Of a stretch of DNA of 64,000 bases, positions 1 to 64,000 are shown one piece after another. The stretch comes from Cordylochernes scorpioides (taxonomy: Eukaryota > Arthropoda > Arachnida > Pseudoscorpiones > Chernetidae): NCBI GenBank assembly GCA_030710605.1, contig CP092879.1, forward strand, positions 26,183,844 through 26,247,843, written 5' to 3'. Below the pieces are notes generated by a model. That model did not search any database, was not told the DNA's origin, and was given only the letters and a program-made list of their open reading frames with translations. Position 1 is the stretch's first letter; every line of letters begins with the position of its first letter. Both the position numbers and the translations under genes were made by a program.

Positions 1-472
1 GCCAATAGATGGCGCTTTCGCCTGTTTCCATCTGAAACTGGTGTGGGAATCGCCGTCTGCTGTAGTCCCGTTTCCTGAGGAAAATGTTTTTAAATACACT
101 TTTATATTGGCCCTAGGAGGTAATATAATATAAATACCTGTTGTTTATTATCCCATTTAAATGTAATTTTTGGCTGTGAATGACAATAAAGAGTAGTGTT
201 TGAAGTCTTGGTGCCACCTGCTGTTGCTCCTCTCGCCATCGCCAAATTGCTGCTGCTACTCTTCTGGTAAGTCTCTCGTGTCCCCCCTCCAATGATAAGG
301 CAGAGAGATACTGCCAGAAGAAGGGGGTTCCCCTTGAGCGGTGGTTCCTGGACGTCCTTGGGTGCTCTGCAGGGTCCAGCTGCAGAGGGAGAGCAACGGG
401 AGCCCGGGTAGGTGATCCAAGAAGGAAGAAGCGGCGTCGATGCGAAGAACCGCGGAGGGTCAAGCGGCGACA
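1..472 (+). repeat. 5' LTR, truncated by the window edge
   Basis: Position 1 aligns with about position 1728 of the right LTR, so some 36 bases are missing. An AATAAA lies near 186, a plausible transcript end signal (the same signal occurs near 1912). Small differences from the right LTR run throughout, suggesting a moderately old insertion. Confidence 0.75.
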
Positions 473-575
473 CTGGTGTCAGAAGTGGGGTTCTTCCCGT
501 TGGAGGTCATCGGGAGGCTCTTTTTTTTTTTTTTTTGGTTGCTGACAAAGGCCCATTGAGGTGAGAGGCCAAGGG

Positions 576-893
576 ATGGCCTCTGAGCAGGACTCGCTGG
601 CCGAGATCGCTACAGGGATATCAGGAGGAGAGGGACGAATTAAAGCGCCGAAGATAGGAAGAAAATTTCGGAAGGAAAAAAAATTCGAAGAAATAAGGCT
701 TCTCAGAAGTAAAGATATTCAGCATTTGCTGTGTCAAATGGAGGCCCACTTTCAAAGGGAGCCTAGTACGGCCCAGTCAACCTTGGGTGGTGATTTCAGC
801 GAGGGCCGGGCGGAGTCCCGAGGGCTGGAGGTCGAGCCGGCTCATATACAGGAAGGCCATGGAGTAGAGGGCCTGGTTGTGACACCTCTATAA
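576..893 (+). CDS. Short gag-like or leader ORF of the LTR element
   Basis: An ATG at 576 opens about 105 codons just downstream of the primer-binding site, the usual position of gag. The product is charged, with a Lys/Arg-rich stretch near residues 30-45 (GRKFRKEKKFEE), a short helical segment containing HLLCQMEAHFQRE, and an acidic Gly/Glu-rich tail. There is no zinc knuckle and no capsid homology that I recognise. It may be the truncated start of a gag whose rest has been replaced by the tandem repeat. It could also be non-coding interior; confidence as a protein is low. Confidence 0.35.
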   Translation: MASEQDSLAEIATGISGGEGRIKAPKIGRKFRKEKKFEEIRLLRSKDIQHLLCQMEAHFQREPSTAQSTLGGDFSEGRAESRGLEVEPAHIQEGHGVEGLVVTPL

Positions 894-904
894 CCAACTC
901 TAAA

Positions 905-1660
905 TCTTCTTCAGGCAGAGCCGCGAATGAAGCGGCCCCAGCGAAAGAAGCGGTGCCGGCGAGAGAAGCGGTGATCTCGGGAGAAACGGTGCCAGCGAGA
1001 AAAGAGGCTATGGTGCGAAAAGCGGTTCCGGCGAGAGAAGCGGGTACCGGCGAGCAATGCCGCGAGAGAAGCGGTCTCGGCGAGAGGAGTGGTCCCGGAG
1101 AGAGGATTGGTCCCGGCGAGAGAAGCGGTCCCTGCGAGAGGAATGGTCCCGGCGCGAAAAGCGGTACCGAAGAGAGAAGCGGTACAGATATAAGAAGCGG
1201 TACCGGCATAAGAAGCGGTACCGGCAAGAGAAGCGGTACTGGCAAGAGAAGCGCCTCCGGCGCGAAAATCGGTGTCGGTATAAGAAGCAGAACCGGCATA
1301 AGAAGCGGTACCAGCATGAGAAGCGCCTGCGGCATGAGAAGCGGTTCCGGCGTGAGATGCGGTACCGGCGAAAGGGGCGGCTCCGGCGAGAGGGACGGCT
1401 CCGGCGAAAAGAGCGGCGCCGGCGGGAGAAGCGGTCCCGGCGAGAAGGACGGCTCCAGCGAAAGGGCGACTCCGGCAATAGGGGCGGCTCCAGCGAGAAA
1501 GATGCCTTCAGCGAGAAAGACGGCTCCAGAGAGAAATACGGCGCCAGCGAGAAAGACAGTTCCATCAAAAGAGGCGGTTCCAAAAAAAAAAAAGAGATGC
1601 AGTTCCGGCAAGAGAAGCGGCACCAGCGAGAGAAGCGTGACATCTAGGCGACGGGACCGG
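905..1660 (+). repeat. 18-bp tandem repeat inside the LTR element
   Basis: About 40 degenerate copies of an 18-base unit (typified by GAGAAGCGGTACCGGCAA) fill this stretch. Because 18 is divisible by three, several frames stay open at once. One plus frame reads as a six-residue Gly-Thr-Gly-Lys-Arg-Ser repeat, another as Arg-Glu-Lys-Arg repeats, and the minus strand as Leu/Pro repeats. The region is much richer in G+C than its surroundings. Confidence 0.85.
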
Positions 1661-1691
1661 ATCGAGACGATCTGCCTTAAGGGGGAGGCAG

Positions 1692-2199
1692 TGTCACGTA
1701 TAAGGCCTGAGAATGTCTACAACCTCCGCCAATAGATGGCGCCTTCGCCTGTTTCCATCAGAAACTGGTGTGGGAATCGACGACTGCTGTAGTCTCGTTT
1801 CCTGGGGAAAATGTTTGTAAATACACTTTTATATTAGCTCTAGGAGGTAACATAATGTAAATACCTGTTGTTTATTATTCCATTTAAATGTAATGTTTAG
1901 TAGTAAATAACAATAAAGAGTAGTGTTTGAAGTCTTGGTGCCACCTGCTGTTGTTCCTATGGCCATCGCCACATTACTGCTGCTACTCTTTTCGTAAGTC
2001 TATCGTGTCCCACCACCAGTGGTAAGGCCGAGAGATACTGCCAGAGGAAGGGAGTTCCACTTGAGCGATGGTTCTCGGACGTCCTTGGGTGCTCTGCAGG
2101 ATACAGCTGCTGAGGGTAACCAACGGGACCCCGAGTAGGTGATCCACGAAAGAAGAAGCGGCGTCGTCGCGAAGAACCGCGGAGGGTCAAGCCGCGACA
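1692..2199 (+). repeat. 3' LTR of the non-autonomous element
   Basis: This 508-base copy matches 1-472. It starts TGTCACGTAT and ends GCGACA, directly after a purine-rich tract and directly before minisatellite sequence (ATATTATATTGACAG). Confidence 0.8.
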
Positions 2200-3925
2200 A
2201 TATTATATTGACAGAGATACAGATATGGCAGAGACGAGAGTAAAAACATATGTTTTATTAACAGAAGTACAAAGACACAAGGTAGGTACACATGTTTCAT
2301 TGACAGAAAAACAGAAATGTCAGAGACGGTGGAAAGTACACATATTTTATTGTCAGAAGTACAGAAATTCCAGAGACGGGGGAAGTACACATGTTCAAAT
2401 GTCAGAGGTTTAGAGGTGCCAAAGACGCGCGGGAAATACACATATTATATTAAATTAAGTACAGAGATGCCAGAGACAAGGGGAGTACACATGTTTTATT
2501 GACAGAAATGCAGAGAGGCCAGACACGCACGGAGGAATACACATTTTTTATTGACAGAAGCACAGAGATGCCAGAGACGGTGAAGTAGAGATATTTAATT
2601 GACAAAATAACAGAGATGCCAGAGAAAGAGGGATTACACATGTTTTATTTATAGAGGTACAAAGATGCCATAAACAGGGGAGTACTCATGCTTTTTTGAC
2701 AAAGAATTAGAGAAGCCAGAGACGAGGTGAAATATACCTTTTTTTTTCAGAGGTACAGAGATGCCATAAATGGAGTGAAGTATATATATTATACTGACAG
2801 ATGTAAATAAATGACAAAGACGAGGGGTGGAATACACAAATAATAATGACAGAGGTACGGAGATGCCAAAGGCGAGAGGAAATACAAACGTTTTATTGAC
2901 AGAATTAAAGATATGCCAGAAACGGGGGAGTTCACATATTTTATGGAAAGAATTACATAGATTCCAGACACGGGGAGAGTACATATATTTTATTGACAGA
3001 AGTACAGAGATTTCAGAGACGGGGGGAGTACACATGTTTCATTAACAAAGATTCAGAAATGCCAGAGAGGTGGGAGTACACATGTTTTATTGAAAGATTT
3101 ACAGAAAGGCCAGAGACGGGGGGGGAGTACACATGTTTTATTGGAAGAAGTACAAGGAGGTAAAAGGATGCTAGAGACGGTGGAATAGACATGTTTTGTT
3201 GACGGAGGTACAAGAATTCCAGAGACGGTGGAACACACACGCTTTATTGACTGAGTTACAGTGACGCCAGAGACGATGTAATACACATATTTCATTGACA
3301 GCGGTACAGGGAGCCAAGAGCCGGTATACTAATGTTTTATTGACGGAGGTACATGGAGGCCAAAAATTGTGGAATACACATATTCTCTTGACGGGTGTAC
3401 TGAGATGCCAGAGACGTTGGAATACACATGTTTCATTGACGGAGGTACATGGAGGCCAAAAACGGAGGAATACACATGTTTTTTGACGGAGGTACCGGGA
3501 GGGCAGAGACGTTGGAATACACATATTCTATTGATGGAGATATACAGATACCAGAGACGGTGGATTACACATGTTCTATTGACGAGTTATATGGAGGCCA
3601 AAGGCGGTGAAATACACATGTTTTATCGACGGAGGTATAGAGATGTTAGAGACGATTGAATACACGTGTTTTATCGACGGATTAATTGATTTAGTTATTT
3701 ATTTGATATGGTGATTTATTTAACTTATGATTTAGAGCACAATAGTCATGATTAGATTTTAGTGTTTTATTGACGGAGGTACAGGGAGGCCAGTGTCGGT
3801 GGAATACACATAATCTCTTGACGGAGGTACAGACATCCTAGAGATGGTCGAATACACATTTTCTATTGACGGAGGTTCAAGAACGCTTGAGACGGTGGGA
3901 TAAGCATGTTTTATTGACGTAGGTA
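2200..3925 (+). repeat. 48-bp minisatellite array, degenerate block A
   Basis: Units of about 46-50 bases recur with anchors TTTATTGACAG, GTACAGAGATGCCAGAGACG and GTACACATGTTTTATTG. Divergence between units is high. The block breaks up near 3680-3760, which has an AT-rich interruption, and ends at about 3925 where the R1-type element begins. Confidence 0.9.
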
Positions 3926-4238
3926 AGGTTTCTAGGAAAACAATAAGTTGTGGATACAGTTTTTTGCGATATACTTCATTACGATTTTATTTATTTATTA
4001 TCATTTACAAAGCACGCGATATCCGTCTTGGATATTTGCATGCATAAACAAGTTTGGGAGCTTATTTTCAGTAAATATTAATATGATTTCAGTTATTATA
4101 ATAGAAATTATTAACATATTTGTCAGTTTGTTAACGATTTAATTACCCTATAATGAATATTAGTGAACATCACAGATAAGAACAGAAATTTAGAGCTATT
4201 TACAGCATATAACTATATGTCAGTTATTACAGCCCAGG

Positions 4239-6197
4239 CTATCTATTACTAAAAAACATTCTACAAAATCTATTAAAATTAATATACATATATCTATTAT
4301 TAACTATTTGATTTAGACAATTTATATTTATTTGATTTTTGACTCTCAAGTCCTCTACAAGTCGACAGTCCGTTAGAATATGTACAGGATTTTCTTCTTT
4401 TGCACCACATGAGCATTTAGGCGAATCCGTCTTTCTGACTTTGTACAAATATGATCTAAAGTTACCGTGTCCAGTAAAAAATTGGACATTGTAAAAATTT
4501 GGCTTGACATATTTGGGTATTTGGGAATCAGTGAAGAAGGACTTGAAAATGGTATTAGTCTTCTCATAGTATTTCTGCAATTTTTCCCTTATATAATTAG
4601 AAATTATATTACTACTTGAAGAGTCAAATCGGTTGTAATTTATTTCGGTTTTCAACATGTTAGATTCAATATAATCAGTAAGTTTGGGGACTTGTGCAAG
4701 TATATGTGTACAATCCGATGATGTTGTACTGTAGGCCTGTATACAATGTTTTAATATACTATATTGAAGAGAATTTAGTTTGTCCTTAGGCTTTTTGTTT
4801 ATGAATGGATACCATATTGGGTAACCATAAGTAATTGTACTTCGATATAATGTCTTATACAATATCAGTCTTCGTCTAAAGTCTAGACCCCATGCTTTCT
4901 TTGTCAGGCCAAATAGGTATCCACTAGCTCTAGTTACTTTTATGATCATTTCATTAACGTGAGGCGTAAAGTCCAGTTTGCTTCTGACTCGGTGATTTTT
5001 AATAGTCACTCCTAGGATCTTAAGTTCTTCAGCCGGTTTAATTAACTTGCTACCTGAGACTATTATATCGCTATTGCATTTAAATAAATATAATATTTTT
5101 GTTTTTTCATCTGACAATTTTAATTTACGACTTTCACACCACTTATTGATTTTTCTTAATACATTATCTATTGTCTTTCTTAGTTGTTCAGGAGTTTTAT
5201 TCCAACATATTAGCGTAATATCATCTGCATATCCTATTGTTTCACAATCATCATCCAGATTATTATTCAGTATCTCATTAATAAGAATATTCCATAATGT
5301 GGGAGACAGTGGTCCTCCCTGTGGACATCCTTTACTTAGTTTCTTATTAATTTCAGTTGAGGAATATCTAAATCTTATTCTTCTATTATCAAAGTATGAT
5401 TGTAGAAGTTTTATCATTGAAGCCTGCACACCATCTTCATCTAGTCTTTTCATCAAGGCCGGCCACCATGCATTATCAAACGCTGCACTAATATCCACTG
5501 CAATTATTGCTGCATATTCTCTTGTTTTATGTTCTAACGCAATTTTTATTATTTCAGTTAGTGCAGTAATAGTAGATTTCGATCTTCTAAAGCCATGTTG
5601 TCGATCACTTAGTAAATTAAAATCTTCATAATATTTTATTATTCTGTTAATAATTATTTTTTCAAATATTTTAGAAATGTTGGAATTAAGACATAAAGGT
5701 CTATAATTTTTAAAGTTATTAAAATCAGTTTTTCCAGGTTTCGGAATAATTATTGCCTCTGCTCTTTTCCATTCAGCAGGATAGTATTGTAGGTCTAAAC
5801 ATTTTTGAAATAGTTTCACCAATATAGGAGCTATATATTGTTTAGTGTGCCTTATCATGTTGTTAGAGATGTTGTCTATTCCGGGAGATTTCTTTGGATT
5901 TAATTTGTCAATTAAGTCGTTAACTTCAGTAATCATAACCATCGGTTTTTCTTTATTGAGTAGTTTTAAATTATAATTTCTTATACTTTTATGGATGTTT
6001 GTATCTTCTTCACATTTATCATCTGGAAATAAGTTATTCAATAATTCCTCACCCTTCTGCAAACATTCCATATCAGTATTACCCTCCAAAATTTGCATAT
6101 TTCTCTTCCGCTTAAATCCACTTTTGATGTTTTTGTACACCTTATATAAGTTTCCATAAGGGTTGTTCGACTTGTTTTCCTCCAGAAAATTCTCCAT
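4239..6197 (-). pseudogene. Reverse transcriptase of an R1-like non-LTR element
   Basis: An open frame of 652 codons encodes the RT of ORF2. In order I see the N-terminal palm motif KNYRPL (residues about 163-168), HGFRRSKST (201-209), the motif with the first catalytic Asp AVDISAAFDNAWW (233-245; the DNAWW form is typical of R1-clade elements), GCPQGGPLSPTLWN (290-303), the catalytic YADD (323-326), a thumb region, and a C-terminal Cys-rich motif CSCGAKEENPVHILTDC (about 595-611). This enzyme would copy the element RNA at a nicked target. The frame itself is uninterrupted, but the endonuclease upstream is in a different frame, so the polyprotein is broken. Confidence 0.88.
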
Positions 6198-6382
6198 GAT
6201 GCTTTCCTAGCTTTTTCTATTTCCCGTAAATACTTATTTCGTATGCTTTTATAGTATTGTTTAATATGATTAGGGCAATTTTTGTTTCTATAGTAACAGT
6301 TTCTAAGATAATGACAGTGATCCTTTAGAAGCTGTAAATTCGTATTCCACCACTTATTACTAATATTATTTTTGGTTGTCAT
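6038..6382 (-). pseudogene. Linker between endonuclease and RT of the R1-like element
   Basis: This frame overlaps the start of the RT frame and carries the usual basic linker (a KWWN motif, then NKYLREIEKARKASWRIFW near residues 48-66). Its last part is an out-of-frame reading. A one-base shift near 6190 would join it to the RT. Confidence 0.6.
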
Positions 6383-6436
6383 ATTATTATTTACTTTAAG
6401 TGAATTATGTGCTGCCTCAATCAGTATGTTCGTAAG

Positions 6437-6740
6437 TTATTTTACCGTTTGATCAATCATTTCTGGTCTATCCACTATGTCTAGTAAGTTTTCAATTTTT
6501 TCTCGTTCAGTACTGTTAATTCTCTGAGTAAAACCTAACCAGTTCGCATTTTTCTCATTAAATTTCCAAGTGGAATAATATTTTTCTGAACTAAATTGTT
6601 CGTTTGTATATATTTCAAAAGATATAGCTACATGATCTGAAATTTGCGATATCTGCTGTGTCTTCCAATTTCTGATCGCCGCAATTGCATGTTTATTTGT
6701 TAGTGTGAGATCAATCACACTTGCATCACGACACGTGAAA
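6437..6740 (-). pseudogene. C-terminal end of an APE-type endonuclease domain
   Basis: The minus frame reads CRDASVIDLTLTN followed by a Trp and ISDHVAISFEI. These are the last conserved blocks of the APE-like endonuclease of non-LTR elements: the SVIDLTL strand and the catalytic SDH. The frame stops near 6745 at its 5' side and ends near 6437, before the linker frame. Only this terminal part remains. Confidence 0.72.
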
Positions 6741-6745
6741 GTTTT

Positions 6746-7019
6746 ATGGGATTAATTATTATATACAGTAAATGTCTTCCTTGTCCGATCCTGCTCGTCC
6801 TCCTTGGCACCGTCTTCCCGGTTAGTTCACATAGCCACTCGCCAGGAAACCACTTCCTGTGAATTCTTTCACTGTTGATTTGACCAAAACTGTCTGTTTG
6901 ACTCCTACCTCACACCTAGGCAGTCCCTCTTTAGCTGGAGTCCATTCATTTTTACCCAACTTCACTCTGGGATTTTGCCCTCTTGGTTATCTTGTAATAC
7001 TTTGGGCTATTTTGTCCAA
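6746..7019. other. Unassigned sequence between R1-like element and body copy 1
   Basis: Mixed composition with no long open frame and no motif that I recognise. Similarity to the other body copies becomes visible only from about 7020. Confidence 0.4.
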
Positions 7020-7347
7020 AGAGTTTCCATGAATTCGAAGGCCGATTTTTTCCCAGTATTCTGCTACAGTAAGGCTGTAGAAAGTGGTAGCATCTGAGAG
7101 CGATTTGCAACAGTCCTGATGGTTCAGTGACCAGGTCTACGCTCGCATCCCTCGAAGCATGAGAAGCTGGCTTTGATTTGTTCACATTTTCTCTAGGAAG
7201 CTTTGCTTGTTGACGGATTGAAATCAGCCCGTCTCTGCCTCTTGATTTCTTTAAGTTTTTAAAAATCACGATTTCGCCTATTTAAGCTCTGCCGGAGATT
7301 TAAATATATTTATAAATATAAACTAATTATATAGTATAGATAATATC

Positions 7348-9388
7348 TGTAGTATTTTAAATAATTACAACTCTCTTTAGCATTTTGATCCACCTAGAGA
7401 TCGATATGGCATTGGACCACATAAATCCATATGCACCAATTCAAGGGGTTTGGTTGTACAGTTGGTGGTAACGGGATGGTAAGGTTGTCGAGTCAATTTC
7501 CCCATTATACAAGCTCCACATTCTGGCGATTTCTCAAATTTAACATTAAACCCCAATACCACATTCCGTTGAATTATCTCTTTCATGTGCGCTTCGTTCA
7601 AATATTCAGCCTTCTATGCCACAAGCTGATATTGTCATTTGAGAAATCATCTTTTGTGGTCATGACATTCTCCGTCTCTTCCGAATATTCATCTCTGGAC
7701 CTTGTTTCCATTACATACATCCTATTCTGGATTTGAGCCTCTGCAATTAAATCATCCTGTTCATTGTAAATCTTTTCTCCATCTCTATTGAAAATTACAG
7801 TATTTCCTTTGTTAGTTAATTCGTATATTGATAAAAGATTAGACCTTAAGTTAGGTACATGCAGAACTCCTTTAATTTGAACATTATCAATTCCGTTTTC
7901 GGTACAAGTAGAAACCTTGATATCACCTTTAGCTGTAGCATGTGTAACTTTACCTTCTTCTGCCAAATTTATCTCACTTTCATAAGGCATTACATTTTCC
8001 ATCCAGTCCAAGTGTGGAGATAAGTGCGTAGTACACCCTAAGTCAAGACACCAGGTTTGGATATGACTATAATTATTTGAGGAGTTTTCAAAAACTCGAT
8101 CTGTGCTGGTATTGAAAGTTTGTTCCGCAGGCTTGCTTGAGACGGTATTCACATTATTTCTGATATTTTGTTTGTTATAGTTCGTATTTGAATTTGCATT
8201 TCTTCTCCCATGTTGTTCTTGAGTTCGCTTATTTTTGAACCAGCAATCTTTAGCTAAATGTGCTTTTTTATGGCAAACAAAACACCTCTTTTGTCGATTC
8301 TGTTGATAGTGATTTCTTCTGTCTTTACTTCTGTAAGCCTGTTCATTTTCATCAGAATGACTCCCATACATCTTAGAATTCATTCGATTCTCTTCCTCTC
8401 AAAGTGACTGCCGAATTTCATCAAGAGTTAATTCTCTTCTTGTTCTGAGTACAACAGCGATCTTTTCCAATCTTGGATGGATACCTCGCACAATATGAAA
8501 CGTTAGTTCTCTTTGGGATATTTAGTGTCCGAGTGAAGAACTTTGAGAGGCAATATTTTTGGCTCTAGCCATATATTCGTTTATGGATTCATTATTTTTC
8601 ATCTTGATATTCTTAAGTTCAAGTCCAATATCAATGATCTTATCTTCTAGGTTGCCCGTGTAGATTTTCTTTAATTCATCCCATACTTTCTTTGCTTTAG
8701 TTTCATCTAGAAACATTCCTGCTTGTTCATCTGATAGAGTTGTAACTATAATTCCAAAGGCTTCGTCATTCTTTTCACTCCATATTTGCCAAGCGACTTC
8801 ATCTTTTATATCAGGTTCGGGATCCGAAATTACGCATTAAAATAATTTCTTTCCACGTAAAAGTGCTCCGACTTTTAAAGCCCAAATCGGATAATTTGTT
8901 CCTGCTAAAGGTTCAATTTTTGTCGTTGGCGAAAAATTGCAATCCATTTTAGCCTTGTTTTTCAACTTTTTAAAATTAAACAATATAGTTTAAAGGTAGT
9001 TTATAATTCAAAAATGTTTTTTTTTTCAATCCTTATATTTAAAACTTTCTTTTATCAATATAATTCAAATTCTATTGAAACATATTTCAAAATTTACACA
9101 CCTTGATGCAGAAGAGATCTTTGTTTACCGATTAGAATAAACGTATCAAACTTCTGATAAAATATTTTCGCTTTTTCTCAAGTTTTAAATTGAACCGTGC
9201 TCTGCTACCATAAATTGCAGTATTTTAAATAATTACAACTCTCTTTAAAGCAACAAAAGAATTATTTGATGCATTTAGCAAGACAAGAAAAAAAAAGACA
9301 AACTCGGAATGCCAAAACCAAAACCTTTAGGTTAGTTCCTATTCCAAATCTAGCTTTCACACAGAGTATTCAAAAATAAAATACGACA
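7348..9388 (-). mobile_element. Copia LTR retrotransposon with most of pol deleted
   Basis: The 5-bp target duplication ATATC flanks it (7343-7347 and 9389-9393). On the minus strand the 5' LTR is 9388-9216 (173 bp, TG...CA). It is followed after five bases by the primer-binding site TGGTAGCAGAGCACGG (9210-9195), a half initiator-tRNA-Met-type site typical of Copia elements. Then come gag, a zinc knuckle, protease and the start of integrase. A remnant of about 31 bases of the 3' LTR (7348-7378) directly abuts the integrase, so the rest of integrase, RT, RNase H and most of the 3' LTR were lost in one deletion. Confidence 0.85.
7377..8716 (-). pseudogene. Copia gag-protease-integrase fragment
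   Basis: Three consecutive minus-strand frames remain. 8716-8522 is a gag capsid piece (MFLDETKAKKVWDELKKIY, matching the AKEVWDxL block of Copia Gag). 8383-7598 holds a CCHC knuckle (CFVCHKKAHLAKDCW), a protease motif WCLDLGCTTHLSP (the usual D-S-G-A/C is here D-L-G-C, so the active site is altered) and the GAG-pre-integrase block LWHRRLNI. 7601-7377 is the start of integrase with CGACIMGK and LVHMDLCGPM. A stop lies between gag and the knuckle and a shift lies near 7600. It cannot make a working polyprotein. Confidence 0.82.
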
Positions 9389-10752
9389 ATATCTCTTTCC
9401 ACGACACAAGCTGATTCTACACATGCAAATTAGGTATTATTTAAGAGACACATATACGATTTAAATACTTTAGCTTCCAATATTTCACTTTACCTATAAC
9501 AAACGAATATTCGCTTAAAATTTTGACTGCTTTTTCTTTTACCAAGTGTACTTGATGTTTCGTGAATTAAACATTTTATTTGTATGGATTTTGATTCTAG
9601 ATGCAACTTGATTTACCTGTTATAGTTCTAGATAGTATCTCTTAATAGGTCTCTCGTATGTTTTTCTAATATATAATAGACATATCAAATAAAATAATAA
9701 TAAGTGAACTAGCACACTTGAGTTTTTATATCGTGTAATTTTCTTTGTGTTCGCGAGTGCGCGGAATTCTAAACTATAAATAGATATTAATATATTCACA
9801 AAATGAAACAATTTCTACTACCCTAACTTCAATTTTGAAAATATTGGAAGGACGTAACACATCAGTGGTTAACCCTCCCATAGGTTTCACCAGTTTAATC
9901 TACCGCTCTAATATTGTACGTATTGGGATGTTTAGCTATCTATGTGTGTTTATCTAAGTGATTTGGAGATTAACTACAAATATGTTTGTAAAACATATAT
10001 AGCTGGTGCATGTTGCGTTTAAACATCAAATTCGTCAATTTGTTAGGAAAGGGCAATTAGAACCTTTTACAATTTAAGCTGTGCTTATATACAAGTGTGT
10101 GTTGCATCAACATATTTATTATATATATTAACATAATATAATTTCATTACTCACATCAGATATTGAATATCAAATAATAATTATCTTATATATCATTTTA
10201 GAGCACAATTTATAACGCAAATTTCAATTAATTTTTAAATATTGAAATGTTTTGTGTTGAACATGACTCGAATTTTCAAGTGTATCATGGTTTTATATCA
10301 TTTCAAATCCATTCTAGGAGGATAAAATGTAATAGTATTAATAGTGTATAAATATAATTTTTTTCACAATAATTCATACAAAAATGTTCTTGTTTTTTAT
10401 ATTTTTGCTTCAAAGTGTAAATGTTCCAAAGAGATATATTATCCGTGTATTATTTGTGATCTCGGGTCTAAAAAATCAACTTTATCTTGAGAGAGTTTGA
10501 CCAGAAGGGCAAAAGATGAAAATGTTGGACCTCGGGTCCACAAAATCCAGAGTAGAGAGGAACCTACCTGTATGTGTGGTCCTGTCCTCCTTTCTGAAAA
10601 CAAAAACATCTCGCTCAACCTTCCCTTCGCAGCAATATAGGACTCGTTTTATAATGTATATAGTTTATATACGAGATTGTGGGAAGGTTTTAGTCAGATT
10701 TGAAAAGCCTCTTATTAATTTTGTGCAATTTTGAAGAATAGAATTTCAAATA
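9389..10752. other. AT-rich body sequence without genes (copy 1)
   Basis: No coding signal. It contains a minus-oriented fragment of the hairpin repeat described below (about 9835-9905, with AACCCTCCC) and the TTCTTGTTTTT block shared by all three bodies. Confidence 0.6.
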
Positions 10753-10920
10753 CAGTAGAATATCCCTTTATATAGCGGACACTTCTCCACAAAGGACAGT
10801 TTTCATTTACAAAATTACTATTTTTACAATTTAGCAACTCTCCGGTAAAAAAAAAAACACCTCTCCTTAAAGGACACTTTGGCTCTGCAATTAGGTGTCC
10901 TTTACAGGAAGATTTTACTG
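10753..10920. mobile_element. pogo/Tigger-like MITE, copy 1
   Basis: The 168-base element begins CAGTAGAATATCCCTTTA and ends in the inverted complement (CCTTTACAGGAAGATTTTACTG), flanked by TA on both sides (10751-10752 and 10921-10922). The inner parts AGCGGACAC and AGGACAC also recur inverted. Such short TA-flanked CAGTA...TACTG elements are deletion derivatives of pogo/Tigger-type transposons. The same element sits at the same place in body copies 2 and 3, so it predates the macro-duplication. Confidence 0.7.
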
Positions 10921-10968
10921 TAATAAATATTATTTAATGTTGTAATTTTTAAAATAGCGAGTCCATAA

Positions 10969-11226
10969 ATGCACAGAATATTTTATTATATCTTACCAAA
11001 TATAAATTGTCTTCAGCTCAAGAAAAAATTTATGATCATTTTTCTTTTCAACCTTGTATTACATATGACTTTAGAATCAATGGTTTCACTCGTGGATTTT
11101 TTGCCTTTTCATCAATATTTGGAACCATCGTCTCAGCCAATTAGCCCAATGCATGCGAAAAGCCACTTCAGGACGAAAGTCTTTAAACTTTCAAAAAAAA
11201 GCAGTCCACAAATCTTCAACGGCTAA
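10969..11226 (+). CDS. Hypothetical 85-aa ORF shared by all three bodies
   Basis: An ATG-started frame of 85 codons includes a hydrophobic start (MIIFLFNLVLHM near residues 22-33) and SMVSLVDFLPFHQYLEPSSQ (about 37-56). The corresponding frame is also open in copies 2 (30946-31215) and 3 (50960-51199) in the same position. I do not recognise it. It may be an exon, a small peptide gene or only a by-product of DNA similarity; no splice context or codon pattern decides this. Confidence 0.25.
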   Translation: MHRIFYYILPNINCLQLKKKFMIIFLFNLVLHMTLESMVSLVDFLPFHQYLEPSSQPISPMHAKSHFRTKVFKLSKKSSPQIFNG

Positions 11227-11459
11227 GTTAGTGAAGATTTTAAACAATCTCAATCTGTCGGTGTATATCTCCTCAAATATTCTTGTGGTATGTGCAATGA
11301 ACTGATGTTATAGCGAAGTGTATAAGTATCAGAGAGTATAAATATTAGTGAATAAATAATAGAGGCTTTATCTCAATCATGTTTTCACAATTTTTTTTTA
11401 TATAAAAATAAATATATATAGCCAATTATATCATGATGCATTAGCGTGTCATCTGTTAT

Positions 11460-11690
11460 GAAAATTCGAAAAGCTATTATATAGACGCGTATGATTCTTT
11501 TAAAAAATTAAACAATTTTCTACTACCTTACTGCAATGGAAAAATTATGGGAAAAAACCGTTGGGAGGGTTCACTACTGATGAGCCAGGTCCTCCCATTA
11601 ATTTTCCCATTGCAGCAAGGACAGTAGAAATTATTTTATTTTTAAAAGAATCATACGCGTCTATAATAGTTCCGAATTTTCATGTATAAC
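11460..11690. repeat. Foldback element carrying the CCCTCCC hairpin
   Basis: Arms of about 90 bases are inverted around a centre near 11577: GACGCGTATGATTCTTTTAA (11484) reappears inverted as AAAAGAATCATACGCGTC (about 11644). The centre contains GGGAGGGTTCACTACTGATG followed by TCCTCCC, the hairpin family also seen at 31350, 57030, 57410 and 58130-58490. Body copy 3 lacks it at the matching site, so it is an insertion here. Confidence 0.7.
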
Positions 11691-13283
11691 CAATGTAAAC
11701 ATCTTCGTAAAAAAAGCTAAAATATCTCTGAAAAGAAGCAGAATATTACAGTAGCTTCACCTAATTAAGAATTTTCTAATATATAGTAATTTTTAAAATC
11801 ACTACTAATATCATCATCAAATATTTTCACCAGTAAAAAAAAAAAAGATACTATTATATAATTTTAGAGCACACATAAACTTTTCCAAATTCCCTTTGCT
11901 AGTCAGAAAAAATATCCGCTTCTATATAATTGAAGAACACATTAGTCATTAAAAATTTAGAGTTTTCAAAAACAGAGTAGAGGTTGTAGAATCATAAAAT
12001 TATATTTACTTATCACTGAATTTGTGTATTCAAATGAACCTTTATCCTTTCAATTTGTCATCTCATTCAGTTCCTAGTTGGCCCTTTCCACAAAATGTCG
12101 ACACAATGCTTAGATATGACGCAAAATCTTCAAACATGCTTCTAGATTATTCCAGAAAGAAAAGATGATAGGAAAGAGCTCGATTTGAAATGACGACAGA
12201 AAATAGATCAGCATTACCAAAACACTCCAAAATGAACCGAACGACCGAAGATCACCCCGAATGTGATCAACATGTAAGATCCACCTTTACACTCATGGGC
12301 AAAACTTGATAAAGTTTCATATTTTAATGTCGCCGTTTTTTTTTTTTTTTTTTAAGGAGACAGAGGCAAATATTTTCACACTTGGTTACCTCGTGTGTGT
12401 TCAATAAAATCACTGTATCAAATATATTTCAGAGCTATTATTTGAATCCCGATATACATCTTAAAAGATGAACTTCCTTAGGTTTTGTCCATGAGTGTTT
12501 ATCATCACATATACAGTGACTTGGATGTCGTGAATTGCCCAGATCTGAGAAAGATTGAAGCGGCTAAACCAACAGGAAATCAACATCACCTACCACGTGC
12601 GCAGTAGTTTCCATCTTTTCCTCATCTTGAATAATTTTATGCGATTTGTAAGAAATATAAAATGAATAAATCAATATCAAATCATTTGGTTGAATTGAAA
12701 TTATAACTTGTGAAAAGTTGTTTGATGAACTCATTGTTATCGAATTTTTAATAAAAATTGCTTTATTGGCTTGATGTTTATACCTTTGTATTCGCAAATT
12801 TAGTGATTGATAAACTAAAATGTAGCATTTCTGTAAACAAGTTGATTTAATTTGTTTATTTAATTATATATATAAAGGCAATGATATTATATAATTCATA
12901 ATAATTCTTCTAATTCAATATTGTTTAAAGCCCACATAAGCTTTCAAATTTCCTATGATTTATTTTTTCCAAATAAAACCTACTTTGATGAAATGTTGGC
13001 TTTGCTTAGACTTTTTAAAGATACGGATGACAAGAAGATTGATTAAACATTATTGATTTACAAGAGAAAGAACTGAATAAAAGAGAAACCTTTTTCTTAC
13101 GCTTAGCGACTATTTTCTTGTGATCTTACACACATATTCTGTAGAATTAATTAATTAATTAAGATTAAAATATGTATACACACAACAAAAGCATAAAAAC
13201 CTCGAGGCGTTAAACATCATGGTTTATCGCTGAAATATAAGAAAAGATTCTCAGTTTTCATGAAATATTTGCTATTTCCTATC
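11691..13283. other. AT-rich body sequence without genes (copy 1)
   Basis: Well conserved with 33400-34700 and 51600-52950, including the CCGAACGACCGAAGATCA and CACCTACCACGTG blocks. Open frames are short and not shared. I see no RNA gene or protein motif. Confidence 0.5.
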
Positions 13284-13458
13284 ATTAAAAATATAAAGTT
13301 AAGTGCCAGGAGAAAATGTTTTTTATTAATCGAATACACGAGCTTTCGGGCAGTCACGCCCTTCAACTGGTCCAGTTGAAGGGCGTGACTGCCCGAAAGC
13401 TCGTGTATTCGATTAATAAAAAACATTTTCTCCTGGCACTTAACTTTATATTTTTAAT
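13284..13458. repeat. Near-perfect 175-bp palindrome with Penelope-like terminus sequence
   Basis: The sequence ATTAAAAATATAAAGTTAAG ... is mirrored as ... CTTAACTTTATATTTTTAAT about a centre near 13371. At the centre, GAGCTTTCGGGCAGTCACGC and its complement meet head to head. The same GAGCTTTCGGGCA...GCCCTTC motif ends both arms of the Penelope-like foldback at 29162-30792. The palindrome is absent from body copies 2 and 3 at the matching site. Confidence 0.75.
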
Positions 13459-14103
13459 ATTCCAAGGAGAAAGTTTCTACGATTAAATATTTCCTATCAT
13501 CTTTTAATTAACCTAGACATCTAAAATTTAATTTCATCATCTGATATTAAATTTTTATCGAAGAAACTAAGTGAGCTTGTTAATAAAACTGATTTTCAAT
13601 AAATATTTAAACTATTGTATAGGTTAATATACTTATTGAAAAAAAATCATCAAATTAATAGTTTATAAAAGTGTTCAAAAGAGACAATACCCCATTTCTA
13701 GACTGAAAAACTATCTAATTTTATTAGACGTAACTTAGATAGAAAGCGGAATGTCCCCATCACCAAATAAATCTATAATATCTTCTGATTATTCCTACCA
13801 AAAGGTGCTTAAATGTTAGTTGACAATCAACAATAGAGAAATTAAAGAGCAAACAATCTTAGAACGATATCTAGTACAACTCACCCCTCTTTAATGCTAG
13901 AGCTCAAATAAAGTCATACCGCTGCCAATTACCGTTTAAAATATCATTTGTATGTGATTAACAAATATAATTATTTATATTTAATATACAATAATATAAA
14001 TATTCATTTTTAATATAAAACAAATCGTATAAAAATCATATATAACATCATATAGGCGCGCAATTTTTATTTATTCTAAAATAGTTTGAATTTTGGCCAC
14101 GAG
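13459..14103. other. AT-rich tail of body copy 1
   Basis: No gene. It matches the tail of body copy 3 (about 53040-53215 and 57190-57420), including AAAGGTGCTT and the TACCGCTGCCAA block, and leads directly into minisatellite block B. Confidence 0.5.
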
Positions 14104-14894
14104 ATGACTTTAAACGGTTGAATACACATGTTTTATTGACAGAGGTACATGGACGCTTAAAACGGTGGAATACACATGTTTTATTGACGGAGGTACAGGG
14201 ACGCCAGAGACTGTGGAATACACATGTTTTATTGACGGAGGTACAGGGACGCCAGAGACGGTGGAATACACATGTTTTATTGATGGAGGTACAGGAAGGC
14301 CAGAAACGGTGAAATACACACGTTTTATTGACGGAGGTACAGGGACGCCAGAAATGGTGGAATACACATGTTTTATTAACGGAGGTACAGGGACGCCAGA
14401 GACTGTGGAATACACATGTTTTATTGACGGAGGTACAGGGACGCTAAAGAAGGTGGAATACACATGTTTAATTGACGGAGGTACAGGGACACCAAAGACT
14501 GTGGAATACACATATTTTATTGACGGAGGTACAGGGACGCTTAAGACGGTGGAATACACATGTTTTATTGACGGAGGTACAGGAACGCCAGAGACGGTGG
14601 AATGCACATGTTTTATTGACGGAGGTACAGGGACGCCAGAAACGGTGAAATACAGACGTTTTTTTGACGGAGGTACAGGGACGCCAGAAACGGTGGAATA
14701 CACATGTTTTATTGACGGAGGTTTAGGGACGCTAAAGACGGTGGAATAAACACGTTTTATTGACGGAGGTACAGGGACGCCAGAAACGGTCGAATGCACA
14801 TGTTTTATTGACGGAGGTACAGGGACGCTAAAGACGGTGGAATACACATGTTTTATTGACGGAGGTACAGGAACGCTATAGACGGTGGAATATA
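14104..14894 (+). repeat. 48-bp minisatellite array, homogeneous block B
   Basis: About 16 regular 48-base units (variant with GGAGGTACAGGGACGCCAGA and GGTGGAATACACATGTTTTA). Because 48 is divisible by three, plus and minus strands stay open for hundreds of bases and read as 16-residue repeats such as VEYTCFIDGGTGTPET. I take this as repeat structure, not a protein gene. The mariner inserted at the right end. Confidence 0.95.
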
Positions 14895-16212
14895 AGGTGT
14901 GTCCAATAAATAATGAGACTGGTCAAAAATAAAGAAAAAATTGAAAGAATAAAAAATATTTATTAGTACTTTTCAAAATATAGAGTCCCCCCCTGCATTT
15001 ATAAATAATATCCATCTCTTCTTCCATGATTTAAAACATTTAGAAAAGGCATCTTTCGGGATGTTTTTCAAAACCTTTTTCGAATTCGCTATGATGGACT
15101 CTCTAGTGTCAAATCTCCTTCCATTTAGAGCCATTTGAGTTTTGGAAAGAGGAAAAAAAATCATTCGGGGCTATATCTGGGGAATAGGGAGGTTGTTGAA
15201 GTATTTGGATGCCGTGTTTAGCCATATAAGTCAGTACAGATGTAGCGGTGGGTGGTGGTGCATTATCATGATGGATAATCCAATTTTTGGAACTCCACAT
15301 TTCACTACTTTTCAGACGAATTGATTTACGTACACGTCTCATAATGTTTAAATAAGACTCCTTATTGATTGTTTGACCTTCTTCTAGATATTTATGATGC
15401 ACAATTCCCTTTATGTCAAAGAACGTGACCAATAAAACTTTGTTTTTTGACTTGCAAATTCGGGATTTCTTCGTTCTTGGTTCATCTTTTCCTTTCCACT
15501 CCATGGATTGGCGTTTTGTTTCCCGGGTCATACCCGTAAACCCATGTCTCGTCTCCAGTTATTACTTTTTCCTTCCAATTAGGGTTTTCTTCCACCATTT
15601 AAAGCATTTTCTGGCAACTTCAACGCGATTCTTCTTTTGTTGGATGTGAGCATTTTTGGGACAAATTTTGAAGGTGTCTTCTTTAATTGCAAGTCTTCTT
15701 TAATTATCGATCCAACTAATGATTTTGATATCCCTGTTTCTTCCTCAATGTCCCGTAACCATATTCGTGGATTCTATTTTATCAAATTTGAAATTTGGCT
15801 CATCTTTTCAGGGTTCCTGTGAAGAAATGGACGTCCAACTCGCTTCTCATCTCACACCGATTTCATTCCATTTTTAAATCGTGAAAAGCATCTAAATGTG
15901 GTGGGCTTATTTACATTTTCATTTCCAAATGCCAATTTTAACAAATCTATAGTTTCTGAAGCCGATTTCCCAATTTTGTAGCAAAATTTAACAAATTCGT
16001 TGTTCGAATTTTCTATCCATTACAAATTAAAGGTTCTTATGCAAGGCGTTCTTTTTAAAAGCTTACAATTTATCGACTGCGCGCGCAATCACTTCATGCG
16101 ATATACCGCAGTGTAGCTGAAGCTTTCGATTTTTTCAATAGACTTTTTAAAAAAATTATCATTTCATTTTTTCTTTGTTTTTGACCGGCAACATAATTTA
16201 TTGGAGACACCT
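14895..16212 (-). mobile_element. mariner-family DNA transposon, inactive
   Basis: Terminal inverted repeats of about 45 bases start AGGTGTGTCCAATAAATAAT (left) and, read inward from the right, AGGTGTCTCCAATAAATTAT. TA precedes the left end (14893-14894), while the right end is followed by TG, so the TA duplication has one mutated base. The 1318-bp size fits a mariner. It interrupts the minisatellite, which resumes at once on the right. Confidence 0.88.
14973..16090 (-). pseudogene. mariner transposase, frame-broken
   Basis: Read on the minus strand, the N-terminal DNA-binding part survives near 15780-15650 (WLRDIEEETGISKSLVGSII, then KFVPKMLTS). The catalytic part lies at 15531-15109: TKRQSMEWK, VLLVTFFDIKGIVHHKYL (first catalytic Asp), WIIHHDNAP (second Asp) and YSPDIAPNDFF (third Asp). 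The DxxxD spacing is that of mariner transposases. The C-terminal end (ALNGRRFDTRESI) continues in another frame at 15164-14973. Stops and shifts elsewhere make it non-functional. It would have bound the inverted repeats and moved the element by cut and paste. Confidence 0.85.
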
Positions 16213-17262
16213 TGTACACATGTTTTATTGGCGGAGGTACAGGGACGCCAGAGACGGTGGAATACACATGTTTTATTGACGCAGGTAGATATATTTCATT
16301 GTAAGAAGTACATAGATGCAAGAGATGTGTGGTAAGGAGTACACATATTTTATTTCACAGAGGTACACAGTGCCAAAGACGGAAGGAGAACACATATTTC
16401 ATTGATAGAAGTACAAAAATGCCAGAGACGGCGGAGAGTACACATATTTTATTGTCAGAAATTCAGATATGCCAGAGACGGAGAGCGGCAGTACATATAC
16501 TCCATTGAAAGAAGTACAAAGATGCCATAGACGCGAAAGAGTACACATATTTTATTGACAGATGTACAGAGATGCCAGAGACCCACAGAGACGAAAGGAA
16601 ATACATATATTTTATTGAAAGTAGTACAGATATACCAGAGACGCGGTTAGGAACACATATTTTATTGACAGAAGTACAGAGATGCCAGAGACAGGGGGTG
16701 TACACATATTTAATTGGCAGAATTAAATAGATGGCAGAAATGGCGGTACGGATATTTTATTAACAAAGGTACAGAGATGTCAGAGACGTGGGAGTACACA
16801 TATCTCAATTGAGAGAAGTACAGAGATACCTGTGTCGTGATGAAATGCACATATATTATTGACAGAAATACAGAGATCCCAGAGACGGGTGAGTACACAA
16901 ATTTTATTGAGAGAGGTAGAAGAGAAGCCAGAGACGGAGGATTACAAATATTTTATTAACAGAAGAACAGAAATTCCAGAGACGCAGGAGATTTCACATA
17001 TTTTATTGACAGAAGTAAAGGGATTCAAGAGACGCAATGTTGTATACATATTTTATTGACAGAAGTACAGATAGCCAGAGACGGGGGAGAGTACACATGT
17101 TTTATTGTCAGAGGTACAGAGATGCCAGAGACGCGCGGTGAGGTACAGATATTTTATTGCAGAAGTACAAGGATGCAAGAGACGATGGGGAGTACGCACA
17201 TTTTATTTCACAGAGGTACACAGATGCCAGAGACGGGAGGAGAACACATATTTTTTTTTATA
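16213..17262 (+). repeat. 48-bp minisatellite array, block C
   Basis: The array resumes immediately right of the mariner. Units are more diverse than in block B, with the GTACAGAGATGCCAGAGACG core and gaps or added bases (lengths about 44-56). Confidence 0.9.
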
Positions 17263-17502
17263 TCGTAGAGGCAATTATATTCCCCGAGGATAGGGAACCT
17301 CTCTTCAGGCGCCTCTCCACTCAGAAGAGAACCATTCTCACCGAAATCATCGGCGCTGCCATTGAGCGCGCTCGGAACTCAGATCCCTTTGTGCGTGAGG
17401 GCCTACACATACTCAGGAAAATGCTCCCCCCCTGATCTGTAAATTTTTCCTTGATGGAGTGTAACTATTGACCAGATCGTCAATAAAGTCTGTTTTAATT
17501 GT
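17263..17502 (+). other. GC-richer insertion with a short ORF end and AATAAA
   Basis: This 240-base stretch interrupts the minisatellite and differs sharply in composition. A plus frame reads into it and ends at TGA 17433-17435; its last part (FPEDREPLFRRLSTQKRTIL, then IIGAAIERARNSDPFVREGL) is not repeat-derived. An AATAAA follows at 17482. It resembles the 3' end of a processed transcript or of a retroelement, but I do not recognise the protein. No clear poly(A) or target duplication is visible. Confidence 0.5.
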
Positions 17503-18925
17503 CAAATTGTCAGATATATCATAGACGCGGGAGAGGACACATGTTTAATTGACAGAAGTACAGTGATTCCAGAGCCGAAAGTAAATACATATATTTTATT
17601 GAAGTAGTACAGATATGCCAGAAAGGCGGTTAGGAACACAAATTTTATAGACAAAAGTACAGAGATGTCAGAGACGCGGGAGTACACTTTACTTAATTGA
17701 TATAAGTACAGAGATACCTGTAGTGGTGGAGTGTACACATATATTATTGACAGAAATACAATGATGCCAAAGACGGGGGAGTACACAAATTTTATTGACA
17801 GAAGAAAAAAATTCCAGAGACTGGGGAGTACACATATTTAATTGAGAGAGATACAGAGAAGCCAGAGACGGAGGATTACAAATATTTCATCAACAGAAGA
17901 ACAGAAATTTCAGAAATTCGGGATATTTCACATTATCTATTTACAGAAGTACAGAGATTCAAGAGATGCGATGTTGTATACATATTTTATTGACTGAAGT
18001 ACAGAGATGCCAGAGACGGGGGAGAGTACACATTTTTATTGTCAGCGGTACAGAGATGCCAGACACGCGCGGTGGAGTACAGATATTTTATTGACAGAAG
18101 TAAAGAGATGCAAGAGACTGTGAAGAGTACGCATATTTTATTTCACAGATGTACACAGATGCCAGAGACGGGAGAAGAACACATATTTTATTGACAGAAG
18201 TACAGATATGCCACAGATGGGGGCAGTACAGATATTTTATTGATCGAAGTACAGAGATTCCATAGACGCGCGGGGGAACACACACATATAAGGACAGAGA
18301 TACAGAGATGCCATAGACGAAAGAAAATGCATATGTTTTATTGAAATTAGTACAGATATACCAGAAAGGCGGTTAGGAACACATATTTTATTAACAGAAG
18401 TACAGAGATGCCAGAGACAGGGGGTATACACATATTTAATTGACAGAATTACATCGATGCCAGAGATGGGGGGGTTCAGATATTTTATAAACAGAGGTAT
18501 AGAGATGTCAGAGACGCGGGAGTACACATATCCTAATTAAGAGAAGTCCAGAAATACCTGTGGGGTGGTGGAGTACACACTTATTATAGACAGAATAACA
18601 GAAATTCCAGAGACAGGGGGTGTACACATATTTAATTGACAGAATTATATCGATGTCAGAGATGGGAGGTACAGATATTTTATAAACAAAGGTACAGAGA
18701 TTTCAGAGAGGCGGGAGATTTCACATATTTTATTGACAGAAGTACAGAGATTCAAGAGACGCGATGTTGTATACATATTTTATTGACAGAAGTACAGAGA
18801 TGCCAGAGACGGGGGAGAGTACACATGTTTTATTGTCAGAGGTACAGAGATGCCAGAGACGCGCGGTGAGGTACAGATATTTTATTGACAGAAGTACAGA
18901 GATGCAAGAGAAGGTGGGGGGTACA
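17503..18925 (+). repeat. 48-bp minisatellite array, block D
   Basis: Same unit and orientation as block C. Several multi-unit segments of block C recur here (for example the pair with GGGGGTGTACACATATTTAATTG near 16690 and again near 18420 and 18610), so the array has a higher-order arrangement. Confidence 0.9.
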
Positions 18926-18930
18926 CATAT

Positions 18931-19176
18931 TGTTAGCACGTTTTCTTTGAAGTTTCTTCTAGAAAAAACGAGCTGACTCAATTCGATTTATTTCAAACAA
19001 CAAAAGAGAATTACACTGCGATTTAATGCGATTTAGTTGTATTTATATAGCAAAAGAAAACAGAAGAAGAAAAAAAAACGACAAAAAGAATGATGATAAG
19101 TAACAATAAAATTCTATGAATATGAAGTATAATTAATTAATAAAATACAATAATAATAATTTTGAAAAACCTAACA
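18931..19176 (-). repeat. 3' LTR of the BEL/Pao element
   Basis: 246 bases, TGTTAGCACG to CCTAACA on the plus strand (the ends are inverted repeats of each other). A few substitutions and small indels separate it from the other LTR. Confidence 0.93.
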
Positions 19177-19198
19177 TACTTCACCCCGGTGGAATAAC

Positions 19199-20592
19199 TT
19201 AGTCCTCAGCAAAAGGTAATGGCACTATTTTAGAGACAGTTCTAGTAAGGCGTTCTTGGTGCTTGGTCTTCACCTCGACGACTCGAACTTTTCCATCCGC
19301 TCCCGGAAAGACTTTGGTGATGCGACCAAGGCTCCAATATATTGCTGGTGGTGATATGGTATCCTTGAGCAAGATGAGGTCACCTTCCTTAATGTTGGGT
19401 GAGGATTTATGCCATTTTAGGCGTTGTTGCAAATTATTGAGGTATTCTCGATTCGAACGTTTCCAAAATACATTTTTAATTTTTTGATTTAGGCTCCAGC
19501 GATCGAGGTAGTTTATCGGAACACCATCATCATCATTAGATTCTGGAGGGGCAGTTAAGGGTCTCTCGATTAAGAAGTGTCTTGGTGTAAGAGGATTAAA
19601 ATCGTCTGAATTTGAACTTGAGGACAAATAGGTCGCGAATTTAAACAAGCTTCTATTTGAGTTGTCAGAGTACTCAGCTCTTCAAATGTGAGTATCTGAG
19701 ACATCAAGCATCTGAGAAGATGAAATTTGAAGGATTTTATTCTAGCCTCCCAGATACCTCCGAAATTTGGGGCGGAAGGAGGTATAAAATGCCAGTTGAT
19801 TCGTTCATTAGATATGAATTTTTGAATTGTTGAAGCTTTCAATATATCAAACTGCCCTCGGAGAATGTTGTTAGCTCCCCAAAGGTTGGTCCCGTTATCA
19901 CTAAATATATCAGAAGGTTTTCCTCGACGAGAAATAAACCGCTTGAGAGCTGCGAGGAAAGCTGCTGAAGATAGGTCTGATACAATTTCTATATGAATTG
20001 CTTTTGTGCAGAAACATACAAATAAAGCAACATATGATTTTAATTTTACTTTGGATCTTTTGATGTTTGGTTTAATTAAAAACGGCCCTGCAAAGTCGAT
20101 TCCAGTTTTAGTGAACGGATTTGATTTCAAAATTCGGTGCATAGACAGATCTCCCATTATTTGCTTGGTAACTTGGCATTTAGCCCTGAAACACACCATG
20201 CATTGGTGGATTAGTTTCTTGACCAAACTTCTGCCTCCAGGAATCCAATATCGTAATCGTAGTGCTGACATGGTCAGTTGAAGACCAGAATGTAAATGAT
20301 CCAGATGACACTGTCGCACTATTAATTCCTTGATTAAATGATCTTTTGGTAATATTATTGGATGCTTTTCATCAAATTGCAGATTTGAATGACGTAATCT
20401 TCCTCCAACCCGTAATAGTCCAGATTCATGAATGAGAGAATTCAAAGATAAAATCCTTGAGTTAGTTGGTAAAGATTTATTTTGTTTGCAACAGGTAATT
20501 TCTGATTGAAATTCAGAACTTTGAATGAAACGAATGATATTGTGAATTGAACTTGTTAATTCGCTTGAAGATATGTCCTTTCTTTCTTTCAT
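19199..20592 (-). pseudogene. BEL/Pao integrase
   Basis: The main frame (20592-19570) carries the H2C2 zinc-finger end (HQCMVCFRAKC), then the catalytic core: TGIDFAGPF (first Asp), SDNGTNLWGANN (second Asp) and NFGGIWEARIKSFK (Glu). The C-terminal part lies in another frame (19648-19199), with NPLTPRHFLIERPL, FWKRSNREYLNNLQQRLKW and LGRITKVFPGADGKVRVVEV, the typical Pao tail. A single shift near 19600-19640 separates the two. The enzyme would insert the element cDNA. Without the shift it would be full length. Confidence 0.9.
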
Positions 20593-20616
20593 TGAAAGAA
20601 CATTGAATACAAATCT

Positions 20617-22389
20617 TTAAATCCATGCTGTAATTCTAACATGTTCGTTGATATTTGAGTATTTGAAAATAAAGTCTGGGAAAAGAAGATTAGTGAAATG
20701 AAAAACAGAGAAAGGTTTTCGTCTTTCACCTGAAATATCTTTCGGAAAATCATATTGAGTTTGAATTGTATCTTCAAAGTTCACATCCGAGAGCCAAGTT
20801 GGTCCTCGCCACCAAAGAGAGTGATCCACCAGCTCTGAAGGAGTTATACCTCTGGAAGGGCAGTCTGCAGGATTATCTTTCGAAATGACATAATGCCAGG
20901 AAGAATGTAAAGTCAATCTTTGAACTTCAGAAATCCTATTTCCGACAAATGGTTTTCAATGTCTAGATTCAGATATAATCCAGCTGAGAACAATTTTGGA
21001 AACAGTCCATAAAAATACTCTATCAATTTGTAATCACAAAGAATTGCAAATAGTATCATATAAAGTTGAGAGAAGAAAAGCAGCGCACAGCTCCAGCCGT
21101 GGTGTGGAAATCATTTTCAGAGGAACTACCCTCGTCTTGGAAGCAATCAGAGAAACTTTCACTTGGCCCGATTTGAAAAGAGATCTTATATAAAATACTG
21201 CCGCATATGCAACTTCTAAAGAGTCACAAAAACCATGAAGTACAACAGAAAGTAAAGCTCCCCTGCACGAGAATTATCTAGGAATTTGAATTTTATTTAA
21301 TACGGATAATTCCTTTTCGATTTTCTTCCATTGAGAGCACAAAGTATCAGGCAAGGGATCATCCCAATTCAACTTCTGTTTCCAAAGTGATTGAAGCAAA
21401 ATTTTAAGACGAATAAAAACTGGTGACAGCCAGCCTATAGGATCAAAGATTCTGGAGATGTGGGACAACAAATTTCTTTTAGAATTCGTTTGTTCTGGAA
21501 TGTCATTAACAAGAATCTGAAAAATGTCCAAGGACGGATTCCAACAAATACTAAGTATTTTGACACATAAATCACTCTCAAAATCCTAATGATTATGCCT
21601 ATTGATCTCCATTTCCTAAGAGAAACTCCGGCTGAAGAAAGAAGATTATTGACTTCACGAATATGACATGTAGCTTCTGCAATTGTGTCTGCACCAGAAA
21701 GCAAGTCATCAACATAAAAATCGGTTTGTACTATTTTGAGGCCACTGGGAAAGTTGACACCTTGTCCCTTGCAAGTTGATGTAGGGTACGCATGGCGAGA
21801 TATGGCGCACAAGACAATCCATATGTCACAGTCAGTAGTCTACAATCCAATAAAGGTTCTGATGGGTTTTTCTCCATAAAATTCTCTGGAAATCACAATC
21901 CCTAGGATCGATTCTTACTTGGCGTTACATTTTCTCTATATCTCCTGAAAAAGCTATTGGGCGTGTTCGAAATCTTATCAGAATGTTGAAGATATCCTGT
22001 TGTAGTTTTGGTCCTACATGAAGAAAGTCATTTAGAGATTTGCCATTGCTAGTTTTGCAAGATGCGTCAAAAACAACTCTCAATTTAGTGGTAGTGCTTT
22101 GCTCCTTAAAAACACAATGATGAGGTATATAATAACATTGTCCTGAAGGTGTATCCAGCTCATCACTGGGAATAAACTCCATATGATTGATTAAAAGATA
22201 TTCGTCCATGAAATCACAATATTGTTTTAGGATACTTGGAGATTTTTGTAATTTTCTTTCAAGTGATAGAAATCGTTTCAGAGCATTGATCCTATATTCG
22301 CCAAGAGTTGGCAATGTTCTAAATGACAGCCCAACAGAGTACCTTCTATCTTCCAGAATTTTGATGTTATTAATATATATTCTCCACAC
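20617..22389 (-). pseudogene. BEL/Pao reverse transcriptase and RNase H region
   Basis: Minus-strand fragments in order: 22389-21925 with LRVVFDASCKTSNGKSLND and SGDIEKM (the palm with the first catalytic Asp); 21812-21435 with FYVDDLLSGA (catalytic YVDD); 21531-21274 with FDPIGWLSPVFIRLKILLQ (Pao connection domain); and 20916-20617 with NPADCPSRGITP and LWWRGPTWLS (the block between RNase H and integrase). The segment 21273-20917 holds RNase H sequence only in broken frames. At least four frame breaks mean it is inactive. Confidence 0.85.
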
Positions 22390-22847
22390 GAAATTTCTTC
22401 TCTGGTTAAAGATTTGGCAGAGGGTACTGACTCCAGCTCCCAGAATATTTTAAGAAAATCATATTGTTCCTCCGACGCGAACATAGTTATATCTTGATTG
22501 GAATTTTCACCTGACAGTAATATTTTACCTGTAAGTAACCATCCCAATTTGGATCCGCACGCAGTGGGTCCAGATAAATTTTGGAATCTAACCTTCCCGT
22601 TAAATAAGCATGGAGCAAGCTCTGCTCCTATCACTAAATCAATCTGGCTAGATTAGTCAAAATTGGGGTCAGCCAACAGAAGATTTTTCAAATAAGGCCA
22701 ATTATCCTTTTCTATAAAGAAATTGGGCAATTCTGATGTGATCTTATCGATGACTATAGGATTGGCGTTGAATATTAGGTTTGAGAAATGTGGGGTAAAT
22801 TGGAGAGCGACCTCACCCATTGATTGTTCTACAAGTTTGTTTCCCAA
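22278..22847 (-). pseudogene. BEL/Pao protease to RT linker
   Basis: Frames 22847-22653 and 22634-22278 form one stretch: a protease C-terminal half (LLLADPNFD joined to LIGAELAPCLFNGKVRF) followed by TACGSKLGWLLTG, the conserved TxxGWLL-type motif at the start of Pao RT. A stop (TAG, near 22652) separates them. The catalytic protease motif itself should lie near 22950-22850 and is not intact in any frame that I can read. Confidence 0.7.
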
Positions 22848-22919
22848 ACCAAAAACTGTAGATTTACATTCAGCAAGAGGAAGATTTAATTTCGTTCGAC
22901 AAACTATTTGTTATAAGAC

Positions 22920-24174
22920 ACCTTGGGCTCTACATGTTTGAAGAACCCCGTTTTACGATTTGACCTTTATTAAAGCCGTAGAGAGTAATATCCGATCATG
23001 ACTTTTGTTGTCTGCAAAACATAAGACACTGGCATTGGTAAAAGGAGATTAGGACTTAACATTTCTGGTTTGAACTGATGCAAAAGAGGATGATGTCTCT
23101 TATTACATGATTTACAATTTGCGTAAAGACGCATGAGGATACTCTATGGTTAGACAGTTGTAACATAGACGATTATCTTTTACAAATGTCCATCTTTCAG
23201 GTAACATCATACCATTAAACTTAGGACATTTCAACAAAAAATATTCACCTTTACATAAGACGCATTACGTGACTCTGCTATCTATACTAGAGTCAGAGGC
23301 AAATGTTGCTGAATGAGAATGAGTGGATTTATTCATTTTGTAGAATTGGTTTGAATTTTCTTTATTCTGAAAACTCCCGAGACTTCCAGCAATTTTTTCC
23401 AGGAAAGAAATAATCTTTTCATACGATGGATATTCTTCCTCAAGCAAACTCATCTCCCATTCCTTTCTTTTTGAACGATCAAGTTTTGATTGAATTATAT
23501 GAATTAAAATCATATCTGATAAATTATTACGTTCCAATCCGAGGATAGAGAGATTCTGAATGCTTTCGTTACAAGTGTCTAGGAGATCAAGTAAATCTCT
23601 AGTCGATTCTTATTTTACATTTTTTAGATCATACCAATTTTGAATTTGTTTGAAAGCCAATTCACTTTTTTTTTGTCGAATCTATTGACCAAGGTTTGCC
23701 AGGCAATAGGATAATTTTCATCAGAAATATTGAACGCCCTAATAAGTCTAGCGGCATTTTCTTTTAGTGCAGAATTAAAATATTGAAGTTTTTGATGATT
23801 TCCCAGTTTTGTATTTTGTTCAATAGATCTAATAAAATTTCCTTAAAACTCAGCCAATCTGAAATATCACCACTAAAGGTGGGCAATTGAAATTTGGGAA
23901 GTTCTAAATGCGTTTCATCAGAAAATATATTTTTATTTATATTTCCCAGTGATCTATTCATTTTTATCAAAAAAGAATTGATTTTAGACTTTGCCTCAAA
24001 AGATAACTTAAATTTTTCTTCAGAATTAATGCCTTTATATTTTACTAATTTCACATATTGATTATCAAAGCTAGCTTTTAAATTTAACAAGTCTTTTGTA
24101 TTTTGCATAAGTGCGTATTCTACATCTGCTTTCAATTCTACATCTGCTTTCAATTCTACATCTGCTTTTATCAA
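22920..24174 (-). pseudogene. BEL/Pao gag, broken
   Basis: 24174-23764 reads through a coiled N-terminal part with a short tandem repeat (KADVELKADVEL) and then LELPKFQLPTFSGDISDWLSF, the diagnostic Pao Gag block. 23537-23265 continues with LIHIIQSKLDRSKRKEWE. Further on, Cys/His pairs near 23260-23080 are likely remnants of the zinc knuckles. Stops and shifts separate the pieces. Confidence 0.8.
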
Positions 24175-24324
24175 TTCTAAACTTTTAATCAGAGATTCAA
24201 AAATTAAGATTTATGTTTCCATATTTTAAAGATTAGTATTCAAAACCTTACCTTTCTTTATTTCTATGGCTTCTAAGAACTTGCTATTTCTTCTACTTCT
24301 TTCCCGGGTTTCGGCACCAAAAAA

Positions 24325-24576
24325 TGTTAGCACGTTTTCTTTGAAGTTTCTTCTAGAAAGAACAAGCTGACTTAATTCGATTCAATTCGATTTATTTCAA
24401 ACAACAAAAGGGAATTACACTACGATTTGATGCGATTTAGTTGTATTTAAACACAAAAGAAAACAGTAGAAGAAAAAAAACAACAAAAAGAATGATGATA
24501 AGTAACAATAAAATTCTATGAAATTTGAATTATAATTAATTAATAAAATACAATAATAATAATATAAAACCTAACA
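24325..24576 (-). repeat. 5' LTR of the BEL/Pao element
   Basis: 252 bases, same termini as 18931-19176. It includes a short duplication of ATTCGATT not present in the other LTR. Confidence 0.93.
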
Positions 24577-27440
24577 CATATATTATTTCACAGAGGTACA
24601 CAGATGCAAGAGACGGGAGGAAAACACATATTTCATTGACAGAAGTACAGATATGCCACTGATGGGGGCAGTACAGATATTTTATTGATAGAAGTACAGA
24701 GACGCGCGGTATAGTACACATATTTTATTTACAGAGGTACATAGATGCCAGAGACGCGCGGTGAAGTATATATATTTTATTGATAGAAGTACAGAAATGC
24801 AAGAGATGGTGGTAGTGCATATATTTTATTTAACAGAGGTACACAGATGCCAGAGACGGGAGGAGAACACAAATTTTATTGACAGAAGTAAAGAGATGCC
24901 TGAGACAGAGGGTATACACATATTTAATTGACAGAATTACATCGATGCCAGAGATGGGGGGGTTCAGATATTTTATTGATGGAGGAACAGAAATCCCAGA
25001 GACGGTGGAGAGTAAAAATATTTTATTGACAGAAATTCAGAGATGCCAGAGACGGAGAGGGGCAGTACATATATTCCATTGACAGAAGTACAGAGATGCT
25101 AGAGACGCGAGGGGGAATACATACAAATATAATGACAGATGTACAGAGATGCCATAGGCGGGGAGAAATACATATTTTTTTATTGACAGAAGTAAAGAAA
25201 TGCCAGAGACGCTGTAAGGAACACATATTTTATTGAGAGTACTCCAGAGATTCTCGAGACGGGGAGAAATACTTATGCTTTATTGACAGAAGTACAGCAA
25301 TGCCAGAGACGCGGTGGGGATGACATATTTTATTGAAAGAAGTTCAGAGATGCCAGAGAGAGCGGGAGTATACATATTGACAGAAGTATAGAGATGTCAG
25401 AGACAGGGAAGTACACATGTTTTATTGACTGAGGTAGGGAGATGCCAGAGACATGGGAGTACAAATATTTAATTGACAGAGGTACAGATATCCCAGTGGC
25501 GCGATGGAATAAACATATGTTATTGACAGATGTAAAGAGATTGTAGAGTAAGAATATAATATTGAGAGATGCACAGAAATTCTAGAGACGGGGAGAGTAC
25601 ACATATTTTATTGACAGAGGTACCGATATTCCAGAGACCTATGGTTGAGTACATCTATTTTATTTACAGAAGTACATAGATTCCAGAAACGAGGGAGTAC
25701 AGATTTTTTATTGAGAGAAGTACAGAAATTCCAAATACGCGCTAGGGGTACTCACATTTCATTAACAGAAGTTCAGAAATACCAGAGACGATAGAGAGTA
25801 TACATAATTTATTGACAGAAATTCAGAGATGCCATAGACGCGAAGGAGTACAGATGTTTTATTGAAAGAGTTACAGAGAATACAGATACGGGAAGTAATA
25901 TACATATTTTATTGACAGAAGTACAAAGATGCCACAGACGTGTGGTGGAGAATACCTATTTTATTGAGAGACGTAGAGAGATGTCAGAGACGGAGGTGTA
26001 GTCATATTTTATTGGCAGAGGTAAAGAGATTCCAGAGACGGGGTGGAGTACATATTTTTTGACAGAAGTACAGAATTGCCAGAGACGGGGGGATTACACA
26101 TATTTTATTGACACAAGTACAGAAATGCCAGGGCTGGGAGAAGTACAGATATTTTATTGACAGAAATACAGAGAATCCCGAGATGCGAGTAGTACACATT
26201 TTTTCGACAGAAGTACCAAGATGTCAAACATTGGAGGGAGTACACAATTTTTTGACAGATGTACATAGATGCCAGAGACGCGGGGGAGTACACATTTTTC
26301 ATGATACTGGGACCTCAAAAAAAGGAAGAATTCTCATGTGTATTTGACAGATGTACATACGTGCATTAAAGCTGTGGAATTCCAAGGTGTCATTAACGGA
26401 TCTACAAGGATGCCAAAGACCGTGGAATTAAAATATTTTATGGATTCATGTACAGGGACATCAGAAACCATTGGATATGCATGTTTTATTGAAGATACTT
26501 TAGGGATTCCAGATATCGTGAGATACACGTGTTTTATTGAAAGACGTACAGGAACGCCAGAGACGGTGTAATACACATATTTTATTGACGGAGGTACAGC
26601 GAAGCCAAAAAATATTCAATAAACGTGTTGTTTTCATTTTTGTTTATATATAAAAGTTCAGGCGCCTGTGACGGTGGAAAACAAATGTGTTTTTTCAATG
26701 ATGCTACAGAGACGATTGAATGCAGATGTTCTTTGAAGTAGGTAAAGAGAAGTAGAGACGGAAGTATACACTAATTTTATCGAAAGAGTAAAGGGACGCT
26801 CGAGACGGTGGATCCGGGTGTTTTTTGACGGAAGTATACACTCATTTTATCGACAGAGTAAAGGGACGCTCGAGACGGTGGATACGCGTGTTTTTTGACG
26901 GAAATTTAGGGACTACAAACATGGTAGTGAACACTTGTATATTGACAGATGTACAGAAATGTATGCAACAGTAGATTTCACATGTCTCATTGACATAGCT
27001 AAAGATATGTTATCAACAGGGTAACTCACACAACTTAATAACACAACGTAGAGTGATGTCATAGGATGTAGATTTTACGTATTATTGAAAGAGATACAGA
27101 AATGACAAAATCGGCGAAATTCATTTATTTTATCGATAGAAGTACAGATATATCACGAGTCAGGGATATTCACATGTTTTATTTATAGAGGTGCAGCGAT
27201 GTCATATACGGAGGAATTCACATGTTTCATCAACAGAGAAACAAATATTCAATTGAAACGAAAGAATAAACATATTATTTGACAGAGGTTCAAAGATTCC
27301 ATCGACAGTAGATTTGACATATTTTATTGTCAAAGGTTCAGATATATCAGAGGCGGTGGAATTCACATGTTTTTTCGCAGATGTACGGAGATGTCTAAAG
27401 GTTAGAAAAAACCTTTATTTTTGACAAATATATATAAAAT
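24577..27440 (+). repeat. 48-bp minisatellite array, block E with degenerate tail
   Basis: Regular units run to about 26600. From 26600 to 27440 the spacing and sequence decay, but TTTATTGACAGA and GTACAGA anchors persist. The part 26330-27440 matches 45420-46560 closely, including a TACAGCGAAGCCAAAAAATA landmark. The join between array and body is therefore duplicated too. Confidence 0.88.
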
Positions 27441-29419
27441 ATATCAGAGACGGTTAATTGTTTGTATTGTGGGTGCGCACCTATTTTTTAAACAAATTAC
27501 CCTGATTAGAAAGACATTGAAATGCACATAAATCATTGAATCATTGACCTGCTGTTGTCTGCCTGTATGGATTTCAGTGATCAGGTGTACGCTTGCATTC
27601 TTCGAAGCATGCGAAGCTGGCATTGATTTGTTCACATCTTCTCTTAGAAACTTTGCTTGTTGGCGGATTAAAATCAGCCCTCTCTGCCTATTGCTTCCTT
27701 TAAAATATTGAAAATCACGATTTCTCCTTCTCAAGGTCTGCCGAAGATTTAAATGTTTATATAAATATGGCCTAATTATATATTATAGATTTTATTACAT
27801 TCCACGACACAAGCTGGTTGTCCACATTCAAATTAGGTATGAGTTAAGAGACACCTATACGATTTAAACACTTTCGCTTCCAATATTTCACTTTACCTAT
27901 AGAATGCCCTATAGCAAACGAATATTCACCTACAATTTTGACTTGATTTTTCATTGGGATGTGTACTTGATCCCTAATGAATTACATATTTTCATCTTCA
28001 TGAATTTTGATTATAGAAATAACTTGCTACAGCTGTTATAGTTTTAGCTAGTCTCTCTAATTAATAATAATAAATGAAGCAGCACCTGTGAGGTGTTATA
28101 TAACGTGTCATAAATATATATATGTTTTCGGAATATTAAACTATTAAGAAGAATTAATTATATTCAAAATAAAACAATTTATACTACCCTAAATCCAACG
28201 TAAAATATTGTAAGGACGTAACACATCATATATTTCACCAGTTTAATCTTGTAACAAAATATTTTATTAGACTGTTTATACATACATGTGGTCATTCAAT
28301 TCATTCATACATAAACTATAAATATGTTTGGAAAGCATATAGGGTGTATGTTGTTGGAAAAAGACATTATAAGAAAAGAAAGTATATTTTTTACAATTTA
28401 AGTTGTGTTCATCAATCAATGTTAATATATTATCATTTTATTACTTATCAAATATTGCATTTTATATAATTGTATTCTGAAATTATTGTCATTTTATATC
28501 ATCGTTTTGGTGCACAATTTAATTCTAATTTTAATTGGCTTATAATTATCAAAAAGTTGCCTTAAAAGTTGTCTCCATTTTTAAATATTATTTTTTTTAA
28601 ATATATATTCCGTTGTTTTATAGAAGAGAGAACAACATTATTGTAATAACCTCTCCTAGGATAAAATGTAATTGTATTAATAGTGTATAAATATATTTTT
28701 TTTCACAATAATTCATACAAAAATGTTCTTGTTTTTTATATTTTTGCTTCAAAGTGTAAATTTCTCAGATATATATTATCCGTGTATTATTTGTGATCTC
28801 AGGTGAAAAAAGCAACTTTATCTTGAGAAGGTTTGATCAGAAGGGTTTGAGCAAAGAGTGAAAATGTTTGACTTCGAGTCCACAAAATTCAGAGTAGAGA
28901 GGAACCTACCTGTCTGTGTAGTCCTGTCTTCCTTTCTGAAACAAAAACATCTCATTCAACCTTCTCATTACAACAATACAGGACTCGTTTTATAATGTAT
29001 ATAGTGTATATACAAGATTGAGGGAAAGTTTTAATCATATTTTAAAAGCCTCTTATACATTTTGTGCAACTTTGAAGAAGAGAATTTTACACAGTAGATC
29101 TCCCTTTATATAGCGGATACCCCGCTAGCGGACACCTCTCCACAAAGGATAGTTTTCATTTCGATAAAAATAATCCCTTGAATCAATATTATAAAAACAT
29201 AAATCCTCCTCCAGGGAAAAGATTATTTTAAAAATATTTTTATTCAAAAATATCTCGAGCTTTCGGGCAAGTAAGCCCTTCTACGGGAGAAACTATTTTA
29301 CATCCTTAATACGCAAATAAAAAAATATTTAAATTTAAATAAAGTCCTTTAGTTGTTTACATTTGTTTTGGGAAATAATCAACGCGGGCTTCTATTGCGC
29401 GTGCTTCACTTGGAAGTTA

Positions 29420-29990
29420 TGTGGTAGGCTCAGGAAATATAATGTTATAAACTTCCGGGATATCTATTCTTCTGTTAATACTATTGTGCTTTCTGGATAT
29501 GATGGATTCTATTATTAGTCTCTGTAGTCTATTGGGGATGTTGGAGTAATGGGTCTTTGGTTCTGATAGGGAGAAGAAATGGCCTGTTTCTCTTATATGT
29601 TGGTATACTAAAGATCTACTGTCTTAATTATCGATATTTCGCTTATGTTCTGATATTCTTATATTTAAATGTCTGCCAGTTTCGCCAACATATTTGGTTT
29701 TGCATTCGTTGCATTCTATGGAATATATGGCATTCATAATATTGGAAGGATAATCAACGGTATTGTTCTTTGTTATGGGGTTTCTTAGTAACGAATTTAA
29801 ATTAGGTGAGTTGCTGAAAAATGTTTTGATCCCAAATTTCTTCAGATGACGGGCTATAGAAGCAGATACTGGTGAATAAGGAATACTGCTAATAGATTTA
29901 TAGATTGGGGAATTCCGAATTTCAGAGGGGCTATAGAAATGTCTTAGAATAAACGATAAAGGATATTGACAAGTGTTTAGATTTCTTAAT
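29420..29990 (-). pseudogene. Penelope-like GIY-YIG endonuclease, left arm
   Basis: The minus frame runs through HLKKFGIKTFFSNSPNLNSL, then AIYSIECNECKTKYVGETGR (Cys pair plus the GIY-YIG-type core YVGETGR) and LNIRISEHKRNIDN. An in-frame stop (TAA) follows at about 29622-29620 where the other arm has Gln. After it come LVYQHIRETGH and PNRLQRLIIESIISRKH. The domain nicks target DNA. The two arms carry different lesions, so neither is intact. Confidence 0.8.
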
Positions 29991-30000
29991 ATATGTTAAG

Positions 30001-30566
30001 AAATCTAAAGACTTGTCAATATCCTTTATCGTTTATTCTAAGACATTTCTATAGCCCCTCTGAAATTCGGAATTCCCCAATCTATAAATCTATTAGCAGT
30101 ATTCCTTATTCACCAGTATCTGCTTCTATAGCCCGTCATCTGAAGAAATTTGGGATCAAACATTTTTCAGCAACTCACCTAATTTAAATTCGTTACTAAG
30201 AAACCCCATAACAAAGAACAATACCATTGATTATCCTTCCAATATTAAGAATGCCATATATTCCATAGAATGCAACGAATGCAAAACCAAATATGTTGGC
30301 GAAACTGGCAGACATTTAAATATAAGAATATCAGAACATAAGCGAAATATCGATAATCAAGACAGTAGATCTTTAGTATACCAACATATAAGAGAAACAG
30401 GTCATTCCTTCTCCGTAACAGAACCAAAGACCCATTACTCCAACATCCCCAATAGACTACAGAGACTAATAATAGAATCCATCATATCCAGAAAGCACAA
30501 TATTATTAACAGAAGAATAGATATCCCGGAAGTTTATAACATTATATTTACTGAGCCCACCCCATA
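30001..30566 (+). pseudogene. Penelope-like GIY-YIG endonuclease, right arm
   Basis: Same coding sequence as the left arm, but one A is lost in the run after GGGATCAAA (about 30155-30160), which shifts the frame before the Cys pair. From 30245 the frame reads YSIECNECKTKYVGETGR, LNIRISEHKRN and, without the left arm's stop, HIRETGHSF to about 30566. Confidence 0.8.
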
Positions 30567-30945
30567 ACCTCCAAGTGAAGCACGCGCAATAGAAGCCCGC
30601 GTTGATTATGCCTCAAAACAAATGTAAACAACTAAAGGACTTTATTTAAGTTTAAATATTATTTTATTGGCGTATTAAGGATGTAAAATAGTTTCTCCCG
30701 TAGAAGGGCTTACTTGCCCGAAAGCTCGAGATATTTTTAAATAAAAATATTTTTAAAAGAATCTTTTCCTTGGAAGATTTATGTTTTTATAATAGTTTTC
30801 ATTTGCAAAATTACTATTTTTACAATTTAGAAACTCTCCAGTTGGAAAACACCTCTCCTTAAAGGACACTTTTGATTTGAAATCAGGTATCCTTTAAAGG
30901 GAGTTTCTATTGTAATGAATATTATTTATTATTGTAATTTTTAAA

Positions 30946-31215
30946 ATGGTGAGTCCATCAATGCAGATATTTTTTATTATATCTTACCAAATATTGTTAT
31001 ATGTATCTAAAGAAAAATATATTATAATTTTTCTTTTCAACTTTGTATTACATATGGCTTTAGAATCAATGGTGTCACTCGTGGACTTTTCAGCTTTCCA
31101 TCAATATTTGGAACCATCGTCTCAGCCAATTAGCCCATCGAATGCGAAAAGCCACTTCAGGTTTTCGCCTTTACACTTTCAAAAGGAAGCAGCCTACAAA
31201 TCTCAACTATTTTAA
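30946..31215 (+). CDS. Hypothetical ORF shared by all three bodies, copy 2
   Basis: An 89-codon frame homologous in position and sequence to 10969-11226 (HMALESMVSLVDFSAFHQYL near residues 37-56, EPSSQPISPSNAKSHFRF further on). Its status as a gene is uncertain for the reasons given at copy 1. Confidence 0.25.
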   Translation: MVSPSMQIFFIISYQILLYVSKEKYIIIFLFNFVLHMALESMVSLVDFSAFHQYLEPSSQPISPSNAKSHFRFSPLHFQKEAAYKSQLF

Positions 31216-31349
31216 AGCCTAAATTATTAAATATTATACACAGTCTTAATATGTCGGGGTGTATGTGTTCTCAAATGTCTTTTTGTCTGTGCAATACACT
31301 GATGTACTAGCGTAGGGTATAAAATATAGCATATATAAACAGAATGATC

Positions 31350-31510
31350 CAATACAGTATTAGAGCTCTAAAGAAGCGGTCTGGTAGATTAAATTGGTGA
31401 AACCGCTGGGAGGGTTCACCACTGATGAGTTAAGCCCCCCCCCCCCCCCCCATTATTTTTCATCGCAGTAAGGACAGTAGAATTTTGATTTATGTGTGAA
31501 AGAAACATTC
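31350..31510 (+). repeat. CCCTCCC hairpin repeat
   Basis: The unit runs from AGAGCTCTAAAGAAGCGGTC through GGTGAAACCGCTGGGAGGG, TTCACCACTGATGAG and a long C run (about 31437-31451) to CATCGCAGTAAGGACAGTAG. Its inner stem is GGGAGGG with the C-rich complement. It is absent at this site in body copy 3. Confidence 0.65.
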
Positions 31511-31826
31511 GCGTCTTTGTTTTTCTTTGATATAAATAGATCCTGTCTCATTTATGGTTTTTCACTATCGTAAACGAAAAGCTAAAATCTCTCTGAAAAG
31601 AAGCAGAAAAATATAGGAACTTCACCTAATTTAGAATGTTCTCTCTCTATATATATAGTAATTGAAAAATAATTCCTAATATCAAATATTTTCATCGATA
31701 AAATAAAACTATTATCTAATTTTAAAACACGCATACACTTTTCCAAATTTATTTTACTAGTCCGAAATATATGTTCGTCAAAAACATTCGCTTCTAATGG
31801 AAGAATACTTTAGGCTTTAAAAATAT

Positions 31827-33371
31827 TGTGACGAAGAAATATTTTATTATTTAATTTTTAATATTATTCAATGAATATATTCAACAGATTATAAAAATAT
31901 ATATTACTCTATATTTGTGAAATAATCTTTAAAATATTTCTTTGCTTGCTTGCTTAAGATTCCCTAGCTGTAGATAGTTTCGGCTGACTTGTTAATAATT
32001 GTCGACTTGTCGCTGTGACGTCATCAATAAATACTTTTACATCTTAGGATATTTCAAGGCTTGATTTCTACGCTACAACTGATGGAGAGAATGGACCGAT
32101 ACTCATTAAGAAATAAAAGAAATATTGATTCTGTTGAACCAGAAGAAACTTCTATGAATGTAAAGAAGGAAGGTACTCAGGTAAGCAACTACGTTGTTCA
32201 ACATCTGCCAAGGAACCCTTCCATTTTCTCCGGGGAGGATGGTGAAGATCTCAAAAAATGGTTAAAAGGGTATGCACGTGTAGCAAGGTACAACCATTTG
32301 GACGAAACCCTTTGTCTTACTAAAGTTTATTTTTATCTGTCTGGAACTGCTCTCAATTGGTTTGAGAACAACGAAGAAAGCATACAGACTTGGAAGGAAT
32401 TCACATCTCAATTAGAGAATGTGTTCGGAACCAAAAAATGCTACAACCGAAGAAATTGTGAAGGAGGAGATTGGAAGAACCCTGGCGCCAATCTCAAAGT
32501 CTAGGAGAAGTCCCCCTCAGAAGGAAAGACCCCGACAGTTTTTAAATACCAGATATGAGGCCGAAACGATAAGACCGCATCCTGAACCTCGATACCCAAA
32601 ACAAGGAGGAAGACGCGACACCAATGATTGGCGTACAACTGAGGGAAGGCCAATCTGTTTCTACTGCGGACGCCCAGGTCACGTCGTCCGCTATTGCCGT
32701 GACAGGAAGAGACACAATGAGGAAAGGAGAAATGACTATTTCCAAAGAAAGCAAGACGCAGTGAAATCCTACAACTCTCGAGCTGAATCTCAGGACCCCA
32801 ATGACGAATCATCGAGGAAAACTTTCACTCGCTACCGAAGCCCTACTTCATATCTCGGTCGAAACAGACAACATTTCTCACCTGCTAGAAGATCTAGCTG
32901 GACTCCCCACCATTGAAACTAGATGATAGACCACATTGTAGGTGAGGCCGTAAAGTTATAAACATAGACCTACCAAGTCCTCATGAAGAAGATATCTCAA
33001 CTAAAGAAGACATTCACCGCAGTCACCTGAAAATATCTCTGGCCATAGTACTAGTTCTTAAGACTGACGACGTAAGTCTCCTGGTGAGCATCGGGTCGAT
33101 GCTCTCTATAGGAGGAGGCTATGTGACGAAGAAATATTTTATTATTTAATTTTAATATTATTCAATGAATATATTCAACAGATTATAAAAATATATATTA
33201 CTCTATATTTGTGAAATCATATTGAAAATATTTCTTTGCTTGCTTGCTTAAGATTCCCTAGCTGTAGATAGTTTTGGCTGACTTGTTAATAATTGTCGAC
33301 TTGTCGCTGTGACGTCATCAATAAATACTTTTACATCTTAGGATATTTCAAGGCTTGATTTCTACGCTACA
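31827..33371 (+). mobile_element. Gag-only LTR retrotransposon (non-autonomous Gypsy-type)
   Basis: LTRs of about 250 bases (31827-32077 and 33122-33371; TGTGACGAAG...CGCTACA) differ at only about five positions. ATAT lies on both sides as a 4-bp target duplication. A purine tract (ATAGGAGGAGGCTA) precedes the 3' LTR. The 1044-bp interior codes only for a Gag protein; protease, RT and integrase are absent. Body copies 1 and 3 show the empty site. The near-identical LTRs argue for a fairly recent insertion helped by an autonomous relative. Confidence 0.88.
32082..32916 (+). pseudogene. Gypsy-type Gag with capsid and zinc knuckle, one frameshift
   Basis: The first frame starts at ATG 32082. 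It contains FSGEDGEDLKKWLKGYARVA (residues about 50-69) and the capsid block YFYLSGTALNWFENNEESIQ (about 84-103), followed by WKEFTSQLENVFGTK. The second frame takes over near 32431-32437, at a run of six A, and reads on through a basic proline-rich linker to a single CCHC knuckle (C-FY-C-GRPG-H-VVRY-C, at 32655-32696) and an Arg-rich tail ending at 32916. Gag would package the element RNA. One base added or lost in the A run accounts for the break, so it may be a sequencing error. Confidence 0.85.
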
Positions 33372-34850
33372 ATATGACTGAGCTCAGAAACGAGTAGAAA
33401 CAGAAAAAGCATAAAGTTGTATATACTTATCGCCACGGAATTTTTATATTCACACACACAAGTGAATTTTTATCCTTTCAAATTATCATCTTATAGCTTC
33501 TCAGCTCCCAGTAGGCCCTTTCCACACAATGTCATAACAATACTTAGATATGACATAATCTTCAAACATGCTTCTAGATCCCTTCAGTGATAAAAGACGA
33601 TCGTTTATAGCAAAGAGCTCGATTTGAATAGACGACAGAAAATAGATCAGAGTCGCCAAAATGTTCTAAAATGAACCGAACGACCGAAGACCATTCCGAA
33701 TGAGATCAACATTTAAGATCCATATTTACACTTATAGACAAAACTTGATCAAGTTTCATATTTAAATGTCGCGGTCGTCTATTTATTCTTCACACTTGAT
33801 TATCTCGTTTATTCAATAAAGGTCTCGGTGTATCAAATGTCTTTCAGATTTATTGTCTGAATCTCGATAAACATTCTAAAAGATGAACTTCCTTAAGTTT
33901 TGTCCATGAGTGTTAATCATTACATATACAATGACTTGGTTGTTAATTGCCCAGAACTGAACAAGATTGAAGCGGCTAAGCCACAAGGAAATGAACATCA
34001 CCTACCACGTGTGCCAGTAGTTTACCCTTCTTTGCTCATCTTGAAAGATTCCATGCGATTTTTAAGAAATATAAAATGAATAAATAAATATCGAATCATT
34101 TGGTTGAATCGGAATTATAACTTTTAAAAAATTGTTTGATAACCTCATTGTTATCATATTTTTAATCAAGGTTGCTCTATTGGCTGGATGCTTATGCCTT
34201 TGTATTCGCAAATTTAGTGATTGATATGTTACTAGTTAACATTTCTGTAAACAAGTTGATTTAATTTGTTTATTTCACAAAGGCAATGATATTATTCAAT
34301 TCTTAATAATTCTTCTAGTTCATTATTGTTTAACGCCCACATAGGCCTTCAAAATTCCTATGATTCATTTTTCCAAAGAATAATCTCTCCTGATAAAAAG
34401 CTTTTGACTTAACTTAGACTTTTTAAAGAAACTGATACCAAGAAGATTGATCAAACATTATTGATTTACAAGAGATAGAACAAAATAAAGAAACTTATAA
34501 CATAGCAAACAAAGAGAAAATTTTCTTCTTACGATTAGCGCCTATTTTCTTGTGATCTTACACACATACTCTGTAATAATAATTAATTAATTAAGCTTAA
34601 AATATATATACACAACAAAAGCATAAAAACCTTGAGGCGTTAAAGATCATTATTTATCGCTGAAATATAAAACAAAATTCTTAGTTTTCATGAACTTTTT
34701 GCCATTTCCTATATAAAAATCTAAAACTTAATTTCATCATCTTGAATTAATTTTTTTATCACAAAAATTAATTAAGCTTATTAAAAAAAACTGATTTTTA
34801 ATAAATATTTAAACTCTTTTATTTTAAGATATATATTTTGAATTACACTT
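33372..34850. other. AT-rich end of body copy 2, no gene
   Basis: Matches 51640-53110 closely (GAACCGAACGACCGAAGACC, CACCTACCACGTG, AAACCTTGAGGCGTTAAA). No open frame of note. Confidence 0.5.
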
Positions 34851-35152
34851 GTACACACACTTTTTCCTTCTCAATAATTGAAAGTTTTTTCTAGTAAATT
34901 CCAATCCGTAGATCATGAATATAACCTTCATTTTTCAAAACTAACTCAATTTTTTGAAAAATATTGGAAAATATTTAATTTTATAAAGAAGCTGATGTCA
35001 TCGCTGTCATCAAAATAATTCGACGATAATGACTTTGTAAGCCAAAATATTTAATCATCATTTAGATGAAATGCATATACCATTGCAATTTTATATCAAG
35101 AAAATGTTTAACAATACATTTATTTTCATAAATATGTTTGAAAATATAAATA
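34851..35152. other. AT-rich sequence, nothing recognised
   Basis: Not shared with the other bodies and without coding or repeat signal. Confidence 0.4.
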
Positions 35153-36585
35153 ATGCCGCCTAAATGCAAAGCTAGTTTAGAGATGTTCTGCTACATTTGT
35201 GAAAATTTACAATTCCCAAGGGAAACGTATCACCCCAAATATAAAAGAATGCTATAAAGAATATTTTGGTGTGGCCTTAGGTGATTAAGAAAAGTGGTGG
35301 TGCCCCCATGGTGTGTATGGAACGTGATATCAAGGGTTTTTGAAATGTATATCGAGGAAATCAAAAGGTATGCTCTTTGGTGTACCAATGGTTTTCGCGA
35401 GAACCGAAAAATCACCCTGACGATTGTTATTTCTGTGTCTGCAAAATCACAGGCCTTAATAGCAAAAATTTAGCAAACTTCATTTTATACTGATATACTA
35501 TCAGCTAGGCAACCTATTCCTCACGACCTCGAGAATCCCATACCGATTCCTAAAACGGTTCAAGAATCCTATATCAAAAAGGATGATCAGCACACAGCAT
35601 TTGCAGATGATCACCAATTAGAAGACCCTAAATTTATTTCAAATGAAAGAGGCATTCCACTTTTATTTGATCAGGCATCATTAAATGATCTGGTTAGGGA
35701 TCTAGGGCTACCAAAAGAAGCAGCAGGAATCCTTGGATCAAGTTTAAGCAAAGGAACCACTTGTTACCACAAACCAAAATCTCTGTCTATAGAAATAGGA
35801 AACAATAGGAATTTTACAGAGCTTGCAGAAAGGAAACACAGAGTATCCTCGCTTTTTATGCCAGTAGACAGCAGAGACAGAACGAATCATTATATACAAA
35901 AAATGTAGCCTAAAATAAGTATGTTTCGCTTAGGTGAACAAAACGTTCCAAATGAACCGCTTTTGCATAAACTAAAAATGCTTCTTATCCCTTTATATAT
36001 CAAATTAGGGTTAAAGAAATATTTTGCAAAGGCTTTAAAGAAAGATAGTGATGCTGTCAAATATTTAATGACTAAATTTCCGAAGTTTAGTTGTTCTAAG
36101 ATAACGGAAGGTATTTTCGTTGAACCTCAAAGTCGTAAACTAATAAATGACGAAATGTTTTTGAAACATTGAAAGAAGATGAGAATAATGTTTGGCTTGC
36201 ACTCATCGACGTTTTCCAACATTTTTTGGGCAATAATATGTCACCGAATTATGCGAGAATCGTAGAAAATATGATTTCCAAATTCCACAAGCTCGAGTGC
36301 ATAACGAATCTAAAATTTCATTTTATGGATTCACATTTAAACTATTTCCCTGATTATCTCGGTGCAGAAAGCGAAGAACAAGGTGAACGCTTCCACCAAG
36401 ATATTAAAATCATTGAGCAACGATACAATGGTCTGTGGAATCAACATTGGGTGGCGGTATATTGTTGGAATCTGATGACAAACAAGCAAATTATAATAGA
36501 CTTCACAGAAAATATCTTTAAATCCATGAAAATATTTTTATTACTTTCTGAATATTACTACATCTTTATAAATAATGTTTATTAA
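35153..36585 (+). pseudogene. Broken copy of a widespread uncharacterised multicopy metazoan gene family
   Basis: An ATG at 35153 begins MPPKCKASLEMFCYICEN (a Cys pair as in a zinc-binding start). It is followed, across several stops and shifts, by DLENPIPIPKTVQESY near 35530, LLFDQASLNDLVRDLGLPKE near 35660, VDSRDRTNHYIQKM near 35870, then the frame 35921-36172 (LLIPLYIKLGLKKYFAKAL) and the frame 36169-36585 (LIDVFQHFLGNN, then FHFMDSHLNYFPDYLGAESE and GERFHQDIKIIEQRY). The order and motifs match a family repeated many times in cnidarian and arthropod genomes that I know only as uncharacterised; its multicopy nature suggests spread by mobile elements. A middle section (between about 35850 and 35870) is missing. 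Function unknown. Confidence 0.62.
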
Positions 36586-36895
36586 ACCAAATAAAATGTC
36601 TTTTCGCATACACAGATTTTTGTTAAGACCTTCCATCTTATATATAAAAACGATTTTCCTGATAATTTTTAAAAATAAATGGAAAGAAATTAGATTTTTA
36701 TATAAATGAAATTTTATATGGAATTAGAGTAAGTAGTTTTATAAATATATATAAATCTAAGGGCAATTATTGAAGTAAAATACATATAAAATTGCATATA
36801 TTTATAATATTGTTTCTTCCTTTACACTATATTTTGCGCATATATGTAATATACGTTGAATATTACTCTTGGAAATTGATTATTAATTGTTGAAA
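36586..36895. other. AT-rich sequence, nothing recognised
   Basis: No frame or repeat of note. It lies between the broken gene and the putative Gypsy LTR. Confidence 0.4.
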
Positions 36896-37519
36896 TGTTG
36901 GCGCAGTCGTGGTGCTGAGTGGATAGGTGTTCACATCAGGGGGAAATAAGCAAGAGTACACAATTGGTGGTTGAAATAAAGCAACTAAATCGGAGGAGAG
37001 AAGGGCTTGAGAGGTTAGGCGGATTAACTATTGGCTATTCAATTACATTACGGAATATTGGACTTATCTGATGGGGGTTGGCGGTGAGAATGACTCCACA
37101 GGGCTAGGTGCTAACTCGGTGGGATCCAGCTCTCAACTCTAGGTCCGAACTCGGTGGGATCCAGCTAACTACTGACAATTCTATGTTCTCGATTTAAAAC
37201 GAAAACTCTTCTTCCTTCTCATTGGTTGACCTGCATGACGTGGAAGTTCGCTATAGGCTCGAAGCTAAAATAGCTGCTCTCTGATTGGTTCGCTTTAACT
37301 CTTTGTATTTGGACGTGTTCTGACCTGTCCAGGAAGGGACAGTTTGTTGAACTCGAACTTTTACGAGTTCCGGGATAATAAAAAACTTTACTTATGATTG
37401 TGCTCTCTCTAGGCCTTCTTTCTCTCCAGATTTGTTAAGCCTTGTTCTTTATTGAAATTCAAAGCATACATTATACACATTGGGTCGGGTTTGCATCTAG
37501 CTATGTACAAATTATGACA
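36896..37519 (-). repeat. Putative 3' LTR of the Gypsy element
   Basis: Read on the minus strand it begins TGTCATAATTTG directly after the polypurine tract, contains an AATAAAGAAC signal near 37450 and ends CGCCAACA. Without the second LTR the left boundary rests only on the TG...CA ends, so it is tentative. Confidence 0.45.
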
Positions 37520-37759
37520 GATGCGCCCCCTACATGTGAAGAATTTACGAGGGGTTTTAGTCTGAGTAAGTTCTGTAAAGTAAAAGAAAATAATTTTGTG
37601 TGAAAATTAATTGGTTATAGGGAGGTTATATACAAACATTGGTAAGGATATAAGAGATAAAAAATGGTATTAATGCTATATAGTTTGCTTGTAATTAATA
37701 GAAATCAATAATTGTAATGGTGAAACATAAAATGAGTACTATGGTACATAGTGAAAAGA

Positions 37760-38400
37760 GAAATGCCTAATTATATTACTGCTCGAAATTGGGAGTGGAA
37801 GTCGAGGGAAGTCATTAGGTCTTTGAAGAAATCAAAAAAAAAATTAAAATAAAGATAAAAATAAAATAAGGTTGAATGAAATCAAAGTGAAGGCTTGGAA
37901 AAAAAAAGAAAAATGCCTTGTTGTGTGGTGAGGAGAAAAAAAAGGAAAAAATGCTTTGCTGCATTGGTGAAAAAAGAAATGGATTGCCTAATTACTTTTT
38001 TGCTCGAGTTTGGTAAAGAAAACGAGGAAATTTCATGAGGTCTTTTGAGAAATCAAAAAATAAAAATAAAATAAAGGTTGAGTGAAATCAAAGTGAAGGC
38101 GTGGTTAAAAAAAAAAGAAAAATGCCTTGTTGTGTGGTGAGGAAAAAAAAAGGAAAAAATGCTTAGCTGCATTGGTGAAAAAAGAAATGGATTGCCTAAT
38201 TACTTTTCTGCTCGAGTTTGGGAAAGGAAACGAGGAAATTTCATGAGGTCTTTTGAGAAATCAAAAAAAAAAAATAAAATAAAATAAAGGTTGAGTGAAA
38301 TCAAAGTGAAGGCGTGGTTAAAAAGAAAGAAAAATGAAAAAGCCTTGTTGTATGAGGAAAAAAAAAAGGAAAAAATTGCTTGGTTGCATGAAGAAAAAGA
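37760..38400 (+). repeat. About 210-bp tandem repeat, three copies
   Basis: Copies begin near 37764, 37983 and 38191 at TGCCTAATTA(C/T) followed by CTGCTCGA. They are rich in A runs (GAAATCAAAAAAA, AAGAAAAATGCCTTG). They lie in the region between the Gypsy coding part and its LTR. Confidence 0.75.
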
Positions 38401-39304
38401 AAAATAATAAAAAAAAAATGTTTTTGTAAATTAAAAGATATTCTAATGTCTAAATTTAACCGAAAACCAATGAGTTTTCGTTGATAAATGGAAATATGAC
38501 AAAATAAAAGAAGTGGTAAATAAAATGGTAAATAATTGCTAAAATAAGTGGTAAGAAATTGAATAAAATTGATAAATTTGGTTAAATGTTTTGATTTTAA
38601 TTTTAGAAAATAATGTAAATGATTGATATATAACAAAGAAAATATATAGTGATATTCGTAACCCGTTTTTGTATCTATATGCCATCATCTAGTTTTCGCC
38701 ATCAATTAATTATGCCTTGTAGAATTTTCTTTTGTCTTTGTGTGTATTGTGGAAAATGTTAGAAGTTTTTGTGTAAGAAATGTGTGAAACGAATTCTATG
38801 TATTGTCAAGATCCTAAGGTCTGTGATATCTACGTGTAGGTGGAATATGTAACGTTTTTTAGAAGTCTGTAAAGAATAATAAGATTTAATAATAATTAAT
38901 AAAATAGACATGTGAATTCATTATGAAGTGTCGGTAACGTCTTAACTCTTGTGAGAGTGCAATTGAATTGTATTTTTGTAAAAGTCGATATGCAGGTTTA
39001 ACTGGGATCCCAAACTGGGGTGACACTTAGAGACCGTCCACAGCTGACCTCCATATAATTGTTGGTCGAGGGGAGATGGTAATTAGAAACCCGGAAATGG
39101 GGGCGTGCGGGGGAAGCAGGGTCCAGTCTAAAAATTATCCACCCTCTATTTGCTAATGGCGGATTTTTATTGCCGCGCGGGAGCTACCCGCCTCACTTAC
39201 TGCCACCTAATTGCTTTTTGTGCAACTAATGGTTTTGTACATTTTACTGGAGTTGGTGTTGCTTCCTTCGACATCGATTTTGTTAATTTTTAGTTGCTTC
39301 TATC
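38401..39304. other. Untranslated part of the Gypsy element, no gene
   Basis: No long frame. A less AT-rich block at about 39000-39200 (GGGATCCCAAACTGGGGTGA, GGGGGCGTGCGGGGGAAGCA) stands out but I do not recognise it. Confidence 0.4.
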
Positions 39305-40137
39305 TCATCTAAGTTTGTCTAGGTTTTCTGCGAGAATGTTTCCTAGAATTTTTAGGAGTTTTAAAAGTGCTTGGACTATATGAGAGATTGAATTTAAGAC
39401 GGAGTTTCCTATATGAAAAACTGAGTTTAAGACGGAGTTTCCTATATGAAAAACTGAGTTTAAGATGGAGTTTCCTATATGAAAAACTGAGTTTAAGACG
39501 GAGTTTCCTATATGAAAAACTGCCTCTTGCAGCTCGAAAATTCTATGAGAAGGTAGGGTATAGATTAGTATGTAATTAATAGATACGAATGGAACGACTC
39601 TATAGGATAGGACTAGTAGACAAAGGATAAAAATCAGATGAAAGATCGGGTATCGACGCATTTTCTCCCATATTGGTGTTAGGAATGGTAGTTCTGGAAT
39701 ATCTGTTTGAACCTTATTTATTGTTGGCCGTTCAATGTCGCACTGCTCATCGTTGGAGAATGGTGTGGATCGTTTTGTTGAAAAAATGGTAGGATCCAAA
39801 TGCTTGTCAGGTTCGCAGTCCTTATTATCGGGAAGAATGGTGTAAGTCGTTTTGTTGAAAAAATGGTAGGATCTAAATGCTTGAAAGGTTCGCTGTTTGT
39901 TGGTTTGAATCTTAACGGTTCTGTTGGAAATATTTCGGGGTTGAAGTGTTTAAACGGGAACGTGTAATCGGGCTTGTGCCTTATATGATGTATTCTAACG
40001 GCGGACGGTGATATATAACGGACTTTTTCAGTATATAGCTTAAGCTTGTTGACGTGGATCGTATCAGTGTCTCTTTGGAGAGGTTGATTTGGTCGATGAC
40101 TGACAATTCTCTGTCGTAGGTGGTGTAATTTCGGCAT
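39305..40137 (-). pseudogene. Gypsy integrase C-terminal end with membrane-spanning extension
   Basis: Frame 40137-39718 begins with TIHVNKLKLYTEKVRYI, the block typical of the Gypsy integrase C-terminal end, then a proline/phenylalanine-rich stretch containing a tandem duplication (SEPFKHLDPTIFSTKR, repeated at the DNA level near 39760-39900). Frame 39799-39305 continues with a strong hydrophobic segment (IFHLIFILCLLVLSYRVVPF, about residues 52-71). It ends in four to five copies of an 11-residue unit, VFHIGNSVLNS. The hydrophobic segment could be a transmembrane anchor of an envelope-like or pol-fused product. The two frames are joined by a shift near 39780. Confidence 0.5.
39388..39530 (-). 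repeat. 33-bp tandem repeat
   Basis: Four copies of the unit starting GAGTTTAAGACGGAGTTTCC and ending ATATGAAAAACT. They encode the 11-residue repeat described for 39305-40137. Confidence 0.9.
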
Positions 40138-40199
40138 TGTTTGTATTGTGTGTGTGATGTGTTTTGTGTACGAATTTTTTTTTTTTTGTGGGTTGTGTC

Positions 40200-41096
40200 G
40201 GTGTTTTTACGTGGAGGTTGGTTGGATTCATCGATACTTCTAGCGAATCGGCAGGTGGGACAGGTTTTTACCTGTTTTGTAATGTCGTGTGTCATGTTCT
40301 GCCAATAATATTGTGAAGAGATGAGTCTCGTCATCTTTGAGATGTTTGGATGGTGGTGTTGTGTGTGTACGGACTTAAGAAGTCTGGCTGTAAGTGAGCT
40401 TGGGACTATAGTTTTAAGTACACCTTTTCGGGAGAAGGTATGCAGTCCATTGTGATTCATAGTCACGCAAGATTTTCCCGGTGGAGAAGACTGTTGGCTC
40501 TTTATGAGTGGCGCATCTAGAAAGCCACAAAATGGGATACGAGTTACAACGCCCGTTTCATATTGTTGTACTCCATTTATGCTACGGACCTCATATTCGT
40601 ATCTTGACAGCCTTAACCTCCATCGAAACAATCTGCCTGACGGGGCTTTGATCCCTTTCAACCACTGCAATGTGGGATGGTCAGAAAGTATTGTAAACTT
40701 TCTGCCCATTAGACAGGCGCGGAAGTTATCCACACTTTCCACAATGGCTAGGCATTGTAGTTCTAAGTTTGAATAACTGTGCTCGTGAGCACGCAGAGAG
40801 CGGCTGAAATGCTGAACTGTGTATGTCTTCCCATCAGGGTAGACCTGTTTAAGAATGCCTGCAATGCCGAGTGTTGAGGTGTTACAGTACACCTGGCATG
40901 GCAGACCTTCCTGGTAAAGGTGTAATGTGGGGTGTGTGGTAAGGCTTTCTTTCAGGCTAGTGAACGCTTTCTGGCATTCGTCATCCCAGACCCACATGAC
41001 ATCCTTTTTTAGAAGGTTGACAAGTGGCGTCCGCAAGCGGGCGTGGTCTGGAATGAACTCTTTATAAGCGTTCACAGCGTTTAGGAAAGATCGCAA
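40200..41096 (-). pseudogene. Gypsy RT thumb, RNase H and integrase zinc finger
   Basis: The frame starts in the RT thumb (RSFLNAVNAYKEFIPDHARL, then WVWDDECQKAFTSLKESL). It then runs through RNase H (TVQHFSRSLRAHEHSYSNLE, LQCLAIVESVDNFRACLMGR, FTILSDHPTLQWL) and the HHCC integrase finger (HTQHHHPNISKM ... TCPTCRFARS, near residues 245-285). After that the reading diverges into unrelated sequence, and the catalytic core of integrase is absent (deletion between about 40230 and 40137). In RNase H, the expected catalytic Asp before STLGIAGIL reads as Asn (CNTSTLG), so that site also looks lost. Confidence 0.82.
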
Positions 41097-41099
41097 TGT

Positions 41100-41690
41100 T
41101 TTTCGACTGTGTGGTTGTTTGGTGGCGTGAATTTTTCTATGTTTCGTGTAGACGGGATGGTTGTGTTATTAATGTTTGTGCATATTTTTGCTGGTTGTTG
41201 TCGTCTTTTGGTGTGAGTGTCGCGCTTGTTGTGCTGGTTGTGTGTGTTACCGTTGTGTGATGACGTATGGACGCGTGCGTTGTTAGCGTGAAAACCGTCC
41301 TGTTGGATGGATGTTGCCTGTGTCTTGTTGTGAATGTCGTGTTGGTTGTGAGGTACATTTGCGTGATTGTTGCGTGACGACGTATGGTCACGTATGAGCT
41401 TTGTGTGGTAGTTGTGCGAGCTGTGCGGCTGTATGGACATGTTTTGGGCATTGTGGTTGTGAGTTGAAGCCGTTGTGGCTTTGTGGGTTGAGGGCATATA
41501 GTGATGGCAATTGGCTTTACTAAAAAAGTTGTGGGGTGCGTGGTTAGATTTGTGGCAGGTAGATAATTGTTTTTTGTTCAATGGATGCATGCAAGGGTTA
41601 CCATGGGTGAAAGATTTGGGTGTAGTGCAAGTCCTTTGGGACATATTTTGGCATAGCCCGTGCGTGAATTCATTTGGTACATGGTTAAAG
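41100..41690 (-). other. His/Thr/Asn-rich low-complexity stretch replacing the RT palm
   Basis: Between protease and RT thumb, where the RT palm should be, the minus frame codes for a His-, Thr- and Asn-rich chain (for example THNHNAQNMSIQPHSSHN). The plus strand is TG/GT-rich (GTTGTG and CGTG motifs). No RT motif is present. It looks like a slippage-expanded filler in a deleted element. Confidence 0.6.
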
Positions 41691-41699
41691 TGATAGGGA

Positions 41700-42085
41700 G
41701 TGTTAGACAATGGGACGCCAAGTTGGAAAATAGTGCCGTTATTATAATCTAATTTTAATTTAAAATGATAAAGAGTATTTAAGGTAAGAATTCCAAATGG
41801 CAGCGATGCATTTACCACGTGGAAGTTCTCCTTTCGGGATATTTGGCCTATTGTCAGAGGAAGAGTCAATTTACCTATTATTTTTGTAGAACCATTTAGG
41901 ATTGGTAGATCAGGGGAATATTTTTTAAGACTTAAATGACATGAAATGGCACTACGTTCGAACCTGCGTCTGGGTCAATTAGAAAGGTGCATGGTAGGTC
42001 CTGGTCCAGAAACAGTTCCAATGTCAATTTCTTGACGTTATAGGGTGGAGAGCCTACCTCAGTCTCGAAAAGTCTCCACTGGGGC
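41700..42085 (-). pseudogene. Gypsy aspartic protease
   Basis: Minus-strand reading gives CTFLIDPDAGSNVVPFH near 41990-41940, where the aspartic protease motif D-T/S-G is here altered (D-P-D-A-G-S). After a stop, LPFGILTLNTLYHFKLKLDY near 41800-41745 is the C-terminal protease block. The stop (TAA near 41938) and altered motif show decay. It would cleave the polyprotein. Confidence 0.6.
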
Positions 42086-42407
42086 GTCTTTGGCTTGGGA
42101 TGTTTGCTTGGAACTCTGGACCGTTTGCACTGTCCGCGAAATCGGATGGTGAATTCTGGCCGTTTGCACTGCCCTTGGTCGTGTGGATTGCTTTCGGGTC
42201 ATTTGCACTACCTTATTTGCGGAACCAGCTCTTGTTCTGATGTACTCTCTGATACCGCTCTACTATTTAATTACGCTGATTTCATAATATACATTTTTGC
42301 TTTAGTATAGAATCAATGGTTGTTAAAAGTCCCTGTGAATATTATGTTTTTAGGAAACATTTCATATGATATTTTCCCCAATATTCAATTTTATTCAATT
42401 CATAACA

Positions 42408-43330
42408 AGTTAATTGTAAGGAGAGGCCGAGGTGTTGGTGGCATGGGTAGGCCAAGGAGGTGGTATGGGGAGGCCAAGGAGGTGGCATAGGGGTGGCCAA
42501 GGAGGTGGCAAGGAGTAGCCAAGGAGGTGGCAAAGGGAAGCCAAAAGAGGTGGCAAAGGGACGCCAAGGAGGTGGCATGAGAAAGCCAAGGAGGTGGCAA
42601 GGAGGTGGCGTGGGGAGGCCAAGGAGGTGGCATGGGGAGGCCAAAGAGGTGGCCTGGGAAGGCCAAGGAGGTGGCATGGGAAGGCCAAGGAGGTGGCATG
42701 GGAAGGCCAAGGAGGTGGCATGGGAAGGCCAAGGAGGAGGCATGGGGAATCCAAGGAGGTGGCATGGGGAAGCCAAGGAGGTGGCATGGGAAGGCCAAGG
42801 AGGTGGCATGGGAAGGCCAAAGAGGTGGCATGGGGAGGCCAAGGAGGAGGCATGGGGAGGCCAAGGAGGTGGCATGGGAAGGCCAAGGAGGTGGCATGGG
42901 AAGGCCAAGGAGGTGGCATGGGAAGGCCAAGGAGGTGGCATGGGGAGGCCAAGGAGGTGGCTTTGGGAGGCCAAAGAGGTGGCATGGGGAACCCAAGAAG
43001 GTGGCATGGGGAGGCCAAGGAGGTGGCAAGGGAAAGCCAAGGAGGTGGCATGGGGAAGCCAAGGAGGTGGAATTGGGAGGCCAAAGAGGTGGCATGGAGA
43101 AGCCAAGGAGGTAGCATGGGAAAGCCAAGGAGGTGGAATGGGGAAGTCAAGGAGGTGGCAAGGAGGTGGCATGAAGAGGCCAAGGAGTTGGCATGGTGAG
43201 GCCAAGGAGGTGGCATGGGGAAGCCATGGAGGTGACAAGTAGAAGCCAAGGAGGTGGCAAGGGAAGGCCAAGGAGGTGGCAAGGGGAAGCCAAGGAGGTG
43301 GCAAGAGAGGCCGAGGAGGTTGAGAACAAG
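42408..43330 (+). repeat. 22-bp minisatellite, about 41 copies
   Basis: Unit AAGGAGGTGGCATGGGAAGGCC (written as AAGGAGGTGGCATGGG plus AAGGCC). Because 22 is not divisible by three, each strand reads as a 22-residue super-repeat; all plus frames are open for long stretches (Gly/Trp/Lys-rich) and the minus frames read as Pro/His/Leu-rich. This is sequence periodicity, not evidence of a protein. GC content contrasts strongly with the flanks. Confidence 0.93.
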
Positions 43331-43339
43331 GGGAGGAGC

Positions 43340-43863
43340 CAATAGTAGTTGAGTTCCTTAATTTCCTTGAGTTCTTTAATTTTCTTGAGTTCTTTAACTT
43401 CTCTGAGTTCATTAACTTCCTTGAGTTCTTTAACTTCTCTGAGTTCTTTAACTTCCTTGAGTTCATTAACTTCTCTGAGTTCTTTGACTTCCTTGACTTC
43501 TTTGAGTTCTTCCACCTACCGCCTCACTCCTCACTCCCTTCCGCGACTATGCCCTGTCCTCTCTTCACTCCTTTGTTCCACCTTCCGCCGGACACCTCAC
43601 TCCGATCTAATACCTTCTCCCCCGCTTTATCTCGCCGCGACTTTTATAGTCGTATAAAGGGAAACATGGATGGACTCTGTGAATTTAGTCTGTAGCGCAT
43701 CCCGTGATGCACGCCATCGAGAGCTGTTTTCCTCTGAATCAAAATTTAAAATTATACATTTCCAACAAAAAAAGATGCAAGAGCCCAGGGAGAGTAAGCA
43801 TGTTTCGTTGACAGAAGTACAGAGAAGCCAGAGACGCGTGAAAGTACACATTTTTTGTTGACA
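43340..43863 (+). repeat. Duplicated module, first copy (18-bp repeat plus unique part)
   Basis: An 18-base pyrimidine-rich tandem repeat (TTGAGTTCTTTAACTTCC) is followed by a GC-richer unique part (CACCTACCGCCTCACTCC, CGCCGCGACTTTTATAGTCG, GCGCATCCCGTGATGCACGC) and then minisatellite. The whole order recurs at 44440-45145 beyond the assembly gap. Confidence 0.85.
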
Positions 43864-43963
43864 NNNNNNNNNNNNNNNNNNNNNNNNNNNNNNNNNNNNN
43901 NNNNNNNNNNNNNNNNNNNNNNNNNNNNNNNNNNNNNNNNNNNNNNNNNNNNNNNNNNNNNNN
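43864..43963. other. Assembly gap of 100 N
   Basis: Exactly 100 unknown bases, the usual placeholder for a gap of unknown size. Minisatellite lies on both sides, so the gap probably spans repeat. Any reading frame through it is meaningless. Confidence 0.99.
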
Positions 43964-44290
43964 GACTGAATTACAGTGATGTCAGAGATACGCGGTGGAG
44001 TCCACATAATTTATTGAAAGAAGTACCGAAATTCCAGAGACGAGGTGGAGTACACATATTATAATGACAGAAGTACAGAGATGCCGGAGACGCGGTGGAG
44101 TACACATATTTTATTGACAGAAGTACAGAGATGCGAAAGACGGGGGCAGTTTATATATTTTATTGAGTGAATTACAGCGATTCCCGAGACGCGTGAGAGT
44201 ATACATATTTTATTTACAGAAATACAAAGTTGCAAGATATGGGGAGGGGTAAGTACATATATTTCATTAAAGAAGTATAAATGTTGTAAA
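43964..44290 (+). repeat. 48-bp minisatellite array, block F
   Basis: About six units continue from the gap (GTACAGAGATGCCGGAGACG near 44065), then degrade before 44290. From 44290 to 44440 I see only AT-rich sequence. Confidence 0.85.
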
Positions 44291-44439
44291 GAAAAACTAA
44301 AAAAATGTCGTGGTTAACCAGCCGTGTTCGCGCAAGTCGCGGAAATGCAAAATATACCAAATGGTATAAAATATATATTATTATTTTGCCTATCTGCAAA
44401 ATCTTGATCTTAACAGGTTTTATTTACATACAGGTATAT

Positions 44440-45145
44440 ACATTCAACTTTAACTTCTCTAATTTTATCTTCTCTAGCTTTAACTTTGACTTCTTTGAGT
44501 TCTTTAACTTTATCTTTAACTTCTCTGAGTTCTTTAAATCTATCTTCAACTTCCTTGAGTTCCTTAACTTCCTTGAGTTCTTTAATTTTCTTGAGTTCTT
44601 TAAGTTCTCTAAGTTCTTTAACTTCTCTGAGTTCCTCAACTTCTCTGAGTTCTTTAACTTCTCTGAGTTCATTAACTTCCTTGAGTTTTTTAACTTCTCT
44701 GAGTTCTTTAACTTCCTTGAGTTCTTTAACTTCCTTGAGTTCTTTAACTTCTCTGAGTTCTTTAACTTCCTTGAGTTCTTTAACTTCCTTGACTTCTTTG
44801 AGTTCTTCCACCTACCGCCTCACTCCCTTCCGCGACTATGCTCGTCCTCTCTTCACTCCTTTGTTCCACCTTCCGCCGCACACTTTACTCCGATCTAATA
44901 CCTTCTCCTCCGCTCTTTCTCGCCGCGACTTTTATAGTCGTATAAAGGGTCACGTGGACGGACTCTGTGAATTTACTCTGTGGCGCATCCCGTGATGCAC
45001 GCCATCTAGAGCTGTTTTCCTCTGAATCAACATTTAAAATTATACATTTCCAACAAAAAAAGATGCCAGAGCCCAGGGAGAGTAAGCATGTTTCGTTGAC
45101 AGAAGTACAGAGAAGCCAGAGACGCGGGAAAGTACACATTTTTTG
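44440..45145 (+). repeat. Duplicated module, second copy
   Basis: The 18-bp repeat (44440-44810) is longer than in the first copy, followed by the same unique part and the same first minisatellite unit (CCCAGGGAGAGTAAGCATGT). Few differences separate the copies. Confidence 0.85.
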
Positions 45146-46560
45146 TTGACAGAACTACAGAAATTTCAGAGACGCGGGAAAGTACACATATTTTATTGAC
45201 AAAAGTACAGAGATTCCAGTGACGCGGAGGAGTACACATAATTTATTGACAAAAGTACAGAGATGCCAGAGACGGGGGGGTACCTATATTTCATTGAAAT
45301 AAGTACAGAGATGCCATAGACGCGCGGTGGAGTGCACATATTTCATTGACATAGGTACAGAGATGTCCAAGACCAGTAAATACAGAGCTACAGAAATTCT
45401 TGAGAGAGTCGAATACACATGTTTTATTGAAGGAGATTCTGGGACGCCAAAAAAGGAAGAATTATCATGTTTATTTGACAGATGTACATAGCTGCCTTAA
45501 AGCTGTGGAATTCCAAGGTTTTGTTGACGGATCTACAAGGATGCCAAAGAAGGTGAAATAAAAATATTTTATGAATGGATGTACAGGGACACCAGAGACC
45601 ATTGAATACGCATGTTTTATTGACAATGGTTTAGGGATTCCAGAGATGGTAGGATACACGTGTTTTATTTGCAGAGGTACAGGAACGCCAGAGACGGTGT
45701 GATACTCAAGTTTTATTGACGGAGGTACAGCGAAGCCAAAAAATATTCAATAAACGTGGTTTTTTTTTTGTTATATATATGAAAGTTGACGAATCCCAAA
45801 GATGGTGGAATACACATGTTCTATTGATTGAGCTATAGGGACGCCCGAGAAGGTAGAAAACATTTTTTTTATGGAGCTATAGAGACGATTGAATGCAGAT
45901 GTTCATTGACGTAGGTAAAGAGATGTAGAGACGGAAATATACACTAATTTAACGACAGAGTAAAGGGACGCTCGAGACGGTGGATACGCGTGTTTTTTGA
46001 CGGAAATATAGGGCCTACAAACATGGTAGAGTACACTTGTATACCGACAGATGTACAGAGATGTATGCAACAGTAGATTTCACATGTCTCATTGACATAG
46101 GTAAAGATATGTTATCAACAGGGTAACTCACACAACTTAATAACTCGATGTAATGTGATGTCAGAGGATGTAGATTTCACGTATTATTGAAAGAGATACA
46201 GAAATGACAAAATCGGCGAAATTCATCTATTTTATCGATAGAAGTACAGAGATATCACGAGTCAGGGATATTCACATGTTTTTTTATAGAGGTGTTGCGA
46301 TTTCATAGACGGAGGAATTCACATGTTCCATCAACCGAGAAACAAATATTTCATTGAAACGAAGGAATAAACATATTATTTGACAGAGGTTCAAAGATTA
46401 CATCGACAGTGGATTTCACATATTTTATTGTCAAAGGTTCAGATATATCAGAGGCGGTGGAATTCACATGTTTTTTGGCAGAGGTACGTAGATGTCTCAA
46501 GGTTGGAAAAAACCTTTTCATTTGACAAAGATATAAAATATACCAGAGACGGTTAATTGT
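45146..46560 (+). repeat. 48-bp minisatellite array, block G with degenerate tail
   Basis: Units to about 45745, then the same decayed tail as at 26600-27440, ending in GGTTAATTGTTTGTATTGTG at the start of body copy 3. Confidence 0.88.
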
Positions 46561-47365
46561 TTGTATTGTGGGTGCGCACCTATTTTTTTAACAATATACA
46601 CTGATTCAAAAGACATGGAAATGCACATAAATCATTGAATGTGCTACAGAGACTTTAAATACCAGTTATATAAACATATTCAATAATATGCAATTCATTG
46701 CAATTACTTTCGACAAATTGCCTTCATCAGTTCGCAGATCGAGCTTTTCCCATTGCATTGCTTTAGACTTGGCTGCCGATGTTACTAGGTTACTTCAAAA
46801 AGCAACGTAGGTCGAAGGTGGTATAATCTGACAGCGATTTCATCAGGCCTGCTGTTGTCTGCTTGTATGGATTTCAGTGATCAGGTGTACGCTTGCATTC
46901 CTCGAAGCATGCGAAGCTAGCTTTGATTTGTTTACATCTCTTAGAAGCTTTGCTTGTTCGCGGATTAAAATCAGCCCGTCTCTGCCTCTTGCTTCCTTTA
47001 AGCTATTGAAAATCACGATTTTGCCTTCCTAAGGTCTGCCGAAGATACAAATGTATATATAAATATGACCTAATTAAATATTATAGATTTTATTACATTC
47101 CACGACACAATCTGGTTGTCCACATGCAAATTAGATATGAGTTAAGAGACACATATACAATTTAAACAATTTCGCTTCCAATATTTCACTTTACCTATAG
47201 CATGCCCTATAGCAAACGAATATTTGCCCACAATTTTGACTTGATTTTTCTTTGGTAAGTGTACTTGATGTCTCGTGAATTACACATTTTATCTGCATGA
47301 ATTTTGATAATAGAAAAAACTTGCTACAGCTGTTATAGTTTTAGCTAGTGTCTCTAAATACGTAC

Positions 47366-47394
47366 ATCGCTTCTCCACCTTTTGGCTAAAATCA
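47366..47394 (+). ncRNA. U2 snRNA 5'-end-like fragment
   Basis: ATCGCTTCTCCACCTTTTGG continues as CTAAAATCAT, close to the first 29 bases of U2 snRNA with few changes. Too short to be a gene. Confidence 0.5.
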
Positions 47395-48325
47395 TATTTT
47401 CCATATATAAAATAGACACATATATCAAATAATAATTAATAATATAAAATGAAGTAGCACCTGTGAGCTTTTACATATTGTGTTATAAATACATATATGT
47501 TTTTTCGGAATACGAAACTATAAATAGGTATTAATTATATTCAAATTAAAACAATTTATACTACCCTAAATCCAACGGATAATATTGTAAAGAGGTAACA
47601 CATCATAAGTTTTACCAGTTTAATCTTGTAACAAAATATTGTATTAGACTGTTCATACATCTATGTGGTTATTTAATTCATTTGTACATCCTTTCCTTTA
47701 TATCTATAAAAATGAAATCCAAAATCGATGTTTGTTATCGCGTTGCGCAAAATCTACAGAATAAATCATTATAAAATTTCGCATGTAGGTAGCTGAAGAT
47801 ATCCTTTAACATATAGGCTATTCAAAAAACTAAAAAAAAAGGTTAATGTGCTTTTTTTATAGAAAACCAAAAAGCGTTGATTCCAGCCTTATACCGCTTG
47901 GGCGCAGCACTGGTCGCGACGATAAATGAATTTTATTGGTTAAAGATTTACACGTGGTTTGTTTACACGATGAATGTCAGTTTGTTAGCACAATGAATGT
48001 TTTTGAAATGTATGTTTATCCAATTGCCGTGAAACTTTAGGAAGTTATTTACTATACTACTGGGAAGGTTTCTGGTTTGAATTTGATTTGAAATAAATAT
48101 TCTTTGCAATTTTATTTGCAGATTTTCTACTTTCACTCGCAAGCAGCGCCTCTTGCGGCATCTGGTGAAATTATATTTATGATTTGTAACAATTATTTAA
48201 ATGTGTTACAAGTATAATAATTTAATTTGAGAATTCAGTAATGTTAAAATGTAATGTTAAAATATATTTTTATTGTTAATTTATTTTTTTTGTTGTTTTA
48301 TAATAATGAATATGCAAATTACATT

Positions 48326-48790
48326 TTTTTTTTTTTTTATTTATTTCGTTTCAATTTACAGGTGTTACATTCGAGCACAGCTCGCGAGTCACCTTGTCCT
48401 GGCTATTTACACATGGCGAGTTGGTGGAGTAGAGGTGGTCCCCCTAGGCCTTGCCGGAGGGCAGCTGTTGGGCGAATGAGCTCTTGACTAAGTGTCAGGG
48501 CCGAGTCGTCGGAATCGGGGATTGATATCTCCTTTATTTTGTAGAATATCTTGTATGGTTGGATTATTTGAATTTTGCATTTGAAGGTAGAATTTCTTAA
48601 CGGATGTTTGGTACATATCTTCTAGATCGGGTTGGTTCAAGTCCTCTTTCAGTATCTTGTTTGATAGGTTGAATGGAGCTCCTATACTTGCCCGAAGGAA
48701 GATTCTCATGAATGCGTTTATCCTATTTTTGTCTGTGGTTGTAATATATTTGCACCAAACTGGGAGTGCGTATGTTACTATCGGATATTG
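48326..48790 (-). mobile_element. 5'-truncated Jockey-like non-LTR fragment
   Basis: A T-rich run at 48325-48340 is the poly(A) tail on the minus strand. The minus frame near 48790-48488 reads NRINAFMRIFLRASIGAPFN and, after it, a C-terminal tail ending at 48488 (NPRFRRLGPDT). It fits the region after the RT thumb of Jockey-type elements. Only the last part of ORF2 and the 3' UTR are present. It is nested in the Helitron. Confidence 0.65.
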
Positions 48791-49735
48791 TTGTTGTTTA
48801 TTATCGTTTGTTTATATAAAAAAAATTACATTGTATGTGATGATGATAACAAAAATGAATTTTTAAATTAATATATATAAATTATTGAGAAAAAAAAAGA
48901 AATAATTAATTATCAAAAATTCAAAAAAGTGACAATATCTTATTTTAAAATATAATAAGTGTTTCAAAAAAATTATATGTTTCAAAAATATATTTGAACG
49001 CATGTAACAATATTTATATACGTTTATAAATGAATATGCAGGTGGATTGGATGTTTTCTATAATCGTTTTAACAAATGTTCGTTAGGCAAACTTTTACTC
49101 GGGTAAAAACCGGGCGAAGCCGGGTACATTCGCTAAATACAGTTATTTACAAATGTTCGTTTGTGGCAAGATACTATTCCTTCAACTTCAAATTACCGAG
49201 TGGACCAATTGATATTGATTTTATTCAACTTATCAAGTAATTTTCAAGGGACCGGGAAAATTTTTCAAATTATCGAGAGTATAGACAAGTGTAGATTCAG
49301 TAGGGATTGGATGTTTGCTACAATCGTTTTTACAAATGTTCGTTAGGCAAACTTTTACTAGGGTAAAAACCGGGCGAAGCCTGGAACATATATATATATG
49401 TTTATCGGCAATGCACGCCCTCAATATGTAACTAATCTCGCTGAAATTTGAACAGGACAGAGTTTAATCTGGAAGATTTTTTGTCTAACTTTTAACCAAG
49501 AAAATATAATTAACCAAGTACTGAGAAACAATATATTTTAGTCAGAAATGATGATGACAATATTGCTGTATCATGCTTGATTATCATAAACAAAAATTTT
49601 TAGGGGGATATTCACTAAAGCAGACCACGGGCGAAGCCAGATAATAATTTTTAGAAGGCAGGAACAAAATTCTACCAGCGAAACATTCACTCGAGCAGAA
49701 GACACACGAAGCCAGGTCATCTCTGTATATAAAAT

Positions 49736-49780
49736 ATCGTTTCTCGGCCTTTTGGCTAAGATCATGTAGTATATTTCATT
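49736..49780 (+). ncRNA. U2 snRNA 5'-end pseudogene fragment
   Basis: ATCGTTTCTCGGCCTTTTGG followed by CTAAGATCATGTAGTAT matches the highly conserved first 40 or so bases of U2 snRNA with one substitution and a small deletion. The branch-point recognition region has largely lost identity. It lies inside the Helitron near its 3' end. Confidence 0.7.
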
Positions 49781-50684
49781 ATTATCATAATAGTCTGTGT
49801 GTGTTCCGGAATATTATCATCAATAATATTCGTTAGGCAAACTTTCACTCGGATAAAACCCGGGCGAAGCCGGGTTCACATCCGCTAGTAAACTATAAAT
49901 ATGTTTGGAAAGCCTAAATAGCGAATGTATGTTGTTGTAAAAAGACATTATAAGAAATAAAAAGTATATTTTACAATTTAAGTTGTGTTCATCAATCAAT
50001 GTTAACTTATTATCCTTTTATTACTTATCAAATATTGCAATTTATATTATAATTGTATTCTGATATTATTGTCATTTTATAACATCATTTTGGTACACAA
50101 TTTAATTCTAATTTTAATTAGTTTATAATTATTCAAAAGTTGCGTTAAAAGTTGTCTCTATTTCCAAAATATTGTTTTTTTTTAATTTGTATATTTCGTG
50201 GTTTTATAAAAGAGAGATCAACACTATTTTAAATCAACTCTCTCTGAAGATAAAATTTAATAGTATTAATAGTGTGTAAATAGAATTTTGTTCACAATAA
50301 TTTATACAAAAATGTTCTTGTTTTTTATATTTTTGCTTTAAAGTGTAAATTTTTTAGATATTTATTATCCGTGTATTATTTATGATCTCAGGTGAAAAAA
50401 GCAACTTTATCTTGTGAAAGTTTGATCAGAAGGGTTTGAGCAAAGGGTTAAAATGTTTTAATTCGGGTCCACAAAATCCAGAGTAGAGAGGAACCTACCT
50501 GTCTGTGTCGTCCTGTCCTCCTTTCTGAAAACAAAAAACATCTCACTAAAACTTCACATTACAACAATTTAGGACTCTTTTTATAATGTATATAGTTTAT
50601 ATACAAGATTGAGAGAAGGTTTTAGTCACATTTGAAAAGCCTCTTATACATTTTGTGCAACTTTGAAGGAGAGAATTTAAAATA

Positions 50685-50851
50685 CAGTAGAACCTCCCTT
50701 TATATAGCGGACACCTCTCCACAAAGGAGAATTTTCATTAGCAAAATTACCATTTTTGCAATTTAGCCACTTTCTGCTAATAGACCATCTCTCCTTAAAG
50801 GAAACTTTGGTTCTGCAATTAGGTGTTTTTCTTTACAGGGAGGTTCTATTG
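50685..50851. mobile_element. pogo/Tigger-like MITE, copy 3
   Basis: CAGTAGAACCTCCCTTTATA at the left and ACAGGGAGGTTCTATTG at the right form the inverted repeat; same position as in copies 1 and 2. Confidence 0.7.
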
Positions 50852-50959
50852 TGGTAAATATTATTCAATATTGTAATTTTTAAAATGGTGAGTCCATCAA
50901 TACAGATTTTTTTATGATATCTTACCAAATATTATTATCTTCAGGTCAAGAAAAAATAT

Positions 50960-51199
50960 ATGATCATTTTTCTTTTCAACCTTGTATTACATATGACTTC
51001 AATTTTTCTAAGGTCAATGGTGTCACTCGTGGACTTTTCGCCTTTACACTTACAAAATGTAGGCTTTTCGCCTTTCCATCAATATTTGGAACCATCGTCT
51101 CAGCCAATTAGCCCATCGCATGCGAAAAGCCACTTCAGGTTTTCGCGTTTACACTTACAAAAGGAAGCCGTTTACAAATTCAACCGTTTTAACGGCTAA
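50960..51199 (+). CDS. Hypothetical ORF shared by all three bodies, copy 3
   Basis: A 79-codon frame with MIIFLFNLVLHM at the start and FHQYLEPSSQPISPSHAKSH in the second half. An internal block is changed relative to copy 1 (DFSPLHLQNVGFSPFHQYL, from a local duplication of about 36 bases), yet the frame is retained. No family recognised. Confidence 0.25.
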   Translation: MIIFLFNLVLHMTSIFLRSMVSLVDFSPLHLQNVGFSPFHQYLEPSSQPISPSHAKSHFRFSRLHLQKEAVYKFNRFNG

Positions 51200-53239
51200 G
51201 TTATAAAAAGAGTTTTTAAAATCTTAATATGTCGGGATATATGTCCTCAAATTTCCTTGTTGTATGTGCAATGGACTGATTTTATAGCGTAGTGTATAAA
51301 TAGAGACTGTCTTCTAATCGTTTTTCACAAATTTTTTTCATATTGAAATATATATATAACCAATGTGTGAATATCATTGTAAATAAAGAGCTTATATACT
51401 TTTGAACATGAGCAGAATATTACAGGAACTATTCTCTGTATATTTGTGGCAATAAAAAAATAATAATAACAACTACAAATATCAAATATTTTACCAGTAT
51501 GAAAAATTATCATTATGTAATTTTATAAACACACATGCACTTTTTTCCAAATTTCCTTTACTAATCATGAATATGTGAGTTCGTCAAAGATATTCTATTA
51601 TTGAAGAATACTTTAGTTATTAAATATTACTGAAATCAGAGTAGAAGTGGTAAAAGCCTAAAGGTATATTTACTTTTCACAGAATTTTTACATTCACACA
51701 CACACACACATGTAAATCTTTATCCTTTCAGATTATCATCTCGCTTAGCTCTCAGTAGGCCCTTTCCACACAACGTCGACTCAATACTTAGATATGACAA
51801 AAAATCTTCAAACATGCTTCCAGATCACTCCAGTAATAGAAGACGATCATTTATAGGAAAAAGCTAGATTTGAATTGACGACAGAAAATAGTTCAGCGTC
51901 GCCAAAATATTCGAAAATGAACCGGACGACCGAAGATCATCCCGAATGTGATCAAAATGTAAGATCCAAATTTACACTCATGGGCAAAACTGAAAGGGTT
52001 TCCTATTTTGATGTCGCCAGTAATCTATTTTTTATTTTTATTTTTGTTAAGGAGATAGATATCTTTTGTTTTTTCACACTTGGGTTTCTCTTGTCTTCGA
52101 TACATTCACTTCGCGTATCAAATATCTTTCAGAGTTATTATCTGAAACCCGATAAACATGCTAAAAGGTGAACTTCCTTAAGTTTTGTTCATGAGTATAA
52201 TCGTCACATATACAATGACTTGGTTGTCATTAATTGTCCAAAACTGAGAAAGATTAAAGCGGCTAAACCAATAGGAAATGATCATCACCTACCACGTGCG
52301 CCAGTAGTTTCCCTCTCTTTCCTCATCTTGAATGATTTCATGCGATTTGTGAGAAATATAAATATGAACAAATCAATATCAAATCATTTGGTTGAATCGG
52401 AATTATAACTTTTAAAAATTTGTTTGATAACCTCATTGTTATCATATTTTTAATCAAGGTTGCTCTATTGGCTGGATGCTTATGCCTTTGTATTCGCAAA
52501 TTTAGTGATTGAAATTCTCCTAATGAAAATTTCTGTAAACAAGTTGATTTATATTTGTTTATACTCACAAAGGCAATGATAATATATAATTCCTAATAAT
52601 TCTTCTAGTTCATTATTGTTTAAAGCCCACATAGGCCTTCACAATTTCTATGATTCATTTTTCCAAAGAATAATCTCTTTTGATTAAAAGCTGTTGACTT
52701 TGCTTAGACTTTTCAAAGAAACTGATTCCAAAAGGATTCATTAAACATTATTGATTTACAAGAGAGAGAACAAAATAAAAGATAAACTTATGACATAGCA
52801 AACAAAGAGAAACTTTTCTTCTTACGATTATCGCCTATTTTCTTGTGATCTTACACACATACTCTGTAGGAATAATTAATTAAAAAAGCTTAAAATATAT
52901 TTACATAACAAAAGCATAAAAACCTTGAGGCGTTAAACTTTATGATTTATAGCTGAAATATAAAAAAGCTTTTGAATTTTTGCTACTTCCTATCTAAAAA
53001 TCTAAAATTTAATTTCATCATCTTATATTAATTTTTTTATCACAAATATTTATTAAACTTATTAATACAACTGATTTTTAATAAATATTTTAAAACTTTT
53101 TAATTTGAGATAATTATTGAATTATCTAATTAATATTGGGTAGAAACTGTACAGAGTCAATAAACAATGTATAGATAGGAAAATTATCTAATTTTATCAG
53201 ACGTATCTCTGATAAGGCACAATTTAGATTATCGAATAT
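51200..53239. other. AT-rich body sequence without genes (copy 3)
   Basis: Collinear with copy 2 at 31220-34850 minus its insertions. No gene or RNA recognised. Confidence 0.5.
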
Positions 53240-53343
53240 AAACACAAGGTAATTAGACCGAATCCAAATAAATAGTGTGTGACGTTTCGGTAAAAGCGTT
53301 GTTATGGTCTTAATTTTGATTTGGTCTTATTACCTTGTGTTTA
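53240..53343. repeat. Small inverted-repeat element
   Basis: AAACACAAGGTAATTAGACC at the left is mirrored by GGTCTTATTACCTTGTGTTT at the right (ends at about 53343), with GTGTGACGTTTCGGTAAAAG between them. It is a foldable MITE-like unit just upstream of the kinase-bearing LTR element. Confidence 0.6.
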
Positions 53344-53388
53344 AACGTATCTCTATTAATAGAGGAAATAACACGCTATATATATATA

Positions 53389-53574
53389 TGTCGCATACCT
53401 CGCGACATTTGCATGATATTGATTTGTTTTGTATATTTTTACTTGTATATTTGCATGTCCGCATGAAGCGCGATATCTATATATAGGTCAAAGGATTAAT
53501 AAAGTTAGAGTTTCTACTGATTAGAATCGTCTCATTGTTTCTTCAAACTCGTTCTTTTTGATTGGAACTGTACA
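53389..53574 (+). repeat. 5' LTR with TATA box and AATAAA
   Basis: CTATATATAGG near 53478-53488 fits a TATA box and AATAAA lies at 53498-53503. Transcription would thus start and end in the LTR, as in other short LTRs. The only differences from the 3' LTR that I see are near 53463, 53477 and 53550. Confidence 0.85.
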
Positions 53575-53576
53575 AC

Positions 53577-54640
53577 ATGGCGCAGCCGACGACAGGACGA
53601 AGAAGTGAAGGATCCTCAGGATCGACCATGGAAAGTCTCCTCAGGGAAATGGTGGAGCAACAAAGCTTGATGATGAGCATTCTTTGTGGAAATAAGAAAG
53701 AAGAATATCTCAGCGAAGATGATTACTATGAACAAAAAGAATATCTCAAATATTCAGTTGTTGAAGATGTAGATGAAGAAGAAGAGAAAGAAGAGGCAAA
53801 TATTGAGTCTCTAAAAAGTCTTGAAAAATCTGAAATCAGGACGATGGTGAAGCAGCAACGTTTGATAATGGACTTACTTTTCGAAGTTGAAGAAAGTAAA
53901 AAATCTCAAGTTGAGGAAAATTCAGTTGTAGAAACGGAAGAAAGTGAAAAAGCCGAAATTGAGAAAAATCCGTTGAAGCAGATGAAAGTGAAAAGGCTGA
54001 AGTTGAAAAAAATTCTGGTGAAGTTGAAGAAAGCGAAAAAGCTCAAGTTGATAAAAGGTCAGTTTTAGGAACTGAAAGTGCAGAGCCTATTACGAAAGAG
54101 GTAGATGTGATTGCTGGTATTGATGCAGATAATGCAGGACTTTGTGATCTTGATGATGTCACTTACACTCAAGCTGGGGAAATTGACAAAGATTCAGAGA
54201 ATACAGAAGAAATTTCTGATTACATTAATGATGTTCGTAACACTCAAGCTGGGGAAATTGACAAAGATTCAGAGAATACAGAAGAAATTTCTGATTACAT
54301 TATTGATGTTCCTACCACTCAAGCTGGGGAAATTGATACTGATACAGAGAATACAGAAGAATTTTCTGATTGCATTATTGATGTTCCTAACACTCAAGCT
54401 GGGGAAATTGACAAAGATTCAGAGAATACAGAAAAACTTTCTGATTGCATTATTGATGTCCCTGACACCCAAGCTGGAGAAAAAGAACCTACTAAGGAGT
54501 CTGGTACTGGCAAAAAAAGAACCAAAGCCTGGTACTGGCGAAAAGAAACCTACTAAGGAGTCTGGTACTGGCGAAAAAGAACCTACTAAGGAGTCTGGTA
54601 CTTGCAAAAATGAACCAAAGCCTGGTACCGGCGAAGAAGC
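53577..54640 (+). pseudogene. Acidic repeat-rich N-terminal region of the captured protein
   Basis: The ATG at 53577 overlaps the putative primer-binding site and starts MAQPTTGRRSEGSSGSTMES. Two copies of a helical motif follow (REMVEQQSLMMSIL and KQQRLIMDLLFEVEE), then Glu/Lys-rich imperfect repeats. After a shift near 53970 come five copies of a unit of about 24-25 residues (TQAGEIDKDSENTEEISDYI). A second shift at a run of seven A (about 54513-54519) is followed by PTKESGTGEKEP repeats. A coiled or disordered linker is likely. I do not recognise a family. The repeats argue that the same frame was translated before the shifts. Confidence 0.6.
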
Positions 54641-55110
54641 TTTGAGAGAGCTACCTTGTTACGATACTCTATTGGAAACTCTCAAAAAAGGAATCTATTC
54701 GTTTCAAACAAGCGGTGAAAAAAGAAATATGAAATTAGGAATATGTGATGCTATTATCTGCCATGGAATAGGTGATTTCGATAAATGCAATCACGCAAGA
54801 TGTCGTTTGTTAATTTTAAAGGTATTAAAGAAATTAACACGCTGCCAAAAAGTTTGGATTTATGCTAAAGAATTCAGCCAGATGCAAAAAAAAAACATGC
54901 TTGATAAATACGACATTGAAATGATGGAAATTTCAGAGATAGAAAGTGGATATTTGCATAGAGGTAAAACAATCTTCTTTCTATCAGGATCTCCTGTATA
55001 TATATACGAGGAAGTTGTGAAAGCGAATTGGACAAATAAAGGACTACGTGACATTGCCATGATTGGAGAGAATGTCTTATCCTTTACTTTAGAGGCCACG
55101 AGGTTCTATC
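54641..55110 (+). pseudogene. SRR1-like domain
   Basis: Within the long frame, LGICDAIICHGIGDFDKCNH (about 54735-54794) matches the start of SRR1 domains (x-CxGIGxF). It is followed by RCRLLILKVLKKL (the helix with the conserved Leu run), VWIYAKEFSQ (where SRR1 proteins have a YDPxF-type strand) and EIESGYLHRGKTIFFLSGSP, then EEVVKANWTNKGLRDIAMIG (A/G-NW and IxxIG motifs). SRR1-like proteins act in circadian or metabolic regulation in plants, yeast and animals, with poorly known biochemistry. All core blocks are present in order. What it would do in this element is unknown. Confidence 0.72.
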
Positions 55111-56170
55111 GTTACCTGCAGCTACTTCGAACTCAGAAGTGGTATGTCAAAATAGGCAGACCAACTAGACCGAAGATGGAATTACTCGTAGATTGCCTGG
55201 AATTGTATTACATCCAACCCTATGACGAGCTCTTCTGGGGTAGAAAGTTAGTCCCAGTTGGAAAAGGCACATGGCCAAAATGTGTTATGAGGGATGTTAC
55301 TGATAATGGCGGATCTTCTGTTCATAGAATTGAACAGATTTCTGAATATAGGAATCCAAATATTGATCATAGAAAAAATTGGTCTTATATTTCTCCTAGA
55401 ACGAATAAAAAGGAAATAAATATTTTTGATGCTTTGGGAACCTTACAAGGTAGTGCTCAAGCCAATCTTCGTTATCCTAAAGATTTTTGGATTGTTCGTG
55501 ATTTGGGATCTAGAAATTTTTCAAATATTATTGAAGATAGTGAAAAGAATGATAATTTAGATTTGAATGATATGAATTTATCTCATTTTGTCGTTTTTCA
55601 TCCTGAATATGGAGGGAAATCTCTAAAGAAAGTATTGGAAAATGGAAAACTTTCGCCAGAACAATTAATGAGCATTCTTTGTCAGATTTGTATTTTGATG
55701 AGTCATGCTGGGCAAAACATCGGGTTGGTTCACAATGATATAAGTCCCAGAAATATTCTGATACGACTGACTGCTCAAAAGGTTTTGAATTACGACATTG
55801 GAGGAGAGAATTATGAAATCCCAACCAACAACTGCATTGCCAAGTTGAAAGATTTTGAGATATCTGGACTTGTAAAGAATGATAATCCTAATCCGAATGT
55901 TTTTTACGAGAATGTTTCTCAGCTAATTTGGACCCATAATGAAATGCGAGAATTTAACTCTGCTTGTGAAATACATACTGAATTCAGATAGTCGATCTGT
56001 TGGGGTGGAAGAGAATATGCTGGACTATAAGGGTGTTTCAGAGTGGAATTACAGGGTATTAGCTCGTAAAAATATCTGCAAGAAACTCTATTCTGATGTT
56101 GAACAAGATGCTTACCATTCTCCCGGTAAACTCCTTCGAAAAATTTACAAAACGGCCTCAGATATCTATG
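55111..56170 (+). pseudogene. Haspin-like protein kinase domain
   Basis: After a linker, the kinase C-lobe blocks are clear: LSHFVVFHPEYGGKSLKKVL (the hinge and the GG-x-L helix of haspin), LSPEQLMSILCQICILM, the catalytic loop LVHNDISPRNILIR (HND...N at 55731-55754), the haspin-type insertion LNYDIGGENYEIPT and LKDFEISGL, where the metal-binding Asp is kept (55851) and the usual DYT/DFG reads DFE. After a frame change near 55960 it continues with VKYILNSDSRSVG and SPGKLLRKIYKTASDIYGF. The N-lobe glycine loop and lysine are not evident. Haspin phosphorylates histone H3 Thr3 at mitosis; whether this copy ever had activity is unknown. A viral-type kinase is a less likely alternative. Confidence 0.65.
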
Positions 56171-56790
56171 GGTTTTTTTGTATTCCAAAGTGTGTGTTGC
56201 TAGTTTGGATCCAGTGCTTACTACGCCACTTAAGAAATTGGCTTTGTATTGTGATTTTGAATATATTGAGAATAAGTCCGAACTTATGAAATTGGATTCA
56301 AAAATCAAATTAATTTATGTGAAGAAGTCTGTCGATGGCCATTCTTATAGTTTGCCGAAAATCGAGAATAAATATGTAATTTCCTTTTTGCAAAGTGATT
56401 GTGACCAATTATTGCAGCTGAATCACGAGATGGAGATGGCTCTAAAGATAGTCCTATACCTACTAACAATAGAGTTTCTACGCTATTCACAAGATGAGCC
56501 TTCGAAATGGAGGTTTCTTATTAGCCAACAAAATTTCCTTTACGAGAACTGCTTCAGAATATCATTGGAAGATATGGAAGATAATGTACAAGAAATTCGA
56601 ATGGAAACTACAATAGAACCCACTAAGGAGTCTAATACTGGGGAACAAGGGCCAGAAATCACTGATGTAACCTCGACCCCCATCAACTGGAAGCAAGATA
56701 TAGCCATTTCCAAGTGGCCGGAGGACAATTTCATCATAGACCACCCGGAGTCCCATCACAGGAGTGATGAGAGGTCATGGAGGGGGAGTC
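56171..56790 (+). pseudogene. C-terminal tail with a second possible SRR1-like piece
   Basis: A shift at a run of seven T (56171-56177) leads into a frame reading VASLDPVLTTPLKKLALYC and FEYIENKSE. This resembles the middle of SRR1 domains (DPVxTxLEK...GxxVIEENxEG) more than any kinase. It is followed by IENKYVISFLQSDCDQLLQL and a long helical stretch. Near 56610 the PTKESNTGEQGP motif repeats the linker motif of 54490-54600, tying both ends to one original protein. The frame runs on into the 3' LTR. Confidence 0.45.
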
Positions 56791-56976
56791 TGTCGCATAC
56801 CTCGCGACATTTGCATGATATTGATTTGTTTTGTATATTTTTACTTGTATATTTGCATGTCCGCGTGAAGCGCGATATATATATATAGGTCAAAGGATTA
56901 ATAAAGTTAGAGTTTCTACTGATTAGAATCGTCTCATTGTTTCTTCAAACTAGTTCTTTTTGATTGGAACTGTACA
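56791..56976 (+). repeat. 3' LTR of the kinase-bearing element
   Basis: Same 186 bases as 53389-53574, directly after the polypurine tract, ending TGTACA before ATATATATATAGC. Confidence 0.85.
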
Positions 56977-57519
56977 ATATATATATATAGCAAATAAAAA
57001 CAATAAGACGCGAATGTTTATTCACACATAAATCAAATTAGATTAAATTGGCGAAACCGCTAAGAGGGTTCACCACTGATAAGCCAAGCCCTCCCAATAT
57101 TTTTTGCATCGCATTAAGGACATTAGAAATTTGATATATGTGTTAAAGAAACTTTCCTGTCTTAATGCTTTTATTTGTTATATTTGATATCTTCTGAACA
57201 TTGCTACCAAAGGTGCTTCATTTTTAGTTTATAATTATCGATAAAGTAATAACAAAATAATAATAAATAACAAATTCTTATGAAAATAGATATAACAGCT
57301 CCTCTTTTTCTTGGTAGTTCTCAAATAAAGTTTTACCGCTGCCAACTACTGTTTAAAATAGCATTTATATATGAAAAATGAATATCATTATTTATATTTG
57401 TAACTATTATAGACGGGTATGATTCTTTCAAAAATTAACCAATTTCAACTGCCCTTACTGCAATGGATAAATATATGAGAGGGCCTGGCTCATCAGTGGT
57501 CAACCCTCCCAGCGGTTCC
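56977..57519. repeat. Two CCCTCCC hairpin repeats in opposite orientation and tail of body copy 3
   Basis: Plus copy at about 57030-57175 (GGCGAAACCGCTAAGAGGG, then AGCCCTCCC) and minus copy at about 57410-57520 (GGGCCTGGCTCATCAGTGG, then AACCCTCCC). They enclose the body tail (57190-57410). No gene. Confidence 0.65.
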
Positions 57520-58096
57520 CTTTATTGATGGGGGTACAGAAACGCCAGAAAAGGTGAAATACACATGGATTAATAACGGTGGTTTAAAGGTTCTAGGAGA
57601 CGGTGGAATACACATCTTACGTCTCAGATGGCTGAGACGGGGAATTACTTATATTTTATTGACAGCAGAAAAAGATACCAGAGAAGCGGGAGAGTACACA
57701 TGTTTTATTGAAAGAAGTACAGATATGCCAGAGACGCGGTTAAGTACAAGAGTTTTATTGACCGAAGTGCAGATATGCCAAAGAAGAGGGTAAGTACATA
57801 TGTTTTTCGACAGAAGAATAAAGATGCCAGAGACGAAGGGGAGTTCACATATTTTATTGACAAAAGTACAGAGATGCCCGAGACTGGGAAGTACACATGT
57901 TTTATTGACAGAAGTATAGAGAGACCAGAGACGGGAGAGTACAAATGTTTATTTACAGAGGTACAGAGATTCCCGAGCCGGGGGAGTTCACATATTTCAT
58001 CAAAAGAAGTAAAGATTGGCCAGAGACGCTGGGGAGTACAAATATTTTATTTACAGAAGTACAGAGATGCCCGAGATGAGGGAGTATACATGTTTT
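57520..58096 (+). repeat. 48-bp minisatellite array, block H
   Basis: About a dozen units. The first two resemble block B (GGTACAGAAACGCCAGAA), the rest resemble block I. Confidence 0.9.
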
Positions 58097-58527
58097 AACA
58101 CAAAGCAATAGCGCGCCATCTAGACATATAAAATGAAAGGATTTAAAAGCACGAATGTTTCTTTTATACATAATTCAAACTTATACTGCCCTTACTGCGA
58201 TGAAAAAATATATTGGGAGGGCTTGGCTCATCAGTGGTGAACCCTCCCAGCGGTTTCGCCAATTTAATCCACCAGACCGCTTCTCAGAGCTCTAATACTT
58301 TATTGGACGATTTTGCTTATATACAGTATTAGAGCTCTGAGAAGCGGTCTGGTGGATTGAATTGGCGAAACCGCTGGGAGAGGTCACCACTGATGAGCCA
58401 AGCCCTCTTAATATATTTTTTCATCGCAGTAAGGGCAGTAGAAGTTTGAATTATGTATAAAAGAAACATTCGTGCTTTTAAATCCTTTCATTTTATATGT
58501 ATAGATGGCGCCTTATTGCTTTGTGTT
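58097..58527. repeat. Foldback element with 200-bp inverted arms
   Basis: AACACAAAGCAATAGCGCGCC at the left (20-base part AACACAAAGCAATAGCGCGC) is mirrored at the right by GGCGCCTTATTGCTTTGTGTT. The arms, each of about 200 bases, meet around a spacer of about 30 bases near 58300-58330. Both arms contain the CCCTCCC hairpin. It interrupts the minisatellite, which resumes near 58570 after 40 bases of unique sequence. Confidence 0.85.
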
Positions 58528-58569
58528 GATTTATGCCTAACTGGCCTTGTCTTTATTGTTTGCGGAAGA

Positions 58570-61500
58570 GCATTGGTAGAGAGATTCCAAAGACAAGGAA
58601 GTACACATGTTTTATTGACAAAAGTACAGAGATTTCAGAGACGAGGTAATACAAATATTTTCTTGACAAAAGTACATAGATGCCCGAGACGGGTGAGTAC
58701 ATTTGTCTTATTGAAAGAAGTACAGAGATACCAGAGACGGAAGAGTACACATGTTTATTTGCAGAAGTACAGAGATGCCCGAGACGGAGGAGTTATCATA
58801 TTTCATTAGCAGAAGTACAAAGTTTTAGAGAGGCTGGAGAGTACGCATGTTTTATTTACAGAAGTATAGAGATTCCAGGGACTAGGAAGTTCATATATTT
58901 CATTGACAGCAGTAAATAGATTCCAGAGACGCAAGGGTGTACACATGTTCTATTGACAGAAGTACAGAGATGCCAGAGACGCGTAAGAGTACACGTGTTT
59001 TATTGACAGAGGTACAGAGATACAAAAGACGGGGTTGCCCAAATAATATATTGACAGAAGCAAAGAGATGCCACAAACGGGGAGGTACTCGTATTTTATT
59101 GACAAATGTACAGAGATGCCAGAGACGGAGAAGAACACATGTTTTATTGACAGAAATACAGAGTTGCCAGAGACGGAGGAGTGCACATGTTTTATTGACA
59201 GAAGTACAGAAATGTCAGATACGGAGGAATACACATATTTTATAGACAGAAGTAGAGAGATGCGAGAGACGGAGGAGTACACATGTTTTATTGACAGAAG
59301 TACAGAGAGACCAGAGACGAGGAGTACAAATGTTTATTTACAGAGGTACAGAGATTACCGAGCCGGGGGAGTTCACATATTTCATTAACAGAAGTACAGA
59401 TTGGCCAAAGACGCTGGGTAGGACATATATTTTATATACAGAAGTACAGAAATGCTCGAGACGAGGAAGTACACCTGTTTTATCGACAGATATACACAGA
59501 TGCCAGGGACGTTGGAGTTCATATGTTTTAATGACAGCAGTACAGAGATTCCAGAGAAACAGGGATGTGAACATGTTCTATTGACAAAAGTACAGAGATG
59601 CCAGAGACCCTTAGGAGTATACATGTTTTATTGACAAAGGTACAGATATTCCAAAGACGAGTGAGTACACATGTTTTATTGGCAGAAATACAGAGATGCC
59701 AGAGACGAGGAAATACAAATATTTTCTTGACAAAAGTACAGAAATGCCCGAGACGGGTGAATACACTTGTCTTTTTGAAAGAAGTACAGAGATACCAGAG
59801 ACGGAAGGGTACACATATATATTTGCAGAAGTACAGAGATGCCCGAGACGCAGGAGTTCATATGTTTCAATGGCAACAGTAAATAGATTCCAGAGACGCA
59901 AGGGTGCACACATGTTCTATTGTCAGAAGTACAGAGATGCCAGAGACGCGTGAGAGTACACTGGTTTATTGTCAGATGTAAAGAGATACAAGAGACTGGG
60001 TTGCCCAAATAATATATTGACAGAAGCAAAGATGCCACAAACGGGGAAGTTTTCATATTTTATTAACAAATGCACAGAGATACCAGAGACGGAGGAGTAC
60101 ACATGTTTTATTGACTGAAGTACAAAGATGCCAAACACGGAGGAGTAGACATGTTTTATTGAAAGAAGTACAGAGATGCCAGAGACGGAGAAGTACACAT
60201 GTTTCAAGGACAGAAGTACAGAGATACCAGAGAGGGAGGAGTACATATGTTTTTTTGACGAAAGTACAGAGATGCCAGAGACGAAGTTGTAGACATGTTG
60301 TATTGAAAGAAGTACAGAGATGCCAGAGAGGGAGGAGTGCACATGTTTTATTGACAAAAGTACAGAGATGTCAGAGACGGTGAAATACACATGTTTTATT
60401 GAAAAAGGTACAGGGATGCCAGAGACGGAGGAGTACACATGTTTTATTGACAGAAATACAGAGAGACCACAGACGGGAGAGTGCAAATATTTATTTACAA
60501 AGGTACAGAGATTCCCGAGCCGAGGAGTTCACATATTCCATTAACAGAAGTAGAGATTGGCCGAAGACACTGGGTAGTACATATATTTTATTTACAGAAG
60601 TACAGAGATGCCAGGGACGGAGAAGTACACATGTTTCAAGGACAGAAGTACAGAGATACCAGAGACGGAGGAGTACACATGTTTTATTGACAGATGGAAA
60701 GAGATGCCAGAGACGGAGGAGTACACATGTTTTATTGACAGAAATACAGAGAGACCACAGACGGGAGAGTAGAAATATTTATTTACAAAGGTATAGAGAT
60801 TCCCGAGCCGAGGAGTTCACATATACTATTAACAGAAGTAGAGATTGGCCGAAGACGCTGGGTAGTACATATATTTTATTTACAGAAGTACAGAGATGCC
60901 AGGGACGTTGAGTTCATATGTTTTATTGACAGCAGTACAGATATTCCAGAGAAACAGGGGTGTAAACATGTTCTATTGACAGAAGTACAGAGATGCAAGA
61001 GACGCGTAGGAGTACACATGTTTTATTGACAAAGAAACAGAGATTCTAAAGACGATGGAGTACAAATGTTTTATTGACAAAAGTACAGATTTGCCCGGGA
61101 CGGGTGAGTACACTTGTCTTTTTGAAAGAAGAACGGAGATACTAGAGACGGGAGAGTACACAATTTTATTTTCAGAAGTACAGAGATGCCCGAGACGGAG
61201 GGGTTCTCATATTTCATTAGCAGAAGTGCTGAGTTTGTGAGAGGCGGGAAAGTACACATGTTTTATTTACTGTAGTGCAGAGATGCCAGAGACCGAAAAG
61301 TACACATGTTTTATTCACTGAAGTACAGAGATGCCAGAGACAGAGGAGTACACATGCTTTATCGACAGAAGTAAAGAGATGCCAAAAACGGGGGAGTAGA
61401 TATGTTTTATTGAAATAAGTACAGAGATGCCAGAGACGAAGGAGTACACAGGTTTCAAGGACAGGAGTAGAGAGATGATAGAGACGGAGGAGTACACATA

Positions 61501-64000
61501 TTTTATTGACTGAAATACAAAAAGCGAGAGACTAGGAGTGCAAATGTTTTATTGACAGAAGTACAGAGATGCCAGACACTGAGGAGAACATGTTTTATTG
61601 ACAGAAGTACAGAGATGCCAGAGAGGGAGGAGTGCACATGTTTTATTGGCTGAAGTACAGAGATGTCAGAGACGGAGGAGTACACGTGTCTTTTTGACAT
61701 ATGTACAGAGATGCCAGAGACGGAGGAGTACACATGTTTCATTGACAGAAATACAGAGATGCCAGAAATGGAGAAGTACACCTATTTTATTGAGAGAAGT
61801 ACAGAAATTCCAGAAACAGTAGCAGTACGCATGTTTTATTAACAGAAGTACTAAGATGCCAGAAATAGGAGCAGTGCACAAGTTTTTTGACAGAAGTACA
61901 GTGATACCACAGACGGAAGAGTACACATGTTTATTTACAGAAGTACAGAGATGCCCGAGACGGAGAAGTTCTCATATTTCATTAGCAGAAGTACAGAGTT
62001 GCCAGAGAGGCAAGGATGTAAACATGTTCTATTGAGAGAAATACAGAGATGCCAGAAACGCCTAAGAGTACATATGTTTTATTGAAAGAGATACAGAGAT
62101 ACAAGTGACAGGTTGCCGAAATAATATATTTACAGAAGCACAGAAATAACCCAAACGAGGGAGTACTCATAATTTATTGACAAATGTACAGAGATGCCAG
62201 AGACGGAGGAGAAAACATGTTTTATTGACAGAAGTACAGATATACAAGAGACGAGAGAGTACACTTTTTATTGACAGATTTACAGAGAAAAAAAGACTGG
62301 AGAGTACAAATGTTTATTTACAGAGTTACAAAGATTCTCGAGCCGGAGGAGTTCACATATTTCATTAACAGAAGTACAGTTTGGCCAGAGACGCTGGTGA
62401 GTACATATATTTTATTTAGAGAAGTACAGAGATGCCCGAGAAAAGGGAGTAAACATGTTTTATAGACAGAAGTACACAGATGCCAGGGACGTTGTAGTTC
62501 ATATGTTTTATTGACAGCAGTACAGAGAATTTAGAGAAACGGCGGTGTAAACATTTTCTATTGACAAAGGTACAAGGATGCCATAGACGCGTAGGAGTAT
62601 ACATGTTTTATTGACAAAGGTACAGAGATTCCAAAGACCAGGGAGCACACATGTACAGAGATGCCAGAGACGAGGAAATATAAATATTTTTCTTGAAAAA
62701 AAGTACAGAGATACCAGAGACGAAAGAGTACACATGTTTATTTGCAGAAGTAAAGAGATGCCCGAGACGAATGAGTTTTCATATTTTATTAGCAGAAGTA
62801 CAGAGTTTCAGAGAGGCGGGAGAGTACACATGTTTTATTGACAAAGGTACAGAGATTCCAAAGACTAGGGAGTACACATGTTTTATTCACAGAAGTACAG
62901 AGATGCCAGAGACGGAGGAGTACATTTGTTTTATTGACAGAAGAACAGAGATGCCAGAGACGGAGGAGTACACATGTTTTTTTGACAGAAGTACAGATTG
63001 GCCAAAGACGCTGACAAAGGTACAGAGATTCCAAAGACCAGGGAGTACACATGTTTTATTTACAGAAGTACAGAAATGTCAGAGATGAGGAAATACAAAT
63101 ATTTTCTTAACAAAAGTACAGAGATACCAGAGAAGGAAGGGAAAACATGTTTATTTGCAGAAGTACAGAGATGCCCGAGACGGAGGAGTTCTCTTATTTA
63201 ATTAGCAGAAGTACAGGGTTTAGAGAGGCGGGAAGTACACATGATTTATTTACCGAAGTACAGAGATTCCAGGGACGAAGGAGTCCATATGTTGCAATGA
63301 CAGCGGTAAATAGATTCCAGAGACGCAAGGGTGTACACGTGTTCTATTGACAGAAGTACAGAGATGCCAGAGACGCGTAAGAGTACACGTGTTTTATTGA
63401 CAGAGGTACAGAGATACAAGAGACGGAGTTGTCCAAATAATATATTGACAGAAGCAAAATGATGCAACAAACGGGGGAGTACCTTTTTTTATTGACCAAT
63501 GTACAGAGTTGCCAGAGACCGAGGAGTACACATGTTTTATTGACAGAAGTACAGAGATGCCAAACACAGGGGAGTAGACATGTTTTATTGAAAGAAGTAC
63601 AGAGATGCCAGTGAGAGAGGAGTACACATGTTTTATTGACAGAAGTACAAAGATGCCAGAGAGGGAGGAGTACACATGTTTTATTGACAGAAGTACAGAG
63701 GTGCCAGAAACGGAGGTTAATACATGTTTTATTGACATAAGTACAGAGATGCCAGAGAGAGAGGAGTACACATGTTTTATTGACAGAAGTACAGAGATGC
63801 CAGAAACGGAGGTTAATACATGTTTTATTGACAAAGGTAGAGAGATGCCAGGGACGGAGGAGTACACATGTTTTATATACAGAAGTACAGAGATGCCAGA
63901 AACGGAGGTTAATACATGTTTTATTGACAGAAGTACATAGATGCCAGAGACGGAGGAGTACACATGTTTAATTGACAGAAGTACAGAGATGCAAGAGACG
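58570..64000 (+). repeat. 48-bp minisatellite array, block I with higher-order repeats
   Basis: More than 100 units run to the window edge. Landmark variants recur: CCCAAATAATATATTGACAG (59037, 60002 and, in changed form, 62115 and 63430), a CGAGCCGGGG-type pair with GCTGGG (57966, 59350, 60510, 60810, 62340) and CCCGAGACGG-type units. At 63700-63950 two variants alternate with a 96-base period. The array continues beyond the window. Confidence 0.95.

Follow-up and report, generated by a model that had tools for sequence, protein, structure and literature searches.

LTR elements of animals that carry host genes are known mostly as transforming retroviruses, and the best-known case in plants is the maize element Bs1, which retains a remnant of gag. 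In the acutely transforming retroviruses a host gene stands in place of viral genes, and the proteins come from a helper. The non-autonomous TRIM and LARD elements have LTRs and a non-coding interior, and TRIMs are small. The ORF of Bs1, itself an LTR element, is described as chimeric, formed from segments of three transduced host genes, none of which is reported to contain a full-length ORF (PMC13317346). LTR elements of rice and sorghum have also captured host gene sequences, which the same review apparently tallies as many captured sequences (PMC13317346).

We analyzed a window of 64,000 nucleotides from the pseudoscorpion Cordylochernes scorpioides (contig CP092879.1, positions 26,183,844 to 26,247,843), together with related loci in the same genome. 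Very probably, the element in this window belongs to a non-autonomous LTR superfamily with a host-captured, mosaic ORF, a judgment that covers the element, the capture and the mosaic jointly. Its closest known kind is Bs1, with which it shares an ORF that is chimeric from several host-type genes, a host donor being shown for NAP only. Unlike Bs1, the pseudoscorpion family lives in an animal; it shows 445 exact junctions and comprises several subfamilies that differ in their module sets, with modules of the NAP1, haspin-like and SRR1 types, an ATG that overlaps the primer binding site (PBS), and no gag-pol recognized by Pfam. The rice and sorghum captures likewise carry host gene sequence, whereas the captured modules here have been recombined within one related family. 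LTRs, PBS and polypurine tract (PPT) without gag-pol, and presumed mobilization in trans, are shared with TRIM and LARD elements, but the interior is mostly one long ORF (562 to 1119 amino acids) and the element does not answer to the definition of a TRIM. As in the acutely transforming retroviruses, a host-type gene replaces viral genes; unlike them, the element is dispersed in the genome, no retroviral gene was found in it, and its cargo kinase is degenerate.

The copy in the window has the following features.

53384 to 53388 (left) and 56977 to 56981 (right): flanking ATATA, a weak 5-bp target-site duplication
53389 to 53574, forward strand: 5' LTR, 186 bp, TGTCGCA...TGTACA
53478 to 53484 and 53498: TATA-like sequence and AATAAA, within the 5' LTR
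53577 to 54068, forward strand: start of the cargo frame (frame piece 1), with start module MAQP...MESLLREMVEQQSLMM and then an acidic stretch
53578 to 53596, forward strand: PBS, TGGCGCAGCCGACGACAGG (also written TGGCGCAGCCG), starting 3 nt past the LTR
54079 to 54528, forward strand: acidic linker as tandem repeats of 75 bp, QAGEIDKDSENTEE...
54474 to 54640, forward strand: PTKES-TGE / PKPGTGE linker, with a further copy at 56605 to 56647
54744 to 55100, forward strand: SRR1 domain, PF07985, E 1.4e-9, exceeding the cut-off
55224 to 55967, forward strand: haspin-like domain, kinase-1, with VHRI at the beta-3 position, HNDISPRN and KDFE
56030 to 56610 (limits approximate), forward strand: module X, in two overlapping frame pieces
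56648 to 56714, forward strand: remnant of the NAP1 segment from its C-terminal end, GPEITDVTSTPINWKQDI, with 91% identity to L068, the donor gene in the host
56779 to 56788, forward strand: PPT, GGAGGGGGAG
56791 to 56976, forward strand: 3' LTR, 3 mismatches against the 5' LTR

The LTRs agree at 184 of 187 aligned positions, with 3 mismatches and TG...CA termini, and the earlier sequence-only reading was correct in its 186-bp LTRs, TATA-like sequence, AATAAA, PPT and about three LTR differences. It was also correct in placing PTKES-TGE linker repeats at both ends of the coding region, where they span 54474 to 54610 and 56605 to 56647. The copy's own target duplication is weak because the insertion site is a TA repeat. 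The reverse complement of the PBS, ending ...CGGCTGCGCCA, resembles what we take to be the 3' end of tRNA-Ser. The cargo ATG, at 53577, overlaps the PBS, and the start module appears alike in other copies by eye; the PPT sequence ATGGAGGGGGAGTC recurs across subfamilies. The window copy is frameshifted, as are many others in the family, and its cargo is split over several frames, the one with kinase-1 being terminated by a stop at 55989 to 55991.

Genome searches for further LTR-flanked copies, set beforehand as a check, returned 36 paired copies and 445 exact PPT/LTR junctions, against 0 junctions in a reversed control. A 5-bp target duplication flanks 35 of the 36 pairs, two of these judged by eye, although 13 of the 36 are ATATA or TATAT and hence weak. 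In the first set, chosen because two LTR matches stood close together, all 17 pairs had a duplication. Another 23 loci were found by protein; an LTR pair lay within the fetched flanks in 19, with a duplication in 16 by script, in L034 and L054 by eye, and none in L053. Clearer duplications than that of the window include ATAGG, TTGAA and TGGGG in the first set and GATGG and AAGAA among the further loci. The insertions are not all independent: L015 and L016 are one insertion, and L037, L038 and L039, all with TAAAT, may be segmental copies. LTR pairs are 97 to 100% identical within copies, and family copies have the PBS adjoining the 5' LTR and the PPT adjoining the 3' LTR. Interiors in subfamily A are 98.2 to 99.2% identical, gaps left out; in subfamily C seven of eight copies are at least 99.9% identical, and the eighth, L023, aligns at 82% and has a much shorter interior (1.5 kb); its two LTRs are identical, and a target duplication flanks it. 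The claim of a recently mobile, non-autonomous LTR family thus stands, with many LTR-bounded copies, target duplications and a fused ORF in place of gag-pol.

Many tandem repeats lie near the window element. That the element is an artefact of unrelated tandem repeats or of assembly error, for which one could cite this abundance and the insertion into a TA repeat, has a negligible probability: copies are dispersed over many contigs with differing 5-bp duplications and matching PBS and PPT, and the junction counts against the control already refute it. Of the three outcomes named in advance as refuting the sequence-only reading, namely a lack of further LTR-flanked copies, a lack of SRR1 or kinase profile matches, and repeats that prove to be an unrelated tandem repeat, none was observed, although the Pfam scores of the kinase lie under the curated cut-offs.

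The absence of a retroviral gene from the window element, as first read, was borne out within the elements scanned. Retroviral Pfam domains were not found in five window pieces, in the ORFs of 14 loci or in seven ORFs of six more loci, and when loci L009 to L058 were searched by tblastn with three gag/pol proteins, matches fell only outside the elements (L025 and L032). Gene model P0003 includes a Pao gag, which was dropped as part of the element because in L032 it stands beyond the 3' LTR. By eye the start module looks like a gag N-terminus, with no Pfam support. An autonomous helper was not found in either of two LTR searches, in which pair starts were 1.6 to 3.6 kb and 1.6 to 2.1 kb apart among the 40 scored of more than 1500 candidates each; nor did the flanks of the single LTRs L025 to L028, their ORFs read by eye, show a partner element. 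A 5-bp duplication is compatible with gypsy and Pao elements alike.

In many copies the interior holds one open frame starting at the ATG that overlaps the PBS. Naturally open ORFs reach 1119 amino acids in L012 and 962 in L018, L020 and L022, and also occur in L032, L034, L037, L038, L042, L043, L050, L051 and L055. The modules are the start module, acidic linkers, SRR1, one of two haspin-like domains, module X (about 180 to 240 amino acids) and NAP1, and their sets differ between subfamilies in mosaic fashion. The window copy and L018 are 99% alike over 125 bp of the LTR and 98% alike at the 3' end, and L018 has kinase-2, with kinase-1 only as fragments; L055 and the window copy are 73% alike in the LTR and 96% alike in the kinase N-lobe. 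The best E-values in element ORFs are 2.3e-13 for SRR1, 3.1e-28 for NAP and 3.4e-5 for haspin, and SRR1 or haspin-like domains occur together with NAP domains within single ORFs. For module X, ATG5 was the sole PDB name returned (four of four sequences) but at E 0.25, and we do not claim that identity; Pfam gave no match above cut-off, one match below it (14 bits) being to another family. Scored against 7995 protein database candidates, the long ORF matched only C. scorpioides gene models. Some of these models, one named GSG2 and one a histone acetyltransferase, include pieces of the transposon ORF. An AlphaFold model of the 715-residue SRR1-kinase-X region had a mean pLDDT of 26.6.

These modules amend the original description of the cargo. 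SRR1 and a haspin-like domain are present as proposed, but they are not the only cargo, a NAP1 remnant (56648 to 56714) and module X being present as well. Likewise, a fused ORF of host-type domains does occupy the place of gag-pol, but its modules are variably combined and there is no fixed SRR1-haspin fusion. The family could have come from one cellular fusion gene embedded once between LTRs, with module variety arising by deletion only; copies do resemble one another at the start and at the 3' end, and some, such as L037 in its kinase, resemble deletion derivatives. We consider this unlikely, given that kinase-1 aligns at the same place as kinase-2 with 31% identity, which deletion alone does not easily yield, and that the NAP segment matches its donor at 97.9%, whereas the host genes read for the kinase and SRR1 are distant from the element. 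The latter difference suggests that the captures occurred at different times.

Host capture is directly evident, from sequence comparison, for NAP1 only, and the source locus on C18 is still intact. This gene, L068, is an uninterrupted host frame of 626 amino acids with a full NAP domain and has no LTR match to the 11 family elements compared. Over 338 bp it is 97.9% identical to L055, 97.6% to L051 and 96.5% to L018, and the identity ends abruptly, within a few bases, at both borders; five other NAP-like loci are 31 to 42% identical at the amino acid level. The acidic linker of L055 is also similar to repeats of L068 (80 bp at 90%). In L018, L051 and L055 the segment scores 98 to 99 bits with PF00956 (cut-off 28.6), covering only positions 62 to 186 of the 266 in the profile. 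The segments of L046 and L057 score under the cut-off, and that of the window copy is reduced to about 22 codons. Only C. scorpioides gene models matched the NAP segment among 57 protein database candidates. The very high identity and the single uninterrupted frame would also fit a reversed relationship, in which the C18 gene is domesticated element cargo and not the donor. This is very improbable: the NAP domain continues beyond the shared 338 bp in both directions, the N- and C-terminal parts of the gene are unmatched in the 11 elements compared, and it has neither an LTR nor the element start module.

For SRR1 and the kinase the evidence is of another kind. The SRR1 match, predicted from motifs, was found by profile search at 38.5 bits with PF07985 (cut-off 24, E 1.4e-9) in the window copy and at 26.6 to 50.8 bits in copies with a match; subfamily C (L018) had none in the Pfam scan. 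Searching the protein database with the SRR1 segment gave nothing at E of 1e-3 or below among 81 candidates. The six SRR1-like and four haspin-like host loci that we read are 24 to 31% identical to the element over the main matches, and no direct donor of either domain was found among them. We considered these ten loci as element copies and dropped the idea because LTRs of the A, B and C types are absent from them and they show only this identity. The proposal that the cargo was taken from the host is thus direct for NAP1, but the SRR1 and haspin genes read are too distant to extend it in the same way.

The predicted relation of the kinase to haspin is supported by PDB, profile and fold comparisons, although the Pfam scores lie below curated cut-offs. 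In the window copy the Pkinase match (E 8e-4) is under the Pfam cut-off and the best solved structure is haspin (E 7.6e-5); a profile from eight family sequences matches haspin at E 4.5e-10, and PF12330 reaches at best 23.5 bits on element kinases against a cut-off of 25. Foldseek with a kinase-only model gave haspin for each of the top 12 matches, with E-values between 5e-6 and 3.5e-5 and TM-scores no higher than 0.43, in a supporting role only, as the model is weak (mean pLDDT 51.5) and its alignment included host haspins. The domain has the haspin (GSG2) C-lobe with its insertion and haspin as the best PDB match by sequence and fold, but it lacks the beta-3 Lys and HRD and has DFE in place of DFG/DYT. 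At the place of the beta-3 Lys there is R in all 12 kinase-1 copies examined, and their catalytic loop reads HND in eight, HNE in three and is absent in one (L037); the Asp of DFE is retained. The host relatives L059, L060 and L062 keep K and HRD. Kinase-1 thus looks catalytically dead, judging from these residues, and an active mitotic kinase is unlikely because of their loss.

The evidence for selection on the ORF is mixed. Pooled dN/dS for kinase-1 declines with divergence, being 0.96, 0.56, 0.53 and 0.38 for 73, 23, 111 and 8 pairs, respectively. From donor to element the NAP segments of eight copies show 3 to 5 synonymous and 1 to 4 non-synonymous changes, a difference that arose partly on the host branch; one-sided p values for the three copies tested were 0.014 (L018), 0.023 (L051) and 0.033 (L055). 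Singletons look neutral in subfamily A (97 non-synonymous and 23 synonymous; N 2486, S 631; ratio about 1.07) and in subfamily C (39 and 9, with L023 badly aligned), and A against B gives ratios of 1.00 and 1.60 over the SRR1 part. A substantial rival, to which we give somewhat less than an even chance, accepts the same element and captures and regards the ORF as functionless for the element, host sequence serving as filler in passive passengers like Bs1. Long frames would then persist since copies are very young or since translation protects the RNA. The neutral patterns within A, within C and between A and B agree with this, as do the lost kinase residues, the truncated modules and the short-interior L023 with its identical LTRs and target duplication, although that deletion may postdate insertion. 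It sits less easily with open frames of 562 to 1119 amino acids that have a similar start in subfamilies with an LTR divergence of about 27%, with dN/dS of 0.38 to 0.56 in the deeper kinase-1 comparisons, and with donor-to-element NAP changes that are mostly synonymous or few.

Under our preferred reading of a non-autonomous superfamily with a captured, mosaic ORF, the family would have retained only cis signals (LTRs, PBS and PPT) and one long ORF, and an autonomous element would reverse transcribe and integrate its transcripts in trans. The ORF would have been built from host sequence; the simplest route is template switching onto host transcripts while reverse transcription is under way. 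Modules may have been exchanged, most simply between co-packaged RNAs. As to function, our leading but tentative candidate, which we put at less than even odds, is a protein without catalytic activity that would bind chromatin or histones and so aid the element's own RNA or DNA. A more specific version, which we consider rather doubtful, is that the fused protein works in the element life cycle: a haspin-like domain that binds the H3 tail without catalysis, a histone-binding NAP1 fragment and SRR1, joined by acidic linkers, would tether the particle or DNA to chromatin in germline divisions.

Some gene models of this assembly contain pieces of transposon ORF and call for caution. With hundreds of copies, many of which are young, several subfamilies that differ in cargo and one intact donor gene, all within the genome of one animal, a single species suffices to date and test capture, the exchange of modules and selection acting on the cargo. 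If the proposed function is true, the family would represent a new class of LTR element, one in which an accessory protein of host origin is encoded in place of gag-pol, and which parasitizes a helper and upgrades itself by repeated capture from expanded single-frame host gene families.

The LTR element that the sequence-only reading placed at 53389..56976 of the window (C17:26183844-26247843, in a genome of 2.62 Gb in 24 contigs) is borne out by the following features:

53389-53574, 5' LTR, 3 mismatches to the 3' LTR
53578, primer-binding site (PBS)
56779, polypurine tract (PPT)
56791-56976, 3' LTR, 3 mismatches to the 5' LTR
either side of the element, flanking ATATA

The coding region of this copy is broken into pieces that lie in different reading frames (53562-54068, 53963-54556, 54111-55991, 55927-56289 and 56130-56888), and only the last 67 bp of its NAP1 (NAP) segment remain. 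The window also contains other mobile-element frames:

4239-6206, minus strand, LINE-like RT frame, by eye
7598-8398, minus strand, copia-like frame, by eye
19570-23800, minus strand, Pao-like frames, gag (22599-23800) backed by tblastn and the rest by eye
39981-41974, minus strand, gypsy-like frames, backed by tblastn

At 36899, GGCGCAGTCGTGGTGCTGAGTGG has a start that by eye is tRNA-Ser-like, and is possibly a SINE. Degenerate tandem repeats of ~48-50 bp at 57479-58098 and in similar stretches read as repetitive frames, for which no Pfam match was found.

The window LTR had at least 40 matches in the genome (best 40 of 1588 candidates scored). A 5-bp duplication (ATAGG, TTGAA, ATTAT and TGGGG, for example) flanks 17 of 17 copies, namely that of the window and 16 others, fetched for having two LTR matches near each other. 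L015 and L016 have flank and duplication in common and are a single insertion, duplicated along with its surroundings. When the SRR1-kinase piece was searched as protein, at least 127 matches came up (best 94 of 1665 candidates scored); among 30 loci fetched from this search, 7 were elements already seen and 23 were new. An LTR pair lay within the fetched flanks of 19 of the 23, the others being L044, L048, L049 and L052. Duplications were found in 16 of these 19 by script and in L034 and L054 by eye, and none was seen at L053. Among the 36 duplications, 13 read ATATA or TATAT, which are little proof on their own. The LTRs of a pair are 97-100% identical, and lone LTRs are also present (L025-L028). 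The genome has 445 exact copies of the 21-base PPT-LTR junction, against 0 in the reversed control. The proposed LTR family is real, and many of its copies are young.

Across the aligned part, subfamily LTRs resemble the window LTR at about 72-99%, and the cargoes of the subfamilies differ:

Subfamily A (window copy, L009-L014), SRR1, kinase-1, module X and a NAP remnant
Subfamily B (L015/L016), SRR1 and part of NAP
Subfamily C (L017-L024), SRR1 fragment, kinase-2, kinase-1 fragments and NAP
Subfamily G (L050), kinase-1 and module X, without SRR1
Subfamily H (L051, L052, L055), kinase-1 and NAP, without SRR1

SRR1 and a kinase had been read as the only cargo; both domains are present in subfamily A, but NAP and module X occur as well, and the sets differ by subfamily. 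Interiors are 98.2-99.2% identical in subfamily A. Seven of the eight subfamily C copies are mutually at least 99.9% identical (L018 and L020 100.0% to one decimal); the 1.5-kb interior of L023 aligned at 82%. Many copies have one open frame running from a PBS-overlapping ATG into, or almost to, the 3' LTR (1119 aa in L012 and 962 aa in L018; stop to stop, 830 aa in L032, 916 in L042, 925 in L043, 850 in L051 and 595 in L055). The 832-aa frame of L050 stops about 140 bp before the 3' LTR. The best domain E-values in these ORFs were 3.1e-28 for NAP and 2.3e-13 for SRR1. Module X (window 56030-56610; L014:2614-3324) is without a Pfam family, and its ATG5-like similarity is weak (E 0.25).

In the opening 125 bp of their LTRs the window copy and L018 are 99% alike, and at the 3' end 98%, but L018 carries kinase-2, with kinase-1 as fragments only. 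L055 is 73% like the window copy in its LTR, 96% in the kinase N-lobe and 98% in the C-lobe. This distribution of modules shows a mosaic ancestry. Template switching between co-packaged RNAs, which PMC13317346 describes for LTR elements, would be the simplest mechanism of module exchange. A 54-bp unit within the kinase (PTNNCIAKLKDFEISGLV) is single in the window copy, L011 and L014 and tandemly repeated in L012 (5 copies) and L013 (3 copies).

A PF00956 profile search of the genome gave 91 matches (139 of 139 candidates scored), one of which, at C18:36928574-36930139 (L068), falls within an uninterrupted 626-aa frame that has the whole NAP domain (profile 2-266). This NAP1-like host gene carries long, acidic EQGTDSK repeats within a single frame, and its 4.6-kb locus shows no match to the LTRs of 11 family elements. 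It shares a 338-bp segment with L055 (97.9% identity), L051 (97.6%) and L018 (96.5%), and identity ends within a few bases at either side; the L055 acidic linker matches the gene's acidic repeats over 80 bp at 90%. Five other NAP-like loci (L063-L067) are 31-42% identical to the element in amino acids. Segment identity, sharp ends and linker match together show host gene capture for NAP1, with L068 the source; capture would have been through an RNA intermediate. Across 101 shared codons, 3-5 synonymous changes and 1-4 non-synonymous ones separate L068 from each of eight copies, host-branch changes included (one-sided binomial p, three copies tested: L018 0.014, L051 0.023, L055 0.033).

The suggestion that the cargo was captured from the host is thus borne out directly for NAP1. 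For SRR1 and the kinase, the cargo is only 24-31% identical over the main matches to the six SRR1 and four haspin loci compared, and no direct donor was found among them. Profile searches of the genome found PF12330 in at least 113 places (best 112 of 588 candidates scored), all above the cut-off, and PF07985 in at least 150 (best 150 of 236). Most of the listed PF12330 matches are frames of about 320-450 aa without interruption, and many are clustered in tandem; these haspin-like matches, about 110, lie on contigs C5, C17, C3, C14, C10 and C21. Of the listed PF07985 matches, those scoring over ~57 bits mostly form clusters of separate, uninterrupted frames, and lower-scoring ones are largely the elements. 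A large set of SRR1-like uninterrupted frames, including L069-L074, occurs on C5, C3, C15, C4, C13, C18 and C6. Some SRR1-like matches have a haspin-like match no more than about 2 kb away, as if the pair travelled or worked together:

C5:43976886/43978539
C5:44072516/44074169
C5:43182999/43185249
C18:46606158/46608420

It is striking that all three cargo domains have relatives as uninterrupted frames in the genome.

The haspin-like assignment of the kinase was upheld. Haspin is its closest solved relative (7.6e-5; 4.5e-10 with a profile of eight family sequences), and the top 12 fold matches were all haspin, with TM-scores of at most 0.43 from a weak model (mean pLDDT 51.5) whose alignment included host haspins. 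Kinase-1 and kinase-2 are 31% identical. In 12 of 12 copies kinase-1 has R where host haspin-like genes have K; its catalytic loop reads HND in eight, HNE in three (L032, L034, L053) and is missing in L037, and DFE replaces DFG. Kinase-2 (L018) has HDD and DFG and lacks the N-terminal strands ahead of the C-helix region. The haspin-like host loci L059, L060 and L062 retain the beta-3 Lys and HRD. Since catalytic residues or N-terminal strands are altered or missing, binding seems a likelier role than catalysis.

Singleton changes are neutral in ratio in subfamily A (97 non-synonymous, 23 synonymous; N 2486, S 631) and in subfamily C (39 and 9). The subfamily C comparison had 91 multi-change codons, mostly, we think, from the poorly aligned L023. 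For the SRR1 part, dN/dS was 1.00 and 1.60 between subfamilies A and B and 0.33 between two A copies. Pooled over non-independent pairs, dN/dS for kinase-1 was 0.96, 0.56, 0.53 and 0.38 by increasing dS bin (73, 23, 111 and 8 pairs), for SRR1 0.82 (127 pairs) and 0.37 (4 pairs), and for NAP 0.39 (24 pairs). The pattern, which is no proof of function, would fit constraint in the mobile lineage and decay once inserted.

All six protein-database matches to the intact element ORF (best 7995 candidates scored), and the single match in a second search, are C. scorpioides gene models. These models (P0003-P0008 and P0012, one named GSG2 and one histone acetyltransferase) include pieces of the element ORF, in several cases joined to unrelated neighbouring sequence. 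Listings and the starts of abstracts in the open-licence PMC literature name no family of this kind. The nearest described kind is the Bs1 element of maize, of which the family described here is a new variant.
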